From contig JAJPHC010000045.1 of NCBI GenBank assembly GCA_021325515.1, positions 62,001 through 126,000 of the forward strand: 64,000 bases of DNA, given 5' to 3'. Both the position numbers and the translations under genes were made by a program. Below the pieces are notes generated by a model. That model did not search any database, was not told where the DNA came from, and saw nothing but the letters and a program-made list of their open reading frames with translations. Position 1 is the first letter of the stretch; every line of letters starts with the position of its first letter. The DNA is from Acidobacteriota bacterium. GTDB taxonomy: Bacteria > Acidobacteriota > Thermoanaerobaculia > Gp7-AA8. Shown in pieces: positions 1-64,000 of this stretch.

Positions 1-115
1 GCCCCAGACTCTGGCCCATGTGACTGGACGCACGCTCGTCGCTGGCGTGAGGCACGGCACTACGCGCGCGCAGCAGCGACGATCCAATCGTGGTCGTGTC
101 ATCGGATCGCGCACC

Positions 116-763
116 ATGAGCAAACGCCTGGCAGGAGTCGCGCTGTTGCTGGCGCTCGTCGTGCTCGCCGTCGCGCTTCATCCCCTGCACGATGTGCTGC
201 GCGGTTGGATGGACGCTGCGTCGAGCATCGCCGGCCTTCATCCGTATGCCGGCGCGCTGATCTTCATCCTGCTCTCGATGGTCTCGGCGATGGTCGCCTT
301 CTTCTCGACGGCGGCCGTGGTGCCCATCGGTGTCGCGTCGTGGGGGAAGGGCACGACGCTGTTGCTTCTCTGGTCGGGCTGGTGGCTGGGCGGTGCCGTC
401 ACGTATTGCATCGGCCGCTATCTGGGCCGCGGAGTCGTCGTGCACTTCATCGATGCGGCGCGCCTTCGCCGATACGAACGCGAATTCACGAAAATCGCAC
501 GATTGCCTCATGTGATCCTGCTGCAGCTCGCGCTGCCTTCGGAGATTCCAGGCTACGTCCTCGGCGTGCTTCGCTGCCGCGCGAGGATCTATCTGCTCGC
601 GCTCGCGATCGCGGAGCTGCCATTCGCATTCGGCGCCGTCTACCTCGGCGACAGCTTCCTTCGCGGTGAGCCTCTGCTGCTGATTGCAGTCGGAGCCGCG
701 GGCATCGCTTTCTGCTGGAGCGCCGCAACCGTTCTTCGCCACCGGCTGTCGGTCGAAACATGA
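116..763 (+). CDS. VTT/DedA-like (SNARE-associated) inner-membrane protein
   Basis: A 215-residue integral membrane protein. Hydrophobic segments lie at about residues 5-22, 40-65, 78-95, 150-175 and 185-205. The central stretch with a small-residue-rich loop (VPIGVASWGKG) followed by a glycine/arginine motif (CIGRYLGRG) resembles the VTT/DedA family, whose members act in lipid scrambling or membrane homeostasis; this assignment is moderate. I chose the ATG at 116 rather than the in-frame ATG at 20, because the 32 residues between them are Arg-rich and lack membrane character. The stop codon overlaps the ATG of the following P-type ATPase (ATGA), so the two are probably translationally coupled. 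Confidence 0.72.
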   Translation: MSKRLAGVALLLALVVLAVALHPLHDVLRGWMDAASSIAGLHPYAGALIFILLSMVSAMVAFFSTAAVVPIGVASWGKGTTLLLLWSGWWLGGAVTYCIGRYLGRGVVVHFIDAARLRRYEREFTKIARLPHVILLQLALPSEIPGYVLGVLRCRARIYLLALAIAELPFAFGAVYLGDSFLRGEPLLLIAVGAAGIAFCWSAATVLRHRLSVET

Positions 764-3219
764 ACGCCGGGCTCGACTCTCCGCATGCGGCCCACCGCGC
801 CGAGGTATTGACCGCGCTCGGGACGGAGATCGGGCGAGGGCTGTCGCGCGATGAGGTCGAATCGCGGCGGCGCCGGTCGGGCCCGAATGTCCTTCCGCGC
901 GTGAAGCGCAGACGCCTCGGCCGTATGCTCGCCGAGCAGCTGCTCAACATCATCGTGCTGCTGCTCGCGGCTGCCGCGGCGATCGCCTGGCTCACCGGCG
1001 ATCGGCTCGAGGCTGCGGCCATCGGCGTTGTGCTCGTCCTCAACTGCGTGATCGGATTCGTGACCGAGTGGGAGGCGGGACGTGCGCTCGACGCATTGCG
1101 CCGGCACATGCAGATCACGGCGCGCGTTCGGCGCGATGGAGTCGAGCAGACGATCGATGCGAGTGATCTCGTCCCCGGCGACATCGTCATCCTCTCTTCC
1201 GGAGATCGCGTGCCGGCCGATCTGCGGCTGCTCGAGGCGAATGCGCTGCGTGCGGAAGAGTCGCCGCTGACCGGCGAAAGCAAGAGCGTATTCAAGACGA
1301 GCGATCGAGTCGCGCTCGATACGTTGATCGCGGAACGATCGTCGATGCTCTTTCTCGGCACCGTCGTCACGAGCGGACGCGCGGTGGCGGTGGTCGTCGC
1401 AACAGGTGCTCACACGGAGCTTGGAAAGATCGGGAAGCTCGTCGTCGAAGTGCCCGAGGAACAGACGCCACTGCAGAAGAAGCTCGACGCTCTCGGGCGG
1501 CGCCTCGCGATGATCGTCATCTTCATCGCGATCGTCGTTGCGCTTGCCGGCTGGGCGCGCGGCGATCCGCTCTGGACCACGATCGAGGTGGCAATCAGCC
1601 TTGCCGTCGCCGCGGTGCCCGAGGCGTTGCCTGCGGTGACCACGTTCATTCTTGCGTTCGGAGTCCTCGCCATGGCGCGCCGCAATGCGATCGTCCGGCG
1701 GCTAACCTCGGTCGAGACACTGGGGTCAGCGACGGTGATCTGTTCCGACAAGACCGGGACGCTGACGCTGAATCGGATGACGGTCACGCGTGTCGAGCCG
1801 CCGGGATCACGCGCGATCGAGATCGCCGTGCTGTGCAGCGAAGCGACTCGCACGAGCGGTGATCCGACGGAAATCGCGTTCGTCGTCCGGGCCGGAGAAG
1901 ATGGCCTCGACGTGGAAGCGCTTCGCCGGCGCCATCCGCGCGTTGCGGAACTGCCGTTCGACGAGCACACGCGGCGAATGCTCACGATTCATCGCGACGG
2001 CGATCGGTTTCTCTACGCGTTGAAGGGCGCGCCGGCTGTCGTGCTTGGCGCGTGTGACGTCGATGAGGCGGAGCGAGCGAGCATCGCGGCGATGAACGAG
2101 GCGCTGGCAGCGGATGGGCTGCGCGTGCTCGCGATCGCGGAGAAGCATTCGGCCAGCGCCGGCGACGATCGCGAACATGGCTTCGCGTTCGTCGCGCTCG
2201 CCGGGATGCTCGATCCGCCGCGGCCCGGTGTCGCCGATGCGATTGCCACGGCGAAGCAGGCCGGCATTCGTGTCGTCATGCTCACCGGCGATCAGCTCCA
2301 CACCGCGAACGCAATCGCCGCGAAGATCGGACTCGAGCCCGCGGACGTGCGAGCACGCGTGTCGCCGGAAGAGAAGTTTCGAATCGTCGAAGAGCTGCAG
2401 GCGGGCGGGGCGATCGTCGCGGTGACAGGCGATGGCGTGAACGACGCGCCTGCGTTGAAGCGCGCCGACGTTGGCATCGCGATGGGGGAGCGAGGCACGG
2501 AAGTGGCGAAGGAAGCGGCGGACATCGTGCTGGCGGATGACGATTTCACGACGATCGTGCGAGCCATCGAGAGCGGCCGCGCGATCTACGCCAACATCGA
2601 GAAATTCGTCCACATGATGTTCTCCCACAACCTGGGGGAGGTCATCGCCGTCTTCGTGGCGATCATCGCCAGCAAGGGCCTGCCGCTGCTGCCTCTTCAG
2701 ATTCTCTGGATGAATCTCGTGACGGACGTCTTCCCCGCGTTCGCGCTTGCGCTCGAACCGCCGGACGAGGATGTGATGCGGCATCCGCCGCGCGATCCGC
2801 AGCGCTCGATGTTGTCGCGAGGATTTCTGCTGCTGATCGCGTGGCAGGGAGTGATGCTCGCGGCGATCGTGCTGGTCCTCTATTTCGATGCGGTGCGGCG
2901 TCATGGAGAAGGACCGCATGCGCGGACGGTCGCGCTCTTCGCGCTCGTTGCAGTGCAGATGGGCCACACGTTGAATTGCCGTTCGCGCGTGCGTAGCGCA
3001 TTCGCCGGACTCGCGAACAACCGGCACATCGCGTTCGCGATGATGACGGTCCTGCTGCTGCAACTGGCCGCCGTCGCCATCGCGCCGCTGCGCAACATCC
3101 TCGGGCTCGTCGTTCCGACGGCGCTCGACATGGCGCTGTGTGCGATCGCGATGGTGCTGCCGGTCGCGATCGTCGAGATCCAGAAGCGGATCGCGCGCGG
3201 CAGTCCCGCAATCCGCTAG
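760..3219 (+). CDS. P2A-type cation-transporting ATPase (Ca2+-ATPase-like)
   Basis: An 819-residue P-type ATPase that should couple ATP hydrolysis to cation export across the cytoplasmic membrane. It has an N-terminal cation ATPase domain, the TGES actuator loop (about residue 171), the M4 motif PEALPA (about 287), the phosphorylation motif DKTGTLTLN with Asp330, a KGAP nucleotide-binding motif, and TGDGVNDAP (about 555). M5 contains NLGE and M6 contains NLVTD, the oxygen ligands typical of SERCA/PMR1-like calcium pumps, so Ca2+ (or Mn2+) is the likely substrate. The C-terminal four-helix region ends in the amphipathic stretch usual for P2A pumps. The start overlaps the preceding membrane protein by 4 nt, and the stop overlaps the convergent stress-protein gene by 4 nt. 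Confidence 0.93.
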   Translation: MNAGLDSPHAAHRAEVLTALGTEIGRGLSRDEVESRRRRSGPNVLPRVKRRRLGRMLAEQLLNIIVLLLAAAAAIAWLTGDRLEAAAIGVVLVLNCVIGFVTEWEAGRALDALRRHMQITARVRRDGVEQTIDASDLVPGDIVILSSGDRVPADLRLLEANALRAEESPLTGESKSVFKTSDRVALDTLIAERSSMLFLGTVVTSGRAVAVVVATGAHTELGKIGKLVVEVPEEQTPLQKKLDALGRRLAMIVIFIAIVVALAGWARGDPLWTTIEVAISLAVAAVPEALPAVTTFILAFGVLAMARRNAIVRRLTSVETLGSATVICSDKTGTLTLNRMTVTRVEPPGSRAIEIAVLCSEATRTSGDPTEIAFVVRAGEDGLDVEALRRRHPRVAELPFDEHTRRMLTIHRDGDRFLYALKGAPAVVLGACDVDEAERASIAAMNEALAADGLRVLAIAEKHSASAGDDREHGFAFVALAGMLDPPRPGVADAIATAKQAGIRVVMLTGDQLHTANAIAAKIGLEPADVRARVSPEEKFRIVEELQAGGAIVAVTGDGVNDAPALKRADVGIAMGERGTEVAKEAADIVLADDDFTTIVRAIESGRAIYANIEKFVHMMFSHNLGEVIAVFVAIIASKGLPLLPLQILWMNLVTDVFPAFALALEPPDEDVMRHPPRDPQRSMLSRGFLLLIAWQGVMLAAIVLVLYFDAVRRHGEGPHARTVALFALVAVQMGHTLNCRSRVRSAFAGLANNRHIAFAMMTVLLLQLAAVAIAPLRNILGLVVPTALDMALCAIAMVLPVAIVEIQKRIARGSPAIR

Positions 3220-4502
3220 CCGATATCGTTCACGACGAGCACCGGTTGCATGCTCCGCGCGAGCAGATCTCCGGCGGTTGAGCCGAGCAGCAGCGACATT
3301 CGTGAATGGCCGTGATGCCCCACGACGATCATGCCGGCGTTCATGCGTGCCGCGGCCTGCAGGATCTCCAGCGATACCTCCGCACCCGCAACGACGTGGC
3401 GTTCGATCGTGAGATCCGGCGGCCAGGAGTCGGACCGCAGCGACTCGAGCTGCTTCGCTGCGGCCGCGAGCTCTTCCTCGCGCGGGACGACGTGGAGGAT
3501 CAGCACGCGCGCATCGCTCTTCGCGATGGAGATCGCCCACGCCACCGCGCGGTTCCCGCATGGCGAGAAGTCGGTGGCGGTGATGATCGTCCCGGCGCGA
3601 GGCACCTCCAGCGCGCGCAGCTCTTCTCCCGTGCTGTGGAATGGAATGCAGAGGACGTTCGTGTCGACGCCGTGAAGGACGCCATGCGCGACTGATTCAT
3701 GCCACAGGCGATCGAGTCCCTTGCGTTGATGCGTGCCGGCGATGATGAGATCCGTATTCTCGTCTTCCGCCACATCGGCAATGCGCTGCGATGTGCTGCC
3801 GAAGGTGAGGACCATGTTCGTGCGCACGGTGCCGCCGAGGTTCACCCGGTCGACGCGGCGCTGGAGCTCGGGGCGCAGATAGTTCTCGATCAGCGGATTC
3901 GCGCTGCGCCGGATCGGGTCGGGTATGCCGAGGCGTGCGTGTTCCGCCGGCGGATACTCGATGTAGGTCAGCTCGACGTTGCAGGGACCGAAGCCGGCGA
4001 GGAGCGACGAGCGCTCGAGCGCGTAGTCGGCGACCGGCGTCAGATCCGTTGCGATCATCACTTCGAGTGGCTTCTCGCCATGCAGCCACGTCCGGATCAC
4101 GTGGCCGCGGCGGATGATCAGCAGGGGATAGGGCGAGGTGCGCGCGAGCCGTTCCGCGACGCTGCCGATCAGCCAGTGAGCGGCGGGCGATTGCCCGCGG
4201 CCCCCGACGACGATGAGCGTCGTGTCGTCCGGCGCGTGGGCGAGGATCGATGCGGCCGGCGAGCCGGTGACGACTGCGGTCTCGAGGGTCACGCCGCGGC
4301 AATGTTGCACCGCGAGCTTTGCCAGTTCTTCCGTGCACGCGCCGCGGACGATCTCGCCATGGTTCTCAGCCGGATCGCTCGGCACCGGCTGCACGACATG
4401 GATCAGCAGCAGCCTCTCGCCGCGGCGGCCAGCCATCGCGGCCGCGGTCTGCAGCGCATCGACCGAGCTCTCGGAGAAATCGAAACCGCAGAGGATCGTC
4501 AT
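3216..4502 (-). CDS. Universal stress protein with three tandem USP domains
   Basis: A 428-residue cytoplasmic protein made of three USP units: about 1-135, 143-285 and 290-428. Domains 1 and 3 each keep the nucleotide-binding signature G-x2-G-x9-G-S/T (GRGQ...IGS and GHHGHS...GST). In domain 2 the equivalent stretch (GTHQRKGLDRLWHES) has lost the second half of the signature and probably does not bind ATP. Most bacterial USPs are single or tandem-double; three domains is less usual. The gene ends tail-to-tail with the P-type ATPase with a 4-nt overlap. Its role is probably stress adaptation; nothing here defines the ligand or partner. Confidence 0.88.
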   Translation of the reverse strand: MTILCGFDFSESSVDALQTAAAMAGRRGERLLLIHVVQPVPSDPAENHGEIVRGACTEELAKLAVQHCRGVTLETAVVTGSPAASILAHAPDDTTLIVVGGRGQSPAAHWLIGSVAERLARTSPYPLLIIRRGHVIRTWLHGEKPLEVMIATDLTPVADYALERSSLLAGFGPCNVELTYIEYPPAEHARLGIPDPIRRSANPLIENYLRPELQRRVDRVNLGGTVRTNMVLTFGSTSQRIADVAEDENTDLIIAGTHQRKGLDRLWHESVAHGVLHGVDTNVLCIPFHSTGEELRALEVPRAGTIITATDFSPCGNRAVAWAISIAKSDARVLILHVVPREEELAAAAKQLESLRSDSWPPDLTIERHVVAGAEVSLEILQAAARMNAGMIVVGHHGHSRMSLLLGSTAGDLLARSMQPVLVVNDIG

Positions 4503-4609
4503 GACGGCACTCTCCGGCGATTCGTTGCAGCGGGTCGAGGTCCGCGATCACGCGGCGAACGTGTTGAGAATCACGATGGAGTCCCGAATGAGCGAGAATC
4601 TCTCCCGGC

Positions 4610-5026
4610 GTGAAGAAGCTCATCCCCACACTCGCAGTGCTCGTGCTGGTGATCGCCGGCGCCTATGCGCACCGGCGCGAGCCCGTTCCGCATGGGCAAT
4701 CGGCTGTCGCCGCGGCGTACGAGAGACATCTCAGCCACGTTCGAGTCGAGGATCGCGGGAGCGTCGTCGCGATCCTTCCCGATGACGAGGAAGGGAGCCG
4801 GCATCAGCGCTTTCTCGTGCGGGCGAGCGATGGAACGACGGTGCTGATCGCGCACAACATCGATCTTGCGCAGCGCGTCGCGCCGCTGCATCGCGGCGAT
4901 CTGGTGGCGTTCAGCGGCGAATACATCTGGAATGCGAAGGGCGGCGTCGTTCACTGGACGCATCGCGATCCGGCAGGGCATCACGCGGCGGGCTGGATCA
5001 GGGTGAACGGCAGGACCTTTCAGTAG
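4610..5026 (+). CDS. DUF3465-type secreted protein
   Basis: A 138-residue protein with an N-terminal signal peptide or membrane anchor (about residues 1-21, MKKL then a hydrophobic run ending in AYAH). The mature part contains HQRFLVR, LIAHNIDLAQRV, GDLVAFSGEYIWN and VVHWTHRDP, the conserved segments of the DUF3465 family. This family has a small OB-like beta-barrel appearance and no established biochemical role. The gene starts 107 nt from the divergent universal stress protein gene. A 44-bp palindromic repeat begins 9 nt after its stop. Confidence 0.8.
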   Translation: MKKLIPTLAVLVLVIAGAYAHRREPVPHGQSAVAAAYERHLSHVRVEDRGSVVAILPDDEEGSRHQRFLVRASDGTTVLIAHNIDLAQRVAPLHRGDLVAFSGEYIWNAKGGVVHWTHRDPAGHHAAGWIRVNGRTFQ

Positions 5027-5035
5027 CAGGGTCGA

Positions 5036-5079
5036 GTTAAGTTGATTTTCCAGGTGTGACCCCCGAAAACCAACTTAAC
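5036..5079 (+). repeat. 44-bp palindromic repeat, copy 1 (forward)
   Basis: Imperfect palindrome with 15-nt arms: left arm GTTAAGTTGATTTTC, right arm GAAAACCAACTTAAC, 14-nt centre CAGGTGTGACCCCC. It lies between the DUF3465 and glucosidase genes, 20 nt upstream of the glucosidase start. A TATCCT hexamer at 5082-5087 directly follows it. The other copies are at 16405, 39156, 39219 and 40793. Confidence 0.9.
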
Positions 5080-5099
5080 GGTATCCTTCTCCCGTTCCG

Positions 5100-7868
5100 A
5101 TGAATGCAGAGAAGCGGCGGCTCTCGGGCGATGTGCACGCACTCGCCCTCTGGCGGAAGTGGGGTCCGTATCTTTCGGATCGCGCCTGGGGGACTGTGCG
5201 CGAGGACTACAGCACCGACGGCGATGCCTGGTCCTGGCTGCCGCACGATCTCGCGCGCTCCAAGGCATTTCGCTGGGGCGAGGATGGCATCGCCGGCTTC
5301 TGCGATCGCTACCAGATCCTCTGCTGGTCGCTCGCACTCTGGAACGAACAGGATCCGATTCTGAAGGAGCGCTTCTTCGGTCTCGTTCCGACCGAAGGGA
5401 ACCACGGCGAAGACGTCAAGGAGTATTACTTCTACGTCGACGCGCTGCCGTCGCATTCGTATCAGCGGATGCTCTACAAGTATCCGCAGCGCGCTTACCC
5501 ATATGGTCAACTGATTGACCAGAATCGCCGGCGCGGCCCGTTCGACCGCGAGTACGAACTGCTCGACAGCGGAGTCTTCGATGACGATGCCTACTTCGAC
5601 GTCGAGATCGAGGCGGCGAAGGAGGACGAAGAGACGCTCGTCTTCCGCATCACCGCGCACAATCGCGGCCGCGACCGCGCGCCGCTGCATGTGATCCCGC
5701 AGCTCTGGTTCCGCAACACCTGGTCCTGGAATGGCGAGGATGTGAAGACGCCGTTCATCCGCGCTGAAGGGTCGCGCTATCTGTTCGCCGACGACACCGA
5801 TGCGCCGCCGCTGGCCGGCCTGCTGCACAAGACGCAGGTCGGGCCGCGCATCCTCGACCTTCCCTCCGGCTCGCAGCGCCTCTTCACCGACAACGAGACG
5901 AACGCTCCGCGCGTGTATGGCGATTCAGCCCGCTCGCGCAGCCCGTTCGTGAAGGATGCCTTTCACCGGCGCATCGTTGGCGGCGATCGCGATGCCGTGA
6001 ATCCGGCGAACACCGGGACGAAAGCCTGCGGCTGGATGCGCTTCGAGATCGATGGCGGCGAGAAGGCCGTGATGCGTCTCGCGCTCCGCCCGGCCGATGC
6101 CGAACCATTCAACGACGCGCGCATCGATGAGGTGATCGCCGCGCGGCGCGGCGAAGCGGATGAGTTCTACGCCGCGATTCATCCGAAGCGCGCCTCCGAC
6201 GAAGAGAAAAACGTGCAGCGCCAGGCGTTCGCCGGCCTGCTCTGGACGAAGCAGAGCTACCTCTTCGACGTCGACGTCTGGATGGATGGCGACAATCCCG
6301 CTGCGCCGCCGCCGGAGTCACGGCATCGCGGACGCAACGCGCACTGGCGGCACCTCAACTCCATGCGCATCCTCTCCATGCCCGACAAATGGGAGTACCC
6401 CTGGTTCGCGGCGTGGGATCTCGCATTTCACTCGATCGTCTTCGCTCTGATCGACCAGCACTTCGCGAAAGAGCAGCTCTGGCTGATGCTCTTCGAGCAG
6501 TTCCAGCATCCGAACGGGCAGATCCCCGCATACGAGTGGGAGTTCTCCGATCTCAATCCGCCGGTGCACGCGTGGGCCGTCTGGCGCGTCTACAACATGG
6601 ATCGCATCCGCAACGGGAAGCCCGATATCGAGTTTCTCGAGAAGTGTTTCCACAAGCTGATGCTCAATTTCACCTGGTGGGTGAACAAGGTCGATCGCGA
6701 AGGCAACAACGTCTTCGAGGGCGGCTTCCTCGGGCTCGACAACATCGCGGTGTTCGATCGCAGCGAGAAGCTGCCCGGCGGTGCCACGCTCGAGCAGAGC
6801 GATGCCACCGGCTGGATGGGGATGTTCTGCCTCGTGATGATGCGCATCTCGCTCGAGCTGGCGAAGACGAATCCGGTCTACGAAGGGCTGGCGACGAAAT
6901 TCTTCGAGCACTACGTCTACATCGGCGCGGCGATGAAGATGGTGCGCGGCAACCGCACGCTGTGGGACGAGCAGGACGGATTCTTCTACGACCTGCTGCG
7001 CTTCCCGGACGGCACCGCGATTCCGTTTCGCGTCCGCTCGCTGGTTGGACTCATCCCGCTCTACGCGATCGAGAGGCTGGAGCGGAAGTGGATCGAGCCC
7101 TTCGATGTCTTCAGCGAGAATCTCGAATGGTTCATGAAGCATCGCCGCGACATCGTCGATCGCTGCGTGACGACGGTGGAGAGCGATCACGACGTCACGC
7201 ACGTGCTGGCCGTCGTCGATCAGGTGCAGCTGCAGCATCTGCTCGCGCGCATCGTCGACTCCGAGGAGTTCCTGTCACCGCATGGATTGCGGAGCCTGAG
7301 CAAATACCACAAGGAGCATCCGTTCGTGTTCGGCGAAAAGAGCGTCGGCTATGAGCCGGCGGAGGCGGTGGTGAAGCTCAAGGGAGGCAACAGCAACTGG
7401 CGCGGCCCGGTGTGGTTCCCGACGAGCTTCCTGATGATCGAGTCGCTGCGCAAACTGGAGAAGGCGTTCGGCAGCGTGCAGGTCGCGGTGCATGAGGAGG
7501 GAGCGGGTTCGGATCAGATGATCGACACGCGCGCCGAGGAGGGAATCGGCGCGGTGATGCGGACGCATGGGATGCGCATCGACACGCATGAGCGGCTTCT
7601 GCCGAAGTCGACGACGCTGAGCGGCGTCGCGCAGAAGCTCGCGGAGCGGATGATCGGAATCTTCCTCCCCGACGCCGAAGGCTATCGCCCTCTCTACGGG
7701 AAACGCGGAACGGTCGCGGCGGAACGCTTCGCGCACGACCCTCACTGGAAACATCTCGTCCTCTTCTTCGAGTACTTCCACGGCGACACCGGCGAAGGCC
7801 TCGGCGCCTCCCACCAGACCGGCTGGACCGCGCTCGTCGCAAGCCTCATCGACGAGTGGAGGATGTGA
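5100..7868 (+). CDS. GH63-type glucosidase (MGH1-like glycoside hydrolase)
   Basis: A 922-residue protein without a signal peptide. It matches the bacterial 'glucosidase' group related to mannosyl-oligosaccharide glucosidases (GH63). The N-terminal half is a beta-rich domain ([19 protein letters not shown], then [13 protein letters not shown]). The C-terminal (alpha/alpha)6-barrel half has the conserved stretches [39 protein letters not shown] and [17 protein letters not shown]. The length fits the ~880-930-residue bacterial members. It probably hydrolyses alpha-glucosidic bonds in the cytoplasm; the true substrate cannot be read from sequence. The region upstream of the ATG is pyrimidine-rich without a clear Shine-Dalgarno, and the 44-bp repeat sits 20 nt upstream. 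Confidence 0.88.
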
Positions 7869-7877
7869 ATTTGGTTT

Positions 7878-8150
7878 CGCGGGCTCGCGGGCTCGCGGTG
7901 GGCCGCCGGGGCGCTGGGTTCGAGCACGAGCTTCTTCGGAGCCTTGAAAAGCGAAATGCAGAACGCAGAACGCAGAATGAAGAATTTAGAAAGAGCGACG
8001 CGCGAAGCGCCACATCAATTCTCAATTCTCAATTCTCAATTCTGCGTTCTGCGTTCTGCGTTTCGCTTTTTGGTAGCTCGAGCACAGGTTGCAGAAGGAA
8101 TCTCGCCGCAACCAACCGCGCGCCCGCGAGCCCGCGTACCCGCGTGCCCG
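7878..8150. repeat. Nested inverted array of 7-8 bp tandem repeats
   Basis: This region fills most of the 344-bp gap between the glucosidase (stop 7868) and the next gene (ATG 8213). Outer arms: repeats of GCGGGCTC at 7878-7898 face CCCGCGAG/CCCGCGTA repeats at 8118-8145. Inner arms: AAAAGCGAAATGCAGAAC followed by GCAGAAC repeats at 7947-7980 face CAATTCT and GTTCTGC repeats ending in TTTCGCTTTT at 8015-8070. The two halves are nearly reverse complements, so the region could fold into one long hairpin. Related sequence recurs at 60150 and 61877. I see no coding potential here. Confidence 0.8.
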
Positions 8151-8212
8151 CCCCGCTGCAGCGCAGCGTTAGTTCCCGACTTGTGTCACACTTCCCCACT
8201 TACGGAGGTGTT

Positions 8213-9547
8213 ATGCGTCCACGCCCATGGGTCGTACTCCTCGCGCTGGTTCCCTCCCTCGCACTCTTCGCCCAGAAGCAACCGAAGATCTCCGTGGCCG
8301 GCATTCGTGTCGTTGCGTACGGTCTTGGCGCCAACGGCAGCGAGTTGCACATCTTCAATGAGCAGCCCGGCACCACGATCGGCCTTGGCATCGTTGCGCC
8401 CGACGGGGCCGGGATCGTCGACATCGACGATCACGCCAGCCGCATCGACGCGCTCACCGACGACAAGGGAAAGAGCCTCCTCGAAGAAGGCCGCATCGGA
8501 CCCTTCCCGAAGATCAGTGAAGATCGCGGCTCCGCGATCATCGAGATCGAAACGCGCGGCCGGCCCTCGGTGGGCGCTTCGTCCATCAACCTGCAGGGCG
8601 CCGTCGCCATGATGCTCGCCAATGGAACGAAGAAGACGCGCATCCCGGCTCTGAAGCTGGAGCAGGGGAAGTCGATGAAGCTCGGCACGGCAACGATCTC
8701 CGTGAAGAGCGTGGCGCCAGGCGAAGAGTCGACGGATCTCACGCTCGCGTTGCCGCGCTCGACGATGAACAGCATCCGCGCAATCCGCTTTTTCGACACA
8801 AAGGGCGAAGCGATCGATGCGCATCGCACGAGCTCGGGCTACATGAACGAATCGGCGGAGATGGAGTTCGACGTCAAGACGAAGGACAAGACCGTCGCCG
8901 TCGAATACGAAGTCTGGCAGAACACGAAACAGGTGAAGGTCCCGTTCAAGCTCACCGCCGGCCTCGGCCTCGCGGGCGGCGAGAGTGCCCCGGCGTCATC
9001 ATCGTCCGCGGAAGCCGCACCGGCGCCTGCACCGAAACCGTCGCCGTCAACGCCTCCCGTCGTTGGACCCGGCGACGGCGCCGCGAGCCCGGATGCCGCG
9101 CTGGCGCAGCTTCGCAGCGGTTTCGCTGCCAGCAAGGGCCGCGACGTCCTCGCGGTCATCTATCCGAATGACCGCGGCACGTTCGTGCAGGGAATGGCAG
9201 TCATCGTCGCGTTCTCGATCCTCGGAAACATGGATGATCAGAAGGCGTCGGAAAAGGCTCAAAAAGACATCGACGCGATGTTCAGCAGGCACAAGGTGAA
9301 GCCGCCGCTCAACCGGCCGCCGGCCGAATTGTTCAAGGAAACGGATCTCTCCGCATTTCTCACCGACTGCGTGGCGTACCTGAAGGCGCATGTTCCGAAA
9401 GGGCAGGATGCGAATGAGCTCCTGCCCATTCCGAAGGGAAAGCTTCAGAATCTCAAGATCGAGGGCGACACCGCTGCAGGGAAGGTGGAGGAGAAGGACA
9501 TCAAGTTCGCGCGCGCCGGCAGCAAGTGGTTTCTGCGGATCGAGTGA
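8213..9547 (+). CDS. Secreted protein of unknown function with proline-rich linker
   Basis: A 444-residue protein starting at an ATG with a good Shine-Dalgarno (GGAGGTGTT just upstream). Residues 1-20 form a signal peptide ending near ALFAQ. Residues ~24-255 are beta-rich and may form one or two Ig-like or jelly-roll domains (GIRVVAYGLGANGSELHIFNE at the start). A low-complexity Ser/Ala/Pro linker (about 257-285) separates a helical C-terminal half that contains charged KAHVPKGQDANELLPIPKG and ends in KWFLRIE. I do not recognise the family. It is probably periplasmic or surface-located. The long repeat array immediately upstream may influence its transcription. Confidence 0.72.
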   Translation: MRPRPWVVLLALVPSLALFAQKQPKISVAGIRVVAYGLGANGSELHIFNEQPGTTIGLGIVAPDGAGIVDIDDHASRIDALTDDKGKSLLEEGRIGPFPKISEDRGSAIIEIETRGRPSVGASSINLQGAVAMMLANGTKKTRIPALKLEQGKSMKLGTATISVKSVAPGEESTDLTLALPRSTMNSIRAIRFFDTKGEAIDAHRTSSGYMNESAEMEFDVKTKDKTVAVEYEVWQNTKQVKVPFKLTAGLGLAGGESAPASSSSAEAAPAPAPKPSPSTPPVVGPGDGAASPDAALAQLRSGFAASKGRDVLAVIYPNDRGTFVQGMAVIVAFSILGNMDDQKASEKAQKDIDAMFSRHKVKPPLNRPPAELFKETDLSAFLTDCVAYLKAHVPKGQDANELLPIPKGKLQNLKIEGDTAAGKVEEKDIKFARAGSKWFLRIE

Positions 9548-10072
9548 TCACTCCTGCGGCTTCACGCCGAGGTAGCCGCCGGCCATCATGGCGGTATTCC
9601 AGACTTCACCCGACTCGATCGCAAACGATCGATCGAAGAGCTCTTCGGCCTTGGCGCGATCTCCCTTGAGCATGTAGTACGCGCCGAGCTCGGCGAGGCC
9701 CTTGTCGTCCTTCCGATTCATCGCGAGCGACTTCTCGAATGCTTCGCGTGCTTTGTCCCACTCGCCGGCTTCCCAGTAGACGCGGCCGATGCGCCACCAG
9801 TCCGTCGCTTCCGGTTTGCGCGATGTGACTTCGTCGAAGATCGCCTGTCCTTCGCTCTTCATTCCGGCGAGGTAATAGACGCGGCCGACACCGATGCGCT
9901 CCCAGCTTCCTTTTCCCGCCTGCTTGCGCGCGAGCTCGAGCAGCGCTTTGCCGGCATCCTTCGGCTGCCTGCCGTGATAAAGCGAGGGGTCGGCGCCTTT
10001 GGCCAGCGCAATTCCTGCGGCGACACCGAGCGTGAAAACGATGGCGACGACGATGAGTGATTTTCTGTTCAC
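9548..10072 (-). CDS. TPR-repeat protein with N-terminal membrane anchor
   Basis: A 174-residue protein with an uncleaved signal or anchor at about residues 5-24 (hydrophobic run ending GIALAKG). It then has three to four TPR-like helical hairpins, including WWRIGRVYWEAGEWDKAREAFEKSL and AELGAYYMLKGDRAKAEELFDRSF, with the usual W/L-G-Y-A-F-A-P spacing. I chose the GTG at 10072 because AAGGAG lies 6 nt upstream of it; upstream in-frame sequence is Arg-rich and overlaps the divergent phosphatase gene. TPR proteins act as scaffolds; no partner is evident. Confidence 0.75.
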   Translation of the reverse strand: MNRKSLIVVAIVFTLGVAAGIALAKGADPSLYHGRQPKDAGKALLELARKQAGKGSWERIGVGRVYYLAGMKSEGQAIFDEVTSRKPEATDWWRIGRVYWEAGEWDKAREAFEKSLAMNRKDDKGLAELGAYYMLKGDRAKAEELFDRSFAIESGEVWNTAMMAGGYLGVKPQE

Positions 10073-10099
10073 GATTTCTCCTTTAGACTCCCGGGCGTG

Positions 10100-10906
10100 A
10101 TGAAGAAAACGATCCTCATTCTCGCACTCCTGTCTGCAGCCTGCGCAACGCAGCAGCCGTGCACGATGGCACGCCCCTCTCTCAACGCCACGCTCTGGAT
10201 GCAGACGTCGGCGGAGTATCAGGCAGTGACGCGCGAGGTCTATTCGACTGCACTGCGCACGCTCGATGAGGCGGCCGCCGACAAGTCGTGGACGGCGGCG
10301 ACCGAACAGAAGAGCGTCGATCCGTCGATGCCGCCGGCGATCATTCTCGATCTCGACGAGACGATCCTCGACACGTCGGGACATCAGGTGAAACTGATCC
10401 GCAGCGGCGAGACCTATTCGGAGCCCGGCTGGCACGAGTGGGCGATGAACGACAAGTCGCGCGCGATCGAGGCGGCGCACGATTTTCTGCTCGAAGTGCA
10501 GAAGCGCGGCGTCGCGATCTTCTACATCACGAATCGGCTGAAGAGCGAAGAAGAGCCGCTGCGCGCGTCGCTGGCGCGCCTCGGTTTTCCGCTCGCGGCG
10601 GACAATCTCATCACGAAGGGTGCGCGGCCCGATTGGGACTCGAGCGACAAGTCGGCGCGCCGCGCCTGGGTCGCATCGAAATATCGCGTGATCATGCTGT
10701 TCGGCGATGATCTGAATGACTTCGCGAACGCAAAGGGCAAGACGCTCGAGCAGCGCGACGCGATCGTGCGCGAGCATGCGAATGACTGGGGCCGCAAGTG
10801 GTTCGCGCTTCCCAATCCCGTCTACGGATCGTGGGAGCAGACTCTGCTCAATGGCGCGAAAGGCTGCGATCAGATCAAGCGCAAGATGGAGATGTTGAAG
10901 GAGTAA
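10100..10906 (+). CDS. HAD-superfamily class B/e(P4)-like acid phosphatase lipoprotein
   Basis: A 268-residue protein with a lipoprotein signal peptide (MKKTILILALLSAAC; lipobox LSAAC, Cys at about residue 15). The HAD catalytic motif I is DLDET (Asp84, Asp86) within ILDLDETILDTS. Motif II is the FYITNR segment, and the acidic motif near LFGDDLNDF supplies Mg2+ ligands. This arrangement fits the lipoprotein e(P4)/class B-C nonspecific phosphatase and 5'-nucleotidase family, which releases phosphate from nucleotides outside the cytoplasm. ATG at 10100 is preferred over the GTG immediately before it. The gene diverges from the TPR gene with only 27 nt between starts. Confidence 0.85.
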   Translation: MKKTILILALLSAACATQQPCTMARPSLNATLWMQTSAEYQAVTREVYSTALRTLDEAAADKSWTAATEQKSVDPSMPPAIILDLDETILDTSGHQVKLIRSGETYSEPGWHEWAMNDKSRAIEAAHDFLLEVQKRGVAIFYITNRLKSEEEPLRASLARLGFPLAADNLITKGARPDWDSSDKSARRAWVASKYRVIMLFGDDLNDFANAKGKTLEQRDAIVREHANDWGRKWFALPNPVYGSWEQTLLNGAKGCDQIKRKMEMLKE

Positions 10907-10912
10907 CCGGCG

Positions 10913-11158
10913 CTAACGCTTGTCGTCCGGGCGTTGCTTTGGAGCGGGCGGCGCCGCCGAGAGCCGCTCGAGCGATTTCCCGATCCCCGACAGCGTCATT
11001 TCTCCGCGCTCCATCGCCGACACTTCGGACGGAGTAAGCCCGATTCTCTCAGCGAACTGTTCGATGGAGAGACCGAGGGCGAGACGAATGCTCCGCAGAG
11101 CCTTGGGAGTCAGGACCGATTCCTTGTGTGACTCTTTTATACGCCTCTTCAGCGTCAA
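10913..11158 (-). CDS. Small XRE-family HTH regulator
   Basis: A short protein (about 81 residues if TTG 11158 is the start; GTG 11194 is the alternative) with a clear Cro/CI-type HTH: LTPKALRSIRLALGLSIEQ, FAERIGLTPSEVSAMERGE. The recognition helix is TPSEVSAME. The C-terminus is a short basic tail. The gene is divergent to the kinase-propeller gene starting at 11204. With the GTG start the two initiation codons would be only 10 nt apart, so the TTG start is more plausible. It could repress both itself and the kinase from the shared promoter region. The gene's 3' end lies 6 nt from the phosphatase stop. Confidence 0.62.
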   Translation of the reverse strand: MTLKRRIKESHKESVLTPKALRSIRLALGLSIEQFAERIGLTPSEVSAMERGEMTLSGIGKSLERLSAAPPAPKQRPDDKR

Positions 11159-11203
11159 TGGACAGTTCGAACCTATAATCGTGGCCGTCCTCACCAATAA
11201 ATC

Positions 11204-13825
11204 ATGCAACCCGGCACACGCCTCGGTCCTTACGAGGCCGTCTCGCGCATCGGCGCGGGAGGCATGGGAGAAGTGTGGAAGGCCCGCGATACGCGTCTCG
11301 ACCGCACCGTTGCCATCAAGATTCTCTCCGCGGAGTTTGCGGCCGATGCCCAACTGAAGATTCGATTCGAGCGCGAAGCCCGCACCATCTCGCAATTCGA
11401 GCACCCCAATATCTGCCGGCTCTACGATGTCGGTGACGACTATCTGGTGATGGAGCTCCTCGATGGGGAGTCGCTCGCCGACAAGCTCTCGAAGGGGGCG
11501 CTGCCGCTGGCGGATGTCGTGAAGTACGGCGCGCAGATCGCGGACGCGCTCGATCGCGCGCATCGCGCCGGCGTGGTGCATCGCGACCTGAAGCCGGGCA
11601 ACATCATCATCACGCGCGGCGGCGCCAAGCTGCTCGACTTCGGTCTCGCGAAATCCGTGGAGATCGACGTCAGCGCCGATGGCGCCACTGTGCAGAAGCC
11701 GCTCACCGCCCGTGGAACGATCGTCGGCACATTTCAATACATGGCCCCCGAGCAACTGGAAGGAGAAGAGGCCGATGCTCGCACCGACATCTTCTCCCTC
11801 GGCGCGGTGCTCTATGAGATGGCGACCGGCCGCCGCGCCTTCGATGGCAAAACACGGACGAGCCTCATCGCCGCGATCGTGAAGGAGCAGCCGCGGGCGA
11901 TTCGCGAGCTTCAGCCGCTCGTCCCCGCGGTGCTCGAGCACGTCATTCGCCGCTGTCTGGAGAAGGAGCGCGATCATCGCTGGCAGAGCGCGGCCGACAT
12001 CGCCGAAGAGCTGCGCTGGATCGGCGAAACGCGCGACGATGCTCCAGCCTCGATCCGTTCGCCGAGGCGCGCGCGCGCGATCGCCGCTGCCGCACTGCTT
12101 GCGACCGCCGCCGCCGTCATCTTCGCGATGCTCTGGGTGAAGGGCCAGGACTCGAAACAGCCGCGCTTCGTCTCCTCCGTACTACCGCCGCCCGGGTCGA
12201 TGTTCAATTTCGAAGCGGGTGCGATGGTGCTCTCTCCCGATGGGCGATATCTGGTCTTTCCTGTTCGTGCGCCCGATTCGATCTCGAGTCTCTATGTGCG
12301 CGACTTTCGCACCGGCGAGCTGCGCCATCTCGACGGGACAAACGGCGTTTCGCATCCCTTCTGGTCGCCCGACAGCAAGATCGTCGGCTACTTCGCGGAA
12401 GGAAAGCTGAAGACGATCGACATCGGTGGCGGTCCGCCGCAGTTCGTCGCCGAAGCGCCCGAGGCGCGAGGCGGCACGTGGAGTGAGAAGGGAACGATCG
12501 TCTTCGCGCCCCGTTTTCGCGAGGGGCTTTACAGCGTCCCGGCGCAGGGCGGAACGCCCGTCGAGTTGACGCGGCTCGCGAAGGGGGAGATCAGCCATCG
12601 CTGGCCGATGTTCCTTCCCGACGGCGAGCACATCGTGTTCCTGGTGCAGCGCGCGGAGGGAGGCTCGCTCGACGATCCGAGCACGATCGACGTAGTGTCT
12701 CTCTCGACGAAGAAACACCATGAGCTGTTCCGCGCCAACTCGTCGATCTCCTGGTCGCCGTCGGGCTATCTGCTCTTCTGGCGCGATGGCTCGCTCATGG
12801 CGCAGCATTTCGACACACGGAGTCTAACCATCAGCGGCACCCCGATCGCCGTCGCTCCCGACGTCTCCTACTCCGGAACGGAGCAGGCGATCGCCTCGGT
12901 CTCGAAGACCAACACGCTCGTCTATCAGTCAGGGAAGCTCGGGCAGTCGCGGCTGATCTGGGCGTCGCGCAACGGGATCAACGACTCGGCCACGCCGCAG
13001 AGCGCGAATATGTATGGACCCGCGCTCTCACCGGATGGGAGGCACATCGCCGTTTCCATCATCGATCAGACCGAGGACATTCACGTGATCGATCTGGATC
13101 GCGGAACCAACATGCGGCTCACGTTCGATTCGACCGATGAGGATTCTCCGGTGTGGAGTCCTGATGGCGAATGGATCGCGTTCCGCTCCAACCGCTCCGA
13201 CGGAGGCGATATCTATCGCAAGAAAGCGTCCGGTGAAGGCGGCGAGGAACCGCTCGTCGTCACGCCGGAAGGAATGCGGCCGACATCGTGGTCGCCGGAT
13301 GGAAAGAAGCTCCTGCTCGAAGCGACCGATCCCAATCATCCGACATCCAGCGACATCTGGGTCTATTCATTCGACGACAGGAAAGCGGTGCCGCTGATTC
13401 AGTCGCAGTTCACGGAGAGAGGCGCGGCGTTCTCGCCTGATGGCCGCTGGATCGCGTACGCGTCGGATGAATCAGGACGCGACGAGGTGTACCTGCGCCC
13501 CGTGAATGGAACCGCTAAGTGGCAGGTCTCGACGGCCGGCGGCCGCATGCCGAGGTGGCGGCGCGATGGGAGCGAGTTGTTTTTCTCCGCGCCTGCCGAC
13601 GCCGTGATGGTCGTGAAGATCGCGCCGGAGCCGATGCCGGTGAAGGGAAAGCCGGAGCTGCTCTTCACCTATCGCCAGAAGTCGACGCCGATGCTCGGGC
13701 GTGACGTGCCTGCGTTCGATGTCGCGCCGGACGGGCAGCATCTGCTGCTCAACTCGCTCACCGCGAACGTCGATGCGCCGATCACCGTCGTCCAGAACTG
13801 GGACGACGTCGCCGCGCGGAACTGA
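11204..13825 (+). CDS. Transmembrane Ser/Thr protein kinase with PD40/WD40-like propeller
   Basis: An 873-residue Hanks-type receptor kinase. Residues 1-275 are the kinase: glycine loop IGAGGMGEVW, VAIK lysine at about 37, catalytic HRDLKPGN at about 125, DFGLAK at about 145, and APEQ. A single membrane span lies at about 290-312. The remaining ~560 residues are extracytoplasmic PD40/TolB-like blades with repeated [FL]SPDGR.[IL][AV] motifs (LSPDGRYLVFPV, WSPDGEWIAFRSN, FSPDGRWIAYASDE). The kinase probably senses an external or cell-envelope signal through the propeller. This architecture is abundant in Acidobacteriota. A second paralogue lies at 55.3-57.9 kb. Confidence 0.93.
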   Translation: MQPGTRLGPYEAVSRIGAGGMGEVWKARDTRLDRTVAIKILSAEFAADAQLKIRFEREARTISQFEHPNICRLYDVGDDYLVMELLDGESLADKLSKGALPLADVVKYGAQIADALDRAHRAGVVHRDLKPGNIIITRGGAKLLDFGLAKSVEIDVSADGATVQKPLTARGTIVGTFQYMAPEQLEGEEADARTDIFSLGAVLYEMATGRRAFDGKTRTSLIAAIVKEQPRAIRELQPLVPAVLEHVIRRCLEKERDHRWQSAADIAEELRWIGETRDDAPASIRSPRRARAIAAAALLATAAAVIFAMLWVKGQDSKQPRFVSSVLPPPGSMFNFEAGAMVLSPDGRYLVFPVRAPDSISSLYVRDFRTGELRHLDGTNGVSHPFWSPDSKIVGYFAEGKLKTIDIGGGPPQFVAEAPEARGGTWSEKGTIVFAPRFREGLYSVPAQGGTPVELTRLAKGEISHRWPMFLPDGEHIVFLVQRAEGGSLDDPSTIDVVSLSTKKHHELFRANSSISWSPSGYLLFWRDGSLMAQHFDTRSLTISGTPIAVAPDVSYSGTEQAIASVSKTNTLVYQSGKLGQSRLIWASRNGINDSATPQSANMYGPALSPDGRHIAVSIIDQTEDIHVIDLDRGTNMRLTFDSTDEDSPVWSPDGEWIAFRSNRSDGGDIYRKKASGEGGEEPLVVTPEGMRPTSWSPDGKKLLLEATDPNHPTSSDIWVYSFDDRKAVPLIQSQFTERGAAFSPDGRWIAYASDESGRDEVYLRPVNGTAKWQVSTAGGRMPRWRRDGSELFFSAPADAVMVVKIAPEPMPVKGKPELLFTYRQKSTPMLGRDVPAFDVAPDGQHLLLNSLTANVDAPITVVQNWDDVAARN

Positions 13826-13826
13826 G

Positions 13827-14099
13827 TCATCGCGCGCGAAAGCGCAGCGCGCTCCCGATCACCGCGATGCTGCCCGCGATGTTCGCCGCCATGCCGATGA
13901 TCAGCGGCCACTGCGCGATCCGGATTCCATAGACGAGATACACGACCTGTCCGCCGAGGAACAGCGCGTAGGTGAGGATGGAGACGTCATCCGAACTGCG
14001 GCGCTTCCAGATGCGCAGCGCCTGCGGGATGTACGCGGCGCCGGTCGCGACGCCGATGACGGAGACGAGCCATCCGAGGATCGTGTCGAGCATTGTCAT
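13827..14099 (-). CDS. SemiSWEET (PQ-loop) sugar transporter
   Basis: A 90-residue protein with three predicted membrane helices and the PQ-loop motif AAYIPQALRIWKRRSSDDVS near the end of helix 1. This matches bacterial SemiSWEETs, which dimerise to make a facilitative sugar channel. The start ATG at 14099 gives the standard N-terminus; longer in-frame extensions are Arg-rich. It is convergent with the kinase gene, with a 1-nt gap, and divergent from the DUF1203 gene. Confidence 0.82.
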   Translation of the reverse strand: MTMLDTILGWLVSVIGVATGAAYIPQALRIWKRRSSDDVSILTYALFLGGQVVYLVYGIRIAQWPLIIGMAANIAGSIAVIGSALRFRAR

Positions 14100-14161
14100 G
14101 GCGACAACGATACGCGAACGGGGAGCGAGGTGCGCGTGTTGTACATGTCGAAAGGAACAGG

Positions 14162-14641
14162 ATGACCGCACTCACCATCGCCCCGATTCCCCGCAAGTTT
14201 CTCGAACGCGTCCGCACCGAAGGCCTCGACGACCTCGGGCAGCCCGTCAAGCATGTGATCGCGCAGGGAGGCGAGCCGTGCCGCGATGTGCTGCGCCGCG
14301 CGCAGCCCGGCGAACGGCTGATCCTCGCGAGCTTCACGCCGTTCACGAAGGCGGGCCCCTACAAAGAGTACGGCCCGATCTTCGTCAAAGCCGATGCGAG
14401 CGACGAGACGGTGTTGCGCGAGGCGCTGCCGCCGGCAGGTTCCGACGGCACATATCTGAATCAGCAGTTCGTCGTTCGCGCGTATACCGCGGACGAAGAG
14501 ATCCGCGATGCATCGCTGACGAATGCGCACGAGCTCGAGGCGACCGTCGACCGCTTTCTCGCAATGTCCGACGTCGCGTTTCTGCATGTGCGGTTTCCGG
14601 CGTACGGCTGCTTCGCGTTTCGCATCGATCGCGCCCGTTAG
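14162..14641 (+). CDS. DUF1203-domain protein
   Basis: A 159-residue cytoplasmic protein matching the DUF1203 family along its whole length: RCRDVLRRAQPGERLILASF-type core (here CRDVLRRAQPGERLILASFTP), GPYKEYGPIFV, and a C-terminal segment VAFLHVRFPAYGCFAFRID. The function is unknown. The ATG is preceded by AAAGGAACAG. Only 11 nt separate its stop from the nitrilase-family start, so the two are probably co-transcribed. Confidence 0.85.
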   Translation: MTALTIAPIPRKFLERVRTEGLDDLGQPVKHVIAQGGEPCRDVLRRAQPGERLILASFTPFTKAGPYKEYGPIFVKADASDETVLREALPPAGSDGTYLNQQFVVRAYTADEEIRDASLTNAHELEATVDRFLAMSDVAFLHVRFPAYGCFAFRIDRAR

Positions 14642-14652
14642 AATGTGCGGCG

Positions 14653-15435
14653 ATGCGCATCGCACTGGCGAACCTTCGCTATCCGGAGTCTCCTGAAGAA
14701 TCGATCCGCCTGGCGTGCGACGCGATCGGCGAAGCGTCGCGCGCCGGCGCGAAGTTGATCTGCTTTCCGGAGTGCTACGTTCCCGGCTATCGCGGGCTCG
14801 GTTACGAGCCGCCGCCTCCGGACGCGGAGTTTCTCGAGCGCGCCTGGACGGAGATCGCGGCCGCCGCTGCCCGTGCGAAGATCGCCGTCATCCTCGGCAC
14901 CGAACGAGTGGGCGACGGATTGCCGCGTCCCTCGGCGCTCGTCATCGACGCGGACGGCACGCGGCTCGGATTTCAGGACAAGGTGCAGCTCGATCCGTCG
15001 GAGGATGCCGTGTACTCGGCGGGCTCGGAGCGGCAGCTATTCCCCTGCGGCGAGATGACATTCGGCATCGTGATCTGTCACGAGGGCTGGCGATATCCGG
15101 AGACCGTCCGCTGGGCGGCGAGGCGCGGGGCGCAGATCGTTTTTCATCCGCACTTTCATCCCGGTGAAGAGGGGAGCTACGCACCTTCGTCGTTCGCTGA
15201 TCCGGCGAACTCGTTTCATGAGAAGGCGATGTTCTGCCGCGCGGCGGAGAACACGATCTGGTTCGCGTCGGTCAATTACGCGAGCCGAGGATCAGGGACG
15301 ACGTCCGCCGTGGTGAAGCCGGATGGAACGCTGCTCGTCCATCAGCCGTACGGTGAGCATGGCGTGCTCGTGGCGGAGATCGATGTCGCGGCGGCGACGA
15401 GACTTCTCGCGTCGCGCTGCAGGACATACTCCTAG
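14653..15435 (+). CDS. Carbon-nitrogen hydrolase (nitrilase superfamily)
   Basis: A 260-residue cytoplasmic hydrolase with the full nitrilase Glu-Lys-Cys triad in context: Glu in LICFPECYVPGYRG, Lys in FQDKVQLDPSED, and Cys in GIVICHEGWRYPE. The N-terminal MRIALANLRY and the downstream NYASRG..S motif also fit. Such enzymes hydrolyse amides or N-carbamoyl compounds; the exact branch cannot be fixed here. It follows DUF1203 by 11 nt (likely operon). Its stop overlaps the convergent archaemetzincin gene by 4 nt. Confidence 0.88.
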   Translation: MRIALANLRYPESPEESIRLACDAIGEASRAGAKLICFPECYVPGYRGLGYEPPPPDAEFLERAWTEIAAAAARAKIAVILGTERVGDGLPRPSALVIDADGTRLGFQDKVQLDPSEDAVYSAGSERQLFPCGEMTFGIVICHEGWRYPETVRWAARRGAQIVFHPHFHPGEEGSYAPSSFADPANSFHEKAMFCRAAENTIWFASVNYASRGSGTTSAVVKPDGTLLVHQPYGEHGVLVAEIDVAAATRLLASRCRTYS

Positions 15436-16379
15436 CCTGCCGTTTGTGTTGCGCCGCTGCCGGAAGCGATGCGCGCGAGCTCCGTCTCGATCCACGCACG
15501 CTCCTCGTCGAATCCAGCATCGCGGCAGACATCGCGCAGACGCTCGTAACGCTGCACGACATCGAACCCCGTGCTCCATTGCAGCTTGCGCAGATCGACC
15601 GGGCAGGCGTGCATCGGCTTTCCGTCGAATTCGTGCAGGTTGTTCGAGCCATTCATCACGCATCGATACCAGACGCAATGGCGGATGCCGAACATGTGTC
15701 CCGTCTCGTGCGCGAGCACGTCACAACTCCGGCGCAGTGTGATGCTCTTCGAGCGGTCGCCATAGCGGGCGAAGCTGTAGACACCGACGCGATCGGTGAG
15801 CGACGCCTGTCCGAAGACGAAGTTCCAGTCGGGGCCGGGATAGAGATCGATCATCGTGACGGCGATGATGCAGTACGCATCGGCAGGGAGTCGCTGTTTG
15901 AGCATCGCCAGGATGTCGCCGGTGCGGAGTTGCCGCTCGTTCGTTCCGGGAAGGAGACGCGAGGTGAGGCGTGCGTCGATGGGCAGCGGATCGAGCAGCT
16001 TCACGTCGAGCATGAAGTACGCGGCGGCATAGCGGCGCATCATCTCCAGCGATGGCGCATCGCTGCCGAACGTGCCGAGGGGCTGCAGGTAAATCGTGTG
16101 GCGCAGCGCGTCGGGCCGGTTCACATTGCTGTGCTCATACTGGTTGAACGACTGCGCCTCTTCCTTGTAGACGCTGAGCCAGTCGACCGGCCCCGCCTTC
16201 GGAATGAGCTCGGCGTGGACGGGGTCCAGCGCGCGCTGCAGAGGAACCGGCAGTCCGCCGACGGCGCCGATGGCCGCGCGGCGCGGATCGCGGGGGAGCT
16301 GCTTCATCACCGGCGGCTCCGAGCGCTCACAAAAGAGGAGCAGCGCGGCGACGAGCGTCGTCAGACTTGTCTTCCACAT
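15432..16379 (-). CDS. amzA: Archaemetzincin-like secreted zinc metalloprotease
   Basis: A 315-residue protein with an N-terminal signal sequence whose hydrophobic core ends in LLLFCERS, possibly a lipoprotein anchor. The archaemetzincin zinc site is clear: HETGHMFGIRH (His224, Glu225, His228, His234) followed by CVWYRCVMNGSNN, the Met-turn and CPVDLRKL. Canonical archaemetzincins carry a further zinc bound by four cysteines ending in CxxC; here the last Cys is replaced by Asp (CPVD), so the second zinc site is altered. Family members are usually cytoplasmic; an exported form is notable. A 44-bp palindromic repeat lies 25 nt upstream, within the divergent promoter shared with the BNR protein. 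Confidence 0.87.
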   Translation of the reverse strand: MWKTSLTTLVAALLLFCERSEPPVMKQLPRDPRRAAIGAVGGLPVPLQRALDPVHAELIPKAGPVDWLSVYKEEAQSFNQYEHSNVNRPDALRHTIYLQPLGTFGSDAPSLEMMRRYAAAYFMLDVKLLDPLPIDARLTSRLLPGTNERQLRTGDILAMLKQRLPADAYCIIAVTMIDLYPGPDWNFVFGQASLTDRVGVYSFARYGDRSKSITLRRSCDVLAHETGHMFGIRHCVWYRCVMNGSNNLHEFDGKPMHACPVDLRKLQWSTGFDVVQRYERLRDVCRDAGFDEERAWIETELARIASGSGATQTAG

Positions 16380-16404
16380 GGGACCCCCGCGCAGATGCTG
16401 CGCC

Positions 16405-16448
16405 GTTAAGTTGATTTTCCAGGTGTGACCCCCGAAAACCAACTTAAT
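16405..16448 (+). repeat. 44-bp palindromic repeat, copy 2 (forward)
   Basis: Identical to the copy at 5036 except for the final base (T for C). It occupies the divergent promoter between the archaemetzincin (start 16379) and the BNR/PKD protein (start 16491). It lies 42 nt upstream of the latter and is oriented toward it. An in-frame GTG inside the repeat (16425) could be mistaken for a start codon. Confidence 0.9.
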
Positions 16449-16490
16449 CGTGGCATCATCGTCGGGGTCCTTACAACGGAGGGTGGCGCC

Positions 16491-19400
16491 ATGAGCGAGC
16501 GGATCGCCGTCTTTGTCTTTGCGTCGTGTCTCGCAGTCTCCCTCAGCGCCGGCGCTGACGACCACCGGCCGCCGGAGCGTCCCGATACCGAAGACGGCTG
16601 TCTCGACGGACGCAAAGCCGATTACATCCTCCGTCACGGGATCAACGGCATCATCGATCACGACGCGCTCCTCGAGGCCACGCGCGCGTTTCAGGCGCAG
16701 CGAAAGTCGGAGCTCGTCTCGCGTCCCATCGCCGGCGACAGCATCGGCGGCACGCTCTGGACGTCCATCGGTCCCGCCAACGGCGGCGGACGAATGACGG
16801 CGATCGCGACGCATCCCACGACGGCCGGCACGCTCATCGCGGGTGCGGCGGGCGGTGGCGCGTGGAAGACGACCGATAGCGGCGCGACGTGGACCGTGCT
16901 CACGGATTCGATCCCCAATCTCGCTGTCGGCGCCGTCGCCTACGCGCCTTCCGATACGAACCAGATCTACCTCGGCACCGGGGAGAACGCCTACTCCGGC
17001 GATGTCATCACCGGGATCGGACTTCTCTATTCCGCGAACGGCGGATCGGCGTGGACGTTGCCCTCGAGCGTGATCGCCACACGGTTCTTCCGCATCTCTG
17101 TTCATCCTGCGAACCCGAATGAAGTCGTTGCCGCAACCGACGCCGGCCTGCTGCGCTCGACGACGGGGCAGAACGGTTTCGGTACGACGCGGATCCAGCG
17201 CGCGTCGTCAGGCACCGCCGCCTACGGCGACATCACCGATCTCGTGCGCGATCCTGGCAACGCGAACACGATGTACGCGGCGACCTATGATGAAGGCTAC
17301 TGGTGCGCTCGCTATAGCTGCTTCGATCCGTACAACTGGAGCTCGCCGAAGGTCATGAAGTCGGTGGATGGCGGCGCGACGTGGAGCGAGTCGTCGACCG
17401 GTCTGCCGGTGTCGACCGCCACTCTGCTCGTCGATCGCATGTCGATCGCCATCGCACCATCCAATACGAGCACGCTCTACTGCGCGTTCTCGACGTACGA
17501 CGCGAACACCGGCGCCACCATCTCGCACATGTACAAGTCGTCGAATGCCGGCGGACCGTGGTCGGAGCTGAGCGCGCTGTCGGGTCACGCGAGCGCCTCG
17601 ATCCGCTCGTACTTGAGCAACCAGGGCTCGTATGACAACGCCATCATCGTTTCGCCGTCCGATGCGAACGTAGTGATCGCCGGCGGTGTGTACTACGTGA
17701 AGACGACCGACGGCGGCGCGACGTTCAACTCGATTCCGGCCAGCGGCGGCATGCACGTCGACTGTCACGACATTCGATATGACAGCGGCGGCACTCTCTA
17801 CTTCGCGAACGACGGCGGTTTCTATTCGAGCTCCGACAACGGCGCGAACGTGACGAGCCGCAACGCGAATCTCGTGACGCGCCAGTTCTATACGCTCGCG
17901 GCCGACGCGGCCAATCGCAATCGAATGTTCGGCGGCCAGCAGGACAACGGAACTTCGCGGCGGACCGACGCCGGCGGCACGAACTGGGACAGCGCCTACG
18001 GCGGCGATGGGTTCGGCTGCCAGATCAATGCAGATGTCCCCGCACAGGTGATGATGAGCTGGCAGAACGGGAACATCGTACGCACGCAGTTCGGCGGCGC
18101 GGCGGCAAACTCGGTGATTGCCACGTATCGCACGCCTCCCTGGTCCGACTCGTCGCCGTTTTCCACGAAGATCTACGCCGACTCGAATGCGCCCGGCACG
18201 TTGTACACGGTAACGCACCGGCTCTGGCGGACGACGACGTTCGGCGATGGCTGGCTGCCGCTGCCGACGACGACGACCGACGGCTCGACGTGGGGCAACT
18301 CCGGCATCAGCTCGGCCGCGATCGCGCCCGGCAATTCGAACGTGATCATGGCGGCGAAATACGACCAGTTGTTCCTCTCGACGAACGGCGGCGTCTCATG
18401 GACGCTCGCCCGCAGCGGTCTGCCCCTCTTTCGCAACATCAATGCGATCGCGATCGATCCTTCGGATCCTTCGATTGCATACGTCGCCCTCGCAGGACTC
18501 ACGTCGCCTTCCGTCTATTACACGACGAGCTCCGGTCTGAGTTGGACTGCGCGCGGATCGGGTCTCCCTGCATTTTCTGCGCAGGTGATCAAGGTTGATC
18601 CGACGGACTCGCAGACGCTGTATTGCGGAACGGATGTCGGCGTCTATCGCTCGACGAATCAGGGTGCGACGTGGTCCGCATACGGGACCGGTATTCCGGC
18701 GGTCTCTGTGTACGACATGCAGATCCTCGCCGACGGTACGAAGCTGCGCGCCGCAACGCATGGCCGCGGCGTGTGGGAGATGACGGTGACCTCGCCGGTG
18801 AACAACGCTCCTGCAGTGACGGCGTCGTCATCTCCAGCGGCCGTCAGCGGCGTCGTCAATGTCGCGACCGGCGCGAGCGTGACATTCAGCGGGACGTTCT
18901 CCGATGCGGACGGCGATGCGATGTCGGCAAAGTGGATCTTTCCCGACGATCTCTCGTCGATGAACGTGATCAGCGGCGGAAGCGTGAGTCACACATTCGC
19001 GCGCGCGGGCCGCTATCCGGTCACCTTGAAAGTCACCGATTCAAAAGGCGGTGCCGGAGCTGCGGAGATCGATGTCTACGTGGCCGATCCTGCCGATACC
19101 TGTTCCACGCCCGTGACGATTCCTCCGGCCGGACCGTTCCCGTACACCGTCTCCGGCTCGACCGAGAACTCGACGTCGCAGCTCTCCGACGCGGTGACCT
19201 CCTGCTACCCATTCACGAATCAGACGTCGCTCTGGTACAGCTTCACACCGCAGTCCACCGCCACGTATCTCATCTCCCTCTGCGGCTCGCAGGCTTCGAT
19301 TGTGCTGATCGAATACACCGGCGGAACCTGTCCCGCCGCGGGAAACGTCGCCGGCTGCTTCACGGTTCGAAGCCCTGCAACGCACGACGCGAACAATGTC

Positions 19401-20348
19401 GATTGCGGGAGCTCCTACACGGCGACGCTGACGGGAGGGACGACCTACTACTTCGAAGTCCTGAACTACTACTACAACGACTTCGGACGTTTCTATCTGA
19501 CGTTCGCGCCGCAGACTACGGGCATCAATGGCGCGACTCTCGAGGTGGGACCTGCCACCGGCTCCGCATCGGGAGGCCAGACGGTCATCATCAATGGCTA
19601 CAACTTCCAGAACGGCGCGACGGTTTCCTTCGGTGGTTCCGCGGCGACGAATGTCTCCGTGGTCAGCGCCAACATCCTGAGCTGCACGAGCCCGGCGCAC
19701 GCGGCCGGCACGGTCGACGTGGCCGTCACGAGTAACGGTACGACGTCGACTCTGCAGGGAGGCTACACATTCCTTGCAGCTCCGCCATCGCCGCCGTCGA
19801 ATGTTCTTGCGACCGCGACGACCACGACGTCCGTGCATGTGTCATGGACTGCGCCGGGCGGCGCGACCTCGTATCAGATCTATCGCGGCGCTGCACTCGC
19901 AGGCACTGTGAGCTCGAGCGCGTCGGGAACGATCTCCTTCGATGACACGAATGCGTCGCCGGGCGTCTCGTATCTCTACACGGTTCGCGCGCTGGCGAAC
20001 GGTGTGTCCTCAGCCGACAGCAGCCCGGATCTCGCCACCACGGTGATCTTCACCGATGATCCACTCGTCGCGCTCTCGACGAAGATCAGCGCGGCGCATC
20101 TCGTCCAGTTGCGGACCGCGATCAACGCCGTGCGAACGCTCGCAGGCCTCGGCGCTGCGACCGTCACCGACACGCCGGCCGCCGGATTGCCGGTGAAGGC
20201 GTTGCACGTCACGGAACTGCGAACCGCGCTCGATCTGGCGCGAGCGAGGCTGAACCTCTCCGCCTTGAGTTATGCGCGCACGCTCGCGCCGACGGTCTCG
20301 CGTGTGTATGCGGCGGATTTCACCGAGCTGCGGAATGGAGTGAAGTGA
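16491..20348 (+). CDS. Large secreted BNR/Asp-box propeller protein with PKD, TIG, FN3 and C-terminal three-ELR module
   Basis: A 1285-residue exported protein. The ATG at 16491 (GGAGGG upstream) gives a proper signal peptide (MSERIAVFVFASCLAVSLSA). Residues ~75-765 are sortilin/BNR-like propeller repeats with repeated Asp-box motifs such as TTDSGATWT, SVDGGATWS and STNGGVSWT. Then follow a PKD domain (~770-860), a pre-peptidase-C-terminal-like beta domain (~868-1010), an IPT/TIG domain (~1013-1098), an FN3 domain (~1100-1185), and a C-terminal module (~1188-1285) with three spaced H/D-x2-[QE]LR motifs. That C-terminal module recurs at the end of the giant protein at 24.3-32.0 kb. A role in carbohydrate or surface binding is likely, but no catalytic residues can be assigned. 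Confidence 0.88.
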   Translation: MSERIAVFVFASCLAVSLSAGADDHRPPERPDTEDGCLDGRKADYILRHGINGIIDHDALLEATRAFQAQRKSELVSRPIAGDSIGGTLWTSIGPANGGGRMTAIATHPTTAGTLIAGAAGGGAWKTTDSGATWTVLTDSIPNLAVGAVAYAPSDTNQIYLGTGENAYSGDVITGIGLLYSANGGSAWTLPSSVIATRFFRISVHPANPNEVVAATDAGLLRSTTGQNGFGTTRIQRASSGTAAYGDITDLVRDPGNANTMYAATYDEGYWCARYSCFDPYNWSSPKVMKSVDGGATWSESSTGLPVSTATLLVDRMSIAIAPSNTSTLYCAFSTYDANTGATISHMYKSSNAGGPWSELSALSGHASASIRSYLSNQGSYDNAIIVSPSDANVVIAGGVYYVKTTDGGATFNSIPASGGMHVDCHDIRYDSGGTLYFANDGGFYSSSDNGANVTSRNANLVTRQFYTLAADAANRNRMFGGQQDNGTSRRTDAGGTNWDSAYGGDGFGCQINADVPAQVMMSWQNGNIVRTQFGGAAANSVIATYRTPPWSDSSPFSTKIYADSNAPGTLYTVTHRLWRTTTFGDGWLPLPTTTTDGSTWGNSGISSAAIAPGNSNVIMAAKYDQLFLSTNGGVSWTLARSGLPLFRNINAIAIDPSDPSIAYVALAGLTSPSVYYTTSSGLSWTARGSGLPAFSAQVIKVDPTDSQTLYCGTDVGVYRSTNQGATWSAYGTGIPAVSVYDMQILADGTKLRAATHGRGVWEMTVTSPVNNAPAVTASSSPAAVSGVVNVATGASVTFSGTFSDADGDAMSAKWIFPDDLSSMNVISGGSVSHTFARAGRYPVTLKVTDSKGGAGAAEIDVYVADPADTCSTPVTIPPAGPFPYTVSGSTENSTSQLSDAVTSCYPFTNQTSLWYSFTPQSTATYLISLCGSQASIVLIEYTGGTCPAAGNVAGCFTVRSPATHDANNVDCGSSYTATLTGGTTYYFEVLNYYYNDFGRFYLTFAPQTTGINGATLEVGPATGSASGGQTVIINGYNFQNGATVSFGGSAATNVSVVSANILSCTSPAHAAGTVDVAVTSNGTTSTLQGGYTFLAAPPSPPSNVLATATTTTSVHVSWTAPGGATSYQIYRGAALAGTVSSSASGTISFDDTNASPGVSYLYTVRALANGVSSADSSPDLATTVIFTDDPLVALSTKISAAHLVQLRTAINAVRTLAGLGAATVTDTPAAGLPVKALHVTELRTALDLARARLNLSALSYARTLAPTVSRVYAADFTELRNGVK

Positions 20349-20355
20349 GTGCGAC

Positions 20356-21120
20356 TCAACTGATTGCCTTGCGGCGAAACTGACGGAGGCCCAGCGCGAG
20401 GAAGGCGACATCGAAGAGCAGCAGCGCGCCGATGATGGCGAAGCCGGCGAGGTGCGGATAGGTCGGCAGCAGCGCGGAGCGCAATCCTTCGCTCGCATAG
20501 ACCATCGGGTTGATCAGCACCACGCGGCGCAGGATCGGAAACTTCGCCAGCGCTGCCCACGGGTAGTAGGTGCAGCCGAAGAAGATCATCGGCGCCATCA
20601 CCATGCTGAACATCAGGCCGACATGCTGCTGGCTGATGCTGCATCCGAGGACGAGTCCCAGCGTCGCGGAGAGAGCGGAGACGAGCAGCACGATTCCCAT
20701 GAAGCGCATCACGTGCACATCGTGGAATGCGACGCCGCCCATCAGAAGCCATCCGGCAGGGATGACCACCATTCCGGCGATGAATGCCTGCACCATTCCG
20801 GCGACGACTTTCTCGATGGCCAGCCACTCGATCCGGATCGGTGCGAGCAGGCGATCCTCGATTTCCTTCGTGTACTGAAACTCGGTGATGAGCGGCATCG
20901 TCACGGCCCACGTTCCCGACATCACCATCGCCAGCGCGATCACGCCCGGCAGGAGCAGCGCTTTGTACTGGCTGCTCATCAGGCCGCTCGTCGTCATCAC
21001 GCGGCCGAAGACGAAGACGAAGAGCATCGGCTGCAGTGTCTGAAAGAGGAGTGTCACCGCATTGCGGCGCGCGACGTGCGCATCGCGCGCGAGCATGGCC
21101 AGAAACGTCTGCAGGTTCAT
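20356..21120 (-). CDS. ABC-2 type transporter permease
   Basis: A 254-residue integral membrane protein with six predicted helices and the ABC-2 permease signature region (LLPGVIALAMVMSG, EFQYTKEIEDRLLAPI). Such permeases work with a single ATPase to export drugs, polysaccharide precursors or similar molecules. The start overlaps the stop of the upstream ATPase gene by 4 nt, so the pair forms one transcription unit. The ATPase partner carries an amber codon near its start, which may make this exporter inactive. Confidence 0.9.
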   Translation of the reverse strand: MNLQTFLAMLARDAHVARRNAVTLLFQTLQPMLFVFVFGRVMTTSGLMSSQYKALLLPGVIALAMVMSGTWAVTMPLITEFQYTKEIEDRLLAPIRIEWLAIEKVVAGMVQAFIAGMVVIPAGWLLMGGVAFHDVHVMRFMGIVLLVSALSATLGLVLGCSISQQHVGLMFSMVMAPMIFFGCTYYPWAALAKFPILRRVVLINPMVYASEGLRSALLPTYPHLAGFAIIGALLLFDVAFLALGLRQFRRKAIS

Positions 21121-21980
21121 TCTCTGAGGCTCCGTCCGGTGTGATGGAGAAACAGATTCTCGAGACTCGGCTCGGCGATGTGGAGATCGCGGAGCGTGGA
21201 GCCGGAAGAGATCACCGCGGCAACGATTTCAGGAACGAGAGTGCCGCCGCGGTCCGCGTAAACGTCGATGTGCGCGGAGTTGGCGCTCCGCACCTCCGAG
21301 ACGCCGGGCAGCGCGCGCAGCGCACCGATCAGCGTGTCCGATGGCTCGGTCAGAAGCAGGCGGACCACGAAGCCGCCGGGAATCGAGCGCTTGAGCTCCG
21401 CGGGAGTTCCAACCGCGATCAGCCGGCCGTGATCGACGATCGCGACTCGATCACAGAGGCCGTCTGCCTCCTCCATGTTGTGCGTCGTCAGGAGAATCGT
21501 TTTTCCGCGGCTGTTGTACTGGCGGATCATCTCGGTCAGCAGGAGCCGCGTCTGCGGATCGAGCCCGGCACTCGGCTCGTCGAGGAAGAGCACTTCGGGA
21601 TCGTGCATCATCGCGCGAGCGATCGAGAGGCGCTGCAGCATGCCGCCGGAGAACCCCATCACGCGGTCATTCGCCCGTTCCGTGAGCTTGAACTGCTCGA
21701 GCAGTGCATCGGCGCGCGCTCTCCGCTCGGCGGAGGCGAGACCGAAGTACGCGCCGTGAAAGGTGAGGATTTCGCGCGCGGTCAGCATGAAATCGAGATT
21801 CGGCCGCTGCGGCACGACGCCGATGAGGCGCTTCACCGCGACCGGCTCCTGCCAGACGTCGAGATCTCCGATCCACGCGCGTCCGCCGGTGGGACGGACG
21901 CGCGTGGTAAGAACGCCGACCGTCGTTGATTTCCCCGCGCCATTCGGGCCGAGCAGGCCGAAGATCTCGCCCGGTTTCAC
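21117..21980 (-). CDS. ABC transporter ATP-binding protein (5' end interrupted by amber codon)
   Basis: The open part encodes 287 residues from a GTG at 21980. It carries Walker A GPNGAGKST, the Q-loop (VPQRPNLDF), signature FSGGMLQRLS, Walker B EVLFLDEPSAGLD and H-loop TTHNMEEAD, plus the C-terminal domain usual for drug-type exporters. The natural N-terminus lies upstream in the same frame (ATG 22094; MQIGIRTENLVKEF...VVALAGL). It is separated by a single TAG at 21987-21989, so the first strand of the ATPase fold is lost unless the stop is read through or translation restarts at the GTG three codons later. No good Shine-Dalgarno precedes that GTG. It overlaps the permease gene by 4 nt. Confidence 0.85.
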   Translation of the reverse strand: MKPGEIFGLLGPNGAGKSTTVGVLTTRVRPTGGRAWIGDLDVWQEPVAVKRLIGVVPQRPNLDFMLTAREILTFHGAYFGLASAERRARADALLEQFKLTERANDRVMGFSGGMLQRLSIARAMMHDPEVLFLDEPSAGLDPQTRLLLTEMIRQYNSRGKTILLTTHNMEEADGLCDRVAIVDHGRLIAVGTPAELKRSIPGGFVVRLLLTEPSDTLIGALRALPGVSEVRSANSAHIDVYADRGGTLVPEIVAAVISSGSTLRDLHIAEPSLENLFLHHTGRSLRE

Positions 21981-21986
21981 TTCGAG

Positions 21987-22094
21987 CTAGAGGCCGGCGA
22001 GCGCGACCACGGTCGCCTTCGGAGATTCACCCTTGCGGCTGGCGGCGGCGGAGAACTCTTTGACGAGGTTTTCCGTTCGGATTCCGATCTGCAT
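21987..22094 (-). other. Severed 5' end of the ABC ATPase gene, ending in TAG
   Basis: An in-frame 35-codon segment starting at ATG 22094 that reads as the expected beginning of an ABC-2 type ATPase (RTENLVKEFSAAASRKG, then VVALAGL). It stops at TAG 21987-21989 and continues without frameshift into LEVKPGEIFGLLGPNG. One substitution (for example CAG, GAG, AAG or TCG to TAG) explains the break. Confidence 0.75.
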
Positions 22095-22156
22095 GGAGAC
22101 AGCGCATCTTAGCCGCTCGCGGCGGACCTAACAAGAAGCTGCAGCCGGCGCGATGG

Positions 22157-22453
22157 TTACTTCTGCAGCGGTATCTCGCCCCTCAACACCTTCCCGCGCA
22201 ACTCCTCGTCCGCCTCGCGTACTTCGAAGTGACCGGCACCTTTTTCCAGATTGACGTTGAGGCAGTGCGCCCACTCTTCCGGCGTGCGCCGTTGTTCGTC
22301 CGCGATCACCCAGACGTGCTCGCGGATTTCACGATGACGCGCCTCGCATCGCTCGATCGCACCTTGTGCGTACTCGGGATTGGCGCCGGGAGCAGGAGTA
22401 AAACGAGCCTCGAGGATCGATATGTTCATGAACATGATTGCAATGAGAAGCAT
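22157..22453 (-). CDS. Small hypothetical membrane-anchored protein
   Basis: A 98-residue open frame. A hydrophobic N-terminus (MLLIAIMFMNISI) suggests a signal anchor. The rest is charged and helical (REIREHVWVIADEQRRTPEEWAHCLNV), ending in LRGKVLRGEIPLQK. The frame stays hydrophobic without a start upstream of the ATG, so the start may be imperfect. It lies between the ABC ATPase and the secreted metallo-beta-lactamase on the minus strand. I do not recognise a family. The composition is protein-like, but expression is unproven. Confidence 0.45.
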   Translation of the reverse strand: MLLIAIMFMNISILEARFTPAPGANPEYAQGAIERCEARHREIREHVWVIADEQRRTPEEWAHCLNVNLEKGAGHFEVREADEELRGKVLRGEIPLQK

Positions 22454-22573
22454 GACGATGCTGGTGCTGAAGGCCGCGAAGGGAGTCGCGCCAAGTGGAG
22501 ATATCCAGCATACCTCGGATCGATTCTTGCTTGCGAAACGGCAACTCGACCATGTGAAGGATCAGGAGGAATC

Positions 22574-24238
22574 ATGCGGCTCGTTCGATCTCTCGCCGTA
22601 CTGCTGTTCGTCTTCGTATCCACGATCCTCTCCGCGCAACAGCTCGAAATCCACTACATCGATGTCGGCTGGGGCGGTTCCGTCTTCATCAAAGGACCCG
22701 ACGGAACGACGGTGCTGCTCGAAGCAGGCAACACCGGCAAGGGGACGCAGTACGTAGTGCCGTATCTGAAGTCGATCGGCGTGCAGCCGGCGAATGGTCT
22801 CGATTACATGATCGGCGGCCATCAGCACTGCGATCACATCGGCGGTCTCGATGAAGTGATCCAGGCCGGCTATGACGTGCACGTCAAGCAGTACTACAAC
22901 GGCTCGTCGTACTCGTCGTCCTGTGCGACCGGCTGGCAGAGTGCGGCGGCGGGAACGACCGCCGGCGCGCCGGTGGCCATGCCCGTCGGTACCGTGATCC
23001 CGCTCGGCAACGGCGCGAAGATCACCTGCATTGCGCGCGCGGGGCAGATCATCGGCGGCGGCTCCGTCAATGTCACGGACGAAAACGATCTCTCGATCGC
23101 ACTCCTCATCCAGTACGGCGGTTTCGATTACCTCTGGGCCAGTGACCTCGGCGGCGGCAGCGACTCGTGTACGGGACGCTCGACGTCGCAGCTCGATGTC
23201 GAGACGTCGGTCATCAACGCGATCTCGCCCGGCGGTGCGTATCCGCTGATCAGCGCAGGCGGCATCGATCTCCTGCATGTGAATCATCATGGTAGCGAGA
23301 GCAGCACGAACCCGACGTACTTCAACAAGGCGAATCCGGCCGTGGCGATCATCGGCGTCGGCGACGGCGAATCATCAGGATGGGATCTGCCGCGCATCGA
23401 TGTCGTCGAGCATGTGCTGCTTGCGCAGTCGTCATCATGCGTGACGGCGCCGCCGGCGTACGTGCTGCAGACCGAGGAGGGAAATCCGATCGGAAGTCTG
23501 GCCAGCCACGCGGGCTACTGCGTCGGCAACATCAAGGTGACGACGGACGGCGTGAATCTGTTCACCGTCTCTGCCGATGGCGCAGTGCATCAGGGGCCGA
23601 ACGAACTGACAGCGTCCGGCCTTCCGCTCAGCTTCACGATCGACGATGCGCCGCAGAGTCCGGATACGACGCCGCCGTCGGTGTCGGTCACGTCGCCTGC
23701 GAATGGAGCGACGGTGTCGGGCACGGCGACGGTGAGCGCGAGCGCGTCGGACGACCGCGGCGTGACGAAGGTCGAGTTCTATCTCGACGGTGCGCTGCAG
23801 TCGGCCGACACGGCGTTGCCTTATTCGTGGGCCTGGGATACGACCACGCAGGCTAACGGTTCGCTGCACTCGCTGACCGCAAAGGCGTATGACGCGGCCG
23901 GAAACAACACGACGTCGGCCGCCGTGAGCGTGACGGTGAACAACGTCGCGGATACGACGCCGCCCACCGTGCCGCAGAACGTGACCGCGACGGCCGGAAG
24001 GCGGTCGATCAAGGTCGCCTGGAGTGCGTCGACGGATGACACCGGCGTCACAGGCTACGAGGTCTGGCGCGCCACCTCGGCAACAGGAACGTTCTCGCTG
24101 CTCACAACGACGACGAGCACCAGCTATACGAACAGCGGCCTCGCACGAGGCTCGCAGTACTGGTATTACGTCAAGGCCCGCGATGCGGCAGGGAATGTCT
24201 CGGCAGCGTCTGCGACGGTGACGGCGAAGGCCAACTGA
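22574..24238 (+). CDS. Secreted ComEC-type metallo-beta-lactamase with Ig-like and FN3 domains
   Basis: A 554-residue exported protein. The ATG is preceded by AGGAGGAATC. A signal peptide (residues ~1-22, ending ILSAQQ) precedes a metallo-beta-lactamase fold related to the extracellular nuclease domain of ComEC. It has IHYIDVGWGGS at the start, the zinc motif HQHCDH (His83, His85, Asp87, His88), and a later VNHHGS. Residues ~370-460 form a Big_9-type Ig domain (SPANGATVSGTATVSASASD), and ~465-554 form an FN3 domain. A secreted hydrolase, perhaps a nuclease or phosphodiesterase, is the likely role. It is convergent with the giant Ig-repeat gene; a strong hairpin separates them. Confidence 0.87.
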   Translation: MRLVRSLAVLLFVFVSTILSAQQLEIHYIDVGWGGSVFIKGPDGTTVLLEAGNTGKGTQYVVPYLKSIGVQPANGLDYMIGGHQHCDHIGGLDEVIQAGYDVHVKQYYNGSSYSSSCATGWQSAAAGTTAGAPVAMPVGTVIPLGNGAKITCIARAGQIIGGGSVNVTDENDLSIALLIQYGGFDYLWASDLGGGSDSCTGRSTSQLDVETSVINAISPGGAYPLISAGGIDLLHVNHHGSESSTNPTYFNKANPAVAIIGVGDGESSGWDLPRIDVVEHVLLAQSSSCVTAPPAYVLQTEEGNPIGSLASHAGYCVGNIKVTTDGVNLFTVSADGAVHQGPNELTASGLPLSFTIDDAPQSPDTTPPSVSVTSPANGATVSGTATVSASASDDRGVTKVEFYLDGALQSADTALPYSWAWDTTTQANGSLHSLTAKAYDAAGNNTTSAAVSVTVNNVADTTPPTVPQNVTATAGRRSIKVAWSASTDDTGVTGYEVWRATSATGTFSLLTTTTSTSYTNSGLARGSQYWYYVKARDAAGNVSAASATVTAKAN

Positions 24239-24248
24239 GAGGGTGAAA

Positions 24249-24279
24249 GAGGAGTGCGGACGCGACGTCCGCACTCCTC
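24249..24279. terminator. Bidirectional hairpin between convergent genes
   Basis: Perfect 14-bp stem (GAGGAGTGCGGACG paired with its exact complement) around a 3-nt CGA loop. It lies 10 nt after the metallo-beta-lactamase stop and 11 nt from the stop of the giant gene. No T-tract follows on either strand, so it may act as a barrier or factor-assisted terminator rather than a classical intrinsic one. Confidence 0.75.
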
Positions 24280-24290
24280 GCTGCTGGCCG

Positions 24291-27200
24291 TTACCGGATC
24301 AGATCCCGGAGCTCCATCACGTGCTGCGCTTTCACATCCGTCGTTCCCGGCGAGAGCGTCGGGTCGGTATACGACGGTGTCACGGAGATTGCGGTCAGGA
24401 CTCCGCTGAGCGCCGTGCGCAGCTCGGTGATGTGAATGCCTCTGATCTTCGTGCTGGTGGAGAGGGATGAATCGGTGAAGGTGAATGCACCGAGTCCGAC
24501 CGCCGCCCGCGCGAGATTGATCGCCGTGCGGAGTTGCGCGATCTGAGCGGCGCGTACGAGCGGCTGGCAAGTCGTCATCAGCGGGTCTTCGGTGAAGACG
24601 ACCGTCGTTGCCGGGTCGATCGCAGAGAACGGCGAGGTCGTGGAATCCGCCTTCACCGCGCGCACGCGATAGAAGTAGACCGCAGACGCCGTGAGGCCGG
24701 AATCGGAGAATGACGTCGTCGTGCTCGTCCCGCGCAGCGTGAAGTTCACGCCGTCGGTGCCGCGGAAGATCTCGTAATGATCGGCGCTCGTCACCGAGGC
24801 CCACTTCACTGACGCCGTCGTCGTGCTCGCTGCATCGGCGCGAATGTAGGGCGGCGCACCGAACGCTGCGGTCTGCACCGTGACGTTGGACGACTTCGTA
24901 TTCGAGCATCCATAGACGTTCGTCACAGTGACTGTAAGCGTTGTCGTGCCTGCGGCCGTCGGGACGAACGTGATGTACGGCGTGCCGGCGCCTCCGGTGA
25001 TCGTGCCGTTGGTGATCCCCCAACTGAACGTTGCACCTGCACAGGCGGCCTGCACATAAGCATTGGCGGACGCGCCGAGGAACATCGGCGATGTGACGTG
25101 GATCGTGGCATCGGGCTTCGGATTCACGACGACGACCGTCGTGTAGTCCGGAGTCGTGCAGCCATTCAGCGTGGTCGTGACCGCGTAGACACCCGAGGTC
25201 GTCGCAATCGTCGACTGTCCGGTCTCGGACGGGAGGATGACTCCGTTGCGATACCACTGATTGCCTGACGGATTGCTCGACGTCAGCGTGACGCTGCCGC
25301 CTTCACAGAAGACGAGCGGTCCATTGGCGCTGACCGACGGCATCGGCGTGACGTTCACTGTGACCGTCACGGGTGCAGACGCGGCGCTCGTGCAACCGCT
25401 GGAGGTCGCCTTTACGGTGTAGCTGCCCGACTGATAGGCGAGGTAGGTGTTGCCTGTCGCGCCCGAGATCGGATTGCCATTGAGATACCACTGATTGCCG
25501 GTGCCGCTGCTGGAGGTTAGTGTGACGCTGCCACCGTGGCAGAAGGTCGTTGCGCCGCCCGGTGTAATCGTCGGAGTGGCCGGGATGTTGTTGACGACCA
25601 CATTCGTGCTGCCCGCGGCCGAGGTGCAGCCGTTGACTGTGACGGTGACCGAATACGTGCCGGCAAACGCTGTCGTCGCGCTGGCGCGCGTCGGATTCTG
25701 CAGCGTTGACGTAAAGCCGCTCGGACCCGTCCACAAGTAGGTCGCGCCGCTCACTGTCGGTGTGGAAAGCACAATCGTCGCGCCGGTGCAGTACGGTCCG
25801 CCGTTCGATGCGGATGGCGTCGACGGTATCGCGTTGACGACGACGTTTGTGCTGCCGGGCGCGGACGTGCATCCCGCGACGGTCACCGTGACGCTGTAGT
25901 TGCCGGAGTTTGCCGTCGTCGCATTCGCGATCGTCGGATTCTGCTGCGAAGAGGTGTAGCCGTTCGGGCCGGTCCACGCATACGTCGCACCGCTGACGGC
26001 CGGAGTGAAGAGCGAGATCGTTCCACCCGCGCAATAGGGACCGTCATTGGATGCTGACGGTGTCGATTGAGCGGAATTGACGACGACATTCGTCGTGCCT
26101 GCCGCCGATGTGCAGCCGTTCACGGTCACAGTGACGGAGTATGTGCCGCCATTGGCCGTGGTCGAGTTGCTGATCGTCGGATTCTGTAGCGCGGAAGTGA
26201 ACCCGTTGGGCCCTGTCCATGCGTACGTGGCGCCGCTCACCGCCGGAGTGCTCAGTGAGATCGTGGCGCCCGCACAGTAAGGTCCGCCGTTGCTCGCGGC
26301 CGGTGTGGCCGGAACCGGATTCACAACGACATTCGTCGAGCCCGCAGCGGATGTGCAGCCGTTCACTGTGACGGTCACGTTGTACGTCCCTGTGTGTGCC
26401 GTCGTCGCGTTCGTGATCGTCGGATTCTGTTGCGATGACGTGTAACCGTTCGGACCCGTCCACGCATAGGTTGCGCCGGACACCGTGGCGGTCGAGAGCG
26501 AGATCGTAGCGCCCTCACAGTACGGCCCGCTGTTCGACGCAACCGGTGTCGCGGGAATGGCATTGACGACGACATTCGTCGAGCCGGCGGCGGACGTGCA
26601 GCCATTCACCGTCACCGTAACGGAATAGGTGCCGCCATCCGCGGTCGTTGCCGTACTCGTGACCGTTGGATTCTGTTGCGTAGAAGTAAATGCATTCGGC
26701 CCTGTCCACGCATAAGCCGCACCGCTCACGGCCGGTGTGGAGAGCGTGATCTGTGCGCCTTCACAATACGGTCCACCGTTCGATGCGGAAGGCGTCGCCG
26801 GCTTCGCATTGACCACGACATTCGTGCTGCCGGCCGCTGAGGTGCAACCGTTGACGGTCACTGTGACCGAGTACGTTCCCGCATCCGTGAGTGCTGCATT
26901 GTTGGTTACGACAGGATTCTGTTGTGCCGACGTGAAGCCGTTCGGTCCGGTCCATGCGTAGCTCGCGCCACTCACGGTGGGAGTCGACACTTGAACCGCC
27001 ATCCCTTCACAGTACGGTCCGCCGTTGGATGCGGTAGGCGTCGCAGGAATCGGGTTCACGACGACGGTCGTCGAGCCGGCCGCCGAGGTGCAGCCGTTCA
27101 CTGTGACTGTGACGAAGTAAGTTCCCGCGTCCGTCGCCGTCGGATTCTGCTGGGACGACGTAAAGCCGTTCGGTCCCGTCCATGCGTACGTCGCGCCGCT

Positions 27201-30200
27201 GACCGTCGGTGTGGAGAGTTGTACAGTCGCCCCCTGGCAATAGGGTCCGCCGTTGCTCGCCGTCGGTGTGGCAGGCGTTGCGTTGACGACGACATCGGTG
27301 GTTGCTGCCGCCGATGTGCAGCCATTCACGGTGACCGTGACGCTGTACGTTCCCGCGTCCGCAGTCGTCGCGTTGGTCTTCGTCGGATTCTGATCGGAGG
27401 AGAAGAAGCCGTTCGGCCCGGTCCATGAATAGGTCGCACCGGTGACCGACGGCGTGCTCAGCGCGATCGTCGCGCCTTCACAATAAGGACCGCCGTTGGC
27501 CGCCGTCGGTGTGGCAGGCGTCTGATTGACGAAAACGTCCGTCGTGCCTGCAGCCGAAGTACATCCGTTCACAGTAATCGTGACGCTGTACGTTCCGGTG
27601 TCGGTCGTCGCGGCATTCACAATCGTGGGTGTTCTCAATGACGACGTAAAGCCGTTCGGTCCTGTCCACGAATACGTCGCGCCAGTCACAGCGGGTGTAG
27701 TGAGCGACACCGTATTTCCGCTGCAGTACGGTCCACCATTGCCGGCGCTGGGTGTGGCAGGAATCGGATTGACGACGACGTTCGCCGTTCCTGCCGCTGA
27801 CGTGCAGCCATTGACCGTGACAGTGACCGAATACGTCCCCGCATCTGCGAGCGTCGCGTTCGGCCGCGTCGGATTCTGTTGCGCGGATGTAAAGCCGTTC
27901 GGTCCGGTCCAGGCATACGTTGCGCCGGTCACCGCCGGGGTGCTCAACGAGATCGTTGCACCTTCGCAATAGGGTCCGCCGCCGGATGCCGTCGGAGTCG
28001 CGGGGATCGTATTGACGACGACGCTGGTCGATCCCGCTGCGGAGGTGCATGCGTTGACCGTGACGGTCACGGAGTAGCTGCCCGCATCGGCGAGCGTCGC
28101 GTTCGTGCGCGTCGGATTCTGTTGTGTCGAAGTGAAACCGTTTGGCCCGGTCCACGCGTATGTGGCGCCGCTTACGGACGGTGTGCTGAGGTTGATCGTT
28201 CCACCTTCGCAATAGGGGCCGTCGTTGCTGGCCGTCGGCGTTGCCGGGATCGGGTTGACGACGACATTCGTTGTCCCCGCAGCAGACGTGCAGCCGAGGA
28301 CCGTGATCGTGACGGAGTAGGTACCGCCATCCGCAGTGGTTGCATTACTGCGCGTCGGATTCTGCAACGCCGATGTAAAGCCGTTCGGTCCGGTCCACGC
28401 ATAGGTGGCGCCCGTGATCGAAGGAGTGCTCAGCGCGATCGTGCTGCCTGCGCAATAGGGACCACCGTTCGAAGCAGTGGGTGTCGCTGGTGTCGGGTTG
28501 ACGACGACATTCGTGCTGCCAGCGGATGACGTACATCCATTGACGGTTACGGTCACGCTGTAGGTTCCGGCGTCGGCCGTTGTCGCATTGGATTTCGTCG
28601 GATTCTGCACGGAGGCCGTGAATCCGTTGGGGCCTGTCCACGAGTAGGTTGCGCCGGATACCGTAGGCGTGCTGAGTGCGATCGTGCCGCCCTCGCAGTA
28701 CGGACCTCCATTCGACGCCGTAGGGGTGGCCGGGTAGGAGTTGATCGTTACGACGGCCGCCGCCGACTGCGCGCTCTCGCAGGTATTCGATGAGGTCGTG
28801 ACCGTGTAGCTACCCGCTGTGGTTGCAACGTACGACGTGCCGAATGCGCCGCCGATCGGCGTGCCGTTGCGATACCACTGATTCCCGCTCGCCGCACTGG
28901 AGTTGAGCGTGACGCTGCCGCCAGTGCAGAACGTCGTCGGTCCGCCCGGGGTGATCGTCGGCGCTGCCGGAGGTACACATGTGGGACATGTACCGGGTCC
29001 CGGAGTGAGATCGTAGAAGCCGGAGACTGTGCCGGTGAACTGCGCGCAGGTCGTCGAGCCGGTGTTGGTGTAGACAACTACGACGAAGTTCGAGCTTGCA
29101 GGAACATCGAATGAGTACGCCTGTTGGCCCGTCGACGTTCCGAGTCCGGAGATGCCGCTGTCGCCGAGGTAGTTGTTGCAGAGGTTTGCGGGATTGTAGC
29201 TGGTCACATAGGCAGCGCTCGAGATGTCGCCGGCGCTTCCGCCTGTGCCGCACGCCGCACTGACGTTGACCGTGATGCACGCAGGAACTGCTGCGGAGTT
29301 GGTGAAGTTGAAGGTCTTGTAGTTGCGAGTGCCGGCCGTGCCGATGCCGTTCGGGCAGGCCTTGCCATCGCAGTCGCTCGGTACGCCATCGCGTCCGAGG
29401 CGATCCGTCTGCGATGAATCCGTGAGAGCGATGGAGTTCGTCAGAGGGAGACTCTGATCTGCGCCGCCAGCGCAGGTCGGAACACTGAAGCCGACCGACT
29501 TGCTGCCGCCGGCGTAGGTGAGGTTGAGAGTGAGATCGATCGGCGTGCCGCAGACGAACGATCCCGACGTCTGGATCTTGAAGGGCCGGACGTTCGTGCC
29601 CGACGCGTCGATCGCCATGTCCGGATAGCTGGATGTTCCGCTGAGGACGGAGACATTCGCCGTTGACGTCGTCAATGTCGCGAATACGCCGGATTCATTT
29701 GCGCAGCCGTTGTTCTTCAGCGTGACATTGAGGCGGATGCACTCGCCGCGGTTGATGATCCCGTTTCCGTTCCCTTCGTTCGAATCGTCGAGCGCGAAGG
29801 AGTCGGTCTGCAGATTCGAATTTCCGGTCATGCAGAAATTCTGTGGGGTCGTACCGTTGCTCGTGATCGTGACGCTCGCCGATGCAGGACTCGCCGTCGT
29901 ACAGTTTCGAGCCGCGTCCGCCACTGTCGCGGTGTAGCTTCCCGGCGGAGCGAGAATCGAGTAGTTGCCGCTCGCATCCGTTGAGCCGGCGAAGCCGTTG
30001 CTCAATGTGACGACGGCTCCCGACAACGGTGCGCCCGTCGCACACGACGTGACCGTTCCGCTGATCGTTCCCCACGATGCCGCGCTCGCACACGATGGAA
30101 ACCGGTACGAAGCGATGCGCGTTGCCCAATTGAAGGTTCCGCTCGCCGGGATGTACTCGTTCGTATACCAGAAGGTGCACTGGTCGATCGGATCGACAGT

Positions 30201-31976
30201 CAGCGACGTGTAATCACCCCAGCGATTCGCGTTGCTGGGCGAACCCGTCTGCGAGCCCGTTCCGTTGACCATCGCCGCCTCGGCGCCCATCGTGCTCGCC
30301 GTGTCCGTCGACAGCCGGCCCGTGATGAAGATGCTGGGGAAGATCGTCGTGCTCGACTTGCTGTAGCCGAGTGCGATGTTGCGATCCTTGTCCATCGCGA
30401 TCGATCCCATCCAGCGCCAGGCGCCATCGGGATCGTAGGTGGATTGCTGGCCGACGGTCGGCATTGTGTTCGTGCCGCCCGTGTTCCGCAGCTCGTACCA
30501 CCGCAGCGCGGTGTGGCTCGATCCACCAGCCGTGCCGTTCACGGTCTGCACCGCAACGAGCGACTCCTGCGCTGGCGAGCCGCCGAAGTTACGGTAGGCC
30601 AGCCGGTTCATGAAGTGATTGCCCAGGTTGTCGAGATAGTCCGCGCCTACCGCCGGCGAGGGCTCGGGAACGCAGTCGCGATTGTCCTGTGCCGCCGTGT
30701 TGTTCGCGCATGGTGGATTCACGATGCTCGCGATGTTGACGGGCGCAGTCGTGACCGCGATGGTCGGCGTCGTGCCCCACGTTACGGCGACGCGCGATGC
30801 CACGATCTTGCCCAACTGCGACGGGTGAGGGCCGACGACGAATTCCTGCGCGCCGGCAGGCGGCGGCGTCGAGCCGTCGAGATCGGCGGGCAGCATTCCG
30901 TACTGCTGCTTGCCCGCGGCTTTCGGCATGTTCGCGCTCACCATGCGTGCGGTCTGGCCGAGAATCATCTTCGCGCGCTCGAACGCGTAGATGCGGCCGG
31001 CGACGTAGCTCGTTCCCGCCGCGTTGAAGACGTGGCCGGTCATGTAGTACGCATCGGGCCAGACGGCCACGTGCGGGTAGTCGACGAAGTTCGCCGCGTC
31101 GGTCACGAAATCGTAGAGGTAGTACGAACCCGTCGCATCGCTCGTCGCCGAGACAGCAAAGCACTGATGCGAGAAGCTCGGCGTCGCGCCCACTACGAAC
31201 TGCGACAGAATCCAGCGCCCCGACAACTGGTCATAGTTGACCATCGGATCGCCGTCGTTGTGCGTTGCGCACGGGCCACCGAGTGGCTGGAAGAGCGTGT
31301 TGCCGGCGACGGGGCCATAGAGCAGTGTGCCGCTCTTGTTCCACACCGCGAGACTCGTGTTGTTCCATTGCACATATTGCGTTGCACCTACGTGACCTTC
31401 CACGTCAGGCGGAATGCTGCTTGGCGAGAAGCCCGGGATGCCTACGCCAATGCCTTCGAAACTGACTCCACCCGCCGAGGGTGCAGAGACACCCGGAAAA
31501 GCCTGAATCGCCGTGTCAGGTTCGGTGCCGGACGGAGGGTCCGGACGAACAGGCTCAGGGATCTCTTTTCGGCCATGCTCGCCTTTCTTTGGCGGCGGAA
31601 CCGGATGGATCTTCTTCAGAGGAGGTGTGTGAACCGGCGTCACCTCCGTGACTCCCGGCGGATCGGGATTCGCTTCGGCAGCGGGGAAGAGTGATTCGCC
31701 CGCGACTTGCCGCGCCGCATGCGTCTGTGGCCCGCGCGCCTGTTCGCGGCGTTGTCGCGAGAGGAGCGTCGCACAGTCGAGCACTCGCTTCACGTGCCGG
31801 TTTTTCAGCGCGCCTTCCGGCAGCGCCTTGTCGGGATCACTCCCGTGGGCTCGCGAAAGGAGGTCAAAGACCTCTTCGTCCGCAAGGCCTCGGCACTGTG
31901 GGATATTCGAAAACGATGACGCGCGCACGCCGAGCGCAAGCGCAAAAAACAGCACTGCAAGCATGAAACGCTTCAT
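24291..31976 (-). CDS. Giant secreted Ig-repeat protein (putative adhesin or surface protein)
   Basis: A 2561-residue exported protein from ATG 31976 (signal peptide MKRFMLAVLFFALALGVRA). In order: a Pro-rich region (~90-150); a propeller-like domain (~170-620, GFSPSSIPPDVEGHVGATQ); a carboxypeptidase-regulatory-like domain (~635-715); a Cys-containing beta region with NYLGDSGISG; a single Ig-like unit of the type GGSVTLNSS..GNQWYRNG; 13 tandem units of ~81 residues (~1089-2138) built on GPYC.G..I.LSTP.V.GATYAWTGPNGFTS and TYSVTVTVNGCTSAAGST; two more GNQWY-type units and one Ig-like unit; an FN3 domain (~2375-2462); and a C-terminal three-ELR module (~2464-2561). No enzyme motif is visible. 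Each tandem unit has two Cys, suggesting disulphide-stabilised extracellular Ig folds. Confidence 0.9.
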   Translation of the reverse strand: MKRFMLAVLFFALALGVRASSFSNIPQCRGLADEEVFDLLSRAHGSDPDKALPEGALKNRHVKRVLDCATLLSRQRREQARGPQTHAARQVAGESLFPAAEANPDPPGVTEVTPVHTPPLKKIHPVPPPKKGEHGRKEIPEPVRPDPPSGTEPDTAIQAFPGVSAPSAGGVSFEGIGVGIPGFSPSSIPPDVEGHVGATQYVQWNNTSLAVWNKSGTLLYGPVAGNTLFQPLGGPCATHNDGDPMVNYDQLSGRWILSQFVVGATPSFSHQCFAVSATSDATGSYYLYDFVTDAANFVDYPHVAVWPDAYYMTGHVFNAAGTSYVAGRIYAFERAKMILGQTARMVSANMPKAAGKQQYGMLPADLDGSTPPPAGAQEFVVGPHPSQLGKIVASRVAVTWGTTPTIAVTTAPVNIASIVNPPCANNTAAQDNRDCVPEPSPAVGADYLDNLGNHFMNRLAYRNFGGSPAQESLVAVQTVNGTAGGSSHTALRWYELRNTGGTNTMPTVGQQSTYDPDGAWRWMGSIAMDKDRNIALGYSKSSTTIFPSIFITGRLSTDTASTMGAEAAMVNGTGSQTGSPSNANRWGDYTSLTVDPIDQCTFWYTNEYIPASGTFNWATRIASYRFPSCASAASWGTISGTVTSCATGAPLSGAVVTLSNGFAGSTDASGNYSILAPPGSYTATVADAARNCTTASPASASVTITSNGTTPQNFCMTGNSNLQTDSFALDDSNEGNGNGIINRGECIRLNVTLKNNGCANESGVFATLTTSTANVSVLSGTSSYPDMAIDASGTNVRPFKIQTSGSFVCGTPIDLTLNLTYAGGSKSVGFSVPTCAGGADQSLPLTNSIALTDSSQTDRLGRDGVPSDCDGKACPNGIGTAGTRNYKTFNFTNSAAVPACITVNVSAACGTGGSAGDISSAAYVTSYNPANLCNNYLGDSGISGLGTSTGQQAYSFDVPASSNFVVVVYTNTGSTTCAQFTGTVSGFYDLTPGPGTCPTCVPPAAPTITPGGPTTFCTGGSVTLNSSAASGNQWYRNGTPIGGAFGTSYVATTAGSYTVTTSSNTCESAQSAAAVVTINSYPATPTASNGGPYCEGGTIALSTPTVSGATYSWTGPNGFTASVQNPTKSNATTADAGTYSVTVTVNGCTSSAGSTNVVVNPTPATPTASNGGPYCAGSTIALSTPSITGATYAWTGPNGFTSALQNPTRSNATTADGGTYSVTITVLGCTSAAGTTNVVVNPIPATPTASNDGPYCEGGTINLSTPSVSGATYAWTGPNGFTSTQQNPTRTNATLADAGSYSVTVTVNACTSAAGSTSVVVNTIPATPTASGGGPYCEGATISLSTPAVTGATYAWTGPNGFTSAQQNPTRPNATLADAGTYSVTVTVNGCTSAAGTANVVVNPIPATPSAGNGGPYCSGNTVSLTTPAVTGATYSWTGPNGFTSSLRTPTIVNAATTDTGTYSVTITVNGCTSAAGTTDVFVNQTPATPTAANGGPYCEGATIALSTPSVTGATYSWTGPNGFFSSDQNPTKTNATTADAGTYSVTVTVNGCTSAAATTDVVVNATPATPTASNGGPYCQGATVQLSTPTVSGATYAWTGPNGFTSSQQNPTATDAGTYFVTVTVNGCTSAAGSTTVVVNPIPATPTASNGGPYCEGMAVQVSTPTVSGASYAWTGPNGFTSAQQNPVVTNNAALTDAGTYSVTVTVNGCTSAAGSTNVVVNAKPATPSASNGGPYCEGAQITLSTPAVSGAAYAWTGPNAFTSTQQNPTVTSTATTADGGTYSVTVTVNGCTSAAGSTNVVVNAIPATPVASNSGPYCEGATISLSTATVSGATYAWTGPNGYTSSQQNPTITNATTAHTGTYNVTVTVNGCTSAAGSTNVVVNPVPATPAASNGGPYCAGATISLSTPAVSGATYAWTGPNGFTSALQNPTISNSTTANGGTYSVTVTVNGCTSAAGTTNVVVNSAQSTPSASNDGPYCAGGTISLFTPAVSGATYAWTGPNGYTSSQQNPTIANATTANSGNYSVTVTVAGCTSAPGSTNVVVNAIPSTPSASNGGPYCTGATIVLSTPTVSGATYLWTGPSGFTSTLQNPTRASATTAFAGTYSVTVTVNGCTSAAGSTNVVVNNIPATPTITPGGATTFCHGGSVTLTSSSGTGNQWYLNGNPISGATGNTYLAYQSGSYTVKATSSGCTSAASAPVTVTVNVTPMPSVSANGPLVFCEGGSVTLTSSNPSGNQWYRNGVILPSETGQSTIATTSGVYAVTTTLNGCTTPDYTTVVVVNPKPDATIHVTSPMFLGASANAYVQAACAGATFSWGITNGTITGGAGTPYITFVPTAAGTTTLTVTVTNVYGCSNTKSSNVTVQTAAFGAPPYIRADAASTTTASVKWASVTSADHYEIFRGTDGVNFTLRGTSTTTSFSDSGLTASAVYFYRVRAVKADSTTSPFSAIDPATTVVFTEDPLMTTCQPLVRAAQIAQLRTAINLARAAVGLGAFTFTDSSLSTSTKIRGIHITELRTALSGVLTAISVTPSYTDPTLSPGTTDVKAQHVMELRDLIR
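25562..28712 (-). repeat. 13 tandem ~243-bp coding repeats
   Basis: Inside the giant gene, 13 head-to-tail units each encode ~81 residues starting NGGPYC. The units are highly similar but not identical. Unit 7 is shorter because it lacks the residues between QNPT and DAGTY. The array is a likely site of copy-number change by recombination and of assembly collapse. Confidence 0.88.
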
Positions 31977-32231
31977 TGCTGGGACCCCCCTTGGACGAAT
32001 GGGAACGGGTCCATGGTGGCACCGTTGCCGGATTTCCGCTACTGCGATTTGAGTATTCGAAGCAGTCCCAACCGTGGCTTCGAGCTGGCGTCCGTGTTGC
32101 TTAAGAGTGTTGCGTCTCGGCAGAACCGGGCTTGTGCGCAGTAACGCCTCTGGTTTGCGGCCGCCTGTGATCATGTCTGCTCGCAATTTTTTCCGGTGTA
32201 TGGGACCAGGTGGATCGAGGCAGGTGTGTAA

Positions 32232-32609
32232 GTGAGCAATGCCCGCCGCGCGCTCATCGTCGATGATGATGCCGCGATCCGAATCCTGATCAGCCGAATC
32301 CTCTCGCGCCACGGCCTTTCTGTGGACGCCGTTCGCGATGGTGCTGAAGCGATTGAGATGCTGATGCAGCATGAGTACGACGTCATCGCGCTCGATCTGA
32401 TGATGCCGCGCATCGACGGCTTCGGCGTCGTTCACTACCTCGCTGAACATCGTCCCGAGCTCTTGCCGCGAGTCATTGTCATGACTGCGTTCGGCACGGA
32501 CGCCTTGAACCGTGTCTGTCCTCCGATCCAACGTGTCATCGAGAAACCATTCGACGTCGGCCGTCTGATCGCCGAGACGTCGCTGGATGTCAGCGACGCG
32601 GCGAACTGA
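32232..32609 (+). CDS. Single-domain response regulator
   Basis: A 125-residue stand-alone receiver. It has the acidic pocket DDD (10-12), phosphoacceptor Asp in ALDLMMPRIDG (about residue 54), Thr in VIVMTAFG, and Lys in VIEKPFD. There is no output domain, so it probably works as a phosphate relay or by protein contact. It starts at GTG 32232. It is divergent from the giant Ig protein across a 255-bp gap in which I see no other feature. It is followed 3 nt later by the receiver-GGDEF gene, so the two form an operon. Confidence 0.88.
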   Translation: MSNARRALIVDDDAAIRILISRILSRHGLSVDAVRDGAEAIEMLMQHEYDVIALDLMMPRIDGFGVVHYLAEHRPELLPRVIVMTAFGTDALNRVCPPIQRVIEKPFDVGRLIAETSLDVSDAAN

Positions 32610-32612
32610 TTT

Positions 32613-33617
32613 ATGGATCCGCACCAGCCTCGCGATCGCCGCCACAATGGCGGGCAGGCGGCAGCACAACCGTTGCGCCTGCTCGTCGTCGACGACGCTC
32701 CCGCCGATGCCGCCTACGTCGCTGCGCTCACGCGGCGTCTCGGTTTCTGGGTCGACTCGGTGTCCGACGGCGAGAAGGCCCTGCAGCGTCTGGCGATCGC
32801 GCCGTTCGACATCGCCATCATCGATTACGAGATGCCGGGGCTCACGGGCGTCGAGACGGTCGCGCGCATCCGGGCCGAGGAGCCGCTGAAATCGATCTAC
32901 GCGATCATGCTCACCGGCCATGAAGACATCGACACGAAGCTGAGAGCGCTCGACGCCGGCTTCGATGATTTCCTGACCAAGGGATCGTCGGAGGCGGAGA
33001 TCGTCGCGAAGCTGATGGCCGCCAAACGCGTCGCGATGCGGCAGCGGACGATGAGCGTCGCGATCCGCGATCTCTACGGCCTGGCCACACGCGATGACCT
33101 GACGAGCGTCTTCAATCGCCGCTTCTTCATTTCGGAATGCGAGCGCCTGCTGACCGAGGGAACCATCGTCAACGTCGTGCTGCTCGACCTCGATGGCTTC
33201 AAGCAGGTCAACGACACGTATGGCCATCTCGCCGGCGATCAGGTTCTGAGGGATGTGGCGAACGCGCTGCAGCGCAACACGCGGTCGGAGGACATCGTGG
33301 CGCGTTTCGGCGGCGACGAATTCGTCGTTGCCATTCCTCATCTCGACGTGATGACCGTGTCGAAGATCGCCGACCGGCTCGCGACGGCGGTCGCGGGACT
33401 TCAATGGAACTGCGGAGCGCTCTTCCACGTCGGTGCGTCCGTCGGGTTTGCGTCGTCGCTGCTGCTGGAGAAAGCGACGATCGCGCAACTCGTCAATGCC
33501 GCGGATCGCGACATGTATAAGAACAAGTGGATCCGCAAGCACCCCGAGGAGCGCTTCGATCTCTACGAGTATCCGGAGGCGGATCGCACGCTGATCCGCC
33601 GGCTGTTCAAGCCGTGA
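32613..33617 (+). CDS. Receiver-GGDEF diguanylate cyclase
   Basis: A 334-residue response regulator. The receiver domain occupies about residues 20-140 (VVDDAPADA; phosphoacceptor in IAIIDYEMPGLTG; MLTGHED; LTKG). The GGDEF domain (about 160-325) has the intact active-site RFGGDEF (about 233) and an allosteric RxxD I-site (RSED) five residues upstream. It should make c-di-GMP when phosphorylated and be feedback-inhibited by product. The preceding stand-alone receiver is probably co-transcribed and may compete for or pass on phosphate. Confidence 0.92.
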   Translation: MDPHQPRDRRHNGGQAAAQPLRLLVVDDAPADAAYVAALTRRLGFWVDSVSDGEKALQRLAIAPFDIAIIDYEMPGLTGVETVARIRAEEPLKSIYAIMLTGHEDIDTKLRALDAGFDDFLTKGSSEAEIVAKLMAAKRVAMRQRTMSVAIRDLYGLATRDDLTSVFNRRFFISECERLLTEGTIVNVVLLDLDGFKQVNDTYGHLAGDQVLRDVANALQRNTRSEDIVARFGGDEFVVAIPHLDVMTVSKIADRLATAVAGLQWNCGALFHVGASVGFASSLLLEKATIAQLVNAADRDMYKNKWIRKHPEERFDLYEYPEADRTLIRRLFKP

Positions 33618-33620
33618 GGC

Positions 33621-34269
33621 CTACTCGCCGGTGACCGGCTTCGCGAGGAGCCATACAGCGATCGTCACTTCGTAGATCGCCGCAGGGATCCAGATCACGT
33701 TCGTGATCGTTCCCTTGAGAAGACCGGCGATCTGCAGCGGGAGACAGACGACGAGGAGGAGTGAGCTCGCGATGCCCAGCCATGCGAGCCAGAGCGGGAT
33801 GGATCGCGCGCGGACGAACAGCCAGGCGAACAGGGTGCTGCCGATTGCGAACAGAGTTGCGCCAAACAACGGCATCAGTCCCTGCGCCCCGAGGATTGCC
33901 GAAGGGAAGAGAGCATCGCCGGGCGGCCGCGACGCGATCACGAGCAGTGCGCGCTTGAGCACCGCGTTGATGGCGACGACGAATCCTTCACCCACGCGGA
34001 AGAGGAGCGCCATCAACGCGAGCTCGGGGTCCGTTGCCCGCGTCAGCCCGTAGAGAGCAACGCCGAGGACGATCGGATTCAGCATCATCAGGAGTGCGTA
34101 GACGGATTCCGCCCGTACGAGCGCCTCGTGTGCGGCAATGCTCGCGAGCTTCGCCGCGGTATCCGTTCCGTGTTCGGTGGGGGCCGAAGACGATGAGACC
34201 TGCGATCCCTGTCGCGATGTAGAAGAGAAACATGATGCCTGCCAGGCGCGAGCTGGTCTTGAGCGTCAT
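33621..34269 (-). pseudogene. DUF4386-type membrane protein, frameshifted
   Basis: A multi-helix membrane protein split over two frames. The first frame starts at ATG 34269 (MTLKTSSRLAGIMFLFYIATGIAG, LIVFG). The second runs to 33621 and contains ESVYALLMMLNPIVLGVALYG and four further helices ending IYEVTIAVWLLAKPVTGE. The frames join smoothly (IVFG then A-PTEHGTDTAAKL) if one base is altered in the G5 run at 34179-34183. The rejoined product of about 216 residues fits the DUF4386 family. The break may be a genuine mutation, programmed slippage, or a homopolymer error. The start overlaps the upstream DUF2306-like gene by 4 nt. Confidence 0.7.
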
Positions 34270-34958
34270 GACGTCACCTGCGCATTCGGAATCATTTCGA
34301 GGCTGGTCGCCTGCCGCGGCTTTCGTGACAGGCGCAAGATCCAGACGACGATCGAGATCACGAGGAGAATGTGAGGGAGGTAGAGCACGCCGCTGCGGTT
34401 CCACGCGGCGGGGAAGAATCGTGCGCGGGCCGGATAGAACGACAGCACCGCGATGAGAAACGCGAGACTCATTCGCAGCAGGTGGCGGATGATGCGCTTC
34501 GGGCCTGCGAGCCCGCCGCTCCGGATCATGCGGATGTCGCCGGCGGCGAAGAGCATTGCAACGCCGCCGAACACGAACATCACGACGCGCAGCGCAGCGA
34601 CCGTCTGCAGCGCCGCCACGGCGAATGCGGCGACGGAGAGTGTGAGGATGAGAACGAGCGCTCCGATGTCGAACGCGTTCGTCGTTCCTCTGCGATTGCG
34701 CGCGGCACGCCATGAAGTGAGTACGAGATAGAACGTCAGCAGCCCGGCGACGACGTTCGCCGGCTCGTATTTGTGAAAGACCGCGAGATAGACCGCGCTC
34801 AGCGACATCGCGCACATCGAGGAGAGGAACACCGTTCCGGCGGCGCCGTGCAGGCCGCGGCCTTTGCGGAAGATCATCGCCAGCGTGCCGGAGAGGATTC
34901 CGATGACGGCACCGAAGATGTGGATCTCGAGGAGGATGGAAAAGGGTTGCGGGATCAT
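34266..34958 (-). CDS. DUF2306-like seven-helix membrane protein
   Basis: A 230-residue membrane protein with about seven hydrophobic helices. The segment MIFRKGRGLHGAAGTVFL resembles the conserved RKG..H...G loop of DUF2306 proteins. The function is unknown. It overlaps the downstream frameshifted DUF4386 gene by 4 nt (ATGA), so they form one transcription unit. A perfect 28-bp palindrome starts 19 nt upstream of its ATG and is well placed to control it. Confidence 0.72.
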   Translation of the reverse strand: MIPQPFSILLEIHIFGAVIGILSGTLAMIFRKGRGLHGAAGTVFLSSMCAMSLSAVYLAVFHKYEPANVVAGLLTFYLVLTSWRAARNRRGTTNAFDIGALVLILTLSVAAFAVAALQTVAALRVVMFVFGGVAMLFAAGDIRMIRSGGLAGPKRIIRHLLRMSLAFLIAVLSFYPARARFFPAAWNRSGVLYLPHILLVISIVVWILRLSRKPRQATSLEMIPNAQVTS

Positions 34959-34977
34959 GCAGGCGGCGTCCTTTCAG

Positions 34978-35005
34978 ATAGTGTTGTAGTTAACTACAAC
35001 ACTAT
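34978..35005. promoter_or_regulatory. Perfect 28-bp palindrome (candidate operator)
   Basis: A perfect palindrome with half-site ATAGTGTTGTAGTT, centred between 34991 and 34992. It lies 19 nt upstream of the DUF2306-like ATG (34958) and 92 nt upstream of the hydroxylase start. It is AT-rich relative to its surroundings. The dyad is what a dimeric repressor of the MarR, TetR, PadR or BlaI type would bind. No regulator gene is adjacent. Confidence 0.78.
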
Positions 35006-35097
35006 ATCCGACGCAACCTTTTTCTTCGCCCCAGGCATCGCCGTTGGCCGGCTGGCGGTCGCGGAATCGACGCCAGCCAGCGCGCGTTGCCGCCTCC

Positions 35098-35913
35098 GTG
35101 AACGTCACGACGCCGCCCGAGCTCGTTGCACTCGATGCCGATCATCCCGGCTTTCACGACGCGGAGTACCGGCGCCGGAGAAATGAGATCGCGCGGCTGG
35201 CGATCGAATACGTGGCGGGCGAGCCGCCGCCCGTCGCGGAGTACACGCCGGAAGAGCATGAAGTGTGGCGCGAGGTCTGGCGCCATCTCGAGCCGCTCCA
35301 CGAGCGGTATGCGTGCCGCGCGTATCTCGCGGCATCGCGCCGTGTCGCGTTGTCGCGCAGTGCGATCCCGCAGTTGCGCGACGTGAACGCGATCATCGAA
35401 CCGATCTCCGGATTCCGCATGCTGCCGGTCGCCGGTCTGGTCAGCGCGGGTGCGTTTCTGCAGCGGCTCGATGAGAGCGTGTTTCTCTCGACGCAGTACA
35501 TGCGCCATCACAGCGTGCCGCTCTACACGCCCGAGCCCGATGTCGTGCACGAACTGGTCGGTCATGCGGCGACGTTCGCGCATCCCGACTTCGTCCGGCT
35601 CAATCGCGCGTTCGGCCGTGCCGCCGCCAACGCCGGCGGGGAGGATGTCGAGCGCATCGGCCGGCTCTACTGGTACACCCTCGAATTCGGAGTCGTGCGC
35701 GAAGAGAATCGCCTGAAGGTCTACGGCGCCGGGCTGCTGTCGTCATTCGGCGAGCTCGGAAGATTCGAGACCGAGGAGGGTCTCGAGCCGTGGGATGTCG
35801 ACACGATCGCGGCGACGCCGTACGATCCGACGCATTATCAGGAGCGGCTGTTCGTCGCTCCCGATTTCCAGACCGTGATTCGCGACGTGACGAAGTGGCT
35901 CGAGAGATTCTGA
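35098..35913 (+). CDS. phhA: Aromatic amino acid hydroxylase (phenylalanine 4-monooxygenase type)
   Basis: A 271-residue pterin-dependent hydroxylase consisting of the catalytic domain only, like other bacterial PhhA. Iron ligands are visible: His151 and His156 in VVHELVGHAATFAHP and Glu196 in LYWYTLEFG. Flanking conserved segments are LSTQYMRHHSVPLYTPEPD and LKVYGAGLLSSFGE. The expected reaction is Phe + O2 + tetrahydropterin to Tyr; Trp as substrate cannot be excluded. The GTG at 35098 fits the family's N-terminus; an in-frame start at 35044 gives only an Arg-rich extension. Its stop overlaps the next gene's start codon (TGATG). Confidence 0.88.
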   Translation: MNVTTPPELVALDADHPGFHDAEYRRRRNEIARLAIEYVAGEPPPVAEYTPEEHEVWREVWRHLEPLHERYACRAYLAASRRVALSRSAIPQLRDVNAIIEPISGFRMLPVAGLVSAGAFLQRLDESVFLSTQYMRHHSVPLYTPEPDVVHELVGHAATFAHPDFVRLNRAFGRAAANAGGEDVERIGRLYWYTLEFGVVREENRLKVYGAGLLSSFGELGRFETEEGLEPWDVDTIAATPYDPTHYQERLFVAPDFQTVIRDVTKWLERF

Positions 35914-36362
35914 TGAAGAGACTCGTCTGCGTACTCGCCTTCGCTGCATCCATCGCCGCCGCGCCGAGCGTCATCGACTACAGCGGTCACTGGAAGCTCG
36001 ATCCCGCAACGAGCCGCAATCTGCCGAAGGAATACGCGGTCGTGGTCAGCGACAAGCTCGCCGTCGAGCCGGCGGAGAACGTTCTGACGGTGATCGCCGA
36101 TCGCGTGACGAAGAGCGGCGAAGCGATTCACGACGTCCTCCCATTCGATCTCACCGGGAAAGACACCGCGAGTGCGTCGGGTCTGCTGCTGCACGCGCAG
36201 CGCGACGGGGCGGGACATCTCGAGACGACCATCCGGCGGAAGGCGATCGTCATGCATGAGTCGTGGAACCTCAGTCCCGACGGCCGTGTCCTCACGATTC
36301 ACCGGAAGGACGAGACGCCCGATGGAGTGCTCGAGTTCGATCTCGTCTACGTGAGGGACTGA
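35913..36362 (+). CDS. Secreted hypothetical protein
   Basis: A 149-residue protein with a signal peptide (MKRLVCVLAFAASIAAAPS). The mature part starts DYSGHWKLDPATSRNLP, a motif seen in many small exported lipocalin-like proteins ('GxWKLDPxxS'). It continues with beta strands such as ETTIRRKAIVMHESWNLSPDGRVLTIHR. A beta-barrel of lipocalin type is plausible, but no ligand can be named. The start codon overlaps the hydroxylase stop, so it is translationally coupled. Its 3' end overlaps the convergent acetyltransferase by 16 nt. Confidence 0.75.
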   Translation: MKRLVCVLAFAASIAAAPSVIDYSGHWKLDPATSRNLPKEYAVVVSDKLAVEPAENVLTVIADRVTKSGEAIHDVLPFDLTGKDTASASGLLLHAQRDGAGHLETTIRRKAIVMHESWNLSPDGRVLTIHRKDETPDGVLEFDLVYVRD

Positions 36363-36835
36363 TCGAGCTCCATCGTCATCTCGATCATCGTGTCGCGAAA
36401 GCCGATGCGATGAAAGAGCGTCTGCGCCGCGGCGTTCGGCGCGGCGGTCCAGAGAATGACGCGCGGTGCGCCGCGCTCGCGCAGCCAGGCGATCGCTGCC
36501 TCCATCAGTTTCGAGCCGGTTCCCGATCTCCGCTGGCCGTCATCCACCGCGAGATCGTGAATGAATCCCGCCGGGCCGCGCAGCTCCTTCCATGACATCG
36601 GCTCGAGCGAGGCATACGCGTAGCCCACGATCTTCCCCTCGGTCTCCGCGACGAACACTGCATCGTCATCGGAGTCGAGGACGCTGCCGAGAAAGGAGCC
36701 GTAGCCCTGCTCGGTTCCCTGACCCGGCGCGAGAAATCGCTCGCGGTCGAAGGCGTAATGGGTTCGCATCAGCATGGCGCCGAGGCGGCCGAGGGCTTCG
36801 CGATCGCGGGGGAGGGCTTTGCGAATGGTGATCAC
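36347..36835 (-). CDS. GNAT-family N-acetyltransferase
   Basis: A 162-residue acetyltransferase from GTG 36835. The acetyl-CoA loop motif is VDDGQRRSGTGSKLMEAA (Q/R-x-x-G-x-G/A), preceded by strand GFIHDLAV and followed by ILWTAAPNAAAQTLFHRIGF, the usual motif B. The substrate is unknown. It overlaps the 3' end of the secreted protein gene on the other strand by 16 nt. The signalling protein gene at 36845-38287 ends 9 nt upstream of its start. Confidence 0.87.
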   Translation of the reverse strand: MITIRKALPRDREALGRLGAMLMRTHYAFDRERFLAPGQGTEQGYGSFLGSVLDSDDDAVFVAETEGKIVGYAYASLEPMSWKELRGPAGFIHDLAVDDGQRRSGTGSKLMEAAIAWLRERGAPRVILWTAAPNAAAQTLFHRIGFRDTMIEMTMELDQSLT

Positions 36836-36844
36836 GCTTCGATT

Positions 36845-38287
36845 CTAATCGCGCCGCGACGCAGCCCACTGCTGCCACTGGGCGATGAGCCTGGCGCGAT
36901 CCGCACCCTCGAGTCTCCCCCGATCGAACGCGCTGAATTCCTCATCGGCGTACTCGGGCGTGTCGCTGTTCGCTGCGAGCGGCGTGCGGGTTCCGTCCGG
37001 CTCGATGCGCAGATGTGCGGCGCGCTCCAGCGCTTCGATGACTCCGGGCACCATCCTCGGATCCTTCCACTCGCGCGTGAGCAACTCGCGAAGGAGGGGA
37101 ATGGCGCGCTTGCTGTCGATCCACGGGAGCATCTCGATCGCGTCGCGCGCCTCGCGTTCCTCGCGTGCCGTCAGGCTCGCGAGGTAATCGAACACTGCAT
37201 CGTCGCCGCGGAGATAGCGAAGATGTTCGAGGTGGTGATGTTCCTTCGCCCACATCAGGGCGAAGTCGTGCCATTCGCGCTCGTCGTATCGATTCGCCGC
37301 ATAGCGGTCGAGGACCTGCTGCAATTGGCCTGGCTTCCGGATGCGGTCGATTGCGTACTTCTTCAGCTCCGCGAAGTTGCGGACGACGGCGCCGAGCACC
37401 GCATGTCCCGCAGGGTTTCGCGCGAAGAGAATCTCGCGAAGAGCGCCGGCATCGAGGCGAGCCATCTCCTCGAGGACGTGATGCTCGATTTCGTAGTCCC
37501 AGGGCCGGTCGAGATACGACTCGACAAGCCGGCGATAGTGTTCATGGCAGTCGATCGGATGAAAGCGCATGTCGTGCTGCAGCGCCGTGTGAGACCACCT
37601 GCCCGTTCCGAGGTCGAGTCGCGAGAGCCCGAAGTCGGTCGTCACCCAGAGCGTCGAGCCGCGGAGAAGAATGTCACTCACGCTCGAGCCGCAGGGGGCG
37701 TCGTCCCTAACCAGCGGCTGCAGCCGGTCGCTGTCCCAGTCGTAGCGGGCCATTCCCTGGGGCTCGGTTGCACCCTCATATTGCTGCTCCACGCCGAGCC
37801 AGAACGTCTTCCCGTCCGTGGCGAGGGCCGCAATCGACTTGTCGCGCAGCCACTCGGGCCTCCGTACCTCGAGCGTTTTCGATGCTGGATCGTAACGGCC
37901 GAGACCACCGACGCCGTCTTCGCCCTCACCTTCGTAGAACGCGAGGCCGAAGTAGAGCACTCCGTCGACGCTGACGCATGGGCCGGGCGATTCCGCGATG
38001 CTGTTGCCGTTGCGGAGATGCGGGCGCAGCGCGACGGCCTCGCTTCGCGGCGGCGGCGTGTACGGCACGCGCTGGCGGCAGGCATCGGCGTCGAGCGTGC
38101 GCTGATCCTTTCGCCGCATGGCGCTCTCCTGATCCTTCGGTTTGATGAAGCGCTGCTCGCCGCCTTCGAAGAGGATGTCCGCAACTTCGAACGGCTGCGC
38201 GGTGCTCACCAGGCGTACGCGAACGCCGCGCTCCGTCGGCGCAAGCGTCTTCGCGATGAGCGCCGCGAAAAGAGCGAGGGCGATCAC
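36845..38287 (-). CDS. Hypothetical exported protein with propeller-like and HEAT-like regions
   Basis: A 480-residue protein with an N-terminal signal or anchor (MIALALFAALIAKTLA). Residues ~85-260 contain short blades resembling two-component-regulator propellers (GVLYFGLAFYEGEGEDG, AALATDGKTFWLGVE, ILLRGSTLWVTTDFGLSRLDLGTGRW). Residues ~300-450 are helical, HEAT-like (AIPLLRELLTREWKDPRMVPGVIEALERAAHL). I do not recognise the family as a whole. The start overlaps the stop of the upstream GAF-PAS gene by 4 nt, so the two are co-translated, suggesting a sensory role. Confidence 0.65.
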   Translation of the reverse strand: MIALALFAALIAKTLAPTERGVRVRLVSTAQPFEVADILFEGGEQRFIKPKDQESAMRRKDQRTLDADACRQRVPYTPPPRSEAVALRPHLRNGNSIAESPGPCVSVDGVLYFGLAFYEGEGEDGVGGLGRYDPASKTLEVRRPEWLRDKSIAALATDGKTFWLGVEQQYEGATEPQGMARYDWDSDRLQPLVRDDAPCGSSVSDILLRGSTLWVTTDFGLSRLDLGTGRWSHTALQHDMRFHPIDCHEHYRRLVESYLDRPWDYEIEHHVLEEMARLDAGALREILFARNPAGHAVLGAVVRNFAELKKYAIDRIRKPGQLQQVLDRYAANRYDEREWHDFALMWAKEHHHLEHLRYLRGDDAVFDYLASLTAREEREARDAIEMLPWIDSKRAIPLLRELLTREWKDPRMVPGVIEALERAAHLRIEPDGTRTPLAANSDTPEYADEEFSAFDRGRLEGADRARLIAQWQQWAASRRD

Positions 38288-39123
38288 GCTTCGACGATGG
38301 TGCCGAGCAACTCGTCACTCGTGCCGATCATGCTGGCCGTGACGAGACCGAGGAGCGAGGAGCCGTCCTTCCGCTTGAACGGCATCCGGATGTTCAGGAT
38401 GGCGCGCTCGTGCAGCATCCGGAGGAACTCCTCCCGGTCTTCGCGGCGGTGATAGAGGTTCCACGCCGGCTGCGCGATGACCTCCTCGCGCGATGGATAG
38501 CCAAGATACGCGGCTAACGCGTCGTTGCAGTCGAGGATCCGGCCGTCCAGCGTCGATCGGAAGACGCCGGCGACATTGCGCTCGAACAGCGTCTTGTAGC
38601 GCTCCTCCGACACCTGCTGCTGGTGAAATGCGCGGGCCTGCATCAGCGCGGCGGAAGTGAATCCCGCCAGAAGCTGCAGCGCGTAGGAATCGAGATCGGA
38701 GAAGGCCTGTGGGAGCGAGGAGAACGAGAGCAGCGCCCCCACGGCGTTCGTTCCTTCGAGGAGCGGCGCGATGATCATCGACTCGATGCCGAGCGCGCGC
38801 GCGGCGTTGCCGTCGACACGCGTGTCGATCTCCACATTGTCACAGCGGACGATTTCCTTCTTCGCGATCGCGAGGCCGGCGAGACTGGAGGTGAGCGATA
38901 GCCGCTTTCCGACCTGCTCCCGCGCCGCGCCGGAGCCCGCGCGGAAAACGAGCTCGTTCCCTTCCAGCACCTCGATGATCGCGCCGCTGCCGCTCGTCAT
39001 TTCCGGCGTTCGTTCGACGACGAGCGCCATCACCTTGTCCACGTCGGTGATCGCGGCGAGGACCTCCTGCTGTGTAGACACGACTGCCGACAGACGCGCG
39101 GCCAGCTCGACAGGTGACGGCAT
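38284..39123 (-). CDS. GAF-PAS sensor protein without output domain
   Basis: A 279-residue soluble protein. The GAF domain (about 15-165) contains the AGSGAAREQVGKRLSL and GIESMIIAPLLEGTNAVGAL segments. The PAS domain (about 175-279) contains FERNVAGVFRSTLDGRILDCNDAL and YPSREEVIA. No kinase, GGDEF or other effector domain follows, so it must act through a partner. The ATG has a strong GGAGGAATCT ribosome site. The downstream gene overlaps it by 4 nt. A reverse copy of the 44-bp palindrome ends 32 nt upstream of the start and points into this gene. Confidence 0.85.
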   Translation of the reverse strand: MPSPVELAARLSAVVSTQQEVLAAITDVDKVMALVVERTPEMTSGSGAIIEVLEGNELVFRAGSGAAREQVGKRLSLTSSLAGLAIAKKEIVRCDNVEIDTRVDGNAARALGIESMIIAPLLEGTNAVGALLSFSSLPQAFSDLDSYALQLLAGFTSAALMQARAFHQQQVSEERYKTLFERNVAGVFRSTLDGRILDCNDALAAYLGYPSREEVIAQPAWNLYHRREDREEFLRMLHERAILNIRMPFKRKDGSSLLGLVTASMIGTSDELLGTIVEA

Positions 39124-39155
39124 AGATTCCTCCGGATCCCCTCAATGTACCGCGT

Positions 39156-39199
39156 TTTAAGTTGGTTTTCGGGGGTCACACCTGGAAAATCAACTTAAC
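39156..39199 (-). repeat. 44-bp palindromic repeat, copy 3 (reverse)
   Basis: Same element on the opposite strand, with one terminal base changed (T for G at 39156). It lies 32 nt upstream of the GAF-PAS start, reading toward it, and 19 nt from the oppositely oriented copy 4. The two together form a head-to-head pair. Confidence 0.9.
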
Positions 39200-39218
39200 G
39201 GCGTGCCAAGTCGCGCGA

Positions 39219-39262
39219 GTTAAGTTGATTTTCCAGGTGTGACCCCCGAAAACCAACTTAAC
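39219..39262 (+). repeat. 44-bp palindromic repeat, copy 4 (forward)
   Basis: Identical to the copy at 5036. Its last bases form part of the herA-like gene on the minus strand: the TAA stop codon (39258-39260) of that gene lies inside the repeat arm. It is paired with the oppositely oriented copy 3. Confidence 0.9.
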
Positions 39263-40751
39263 GGCGGGAGGTGCCGAGGATGGAGCCGAGGACGCCGCGG
39301 ACGATCTGGCGGCCGATCTGGCTGCCTGCGGCGCGGACGGCGCTCTTGATCATTGCCTCGCCGACGCCTTCGCGCTGGCGTCCCTTGGCGGGTGTGCTCG
39401 AGCCGAAGATGCTGCCGAAGATGCCGCCGTTGCTCTGCGGCTGCGGCGCTGGTGCAGCCTGTGGTTGAGATTGGGGAGTCGCCGCGCGCGCTTTCAGCAT
39501 CTCGTACGCCGACTCGCGATCGACCGCCTTCTCATACTGTCCGGCGACGATCGACGAATCGATGATCGCCTTCCGCTGCTCCGGTGTGATCGCGCCGATG
39601 TGCGAATGCGGCGGAATGATGAACGCGCGCTCCACGACGCCCGGCGTTCCTTTCTCGTCCAGAAACGACACGAGTGCCTCGCCGACGCCGAGCTCCGTGA
39701 TCGCCTGGCTCACATCGATCTTCGGATTCGGCCGGAAGGTCTCCGCTGCTGCCGACACCGCCTTCTGATCGCGCGGCGTAAACGCGCGAAGCGCGTGCTG
39801 GATCCGATTGCCGAGCTGGCCGAGGATGACGTCGGGGACGTCGAGCGGATTCTGCGTGACGAAGTAGACGCCGACGCCCTTCGACCGCACCAGCCGTACG
39901 ACCTGCTCGATCTTCTGCAGAAGCGAATCAGGCGCGTCGTCGAAGAGGAGATGCGCCTCGTCGAAGAAGAAGACGAGCTTCGGCTTGTCGATGTCGCCGA
40001 CTTCGGGCAGCCGCTCGTACAACTCGGAGAGCATCCACAGCAGGAACGTCGCATAGAGCCGCGGCGCCTGCATCAGCTTGTCCGCTGCGAGAATGTTGAT
40101 GTAGCCCTTCCGTCCTTCGCTCTGCAGCCAGTCGTCGAAGTTGAGCGCAGGCTCGCCGAAGAAACTCGTTCCGCTCTGCTGTTCGATCTGCAGCAGCGCG
40201 CGCTGAATCGCGCCGATGCTCGCCGAGGAAACGTTGCCGTACTGCGAGGTGAGCTGCTTCGCGTTCTCTCCGACGTACTGCACCATTGCGCGCAGGTCCT
40301 TGAGATCGAGCAGCAGCAGACCGTTGTCGTCGGCGACCTTGAACGTGATCGTGAGCACGCCCTGCTGCACGTCGTTGAGATCCATGATGCGGCCGAGGAG
40401 GAGCGGTCCCATCTCGGAGATGGTGGCGCGCACCGGATGTCCTGCGTTTCCGAAGACATCCCAGAACATGACGGGCGAGGGGGCGAACGCGAAGTCCTCG
40501 AGCTTGAGCGTCTTCAGGCGATCATCGACTTTCGCGTTGCCGCCGCCGGGCTGACTGAGGCCCGCGAGATCGCCTTTCACATCCGCCATGAACACCGGCA
40601 CGCCCGCGCCGCTCAGCGCTTCGGCCATCATCTGGAGTGAAACCGTCTTGCCGGTACCGGTCGCGCCTGCGATGAGGCCATGCCGGTTCGCCATCTGCGG
40701 AAGCAGATAGATGTCGGTCGTGCCGCGTGCGATGAGGAGTGGTGTCGTCAC
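39258..40751 (-). CDS. HerA-like (DUF853/YjgR) ATPase
   Basis: A 497-residue ATPase from GTG 40751. Walker A is GATGTGKT (Lys35); Walker B is [12 protein letters not shown] (~270); the later [25 protein letters not shown] segment is typical of the HerA/DUF853 C-terminal family. The C-terminus has a Gln/Pro-rich linker (about 430-450) and a glycine-rich tail. Relatives are hexameric DNA-translocase-like ATPases of unclear role. The stop codon is supplied by a 44-bp repeat, and another copy lies 41 nt upstream of the start. A TATATT hexamer about 7 nt upstream of the GTG hints at a leaderless transcript. Confidence 0.9.
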
Positions 40752-40792
40752 GCGCGGAATATAGCACCGGGATCGCGCGACCGAACTTCAGT

Positions 40793-40836
40793 GTAAAGTT
40801 GGTTTTCGGGGGTCACACCTGGAAAATCAACTTAAC
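40793..40836 (-). repeat. 44-bp palindromic repeat, copy 5 (reverse)
   Basis: Same element on the minus strand with one changed base in the outer arm (GTAAAG for GTTAAG). It lies 41 nt upstream of the herA-like start and points toward it. On the other side it abuts the 5' end of the nitronate-monooxygenase-like frame. Confidence 0.9.
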
Positions 40837-40899
40837 GGCACCTTCACCACGACGCTGACCCGGCAGCTCGGCATCGAGCTTCCGATCATCGGCGGCGCG

Positions 40900-41802
40900 A
40901 TGTATCCCTGCAGCAATCCCGAGCTCGTCGCCGCGATCTCCGAGGCCGGGGGCATCGGTGTGCTGCAGCCGATTTCGCTCACGTATGTTCATGGCCACGA
41001 GTTCCGCGCGGGAGTACGCCTGATCCGCACGCTCACGTCGAAGCCGATCGGCATGAACGCGCTGATCGAACAATCGTCGAAGACGTACTTCGAGCGGATG
41101 ACACGCTGGATCGACATCGCGCTCGAGGAAGGTGTGCGCTTCTTCGTCACGTCGCTCGGCAATCCGAAGTGGGTCGTCGACCGCGTGCAGGGCGCGGGCG
41201 GCTTCGTCTATCACGACGTGACCGAGCGCAAGTGGGCGATGAAGGGACGCGACGCGGGCGTTCATGGTCTGATCGCGGTCAACTCGCAGGCAGGCGGTCA
41301 CGCGGGCCCGCGCGATCCGCGTGCGTTGTACGAGGAGCTGGCGGACCTCGGCCTCCCGGTCGTCTGTGCCGGCGGCGTGAGCGACGCCGCGACCTTCCGC
41401 GCGGCGCTCGCAATCGGTTACGCGGGCGTGCAGATGGGGACGCGCTTCATCGCGACGACCGAGTGCACCGCGAACGTCGAGTACAAGAAGGCGATCGTCG
41501 ACGCCGAGGCGAGCGACATCGTCCTCACCGAGCGGTTGACGGGGGTGCCGGTCGCGGTCATCCGCAATGAATACGTCGAGCGGATCGGCACGAGCGCCGG
41601 TCCCATCGCGCGCTGGATGCTGCGCGGACGCAAGACGAAGCATTGGATGCGGACGATCTACGCGCTGACGTCGCTGCGCAAGCTCAAGCACAGTCTGCAC
41701 GCCGCGCGCGGCCGCGACGATTACTGGCAGGCCGGCAAGAGCGTCGCGGGGATCGATGAAGTGCTGCCGGTTGCGGAAGTGATCCGGCGCATGACCGTGT
41801 GA
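40900..41802 (+). CDS. Nitronate monooxygenase/enoyl-reductase-like FMN protein (start unclear)
   Basis: A TIM-barrel flavoprotein of the 2-nitropropane dioxygenase family. Its motifs include GGIGVLQP, the FMN-binding VNSQAGGHAG, VVCAGGVSD, and GYAGVQMGTRFIATTEC. From ATG 40900 it has 300 residues. However, the usual N-terminal strand (TTTLTRQLGIELPIIGGAM) is present in frame just upstream, without ATG, GTG or TTG; only a CTG at 40819 inside the palindromic repeat could start it. The native start may have been removed by the repeat. It may oxidise nitronates or act as a reductase; the substrate is not known. Confidence 0.8.
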   Translation: MYPCSNPELVAAISEAGGIGVLQPISLTYVHGHEFRAGVRLIRTLTSKPIGMNALIEQSSKTYFERMTRWIDIALEEGVRFFVTSLGNPKWVVDRVQGAGGFVYHDVTERKWAMKGRDAGVHGLIAVNSQAGGHAGPRDPRALYEELADLGLPVVCAGGVSDAATFRAALAIGYAGVQMGTRFIATTECTANVEYKKAIVDAEASDIVLTERLTGVPVAVIRNEYVERIGTSAGPIARWMLRGRKTKHWMRTIYALTSLRKLKHSLHAARGRDDYWQAGKSVAGIDEVLPVAEVIRRMTV

Positions 41803-41881
41803 TCCTAGTTACATGTCCGTGTGATTGCGGCGATGCGTAATCATTCACTTCCGGCCTAATCTCCGGCCGGGGTCAATACTG

Positions 41882-44800
41882 ATGGAGATCACGACCGGTG
41901 CGCTCGAGAATGGCACGAAATTCCGGACGCTAGCCCAGGAAGTTGAAGGGACGAATCTCCAGCGAGCACTGTGCGCGGCTGCTGCGGGAATTGGCCTGAT
42001 CGTTCTCTGGGGTTATGCGACTGCGAATCGCGAAGTCGCAGCTCTCGGGGCGCACAAACCCGCTGCTGCAGTGTCCGCGTTGATGTGGATCGCGATGTCC
42101 GCCAGTGTTGCGGCTCTGAGCGGCCATTGGAAGTCGCGGCTTGTTTTGACCAGGTTTCTTGCAGCGTTCGTGGTCGTTGTTGCTGCTGCGGAACTGATGG
42201 TGGCTGGCTGGTTCCGGGGTTCGGATTCGTGGCAGCGATGGGGAACGTCCGGTTCCGTGGCCCTTCATCCCTATCTGGTGACCTCGTTTCTCTGCCTGCT
42301 CCTCGCCATCGCACTCTATTTGCTCACCACGCCGCGAACATTGACCGCTCATGTTCTCGCATCAATTGTTTTGCTCCTCATGAACGTGGTGCTTCTCGGA
42401 TATTTCCTTGGTATCGAGGCATTCCCGGATCCAGCCCAGCACATCGTTCCAGTTCCGGCAACGGCAGCCGCTCTCGCGATCGTCGCCCTGGCACAGGTGA
42501 TCGCGGGACGGGTCGGATGGATTCATGCGCTGCTCTCCCGAACGTCCGCGGGATCGATGGCGCGCGTACTTCTCCCGGCGGTCATGCTCGTGCCGCTGAT
42601 CTCAGCCGTGATCTGTGATCTCGCTGCACATGAGCATCAGATCAGTGCGACGACTGCTTTGACGATCATCGTGTCTGTCAATGTGGCTTTGGGAGTGGGG
42701 ATCGTTCTGGGAACAGCGATCGCTCTCTATCGTCATGAGATCGAGCGCGAGCGCCTCGCGGTCATCGTCGACTCCTGCAGTGACGCCATCATTTCGCTCT
42801 CGCCTGAGGGCCTGATTCGGAGCTGGAACCGTGGGGCCGAGCAACTCTGCGGGTATGCGGTGCGAGAAATGAGAGGCTGTTCGATTCGGCGTCTGTTTCC
42901 TGCAGATCACGGGAAGGAGCTGAGCGAATGGATCGATGTCCTCTCCAGCGGTGGATGTGTTCTGCCGGCGGAAACCATCTGGCTGACGCGCGACGGTGAA
43001 GAACGAAATGTTCTCCTGACACTGTCTCCGATGCTGGAGCCGTCGGGAGGACTGGCCGGCATCTCGATCGTAGCGCGGGACATGACGGCGCGGGCGCTTG
43101 CCGCGAGTGCGATCGAACATGCGCGCAACACGATTCGCCGTTCGGGAGAGCGTCTTCAGGCAATCGTGGACAGCCTCAAGGAGTCGATTGCCACGATCGA
43201 TACTCAATTTCGTTTCATCGCGTTCAATCAGAGATTTGTCGAGGAATTCCACGAGTACGCAGGGATCAAGCCCGCATCGGGAATGAACCTGCTGGATTGT
43301 CTGCGCCATCTGCCGAAGGAACAGAACGTGATGATGTCGAGATGGCGACGCGCACTGGCGGGTGAAGAGTTCGAAATCGTCGAAGAAGTAGGTGACGAAC
43401 AGAACCCCCGGCTCCTGGAGATTCGTTACTCGTCACTGCGGACGCCCGACGGGATTCTGCTCGGCGCAACCTGCGTCGGTCGCGATGTTACAGAGCGCAT
43501 TCGTGCCCAACGTGATCTGGCGCGCTCGCTTCAGGAAGTGGGGCGTCTTGCCACCGTCATCGAGCAGGCTGGCGAGTCAATCATGATCACCGACGTTGAG
43601 GGGCGCATCGAGTATGTGAATCCGGCGTTCGAACGGATCACCGGATACTCCCGGGCCGAAGTCATCGGAGAGCGGCCGAGCATTTTGAAGAGTGGCCGCC
43701 AGGATGAATCGTTCTATCGAACGCTGTGGCAGACGATCCGTCGAGGGGATATCTGGTCCGGACACTTCATGAACAAGCGCAGGGACGGATCGCATTACGA
43801 GGAGGAAGCGACGATCTCTCCGATCCGAAGCGAGGAGGGATCGATCACACACTTTGCGGCAATCAAGCGGGATGTAACCGTGGAGGTCGCGCTGGAGGAG
43901 CAGTTGCGGCATGCGCAAAAGATCGAGGCGATCGGAACGCTGGCTGGCGGGGTTGCCCATGATTTCAACAACCTGCTGCAGGCGATGCTGACGATCGTCC
44001 AAATCGTCCAGCGCAAGAACGACACGGCGTCGGAACATATGCGGCAACTGGAGAAGACGATCCGGCGCGGATCGCAGCTTACGAAGCAGTTGTTGCTGTT
44101 CGCCAGACGGGAGAAGAACTCGCTCCGCGATATCGATCTAGCGGCGGTGATCGAGGAGATGTCCGTATTTCTCGGGCGCGTTGTGCGCGAGAACATTCAT
44201 CTGACGATTGATGCACCCACCAACCCGGTGGTGGTGAGGGCCGACCGCGGTCAGATCGAACAAGTCATTGTGAACCTTGCCGTCAATGCCATGGACGCAA
44301 TGCCGGATGGCGGCAGGCTGACGCTGGCACTCCGTCGTGAAGAGGATCGTGCCGTGCTTCTACTCAAAGACACCGGCCCCGGAATTCCCGAAGAGATTCG
44401 CGGCCGCATCTTCGAGCCGTTCTTCACGACCAAGGATGCGGGGCGTGGCACGGGACTTGGCCTCTCCGTGGTTCACGGAATCGTCACCGCGCATGGCGGC
44501 ACGATCGCAGTCGAGTGCCCGGCTGGCGGGGGCACGCTGTTTCAGATCACGTTTCCACTCCAACACAACATCGCGGATCCTGAGTGCGGTGAATTGTCAG
44601 GCGAGGTTTCCGGAAACGGAGAGCGCGTGCTCCTCGTCGAGGACGAGCCATCCGTCCGTGAAGGTCTCTCGATCATGCTGTCCCTGCTCGGATATGAGGT
44701 CACTGCGGCCTCCAATGCGGCAGAGGCTCTCGAGCTCGCACAACGAGAAACGTTCCGGATTGTGGTGACTGACTACATGCTTCCCGACCGTCCGGGCCTC

Positions 44801-44962
44801 GAAATCGTACGTGCACTCCACGCGGAGCAGCCGGAAGTGAAGGCGATCCTCATGTCGGGTTACGCGGCTCCCGGATCACTCGAGGAAGCGATCTCGGCGA
44901 ATGAGCTGAGGTTTCTGCAGAAGCCTTTCAGTTCGACCGAGCTCGCCCGCGCACTAGCGTAG
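41882..44962 (+). CDS. Membrane-bound hybrid sensor histidine kinase
   Basis: A 1026-residue protein. The N-terminal ~290 residues contain about eight membrane helices. Then come three PAS domains (about 300-420, 430-545, 555-675), HisKA with phosphoacceptor His693 ([12 protein letters not shown]), HATPase_c with [20 protein letters not shown] and [11 protein letters not shown], and a C-terminal receiver with Asp964 ([12 protein letters not shown]) and LQKPFSS. The receiver suggests phosphorelay to another protein. No cognate regulator adjoins directly, but REC-EAL and REC-GGDEF proteins lie nearby. Start ATG 41882 is used; an upstream in-frame start lacks support. The end overlaps the convergent PilZ gene by 9 nt. 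Confidence 0.92.
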
Positions 44963-45658
44963 CTCCGGCGCGAGCAACTGCATCAGCCGGCGCCCGTCCG
45001 AATCGAGGCGCTCGTACACGTCGCACATCCGGCGGATCTCTCCCTCTGCGACCGTCGACGCTACGACGAAGCCGTCGGCGACGACCACCTCGGCCGATGG
45101 CACACGGCTGCGGCGCCAGACACCATCACGCAGACGGCAGGCGATGAATTGCGTCGGAGCCGGCGTCTCGGGTTTTTCTTCGCTCTCCGTTTCGCCGTGC
45201 AGATTGGACATCCAGCGATTGATCAGCTCATCGTGCAGGGCCACCATCGCGTGCTCCAGCGCATTCGCCGAACGCTCCGAGACGCGGAGGAAACGAACGC
45301 GGCTCGCGTACAGCGGTCCGTCAGCGGTGAACTGCATGAGGCGCGAGGCGACGAGGACGACCTCGTCATCGAAGGTCGCCTCGCCCCATTTGAAGCGCAA
45401 CTTGAACGAGCTCGCTTTCAGCGGACTCGAATGCGTGAGCCCTGCACCGCCGATGCTCAGATTGACGATCTCGACGCTCTGCCGTCCTGCCATCGCGGGA
45501 ATCGCGACATTCGGCACCAGCCTCGGATGCTGTCTCTGCTCTCCGCGCGGGAGCGTTGCTTCAACGATGGATTCAGCCTGCGGTAACACGATTTCTCCCC
45601 CTTGATTTGCTCGATTCACTTCGAATGGCGACTGCGATTCATGGAAGTACGCGCTCAT
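44954..45658 (-). CDS. PilZ-domain protein (c-di-GMP receptor)
   Basis: A 234-residue protein. The PilZ motif is present in two parts: RGEQRQHPRLVPN (RxxxR-type) and the NLSIGGAGL (D/NxSxxG) loop at about residue 65. A C-terminal extension (~140-234) with RRSRVPSAEVVVADGFVV has no recognised fold. It should bind c-di-GMP and change partner activity. The start codon overlaps the stop of the upstream REC-EAL gene by 4 nt, so a c-di-GMP phosphodiesterase and a c-di-GMP receptor are made together. Confidence 0.85.
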   Translation of the reverse strand: MSAYFHESQSPFEVNRANQGGEIVLPQAESIVEATLPRGEQRQHPRLVPNVAIPAMAGRQSVEIVNLSIGGAGLTHSSPLKASSFKLRFKWGEATFDDEVVLVASRLMQFTADGPLYASRVRFLRVSERSANALEHAMVALHDELINRWMSNLHGETESEEKPETPAPTQFIACRLRDGVWRRSRVPSAEVVVADGFVVASTVAEGEIRRMCDVYERLDSDGRRLMQLLAPELR

Positions 45659-46821
45659 TGCACCCCTCCTGAGTAGCTCGTTGACGGAGAGGGACGGCCG
45701 AAGAGATAGCCCTGGCCATACTTGATTCCGGCGCGCGCTGCCGCCGCGGCGGTCGACTCTTCTTCGATGCCTTCGAGAACGACATCGCATCCGAAGTCCG
45801 ACGCGAGTGCGACGATGTTGCGGACGATCTTCGTCTTCGTCGTGTCCGACTCGAATCCCTGCCCGAACTCCTGGCTGATCTTCAGGAACGACGGACGCAC
45901 CTGAGCGATGAGCGGCAGATGCGAGTAGGCGGCGCCGACGTCATCGAACGCGAAGCGAATCCCGATCTCGCGCAGCGCTTCGACGGCGGCTAGCGCGATG
46001 GGCGTGCCCGGCAGAGACGCCTGCTCGGTCACTTCGATGACGACGCGATCGAGGGGAAGCCCGTGATTCGCCGCCGCCGCCTTCATTCTCCTGACGAGTG
46101 TCTGCCCGGTCGAGAAGACCTCGGGATGGACGTTCATGAACAGGAGCGGCGCGCCGGGGAGTGCTCCTGCGCCGGTCGCCGTTGCGTTGATGCAGGCGAA
46201 CTCCAGGTCGGCGATCCGTTTCTTCTTCGCCGCATAGGCGAACAGCATCTCGGGATTGCGGAGCGGAGAGTCGGTGCGATAGCGCGCGAGCGATTCGAAC
46301 GCGAACGTCTCGCGGCCATGGAGTGTGACGATCGGCTGGAAGTGCGTCTCGAGTCCGTCGCTGGCGAGCACATCGTCGAGTGTCGGGACGCGGATGACAC
46401 ACGATTCGGAGGAGTCGGAAGGCGAGGGCGTCATGAGCGCGAGCGTGGCGTCGAGATCGTCCATCTCGAACGGCTTCTGAAGAAACGCGGCGGCTCCACG
46501 CGTCGACGCCTCGCGCTGCAGCGCGTCGGATGCGTCGCCGCTCATCAGAATCACGCGGGTGTCCGGTGCGTGCTTCTGCACATATGGCAGGAGTGCAAGT
46601 CCCTCGTAAGCGAAAGGTCCCGAGAGGCGAACGTCGGTCACGATGTGCGACGGATGAAAACGCTCGACGATCAGTTCCGCGGTCTCCAGATCGTTGCAGG
46701 TGATGAGTGTTCTGCCGTTGCACTCCAGAGCAGCGGCGAGTCCCTCGGTCACCATGACATCGTCATCGATCAGAAGTACCGACTGCGAGTCATAGGTCTC
46801 TGTCGTCATTTCAGGATTCAC
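45655..46821 (-). CDS. Receiver-EAL c-di-GMP phosphodiesterase
   Basis: A 388-residue response regulator. The receiver (about 12-130) has IDDD and phosphoacceptor Asp63 (IVTDVRLSGP), with LQKPFE. The EAL domain (about 145-380) has a variant signature (ESLAR in place of EALxR). It retains Asn in FMNVHPE, Glu in EVTEQ, the DD pair in FDDVGAAYS, Lys in FLKIS, Glu in EGIEEES, and YGQGYLFGRP, so hydrolysis of c-di-GMP is likely. The GTG at 46821 has AGGAG 8 nt upstream. It overlaps the PilZ gene by 4 nt. Confidence 0.9.
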   Translation of the reverse strand: MNPEMTTETYDSQSVLLIDDDVMVTEGLAAALECNGRTLITCNDLETAELIVERFHPSHIVTDVRLSGPFAYEGLALLPYVQKHAPDTRVILMSGDASDALQREASTRGAAAFLQKPFEMDDLDATLALMTPSPSDSSESCVIRVPTLDDVLASDGLETHFQPIVTLHGRETFAFESLARYRTDSPLRNPEMLFAYAAKKKRIADLEFACINATATGAGALPGAPLLFMNVHPEVFSTGQTLVRRMKAAAANHGLPLDRVVIEVTEQASLPGTPIALAAVEALREIGIRFAFDDVGAAYSHLPLIAQVRPSFLKISQEFGQGFESDTTKTKIVRNIVALASDFGCDVVLEGIEEESTAAAAARAGIKYGQGYLFGRPSPSTSYSGGVQ

Positions 46822-46928
46822 CTCGACCGTCTCCTAACGCGAAGGAGGTGCCGTTTTGACGACTCTTTGTTTTCAATGAGTTACGGTGATCCAGTGGGGT
46901 GCCTGCCGTTCAGAAACCGGACAGGCGT

Positions 46929-48386
46929 TCAGCGATCACGCATCGCAGCCGCGAGCTCGCGCACCCCGCGCCGGATCTCCGCCGCATCGATCGCGGCGAA
47001 GCCGAGTTGCAGCCCGCTCCGGCGGAGCGCGCGGCGGCAGTGCAGGCTGAGCGGGGTGACATCGACGCCGCGCTCCGCTGCCTTCCTCGCGACGCGGATC
47101 TCGTCGAATCCATCCGCGAGCCATCCCGTCGTCTGCAATCCAGCCTCGATGGGCACGACTTCGAGCATGCCTTCGAGATGGTCGCGCGCGCTGCCGGTCA
47201 GGACCGCGAGTCTCTCCGCATAGATCTGACGCATGCGCCGCAGGTGCCGTCCGAAATGTCCTTCGACGATGAAGTCGCACAGCACGGCCTGATCGAGCAG
47301 CGGCGCATGACGGCGCGTCAGCGACATCGCAGAGGCGAAGAGATCGACGAGATCCTCCGGCAGGACGAGATAGCCGATGCGCAACGAAGGGAAGAGCACT
47401 TTGCTGAAGCTGCCGAAGAAGAGCACCTGACCCGCGGTGTCGAGTCCCTGAAGCGCGGGCACAGGCCGGCCGGCGTAGCGGTACTCGCTGTCGTAATCGT
47501 CTTCGAAGATCAGCGTGCGATGCGTGCGCGCCCACTGCAGCAGCTCGAGACGGCGTGCGATGCTCATCGTCATCCCGAGCGGGAACTGATGCGCAGGCGT
47601 GACGTAGACGAGCCGCGCGCTTCGCTCGCGAGGAACGCGCATGCCCTGCTCGTCGAGCGCGACCGGGACGACGCGCGCGCCGGCCGCCTCGAAGATCGCG
47701 GCGGCGCCCTGATAGCCGGGGTTCTCGATGCAGACGCGGTCTCCGCGATCGAGCGTGATGCGCGCGACGAGATCGAGAGCGTCCTGAACGCCGGAGAGGA
47801 TCACGATCTGCTCCGCGCTGCAGCGCACGCCGCGCGCGGCGGTGAGATAGTCGGAGATGGCGGCGCGCAGCGGGGGAAATCCCGCCGGATCGGTGCCGTG
47901 CAGCAACTTCGCCGGCAATCGGCGAAGCCGTTTGGAGCCAACGCGCGCCCACAGGTCAGCGGGAAAGAGATCGAGCGCGGGAAGATCGGTGCGGAATGCG
48001 CGAGGACGCCGCCCGTCGAATTGCGATGAGGCCTGGACTCTGCGCGCGTAGCCGGAGACGCGCCGCCGCGCGTGGATCTCGCCGGCGGGCTGCGCACGCG
48101 GCGCCTGCAGCAGATCGTCAGGCAGGACCGCGCTGACGTACGTGCCCGACCCGACACTCCCTTCGAGATATCCCTCGGCCTGCAGCTGTTCGAATGCATT
48201 CACGATCGTGCCGCGTGCGAGACCGTACTGCGCGGCCAGATCGCGGGTTCCCGGCAGACGGGCTCCCGGCCGCAGGCGGCCTTCGAGAATCTCGTCGCGC
48301 AGCGAGCGATAGAGCCAGCGATACGCCGGCACATTGCGCGGGCGATGCGGTAGCGCGAGCGGAAACGTAGTGGCGAGGCGCGTCAT
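46929..48386 (-). CDS. MocR/PdxR-type regulator (GntR HTH plus aminotransferase domain)
   Basis: A 485-residue fused regulator. The GntR-type winged helix occupies residues ~15-85 (YRSLRDEILEGRLRPGARLPGTRDLA, NAFEQLQAEGYLEG). The rest is a class I aminotransferase-like domain with the PLP lysine in FFGSFSKVLFPSLR (Lys329). Such regulators use PLP or an amino-acid-like effector and usually control an adjacent divergent operon, here AhpD-EamA-FMN reductase-VOC. ATG 48386 is preferred over the TTG at 48443. The 94-nt divergent gap holds the likely promoter and operator. Confidence 0.88.
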   Translation of the reverse strand: MTRLATTFPLALPHRPRNVPAYRWLYRSLRDEILEGRLRPGARLPGTRDLAAQYGLARGTIVNAFEQLQAEGYLEGSVGSGTYVSAVLPDDLLQAPRAQPAGEIHARRRVSGYARRVQASSQFDGRRPRAFRTDLPALDLFPADLWARVGSKRLRRLPAKLLHGTDPAGFPPLRAAISDYLTAARGVRCSAEQIVILSGVQDALDLVARITLDRGDRVCIENPGYQGAAAIFEAAGARVVPVALDEQGMRVPRERSARLVYVTPAHQFPLGMTMSIARRLELLQWARTHRTLIFEDDYDSEYRYAGRPVPALQGLDTAGQVLFFGSFSKVLFPSLRIGYLVLPEDLVDLFASAMSLTRRHAPLLDQAVLCDFIVEGHFGRHLRRMRQIYAERLAVLTGSARDHLEGMLEVVPIEAGLQTTGWLADGFDEIRVARKAAERGVDVTPLSLHCRRALRRSGLQLGFAAIDAAEIRRGVRELAAAMRDR

Positions 48387-48480
48387 CTCTTCACGAAAGT
48401 GGTCCAGTTCATTTCGCCTAAATGGATCTGTTTGACTGAACAACCGAATCTTACTCTGTTCCCCGCAAAGGAGAAGGGAG

Positions 48481-48939
48481 ATGAAATCACGCTACGCCTA
48501 CGAACCCGCCGCCTACGACGCGATGGATGCCGTCGATCAATACCTCGACCGCTGCGGCCTCGATCCACTGCTGCTCCATCTCGTGCGGCTGCGCGCATCG
48601 CAGCTCAACGGATGCGCCTACTGCATCGACATGCACTGGAAGGATCTGCGCGCCGCGGGCGAGACGGAGCAGAAGCTCTACGGCCTCGACGCCTGGCGCG
48701 AGTCGCCGTACTACAGCGATCGCGAGCGCGCTGCTCTTGCCTGGACCGAGGCGGTGACGCGGATCGAAGGGCATGTGCCGGACGGCGTGTTCGATGAAGT
48801 GCGCGCACACTTCAGCAATCAGGAGCTCTCGAATCTGACGCTGGCGATCTCGCAGATCAACGCGTGGAATCGCCTTTCGATCGCGTCGCGTCTCGTGCCC
48901 GGCAAGTATCAGCCGGCCACGCTCGAGGTGGCGAAGTGA
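48481..48939 (+). CDS. AhpD/carboxymuconolactone decarboxylase-family protein
   Basis: A 152-residue protein with the AhpD-like redox motif NGCAYCIDMHWKD: Cys45, Cys48 and His52. The ATG has a good AAAGGAGAAGGGAG upstream. This family contains peroxidase-type thiol proteins. It is divergent from the MocR regulator and is likely its first target. The stop overlaps the start of the EamA transporter (GTGA), showing coupling. Confidence 0.87.
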   Translation: MKSRYAYEPAAYDAMDAVDQYLDRCGLDPLLLHLVRLRASQLNGCAYCIDMHWKDLRAAGETEQKLYGLDAWRESPYYSDRERAALAWTEAVTRIEGHVPDGVFDEVRAHFSNQELSNLTLAISQINAWNRLSIASRLVPGKYQPATLEVAK

Positions 48940-49859
48940 CCCGCGCGCGCGACTGGGCGCTGCTCGCGGTCCCCGGCGTGATCTGGGGCGCGTCGTTCGT
49001 CCTGATCGCGGAGGGATTGCGCGCAATCGGCCCCGATGGCGTGACCTTCGTCCGCATTCTGATCGGCTTCCTCACGCTCGCGCTGTTCCGCAGCGCCTGG
49101 TCGCGCGTTGCACTTCGCGACTGGCCGGCGATCGCGCTCCTCGGCGCCGTCTGGTTCGCGTTTCCGCTCAGCATGTTTCCGCACGCGGAGGAGCACGTCT
49201 CCTCCGCCGTGACCGGCATGCTCAATGGCGCGGTGCCGTTTCTGACGGCGATCGTCAGTTCCGCGCTGGCGCGCCGGCTTCCATCGAAGCAGATCATGGC
49301 CGGTCTGCTGACGGGGATGGCGGGCGTGGCGCTGATCGCGATTCCCGCGATGAAGGAAGGCCGCAACGAGACGGCGAGCGTGCTGCTGATCCTCGCCGCG
49401 TGCGTGTCGTATGGCTTTGCGCTCAGCATCGCGCGCCCGCTGCAGCAGAAGTACAACGCGATCGCCGTGATCTGGCGTGCGCAACTCGTGGCGCTGGCGC
49501 TGACGATGCCGCGCGGTATCGCGCAAGTCGCGCATGCGCACTGGTCTCCGGTCCCGCTCGCATCGCTCGTCGCTCTCGGTGCGCTCGGCACCGCGGTCGC
49601 GTTCGTCGTGATGACGATTGCCGCCGGCCGCGTCGGCCCGACGCGCGCCTCGGCGAGCACGTTTCTCATTCCCGTCGTCGCGCTTCTCCTCGGCGTCGTG
49701 GTCCGCGGCGACCACGTTCCGGTTCTCGCGGTGGCTGGCTGCGCAGTCTGCATCGGCGGCGCAATCCTGATTCGGCTTCCGCACGCGGCGGCTGATCGAG
49801 GTACTGCTCTGTTCCCACCTGGCGGCAGCAACGGGATGCTGGCGAGTCGAGTTAGCTGA
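48936..49859 (+). CDS. EamA-family DMT transporter
   Basis: A 307-residue membrane protein with ten predicted helices in two EamA repeats (GVIWGASFVLIAEGLRAIGP and LILAACVSYGFALSIARPL). Family members export amino acids, metabolites or drugs. GTG 48936 overlaps the preceding stop (GTGA); the in-frame ATG at 48864 lies inside the AhpD gene and adds a charged extension. The C-terminal ~25 residues are low-complexity and polar. It is part of the MocR-controlled gene run. Confidence 0.85.
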   Translation: MTRARDWALLAVPGVIWGASFVLIAEGLRAIGPDGVTFVRILIGFLTLALFRSAWSRVALRDWPAIALLGAVWFAFPLSMFPHAEEHVSSAVTGMLNGAVPFLTAIVSSALARRLPSKQIMAGLLTGMAGVALIAIPAMKEGRNETASVLLILAACVSYGFALSIARPLQQKYNAIAVIWRAQLVALALTMPRGIAQVAHAHWSPVPLASLVALGALGTAVAFVVMTIAAGRVGPTRASASTFLIPVVALLLGVVVRGDHVPVLAVAGCAVCIGGAILIRLPHAAADRGTALFPPGGSNGMLASRVS

Positions 49860-49916
49860 GCCTGGCGAGAGGTCGTGCGTGCGGTGAATGGTGCGCCGCA
49901 TGCACTTCTTCTCCGC

Positions 49917-50570
49917 ATGGAAAGCAACGTCAAAGTCCTTCTCTTTGCCGCTTCGCTCCGCGCCGATTCGCTCAATGCGCGGCTCGCTTCGCTCGTGCGC
50001 AGCGTCCTCGAGCGCCGCGGCGTCGAAGTCGACCATGCGGCGATGTCCGGCTTCGACTGCCCATCGTTCGATCAGGATCGCGAAGCGGAGGGTTTGCCGG
50101 CGGGCGCGCAGCGTCTGCGCGATCGTCTCGCCGCATGCGATGCGTTTCTCATCGCCTCGCCGGAGTACAACGGCTCGATGCCGGGCGTGCTGAAGAACAC
50201 GATCGACTGGACCTCCCGCTTCCGGCCGCAGCCGTTCAACGGCAAGCAGGCGTTTCTGATGTCGGCATCGCCGTCGATGGCCGGCGGCCGCGCCGGCCTG
50301 TGGGCTCTTCGCGTTCCGCTCGAGCATCTCGGCGCGCGCGTCTATCCCGACATGTTCTCGCTCGCGCAGGCGCACACGGCGTTCAGCGAGGAGGGGACGA
50401 TCGCCGACGAGATGCTGCAGCGCCGTCTCGAATCGACGCTCGGTTGTTTTCTGGAACTGGTCGAGGCCGCGAAGCACTATCCCCGCATCAAGAAGGAGTG
50501 GGTCGAGTTCCTCGGCGAGAAAACCGACGCGGCGACCGATCGCGTGGAGTTGAATGCAGTAAACCGTTAG
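49917..50570 (+). CDS. NAD(P)H-dependent FMN reductase
   Basis: A 217-residue flavodoxin-like reductase. FMN/active-site motifs are LLFAASLRADSLNARLA at the N-terminus, SPEYNGSMPGVLKNTIDW, and SASPSMAGGRAG. The start ATG 49917 gives the family-standard N-terminus; an in-frame ORF starting 42 nt earlier adds an unlikely extension. It reduces FMN or quinone/azo/chromate-like substrates. It sits 57 nt after the EamA transporter in the same direction. Confidence 0.9.
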   Translation: MESNVKVLLFAASLRADSLNARLASLVRSVLERRGVEVDHAAMSGFDCPSFDQDREAEGLPAGAQRLRDRLAACDAFLIASPEYNGSMPGVLKNTIDWTSRFRPQPFNGKQAFLMSASPSMAGGRAGLWALRVPLEHLGARVYPDMFSLAQAHTAFSEEGTIADEMLQRRLESTLGCFLELVEAAKHYPRIKKEWVEFLGEKTDAATDRVELNAVNR

Positions 50571-50602
50571 CCGGGAGCCGGACATCGTCGTAGAATCTCC
50601 GC

Positions 50603-50992
50603 ATGAGCGATCAGGGACGCGTCATCGGCATCGGCGGAATCTTCTTCAAATCAGCGAACCAGCAGCAGATGCGGGAGTGGTACGGCAAGCATCTCGGCCT
50701 CGCGGACGGCGGCCACGGCGCCATTCTGCCGTGGCGCGAGAAAGACAATCCGGACAGCGAGCAGATGACGGTCTGGAGCATCTTTCCCGGCGACACGCGC
50801 TACTTCGAGCCGGGCTCCGCGCCGTTCATGCTGAACTACATCGTCGACGATCTCGACGCGTTGCTCGACCGGCTCGCGAAAGCCGGAGTCCGGATCGATC
50901 CGAAGCGGCAGGATGAAAGCTACGGCCGCTTCGCCTGGATCTACGATCCGGACGGCAACAAGATCGAGCTGTGGCAGCCCATCAACGACTGA
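50603..50992 (+). CDS. VOC/glyoxalase-family protein
   Basis: A 129-residue single-unit vicinal-oxygen-chelate protein: IGGIFFKSANQQQMREWYGKHLG, LNYIVDDLDALLDRLAKAGV, and the closing motif RFAWIYDPDGNKIELWQP. Such proteins form dimeric metal-dependent lyases, dioxygenases or resistance proteins; the substrate is not evident. It ends the AhpD-EamA-FMN reductase-VOC run. Its last 11 nt overlap the convergent P450 gene. Confidence 0.88.
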   Translation: MSDQGRVIGIGGIFFKSANQQQMREWYGKHLGLADGGHGAILPWREKDNPDSEQMTVWSIFPGDTRYFEPGSAPFMLNYIVDDLDALLDRLAKAGVRIDPKRQDESYGRFAWIYDPDGNKIELWQPIND

Positions 50993-52271
50993 TGATGGCT
51001 CGCAGTCCGTCTTTGAATTCGGGCGGTGTCCTGCTGAAATCGAGCTCGAAGTTCTGCGGCGGAAGCTCCCACGTGTAATCGCGCAGCAGCACGATCGCGA
51101 ACACTTCCATGAAGAACGTGGCGTAATCGAGGCCGGGGCAGCGATGACCGGTGGCAGCGCCCGCGCCCTGCGGCGCGAAGGCGTGCTCGTGGCGTTTCTC
51201 TTCGGCGCGCTCCGGTGAGAAGCGATCGGGATCGAACGACGCCGGATCGCTGTAGAGCCCGCGCGCGTTGTGGCTCGGCGTGACGGCCCACATCACCATC
51301 CATCCCGCGGGCACGGTCATGCCGTCGATCGAGAAGCCCTTCGATCTGCCGAACACCGCGGCGACGATGGGGCAGATGCGTTTCACTTCGTTGACGACCT
51401 GCAGCAGATAGGGCATCGACATGAGCGATTCCACGGAGATCGCACCAGCCGGCGACTTCTCGCGAATCTCGGTCGTGAGCCGGATGCGCACCGCGTTGCT
51501 GGCGGTGAGCTGCTGCACCATTGCCGCGAATTCCGCAAAGACGATGAAGCCGGCGATCACGATGTGATGCAGCTCGAGCACGATCTCGTCATCGGACATC
51601 GCTCCGCGATTCGCGAGGATGCGCGAGAGCCCGTCTTCGGCCGGCATCGCAGCGCGCTCACGAATGCGCGCGCGCAGCACGGCGAAGATGCGGTCGCGCG
51701 CCTTCAGCGCCTTGTTGTACGTCGTGCCGGGAAGGTTGACGGGCAGCGTGGCGAAGCCGCGCGTGAGCGTCTCGTAATCGCGGCGGAGCTGATCCATCTC
51801 GGCACCGGCCTGCATGCCGAAGACATTTGCGCAGATGACTTCGATCGAGAGGCGTTTCATTTCGTCGAGCCAGCGGATCTCCTTCTCGCGCGACCACGTC
51901 TCGAACGCATGCTCAACGATCCGCTGCATCTCGGGAAGATAGGAGGTCATCGCCGCGCGTGAGAAGGCCGAGAGGACGATCGTCTTGCGCGTGCGATGGA
52001 TGTCGCCGTCGAGCAGCGGGAGGCTGTCGCCGCCGAAGATCTGGCGAACGTGGGGCGGCATCGCACCGGCGCGCTCGATCGCATCGGGATCGATGAAGGT
52101 GCCCGCGGCATCCGGCCCGGCGATGACGGCGGCTTTCCGCCCGAGGACGTGCGTGCGAAACACGCGGCCGTGGCGCGCGAGACGCTCATCGATGAACCCG
52201 AAGGGATTTTTCGCGAATGCCAGCGTCTCGCCGAGCAGAGGCAGACCATCAGAACCGGGAGGGATGCTCAT
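50982..52271 (-). CDS. Atypical cytochrome P450 (peroxygenase-like heme loop)
   Basis: A 429-residue P450 without a membrane anchor. The heme-ligand loop is FAPQGAGAATGHRCPG with Cys378; the ExxR motif is present (EVKR). The loop form (PQG-G...GHRCPG) is like CYP152 peroxygenases rather than the common FxxGxRxCxG. The I-helix reads IAGFIVFAEF, where the usual acid-alcohol pair (AGxE/DT) is replaced by hydrophobic residues. This suggests H2O2-dependent, isomerase or other non-canonical chemistry. It lies 43 nt downstream of the radical SAM-STAS gene, same strand. Confidence 0.88.
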   Translation of the reverse strand: MSIPPGSDGLPLLGETLAFAKNPFGFIDERLARHGRVFRTHVLGRKAAVIAGPDAAGTFIDPDAIERAGAMPPHVRQIFGGDSLPLLDGDIHRTRKTIVLSAFSRAAMTSYLPEMQRIVEHAFETWSREKEIRWLDEMKRLSIEVICANVFGMQAGAEMDQLRRDYETLTRGFATLPVNLPGTTYNKALKARDRIFAVLRARIRERAAMPAEDGLSRILANRGAMSDDEIVLELHHIVIAGFIVFAEFAAMVQQLTASNAVRIRLTTEIREKSPAGAISVESLMSMPYLLQVVNEVKRICPIVAAVFGRSKGFSIDGMTVPAGWMVMWAVTPSHNARGLYSDPASFDPDRFSPERAEEKRHEHAFAPQGAGAATGHRCPGLDYATFFMEVFAIVLLRDYTWELPPQNFELDFSRTPPEFKDGLRAIISR

Positions 52272-52314
52272 GCTCGATCTACGTTCGCCGGGGCCGCGTG
52301 GATGCGCGGAACGT

Positions 52315-54177
52315 TTAGGAGTACACGCGCACGCGCTCTCCATACTCGCTCATCCGCATCGCGAGATCCTCGAGCGCAGCGCTCTCCGCCTCGACGAGCC
52401 GTTCGAGATCGAGGACGAGGCGCTCCTTGCGCCGCCGCAGTCCCTCGGCGAGATCCTCTGCGAGCCGGCGCGCGCCTTCCGCGTTCAGCGTCCCGCGCAC
52501 CGTCACCCACACGGTCGACTCCGGCCGCAGCTCGACCGCGACCGAATGTCCCGATTCGTCCTCGCCGCTGAGGCGGCGCCAGACGCGCGCCGGCAGCGAT
52601 TCGTCCGGAAGGCGGAACGTATGACGCGTGAGCTTCGGGTGCTGGAACAGCCCGAGCTTCAACTTGAGGCCGGTCCACGCCGCGAGCGCCACGGCGGCAA
52701 CGGACTGCACCGCTTCCTTGAGCGACGGCCCGCCGAGTGCCTTGTGGATACGGCGCTCGAGCGCCGCGATCGATTCGCGCGACGCCCGCGAGAAGACCTT
52801 GCCGGCCAGGAACACGGGATAGGCGCGCCGGATCTCCTCGGCGAACCGCTCCGCCTTCCGCTGCAGCAGCTTGTTAGCCGAGTCCTTCAGCTTCTCGTAG
52901 CCGTGCAGCCAGACATCGAGCGATCGGAAGATGGAGGGGCCGAGACGATGGAGATCCTCGCGGAAACAATGGCTCTGCGCCGACTCGATCTCCGCCGGCG
53001 TCATGGAAGGATGCGTCACCATCGCCTTGAAGCCGGTGCAGTTGCGGTAGTACTCCTCGCGATGATCGGCGAGGTCGCGGTGCAGACGCCCTTCCTTCAT
53101 GACCTGTTCGTAAAACGGCGTTCCGGGCGTCGGACCGTAAATCAGGAACTGCGAGAGGGCCGGCCGGAGCGACAGCAGCCCATCGAGCTCTTCGCCGATG
53201 ATCTCCGGCGTCTGATAGGGGAGCCCGACGATCATCGATGCGAGCACGCTGATCCCGTGATCCCTCAGCTCCCGCATCAACTCGTCCGCCGGCCGTCCCT
53301 GCTGCTTCGCGTAACCGGAGCGCGTTCCCTCGTAGCCGATCCAGACGCCGTCGATGCCCATCTCCAGCAACTCGGTGATCGTGTACATGCTGAGGGCCTT
53401 GATGCTGGCGAAGCAGAAGATCGAAAGGGCCTCGCCGCCGGCGATGACGCAGTCGCGCAGTTCCATCGCACGTTTGCGATTGAGGAGAAAGTCCTCGTCG
53501 AGGATGACGATGCCCATGCCCGGCTCGACTTCCTGATAACGGCGGATGACGTCGTAGATCTCGCGTCCCGTTTCGAGAAGGCGGATGTGTTTGCGCTTGA
53601 AGAAGTGTGAGGTGCAGCAGAAGTCGCAGCCGTTTGGGCATCCGAGGCCGGCGAAGACCATGCCGGTGCGCGACATCTCGCGGCTGAAGACGCGCATGCG
53701 GCTGACGATCAGCGGATGGCGGCGCGGGCCGCTGCTCTCGCCGAGGAGACGCTGCATGAAGCCGGCGCCTTCTTCGCGGCAGATGTGGTCGCACCAGGGC
53801 GCGAGCTCTTCGTCGGAGAGCACGGTGCCGTAGCCGCCGAGGATGATCTGCGCGCCGGGCGCGTAGCGGCGGATGAGCGCCACCGCTTCCTTCATCCGAT
53901 GAAAGGTGGAGAGCACGAACGAGAGGCCGACGTAGTCAGGCTGCTTTCGCAGCTCGCGGATCAGCTCGCGCTTCGATGGATAGTGAAGCACCGTGGCCGG
54001 CGCTTCGATGTTTTCTGCGATGTAAGCGAGCGAGAACTGGATGTGGTTCGCGCGCGGCGAAAAGAGACCTTGCGCGCGCGTGACCTGGCCATACAGCAGC
54101 TCGTAGCCGACGCTCGGCGCATCGCCGTATCGTTCACCGAGCGGGCGGCAGACACTGGTAAGCAGAATTTCTGGCAT
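52315..54177 (-). CDS. B12-type radical SAM protein fused to a STAS-like domain
   Basis: A protein of about 620 residues from ATG 54177. It has an N-terminal cobalamin-binding-like Rossmann domain (~1-150; lacks the DxHxxG motif), a radical SAM domain with CPNGCDFC (Cys180, Cys184, Cys187), a helical region, and a C-terminal STAS-like domain (~525-620; VTVRGTLNAEGARRLAE, LVLDLERL). The radical SAM part resembles the broad B12-rSAM family of methylases and rearrangement enzymes. STAS domains usually bind anti-sigma factors or nucleotides; here it may regulate or localise the enzyme. It precedes the P450 in one operon. Confidence 0.85.
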   Translation of the reverse strand: MPEILLTSVCRPLGERYGDAPSVGYELLYGQVTRAQGLFSPRANHIQFSLAYIAENIEAPATVLHYPSKRELIRELRKQPDYVGLSFVLSTFHRMKEAVALIRRYAPGAQIILGGYGTVLSDEELAPWCDHICREEGAGFMQRLLGESSGPRRHPLIVSRMRVFSREMSRTGMVFAGLGCPNGCDFCCTSHFFKRKHIRLLETGREIYDVIRRYQEVEPGMGIVILDEDFLLNRKRAMELRDCVIAGGEALSIFCFASIKALSMYTITELLEMGIDGVWIGYEGTRSGYAKQQGRPADELMRELRDHGISVLASMIVGLPYQTPEIIGEELDGLLSLRPALSQFLIYGPTPGTPFYEQVMKEGRLHRDLADHREEYYRNCTGFKAMVTHPSMTPAEIESAQSHCFREDLHRLGPSIFRSLDVWLHGYEKLKDSANKLLQRKAERFAEEIRRAYPVFLAGKVFSRASRESIAALERRIHKALGGPSLKEAVQSVAAVALAAWTGLKLKLGLFQHPKLTRHTFRLPDESLPARVWRRLSGEDESGHSVAVELRPESTVWVTVRGTLNAEGARRLAEDLAEGLRRRKERLVLDLERLVEAESAALEDLAMRMSEYGERVRVYS

Positions 54178-54261
54178 AAACATCAAACAGATCATCAGCA
54201 CGTGGCATGCACAGGTGGCATCGGTCACGACTGCGTGTGATGAGATGGCTGCCCGGCGCTA

Positions 54262-54711
54262 CTACTTCAGCTTGACCTGTGTCGCTTCGGCGATGGCATT
54301 CATGACGCGGCGGAATCCCGCCTCGTCCTCGGCCGTGATGCGCCGGGCGATCGCTTTTTCGAGGCGGTCGACTTCGGCCTGCACGGTTTCGGCGGCCTCG
54401 CGGCCGGCAGGGGTGAGATCGAGCAGGAAGGAGCGGCGGTCGTTCGGATTGAGCTCGCGGCGGATGAGGCCGCGCGATTCGAGGCGGTCGAGGACGGCGG
54501 TGGCCGTCGAGCCGCGCAGGCCGAAGACGCTGACTACTTCTGCGATGGGACAGGGCGCGTAGCTGCGGAGATAGGAGAGGAGGTGTCCTTCCTGCGGCGC
54601 GAGCTCGGTCTCGCGGAGAGCGTTTTCGAGATGAACGCCGATGTGGCGGGTGGCCTTGTGAATCGGCGAGAGAAAGCGCAGCGGTTTCGGTCTTGACATC
54701 GCTCCCGTCAT
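54262..54711 (-). CDS. MarR-family transcriptional regulator
   Basis: A 149-residue winged-helix regulator. The HTH/wing stretch is IAEVVSVFGLRGSTATAVLDRLESRGLIRRELNPNDRRSF in style, with the MarR wing DRRS. It is divergent from the DinB-like gene, with a perfect 26-bp palindrome between the two starts, so it probably represses both. ATG 54711 or the in-frame ATG 54699 may be the start. Confidence 0.9.
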   Translation of the reverse strand: MTGAMSRPKPLRFLSPIHKATRHIGVHLENALRETELAPQEGHLLSYLRSYAPCPIAEVVSVFGLRGSTATAVLDRLESRGLIRRELNPNDRRSFLLDLTPAGREAAETVQAEVDRLEKAIARRITAEDEAGFRRVMNAIAEATQVKLK

Positions 54712-54724
54712 GATACTACGATCG

Positions 54725-54750
54725 CGAATAGTTCGATATCGAACTATTCG
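54725..54750. promoter_or_regulatory. Perfect 26-bp palindrome (MarR operator) with nearby promoter
   Basis: A perfect palindrome with half-site CGAATAGTTCGAT, lying between the MarR start (54711) and the DinB-like start (54783). A TTGACA at 54693-54698 and a TACGAT at 54717-54722 (18-bp spacer) could form a + strand promoter whose start falls at or in the palindrome. This would let MarR block transcription. Confidence 0.82.
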
Positions 54751-54782
54751 AAGTTGAAGTAGTGACGAAGAAGGAGCACGCC

Positions 54783-55268
54783 ATGTCCATCACCCAGGTC
54801 CTCGCCTCGCAGTTCGCCTTTGCCCACGGCGCAACCCTCCGCAACCTCGACGGCATCTCCGATGCCGAGGCGGAGATGTTTCCGCAGCCGGCCGGGAACT
54901 CGATCAACTGGATCGCAGGCCACGTCCTCGTCTCGCGCGAGCGCCTGCTCTCGCGCTTCGGCCACGCCGGCTCGCTGCCGCCCGCGGCCGTCGACTATTA
55001 CGTGCGCGGCGCGAAGCCGTCCGGCAAGCCGCCCGTACCGCTGGCCGAGCTCAAAGCGGGTCTCGTCCGTTCGCAGGAAGCGCTGCAGAACGTGCTGGCC
55101 ACAGTCGACGAAGCGACACTCGCCGCCGCCGCACCCTTCTCACCGCTGCCCGACCCCAACGAAACGATCCTTTCGCTCCTCGGCAAGTTCGTGATCCACG
55201 ACAGCTATCACTCCGGCCAGATGGGAATCGCGCGCCGGTTGCTGGGGAAGGAAGGCGCGATCGCCTGA
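54783..55268 (+). CDS. DinB-like metal-dependent protein
   Basis: A 161-residue four-helix-bundle protein. Metal-binding histidines are in NWIAGHVLVSRERLL and the closing HDSYHSGQMGIARRLLG (H-x3-H). This matches the DinB/YfiT family, whose members often act as thiol transferases (bacillithiol/mycothiol type) or are DNA-damage-induced. AAGGAG lies upstream of the ATG. It is divergent from, and probably repressed by, the MarR gene via the palindrome. Confidence 0.85.
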   Translation: MSITQVLASQFAFAHGATLRNLDGISDAEAEMFPQPAGNSINWIAGHVLVSRERLLSRFGHAGSLPPAAVDYYVRGAKPSGKPPVPLAELKAGLVRSQEALQNVLATVDEATLAAAAPFSPLPDPNETILSLLGKFVIHDSYHSGQMGIARRLLGKEGAIA

Positions 55269-55281
55269 CGAGGACAGAGCG

Positions 55282-57915
55282 CTAGTATTTCGTGACCAGC
55301 CGCAGCGCCGCGGTGTCGCCTTCGATCGGATGGATCACCAGGAACTGCTGGCCGTCCGCGGATGGCGCGAACGCGCGCGCCGTGCTCATGCCGGTGGGGG
55401 TGATGATGCGAAACAGTGGGCGGGGCTCGCCGAATGCGATCTCGTTGCCGCTGCTCGTCACCGGAAGTGCGATGAGATGGCCGGTGAGATCGATGTAGTA
55501 GATCTCGCCGCCATCCGGCCGCCAGAGAGGTTGCGTGCCGCCGTTGCGCGAGACCTGGCGCTTGAGCGTCGTGTTCGACGGCGAGACGACGTAGATCTCC
55601 GGATGGCCGCTCTCGTCGGAAGCGTACGCGATCCAGCGGCCGTCGGCGGTGCCGACCGGCGTCACTTCATGGGCCTGCCTGTCGTTGATGAACGGCTCGG
55701 GCCGCGAGGTGCTGCCGATGGTTAGACGCAGCAGGTCGCCGGCGCTCTGGTCGCTGATGATCAGCGTCTTCTCATCCGCGCTCAGCACCCCCGGCCACAC
55801 CAGACCCTCGGCTCTCAGTAACTCGGTCTGCTGCCCGTCGGAAAGACGGCGCCGGAGGAGGATGCTCTTCGTCCCTTCCAGCGCGGTGAAGTAGAGCGTG
55901 CCGCCGTCGTGCGACCAGATCGGGCCGCCCGTCCACGGAAGATCGAGCGTCAGCCGCGTGCGCGTCTTGCGCGCGAAGTCCTCGATCCAGAGCTGCCGCA
56001 GCGGATCCCCGGCGGAGAGCGCGGCGCGTGTGCCGTCCGGCGCGATCGCGATCTCCCAATACTTCTCCGGCTTCCCGATCTCGCCGGTCTTCGCGCCGCT
56101 GCGATCGACCCATTGCAGTTGGGCTTCGATCCTCGGATCGCCGGTGTGAAACACCAGGCGCCCGTTGCTCGCCACCGAGAAGCCGCTGCGCCACACGTCG
56201 CTGTCGAACATGACATCGCGCGTGATCACCGCGGGATCGCCGGTTAGCACGCCGCCGTCCGTCATCGTTTGCGCATAGAGCACGCCGTCTTTCGCGAAGA
56301 GGAGCCGGCCGTTGGCCGCGATGCCGTTCGATCGGTTGCGCAGGACGAGCTTCGGTTTCGGATCGTCGAGCGAGGCGAGATAGATCCCGCTCGCGTTTCC
56401 CGATGGATCGCGATGATCCGCGGCGAAGAAGAGGAAATGTCTCCCGTCGGAAAGAAACGATGGCCAGCGGTGAGTCGACTGTCCCGCTCCGATCGCCGTC
56501 ACCGGCTTCGGCGTTCCGCCCGCTTCTCCGATCGCGAAGAGTCCCGTCTGCACATCAGGCGTGTAGAGGATCGTGCCCTCGGCGCTCCACGTTCCGCCGC
56601 GGCCATTCGGCGCGCTGGCGAGCGTCACGCTGACGTCGTCTTCGAGGGACATGCGCTGCAGCCGGTCGTTGAGGAAGAACGCGATCCGTTTGCTGTCCGG
56701 CGCCCAGAACGGGAACGAGGCTTTCTCGGTGCCGGGCAGCATGCGCGTCTTCCCTGTTTCGAGTGAGCGGACCCAGAGCGACGGCGACTCCTCGCCGCGC
56801 GCCGCGTAGACGACCCATCTGCCATCGGGCGAGATCACTGCCGGGCCGCCGGAGTTGCCGGCGGCGAAATAGTGCTGGCCTGCGCCGGGGGCGAGATCGG
56901 CGACGATCGCCGGCGCCTCGCTCGTCTTCCTGCGCAGCATCACGCCGGCGATCGCGAGTGCGGCGATGAGGATCGCAGCCGCAATCGCGAAGCCTTCGAG
57001 ATGCCGTTGCGGTTTTCCGATGGCGGCGCCGCCGGGCTCCGCATCCTGTGCGATCCAGTCGAGCTGCGCGCGGATGTCGCGCGCGGACTGCCAGCGCTCA
57101 TCGGGTTCTTTCGCGAGGCAGCGGAGGATCAGATGTTCGAGCGCCGGCGGAATGTCGCCGCGGATCTCGTGGATCGGAACGGGATCGTCGGCGAGTGTCG
57201 CGCGAATCACTTCCATGCGGCTCTCACCATCGAACGCGGCCTTGCCGGTGGCCATCTCGTAGAGGAGAGCGCCGAGGGAGAAGATGTCGGTGCGGGCATC
57301 GGCTTCGACGGCGGCGAGCTGCTCGGGCGCCATGTAGGCGAGCGTGCCGAGAAGACTCCCTTCTTCCGTGAGAGGAAGGCGCTCGGTTTCCGCGCTCGCT
57401 TCCATCGGCGTCGCGAGATTCTTCTCATCGATGTGTTTCGCGAGTCCGAAGTCGAGGAGCTTCGCGCCGCTGCGGGTGAGCATCACGTTTGCCGGCTTGA
57501 GATCGCGATGGATGATGCTCTGGCGATGCGCCTTGTCGAGTGCGTCGGCGATTTGCGAGCCGATGCGCAGGATCTGGTCGAGCGGCATCGGCCCCTTCTG
57601 AATCCGTGCGGAGAGACGCTCCTCGTCGATGAACTCCATGACGAGATAGCGCACTTCCTGATTGCGCACTTCCGCGGAACCGACGTCGTGGACGACGCAG
57701 ATGTTCGGATGGCTGAGGCTGGAGATGACGCGCGCCTCGCGCTCGAAGCGGGTGCGGAGCCGCGCGTTGCCCGCGAAGGAGGCGGGAAGAATCTTGATGG
57801 CGACGTCGCGATTGAGGCGGGTGTCGCGCGCGCGATAAACCTCTCCCATGGCACCCGCTCCCACGGGGGCCACGATTTCATAGGGCCCGAGGCGCGTTCC
57901 GGAGTCGATGCTCAT
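55282..57915 (-). CDS. Second transmembrane Ser/Thr kinase with PD40 propeller
   Basis: An 877-residue protein from ATG 57915. The kinase domain (1-~275) has VGAGAMGEVYRARD, VAIK, HRDLKPANV, DFGLAK and APEQ. A membrane span lies at about 300-325. The extracytoplasmic part has PD40/TolB-like blades (ISPDGRWVVYAARGEE, DGRWIAYASDES). It is a paralogue of the kinase at 11.2 kb with the same layout. The antisense long open frame at 56.9-57.9 kb is a GC shadow. It ends 13 nt from the DinB stop. Confidence 0.92.
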   Translation of the reverse strand: MSIDSGTRLGPYEIVAPVGAGAMGEVYRARDTRLNRDVAIKILPASFAGNARLRTRFEREARVISSLSHPNICVVHDVGSAEVRNQEVRYLVMEFIDEERLSARIQKGPMPLDQILRIGSQIADALDKAHRQSIIHRDLKPANVMLTRSGAKLLDFGLAKHIDEKNLATPMEASAETERLPLTEEGSLLGTLAYMAPEQLAAVEADARTDIFSLGALLYEMATGKAAFDGESRMEVIRATLADDPVPIHEIRGDIPPALEHLILRCLAKEPDERWQSARDIRAQLDWIAQDAEPGGAAIGKPQRHLEGFAIAAAILIAALAIAGVMLRRKTSEAPAIVADLAPGAGQHYFAAGNSGGPAVISPDGRWVVYAARGEESPSLWVRSLETGKTRMLPGTEKASFPFWAPDSKRIAFFLNDRLQRMSLEDDVSVTLASAPNGRGGTWSAEGTILYTPDVQTGLFAIGEAGGTPKPVTAIGAGQSTHRWPSFLSDGRHFLFFAADHRDPSGNASGIYLASLDDPKPKLVLRNRSNGIAANGRLLFAKDGVLYAQTMTDGGVLTGDPAVITRDVMFDSDVWRSGFSVASNGRLVFHTGDPRIEAQLQWVDRSGAKTGEIGKPEKYWEIAIAPDGTRAALSAGDPLRQLWIEDFARKTRTRLTLDLPWTGGPIWSHDGGTLYFTALEGTKSILLRRRLSDGQQTELLRAEGLVWPGVLSADEKTLIISDQSAGDLLRLTIGSTSRPEPFINDRQAHEVTPVGTADGRWIAYASDESGHPEIYVVSPSNTTLKRQVSRNGGTQPLWRPDGGEIYYIDLTGHLIALPVTSSGNEIAFGEPRPLFRIITPTGMSTARAFAPSADGQQFLVIHPIEGDTAALRLVTKY

Positions 57916-58004
57916 GGATGGAGGACGACGCGGCGAGTATAGCGCCGGGATGGGAGGCGGCGATGTGATGCCGAAAAGTGCGCAGATCGCGACGCGAGCA
58001 CACG

Positions 58005-60092
58005 TCAGCGTTTCACAGCGCGTCGTCGAATGGTATTCACCACGCGCACGGTCGCGGTCGCGGTGCCTGTGAGGCCGCTGCTGTTCTTCGCCGCCAGCGT
58101 GATGATGTGAATTCCTTCCGGGAGCACGGCTCGCACTCCCGACCCATGGCCCAGAATGCCGGAGAGATTCGAGCTCCACTCCAGAGAAGATTCGGGGATG
58201 TCATCGTCTTCGAGATCCCACGCGTCGCCTTCGAGAATGACTTCGTGACCGGCGAATACGACGCCGCCGTTTGGAAGCGCTTCGATCGACACGTCCGGCG
58301 GTTTCGGCGGGACATTGAATTCGAGGCTGGAGCCTTCGCCGGAATTGATGCCGTCCGAGGCGATCACGGAGATCTGCGCGTGCGGGCTTCCCGGCAATTC
58401 CGAGAAATCGAGCTCGAAGTTCTGTTCGTCGACGTCGCGAGCCAGGACTTCCCAGTCCGAATTCGGATTGGACACATCCGCGTTGTAGTCGATCTCGAAC
58501 GACAGCTTGTCGCCATCCGCATCGGTCGCGGTCCAGGTGATCATCGCCGGTCCATTCACCGTGCCGATGATCTGCGGCGCGACATTCGAAACCACGGGTG
58601 AATGCGGAGAGACGTTGATCTCGCGGAGAACGACGCCGTTGCGGATGAACTGAATCTTCGCCGTGTCCGCGGGGAAGGCCATGTCTGCGCCGAACGGCGC
58701 TTCGGTGAGATGAGACGCGTGACGCCCCTTCGGTCCCGGCACATCGAATTCGAGGTCGAGCGCCTGCGATGCGATGCGCGCACCGCCGGCATTCACGGCG
58801 GCCATCATGGTGGGCCCGGTCGTGTTCGGAATCGAATCTGTGTCTTCGAACGACCAGCAGGGCTCCATCTCGACATCGGTCGCCGCGGATGCGTTCTCGC
58901 GGATCGTACCGAAGCACTCGAGGAATCGCGCAGGCGTTGCGAGTGCGTGGACGCGTGCACTGCTCGCCGCCGCTGGATCGAGCTGATCGAAGATGTGATC
59001 GTAACCATCCTGAGAGACCCAGAACTGCTCCTGGTTTCCGCCCGAGCCCATGTATTCGCCGACATCCGGCAGCGCGCCGCGGCCGCCGACCTCGTACGGA
59101 TGTACGGAAGCAGGAATGAGCGTGGCGCTGACGCCGTCCAGAGCGACACGGCCCGCCGTGCAGTGCGCGGCCGCGTCGCCGTTGAGCTCCGTCCCCGTGT
59201 AGCCGTCGGGAGCGGGATTGACGAGGCAGGCGAAGCTCCCGCCGTCATACGTGTCGCCAAGCCCGAAGGTGTGGCCGATTTCGTGTGCGACGGTGGCGGC
59301 GGCGTCTTCGTCCTTTGCGACGCCGATGTTTGCAGGTTTGCCGAATGTGAAGCCCTGCAGCGTGCCGTTGGGATAACCGCCCGGGCGATCGTTGATGAAG
59401 CCGAAGACCTGCGTGAAGCAGCCGTCGGCGTTTGGATTTCCGGCGCACTCTGAAGGGATCAGTTTTCGCAGTGCATCCCAGAGGTTGTACTGCCCGTCGT
59501 CGGTCTCCAGATCGTAATTGCTGTCGCTCGCGTCGAACTCGTCGCGAGTCACCCAGAAGAATTTGTCGGTCGCAACGGGATACACCGAGCGCACGTAATC
59601 GGCGAAGCCCTTCCACTGATCGCCTTCGACGCTGACGATCTTCCCGCCGTAGTTCGCCTTGACGGGGAGGGCGAGAATGCGCATCGGCCCGCGCTCGACG
59701 AAGTTGTATGCGCCGTCCGCCTGGCGCGTCACGCCGTTGACGGTGACTTCGAAGGTGTAGCTGCCCGCCGCCCAGTTGCCGCAGGCGTCCTGACTCGCAC
59801 AGAGGAAATCGACGACGGACGTGGACTCGTCGCTCTTGACAGGTGCGAGCTTGACGACGATCTCTCCATTGCGCCGCACCGTCGCCGACGTCTGCGCCTC
59901 ATCGACCTCGACCTCGGATGTCAGGAACGCGCGGACGGCAGTGTCCTTGCCGGCGACGAACTTTCGCGCATTGTTTTTCTGGATGCCGATCGCCTGATTG
60001 ATCTCGATCGATTCGATCTGCTGCGCACCCGCCATCGTGCAGAAAAGGAGTGGCACCAATGCCGCCATGAGCCGCGAGCACGGGGAAGTCAT
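58005..60092 (-). CDS. Secreted metzincin-like metalloprotease with Ig-like C-terminal domains
   Basis: A 695-residue exported protein (signal peptide ending TMAGAQQ). An N-terminal beta domain (~25-125, IEINQAIGIQKNN) precedes the metalloprotease core. The zinc motif is HEIGHTFGLGD (His270), and the segment ending in MGSG (about 345) may supply the Met-turn. Cadherin/Ig-like domains follow at about 480-690 (ATDADGDKLSFEIDYN; EALPNGGVVFAGHEVILEGDAWD). It ends in a basic tail (RRRAVKR). A secreted protease acting on surface or extracellular proteins is likely. Confidence 0.85.
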   Translation of the reverse strand: MTSPCSRLMAALVPLLFCTMAGAQQIESIEINQAIGIQKNNARKFVAGKDTAVRAFLTSEVEVDEAQTSATVRRNGEIVVKLAPVKSDESTSVVDFLCASQDACGNWAAGSYTFEVTVNGVTRQADGAYNFVERGPMRILALPVKANYGGKIVSVEGDQWKGFADYVRSVYPVATDKFFWVTRDEFDASDSNYDLETDDGQYNLWDALRKLIPSECAGNPNADGCFTQVFGFINDRPGGYPNGTLQGFTFGKPANIGVAKDEDAAATVAHEIGHTFGLGDTYDGGSFACLVNPAPDGYTGTELNGDAAAHCTAGRVALDGVSATLIPASVHPYEVGGRGALPDVGEYMGSGGNQEQFWVSQDGYDHIFDQLDPAAASSARVHALATPARFLECFGTIRENASAATDVEMEPCWSFEDTDSIPNTTGPTMMAAVNAGGARIASQALDLEFDVPGPKGRHASHLTEAPFGADMAFPADTAKIQFIRNGVVLREINVSPHSPVVSNVAPQIIGTVNGPAMITWTATDADGDKLSFEIDYNADVSNPNSDWEVLARDVDEQNFELDFSELPGSPHAQISVIASDGINSGEGSSLEFNVPPKPPDVSIEALPNGGVVFAGHEVILEGDAWDLEDDDIPESSLEWSSNLSGILGHGSGVRAVLPEGIHIITLAAKNSSGLTGTATATVRVVNTIRRRAVKR

Positions 60093-60149
60093 CCTGCCTC
60101 CTTTGTCGGGGAGAGAGACAGCATACGCTGGTTGGGGGGCGGAAGAGTC

Positions 60150-60230
60150 AAAAGCGAAATTCAGAATTCAGACTTCAGAATTCAGAATGAAGAATGAAGG
60201 CGGGAACTTCGCTCCTTTCTTCATTGTGTT
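60150..60230. repeat. 7-bp tandem repeat tract related to the 7.9-kb array
   Basis: AAAAGCGAAATTCAGAAT followed by TTCAGAA and AATGAAG units up to 60200. It is followed at 60206-60225 by a partly complementary tract (CTTCGCTCCTTTCTTCATT). It begins with almost the same 18 bases as the 7947 tract. It lies between the metzincin-like gene and the cyclase gene. Confidence 0.65.
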
Positions 60231-61810
60231 ACAGGGCGCTCGACCTTTTCCTGCACGAGGAACCACGTTGGGAGAGCTCCTTTGCCTTTGACCGGAATCC
60301 AGCCTCGCGACTCGAATTCGAAATCGTTTTGCAGGAGCTCATACACGGATTCCGTCACCTGGATGCGGTCCGGACTTCCGGTGCTCTGCATGCGGCTGGC
60401 GACATTGACGGCATCGCCCCATACGTCATAGCCGAATTTCTTCTGGCCGATGACGCCGGCGACGACGCGGCCACTATGAAGTCCGATGCGGATGTGGACC
60501 GGGTCCCCATTGGGATAGTGCACATGTTTGACTGCCTGTAGGAGGTGCAGCGCAAAGTGAGCCATGTCGCGCGCGGCGAGACGCCCTCTCGCTCCGTGCG
60601 TGCCGGCGATGGCCATGTACTCGTCGCCGATCGTTTTGATTTTCTCCACGCCATAGCGGTCGCAGAGGTCGTCAAACAGCACGAACACCTCGCGCAAGAC
60701 GGCGACGACGCGCTCCGGCGGAAAGCGGCTCGCGAACGGCGTGAAGCCCACGATGTCGGCGAAGAGCAGCGTGACGTCGTCCAGCATCTCGGAGATCGTC
60801 TCGTCGCCCGCCCGCAGCCGCTCCGCGATCCGCTCCGGCATCACATTCAGCAGCAGCGCTTCGGACTTCTGCTTCTCCTGCAGGATCTGCTGGTACATCT
60901 GCCCTTTCTCCACGACGATCGACAGATGTCCGGCGATCAGGCGAAAGAGATCGACATGAACGTTCTGATAGACGTTGGTGCCGCGGCTGGAAAAGAAGAT
61001 GAAGCCGATCGGTTTGCCCGACGAAATCAGCGGGCAGGTGAGACTGGAGTGAATGCCCTCCATCACCATCATCCGGGTGGAGACGGAACCGGGATGCTCC
61101 GCGAGGTACTGAGCGAGATCATTGAGAATGCGCGGTTCGCCGCTGTGCAGAATGGTCTCGAGACTGCTCCCCTGCAGCGGTGCGCTGTAGTTGCGGCCGA
61201 GCAGGATGCGCGTGTTCTCGGAGCGCGCCCAGCAGGCGCGTGCGATTGCCCCCTCTTCCTCGATCAGCGCGACGCCGAGGCGGTCATAGGGAATCACGGT
61301 GCGAAGGACGTCGTAGGCCTTGTTGAGCACCTGCTCGAACAGCATGCCGCGGTTGATCTCGCGCGTCACCTCGAGAATCGCATGCAGCTCACGAAAGCGC
61401 GTCTCGAGCATCGCCGGGAGCTCGTCGAGAGCCTGGGAGAGCGCGGTAAGGTCCTCGGTATCCGCCTTGACGCGAGCGCCGCTGACGCTGATCTGCACCT
61501 CGTCGACGATGTGGCGCAGCCGGTTGATCTCGCGCCCTTCCGCGCGGAGATGCCGCTCGACTGCGAGCTCGCGGCCTGCCAGGAAGCCGAAGCCGGTGAA
61601 GAGCAACACGATGATGATGCGCATCCAGAGCTCGTTGGAATCGCTTTCACAGAACAGCGTCTGGCGCAGGGTTCCGCTGTGAAACACGAACGTGTGCAGT
61701 ACCGACTCGAGCAGCCAGTAGCCGGCGCCGGTCGCGAAGCCGAGCCATCGCAGGCGCATACACGCCGAACTGTGACGAAACTCGTTGCGCATCGCGGTAC
61801 GGAATGGCAC
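60221..61810 (-). CDS. Membrane-anchored class III adenylate cyclase with GAF domain
   Basis: A 529-residue protein. Two N-terminal membrane helices (about 25-45 and 60-80) are followed by a coiled helix, a GAF domain (~140-310, ILEVTREINRGMLFEQVL) and a class III cyclase domain (~335-520). Catalytic motifs are LFADIVGFT (metal Asp), KIKTIGDEYMA (substrate Lys, second metal Asp) and DVWGDAVNVASRM (adenine-selecting Asp; transition-state Asn and Arg). The residues fit ATP rather than GTP. It should make cAMP in response to a GAF-bound signal. ATG 61810 is used; 61792 is an alternative. Confidence 0.9.
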   Translation of the reverse strand: MPFRTAMRNEFRHSSACMRLRWLGFATGAGYWLLESVLHTFVFHSGTLRQTLFCESDSNELWMRIIIVLLFTGFGFLAGRELAVERHLRAEGREINRLRHIVDEVQISVSGARVKADTEDLTALSQALDELPAMLETRFRELHAILEVTREINRGMLFEQVLNKAYDVLRTVIPYDRLGVALIEEEGAIARACWARSENTRILLGRNYSAPLQGSSLETILHSGEPRILNDLAQYLAEHPGSVSTRMMVMEGIHSSLTCPLISSGKPIGFIFFSSRGTNVYQNVHVDLFRLIAGHLSIVVEKGQMYQQILQEKQKSEALLLNVMPERIAERLRAGDETISEMLDDVTLLFADIVGFTPFASRFPPERVVAVLREVFVLFDDLCDRYGVEKIKTIGDEYMAIAGTHGARGRLAARDMAHFALHLLQAVKHVHYPNGDPVHIRIGLHSGRVVAGVIGQKKFGYDVWGDAVNVASRMQSTGSPDRIQVTESVYELLQNDFEFESRGWIPVKGKGALPTWFLVQEKVERPVTQ

Positions 61811-61876
61811 GGCGATGTGTGACGGATTACTGGCAGTTCAATAGGCCTTCATCGCCACGCGAAGCTCGGGGAGATG

Positions 61877-62049
61877 GGTTCGCGGGCTCGCGGGCTCGCG
61901 GGTTCGCGGTGGAGAGGCCGAAGCCCCGCCGCTTCGGGATTGGCGTCGAATCGTCCTGAGCGCGCAGACACATACCGCGAGCCCGCGAGCCCGCGAACCC
62001 GCGTATCCAAATCCCAGCGCCCCAGTGCCCCGGAATCCCAGTACCCCGG
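61877..62049. repeat. Inverted GC-rich tandem repeats
   Basis: CGCGGGCTCGCGGGCTCGCG-type repeats at 61877-61912 face CCCGCGAG-type repeats at 61974-62003. They are followed by CCCAGCGCCCCAGTGCCCCGG-like 9-10 bp imperfect repeats to 62049. They fill the 245-bp gap between the cyclase start and the DUF2306 stop. The arms are similar to the outer arms of the array at 7878-8150. Confidence 0.78.
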
Positions 62050-62055
62050 AAAAAC

Positions 62056-62760
62056 CTAACCAGCCACTGCACCCGTAGTCCTCATCGCGGGCCTGCTGCG
62101 TATCCACTCCGCCGCGGCCAGGTTGAGCGGCCAGCTCCAGAGTGCTAGCGTGATCGAGAGTGCTGGATCGTGTGTCGCGAGAAAGAGCGGTACGGCCGCC
62201 AGCCGCACCGTCGCCGCGGCGAATGTGAGCGAATAGCTGCGCATCATCCATGCGCGATGGGATTCGAAGCGCCGCTGCCGTGCACGAAGGAAGGCCATCG
62301 CGGAGGTGATCAGCCAGCTCAATGCGAGCAGGACGAATCCAGGCTCGACGATCGCGAAGTCCTGCGCACCATAAACGACGCTGACGGCCGGGCCGCCGAG
62401 GAGGGCGAAGGCCGTGGGGTCGCTGGCGCCTTCCGCGGCAAAGCGCGGCGTGTCGGGCGCGAGACGCAGACCGGCGATCGCCCCTGCGAGAACCGCCACT
62501 AGGTATCCATACCCGCATGCGCGGTGAAGGCGCGGTCGCGCCGCGCGCAGCGACGGGAGAAATTGAAAGACACCTGTGACGATGGCGGCGATCCCGCAGG
62601 CGACGTGCAACTGCAGCCAAACTCCGTTGCGCGCGAGCGTTGCCAGTTGCACCTTCAGCAGCAGTGCGGGCGAGGGGACGAAATAGCGGAGCGAGGATGC
62701 GGCCGTCACTCCGGCGAGAGCCCACAAGACGGCTGCTGAGGTGGACACGCGCCGCGGCAT
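62056..62760 (-). CDS. DUF2306-family membrane protein
   Basis: A 234-residue protein with seven predicted helices. Conserved DUF2306 elements are LQLHVACGIAAIVTGVFQFLP, RLHRACGYGYL, and RRFESHRAWMMRSYSLTFAA. The function is unknown. I chose ATG 62760 because the in-frame ATG at 62790 would overlap the divergent methyltransferase start (62778). Confidence 0.8.
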   Translation of the reverse strand: MPRRVSTSAAVLWALAGVTAASSLRYFVPSPALLLKVQLATLARNGVWLQLHVACGIAAIVTGVFQFLPSLRAARPRLHRACGYGYLVAVLAGAIAGLRLAPDTPRFAAEGASDPTAFALLGGPAVSVVYGAQDFAIVEPGFVLLALSWLITSAMAFLRARQRRFESHRAWMMRSYSLTFAAATVRLAAVPLFLATHDPALSITLALWSWPLNLAAAEWIRSRPAMRTTGAVAG

Positions 62761-62777
62761 CCATCGATGATAACGCG

Positions 62778-63575
62778 ATGCAGGATGCACACTTCGCCGG
62801 CTCCATTCCTCAGTTGTATGAGCGCCTGCTCGTGCCTCTCATCTTCGAGCCGTACGCCATCGATCTCGCGCGGCGCGCCGCGGAACTGGAGCCTGCGCGC
62901 GTGCTGGAGATCGCCGCGGGCACCGGTGTTCTGACCCGGCAACTCGCCGCCGCGTTGCCGTCATCGACGGCGATCGTCGCATCGGATCTGAACGAGCCGA
63001 TGCTCTCGCACGCGGCGTCCATCGGGACGAACCGGCCCGTCGAGTGGCGCCAGGCGGACGCGATGCAGCTTCCATTCGATGATGAATCGTTCGATCTCGT
63101 GATCTGCCAGTTCGGCGCGATGTTCTTTCCCGACAAGGCGGCCGCATTCGGCGAAGCGCGGCGCGTGCTTCGCGGCGGCGGCTGCTTCCTGTTCAGCGTG
63201 TGGGATCGCATCGAGACGAACGAGTTCGCCGATGTCGTCACGCAATCGCTCGAGCCTCTCTTCTCCGATCCGCCGCGATTTCTGGCGCGCACTCCGCACG
63301 GCTACCACGACGTCGCGAAGATTGCCGATGACGTTCGCTGCGGCGGATTCACCGGCGATCCCGGCATCGTCACGCTGGCCGAGCGGAGCCGAGCGCCGGG
63401 CGCGGAGCTTCCCGCTCTTGCGTACTGTCACGGCACCCCGCTGCGGAATGAGATCGGCGAGGCGCGCCTCGATGAAGCCACGCGCGTGACCGCGGACGCG
63501 ATCGCGGAGAAGTTCGGCCGGGGAGAGGTCGACGGGAAGATCCAGGCTCACGTCGTGCGGGCATTCAAAGAGTAG
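62778..63575 (+). CDS. Class I SAM-dependent methyltransferase
   Basis: A 265-residue methyltransferase. Motif I is VLEIAAGTGVLTRQLA; motif II/III regions are IVASDLNEPML and WRQADAMQLPFDDESFDLVICQFGAMFFPD; motif post is EARRVLRGGGCFLFSVWD. It belongs to the Methyltransf_11/UbiE-like group of small-molecule methylases. The substrate cannot be told. It starts 17 nt from the divergent DUF2306 start. Confidence 0.88.
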   Translation: MQDAHFAGSIPQLYERLLVPLIFEPYAIDLARRAAELEPARVLEIAAGTGVLTRQLAAALPSSTAIVASDLNEPMLSHAASIGTNRPVEWRQADAMQLPFDDESFDLVICQFGAMFFPDKAAAFGEARRVLRGGGCFLFSVWDRIETNEFADVVTQSLEPLFSDPPRFLARTPHGYHDVAKIADDVRCGGFTGDPGIVTLAERSRAPGAELPALAYCHGTPLRNEIGEARLDEATRVTADAIAEKFGRGEVDGKIQAHVVRAFKE

Positions 63576-63627
63576 GCAACAGCCGACAGCGGGAACGTTC
63601 TTCAGCCTGTTGCCTCATAATCGGATC

Positions 63628-64000
63628 ATGAAAGTGCTGCGCGTGGGGACGCTTTCGCGGGTCGGCTCCATCGATCCGCGCAAGGCGATTGACGCTGTGA
63701 GCTCGGTCGTTCTCAACGAGATCTTCGAGCGGCCGTTTCATCAGCCCCTCGGAAACGAGCCGCCTGAACCGAATCTCTTCACCTCTCCGCTCGTCGCCGA
63801 AGGATCAGGCGGCAGGACCTGGATGGGGACGCTGCGCAGCGGCATCACGTTCTCGGATGGAACGGCGATGACGGCGCAGATCGTCGCCAAGTCGCTGAAC
63901 GGCTCGCCGAACTTTTCCCGGCAGGCGACGGCGGAGGCCAGCGGCGAGCGGATCCTGTTCCGCCTCAACAAGCCGAATGCGCGCTTCGATCTCGTGCTCG
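63628..64000 (+). CDS. SBP_bac_5-type substrate-binding protein (partial, runs off the window)
   Basis: The first ~124 codons of a family-5 extracellular solute-binding protein. VGTLSRVGSIDPRKAIDAVSS gives the N-terminal strand, followed by LFTSPLVAEGSG and LRSGITFSDGTAMTAQIVAKSL, the usual SBP_bac_5 helix. No signal peptide is visible before the domain (it begins directly with MKVLRVGTLSR). That is unusual for this normally periplasmic family and suggests either a cytoplasmic relative or a different start. It follows the methyltransferase by 52 nt. Confidence 0.8.
   Translation, partial: MKVLRVGTLSRVGSIDPRKAIDAVSSVVLNEIFERPFHQPLGNEPPEPNLFTSPLVAEGSGGRTWMGTLRSGITFSDGTAMTAQIVAKSLNGSPNFSRQATAEASGERILFRLNKPNARFDLVL

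Follow-up and report, generated by a model that had tools for sequence, protein, structure and literature searches.

An atypical, probably CYP152-related cytochrome P450 encoded beside a B12-type radical SAM protein in an Acidobacteriota bacterium

The window, a stretch of 64,000 nucleotides from the genome of an Acidobacteriota bacterium, includes two neighbouring genes on the minus strand, a radical SAM gene and, downstream of it, a cytochrome P450 gene, in the arrangement that the original prediction had described. The first (52315..54177) codes for a B12-type radical SAM protein of 620 aa (P0001) with Pfam Radical_SAM and B12-binding domains, and the second (50982..52271) for a P450 of 429 aa (P0002; PF00067, E=8.5e-38); they are separated by a gap of 43 nt (52272..52314), in which a simple consensus scan found no promoter- or terminator-like site. 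A MarR-family regulator gene (54262..54711, minus strand; PF01047, E=4.6e-12) is located upstream, 84 nt from the radical SAM gene, and may head the transcription unit; the family loci compared have no MarR homologue near the radical SAM or P450 gene. At the other end, a glyoxalase-like gene (50603-50992) is convergent with the P450 gene, the coding regions sharing 11 nt at their 3' ends, and nearby genes in the window are DinB-like, glyoxalase-like, FMN-reductase, and EamA genes.

The radical SAM protein contains a CxxxCxxC motif, CPNGCDFC, as predicted, and the Radical_SAM (E 3.1e-9) and B12-binding (E 6.7e-8) matches of the window copy are both above the Pfam cut-offs. Relatives were located at 28 loci in five phyla, with record titles of Thermoanaerobaculia/Acidobacteria, Elusimicrobia, Planctomycetota/Phycisphaerae, Verrucomicrobia, and Bdellovibrionales/Bacteriovoracaceae. 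Both Pfam domains are found in 28 of 28 family members, and an alignment of the 28 has invariant cluster cysteines (CxxxCxxC) and a strongly conserved N-terminal stretch, SVGYELLxGQVTRxQ. The AlphaFold model (mean pLDDT 83.6) has its best structural match in AprD4 (6fd2), a radical SAM 1,2-diol dehydratase, with Z 21.6 over 376 residues, all within residues 1-414; TsrM, OxsB, CysS, and MgmA follow. AprD4 differs, however, in that it is 17% identical, has another C-terminal half, and gives an NCBIfam AprD4 score of 39.6 against a cut-off of 500. NCBIfam equivalogs in general match only far under cut-off, and no function is therefore assigned. Judged by its domains and conservation, the protein belongs to a stand-alone family of B12-type radical SAM proteins, with cobalamin binding predicted. 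The substrates of the known non-methylating cobalamin-dependent radical SAM enzymes are hopanoids, lipids, porphyrins, nucleotides or peptides (PMC13142503), and by analogy with that class a lipid or other hydrophobic molecule is a possible substrate.

The C-terminus of the radical SAM protein, residues about 541-620 (52318..52557, minus strand), is the STAS-like domain. Pfam matches are weak (STAS_2 at E=0.011 in the window copy, under the cut-off, and better in some relatives, with a best value of 2e-4). In the predicted model, residues 541-620 align structurally with residues 311-443 of 3if5, in the C-terminal part of Mglu, with Z 9.2 and rmsd 2.2 over 78 residues, and the Foldseek matches include 1tid chain D, the anti-sigma antagonist; the earlier recognition of a STAS-like region is thus borne out at the level of predicted fold. 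The tail departs from these STAS domains in two ways: it is without a conserved phosphorylatable serine, and it is optional in the radical SAM family, where the Bdellovibrionota members (L025-L027) and two planctomycete members (L013 and L016) do without it. The phosphorylatable serine is a feature of a regulatory STAS subgroup and not of every STAS domain; in the alignment its position is occupied by S, R, H, P, D, or K, which makes a phospho-switch unlikely. The proposal that the domain senses state finds no support, as some members lack the domain and the serine position is variable, and we infer that the tail is an accessory tethering or dimerisation module. Compared with most relatives, the window copy and some others lack roughly the last 20 residues of the domain. 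Shortening through insertion of the P450 gene is ruled out, since L067 and L068 are also short without a neighbouring P450, and a membrane helix at the C-terminus is likewise dismissed, hydrophobicity being merely moderate (0.7-1.8) with no clear membrane segment.

The two genes had been proposed to constitute a small pathway, and we reject this because adjacency and co-occurrence are both against it. In the DNA fetched around each of the 28 radical SAM loci, several of which end at contig edges, there is no P450 gene beside the radical SAM gene (0/28), and a whole-genome search found no P450 match at E<=1e-5 in 25 of the 28 genomes; the remaining three comprise one with a P450 ortholog (G421, on a contig matching G004) and two with distant P450s. 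Within the window's family, 18 genomes, no second one from the window's genus among them, were compared for gene content: seven carry the radical SAM gene and six the P450 ortholog. Three genomes have both, four only the radical SAM gene, three only the P450, and eight neither, so that the two are distributed independently (Fisher one-sided p=0.43). In the other two family genomes with both genes, G004 and G013, these are on different contigs; in G004 the partner's expected position is sequenced beside both genes and is occupied by other ORFs, and in G013 the P450 flanks are occupied by other genes. Adjacency in the window is most likely a matter of chance, a local accident.

A lineage-specific operon for one product, in which the P450 oxidises a lipid or other metabolite after its modification by the radical SAM enzyme, would agree with the common strand, the 43-nt spacing, and the lack of an obvious promoter in the gap, and also with the P450 being the only one found in a host genome of 5.4 Mb that is 99.8% complete. 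In aminopyruvatide RiPP biosynthesis a P450 acts beside other metalloenzymes (PMC13192836), and the NCBIfam models rSAM_ApyD and ApyO match weakly at this locus. We nonetheless regard such an operon as quite improbable, because the adjacency occurs in no relative, most genomes retain either gene without its partner, and the ApyD and ApyO scores are far under cut-off (39.9 versus 750 and 95.5 versus 525 bits, respectively), scores which also speak against an aminopyruvatide-like RiPP cluster. Our preferred reading, which we hold with about even confidence, is that two separate things are juxtaposed here: a CYP152-related P450 that would use peroxide or hydroperoxide, and a stand-alone B12-type radical SAM enzyme with an optional STAS-like tail.

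The neighbours of the radical SAM gene and of the P450 gene vary between genomes, and across the loci compared neither has conserved neighbours that hint at a substrate, apart from subgroup-specific ones. In an Elusimicrobia subgroup (L009:3392-8286; L014, L015, L023) the radical SAM-STAS gene is in a tight operon with genes coding for a pyridine-nucleotide/FAD oxidoreductase, a radical SAM-isochorismatase fusion, and a type II chorismate mutase. Two Phycisphaerae loci (L010:1231-5445, L024:4038-5622) have a BcrAD/BadFG-type CoA-enzyme activase protein gene as the upstream neighbour, and extra B12-binding/radical SAM genes are located near the radical SAM gene in distant genomes (L011:8047-9600, L012:3985-5409, L006:4048-5757, L026:1895-3229). 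In the related genomes G013, G004, and G017 (L061:5062-9669, L062:250-4880, and L064:7107-11161, respectively), genes for a serine hydrolase and an M13 peptidase come after the P450 ortholog.

The P450 itself is atypical in two regions. The I-helix (ELHHIVIAGFIVFAEF, residues 233-248; 51528..51575, minus strand) reads AGF-IV where neighbours show AGHET, lacks the acid-alcohol pair, and has Ile239-Ala240. The heme loop reads PQGAGAATGHRCPG, and the annotated heme-binding loop (FAPQGAGAATGHRCPGLD, residues 365-382; 51126..51179, minus strand) includes Cys378 and has Gln368 replacing the usual Phe. There are six orthologs including that of the window, all from the window's family, and the other five share 64-68% identity with the window protein. 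All six carry PQGAGxxxGHRCPG, and the I-helix and heme-loop features are kept in 5/5 of the other orthologs, which argues that they are not products of sequencing error or decay; the initial description of a P450 without the acid-alcohol pair and with a PQG..GHRCPG heme loop thus holds throughout. The clade is small and has so far been found only in the window's family. The nearest sequences outside it are about 30% identical, the 343 genomes searched from G434's phylum (L016; record title Planctomycetota) gave no close match, with E 3.6e-35 at best, nor did plasmids, where identity reached about 30%, and a DNA pattern for the heme loop occurs in four of 396 genomes of the window's phylum, in all four within the P450 gene, with no control matches.

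The CYP152 fatty-acid peroxygenases include P450 BS-beta, SP-alpha, and OleT. A tree of 32 sequences was built from the six clade members, ten CYP152-like sequences, and others, with references drawn from annotated plasmid records; the labels CYP152-like and CYP120-like refer to motifs and similarity and are not official names. With all columns included, the clade groups with the ten CYP152-like sequences at 100/99, and a grouping with the CYP120-like sequences is rejected (p-AU 0.013). With the columns of the shared motifs removed, the CYP152-like placement drops to 77/73 and the CYP120-like grouping is not rejected (p-AU 0.33); a smaller P450 tree behaves in the same way with and without the motif columns. 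A peroxygenase neighbourhood had been suspected for this P450, and the protein lacking the acid-alcohol pair does group near CYP152, at a strength that depends in part on those motifs.

Position by position, the clade shares with the CYP152-like sequences, and not with the CYP120-like ones, R67, D88 (9/10), K96, Q368, HRC at 376-378, and P416, together with the PQGxG..GHRCPG insert and a one-residue gap in the I-helix. Residue 368 is Gln in 6/6 members and 10/10 CYP152-like sequences, and Phe in 5/5 CYP120-like sequences. The likeness to CYP152 consists of the PQGxG..HRC[PA]G loop without the usual Phe, the one-residue I-helix deletion, R67/K96/P416, and the tree grouping; the differences are that Ile239-Ala240 is present in 6/6 members where 10/10 CYP152-like sequences have Arg-Pro, that Pro85 is present in 6/6 where 9/10 have Gln or His, and that identity is about 20-26%. 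A His235-His236 pair and Glu247 are the clade's own with respect to the CYP152-like sequences. A 2018 review (PMC5818669) lists Arg-Pro and a heme loop lacking Phe among the features of peroxygenases, and states that every P450 peroxygenase sequence known by that date had the carboxylate-binding arginine. The P450 is thus not CYP152 by definition, and resembles CYP152 on the proximal heme side; the alignment and tree make a common origin of the clade and the CYP152 fatty-acid peroxygenases probable.

Structure comparison gives a different nearest relative. The AlphaFold model of the P450 (pLDDT 87.4, with low values for residues 1-11 and 372-374) matches CYP120A1 (2ve3) with Z 46.2 over 410 residues and CYP152 structures mostly with Z 40-42, and CYP120A1, a retinoic-acid-binding cyanobacterial P450, is the nearest solved structure by sequence as well as by fold, at about 30% identity. 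Its I-helix motif also starts with AG. CYP120-like sequences differ from the window P450 in keeping the I-helix Thr (with Glu in 4/5) and an ordinary PFGGGxREC[IL]G heme loop. Given this nearest structure and the weak placement of the clade once the motif columns are removed, convergence of the heme loop is possible, and the P450 could be an O2-dependent monooxygenase of CYP120-like ancestry with a converged heme loop and an alternative proton relay through His235/His236 or Glu247. The trait-free tree tolerates such an ancestry; the full tree rejects it, and the shared positions (67, 88, 96, 368, 376-378, and 416) span several regions and exceed what one local convergence would produce, so that we consider this reading rather unlikely.

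If the clade is instead related to CYP152, an enzyme with its peroxygenase-type proximal heme loop would most likely draw on H2O2 or a substrate hydroperoxide to generate the reactive iron-oxo species, and O2 with NAD(P)H-driven redox partners would not be the oxidant route. As the acid-alcohol pair and Arg-Pro are missing and position 85 is Pro, acid-base help must come from elsewhere; candidates would be a group of the substrate, the conserved His235-His236 pair, or Glu247. Alternatively the enzyme may, like hydroperoxide isomerases, use no proton donor whatsoever. A hydrophobic substrate is probable, and an arginine-anchored free carboxylate would not be required. We infer from these residues that the P450 probably uses peroxide or hydroperoxide, and does so without the Arg-carboxylate mechanism.

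An enzyme that rearranges hydroperoxides, similar to CYP74 or thromboxane synthase and without need for a proton donor, would account for Ile, Ala, and Pro at polar catalytic positions in 6/6 members, which fit peroxide isomerisation better than an O2-derived Compound I; no such family is prominent among the listed structure matches, however, and we judge this unlikely. A search for a lipoxygenase, a possible source of hydroperoxide, gave no match, though control genomes gave none either. Returning to CYP152-related peroxide use, we tentatively suggest, with well short of even confidence, that the clade is a living intermediate toward CYP152 in which the peroxide-type proximal heme loop and the loss of the acid-alcohol pair preceded the substrate-anchoring Arg-Pro, peroxide being activated without an arginine-held carboxylate. 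If this is so, the literature surveyed describes no such mode of activation for natural P450 peroxygenases.

The open-access literature searched yielded no report combining the features of this P450 clade, and none joining radical SAM, a STAS domain, and B12-binding. The radical SAM family is conserved and uncharacterised, and is a B12-type group spread over five phyla with an unusual STAS-like tail. Of the two genes and their pairing, the better find is the atypical P450, a probably CYP152-related variant that deserves follow-up. It might take substrates other than fatty acids, which would be of practical interest for peroxide-driven oxidation, and a relative with the peroxygenase loop and without the arginine lets the order of changes, and the need for the arginine, be tested; the clade may in this way show how P450s moved from oxygen to peroxide.
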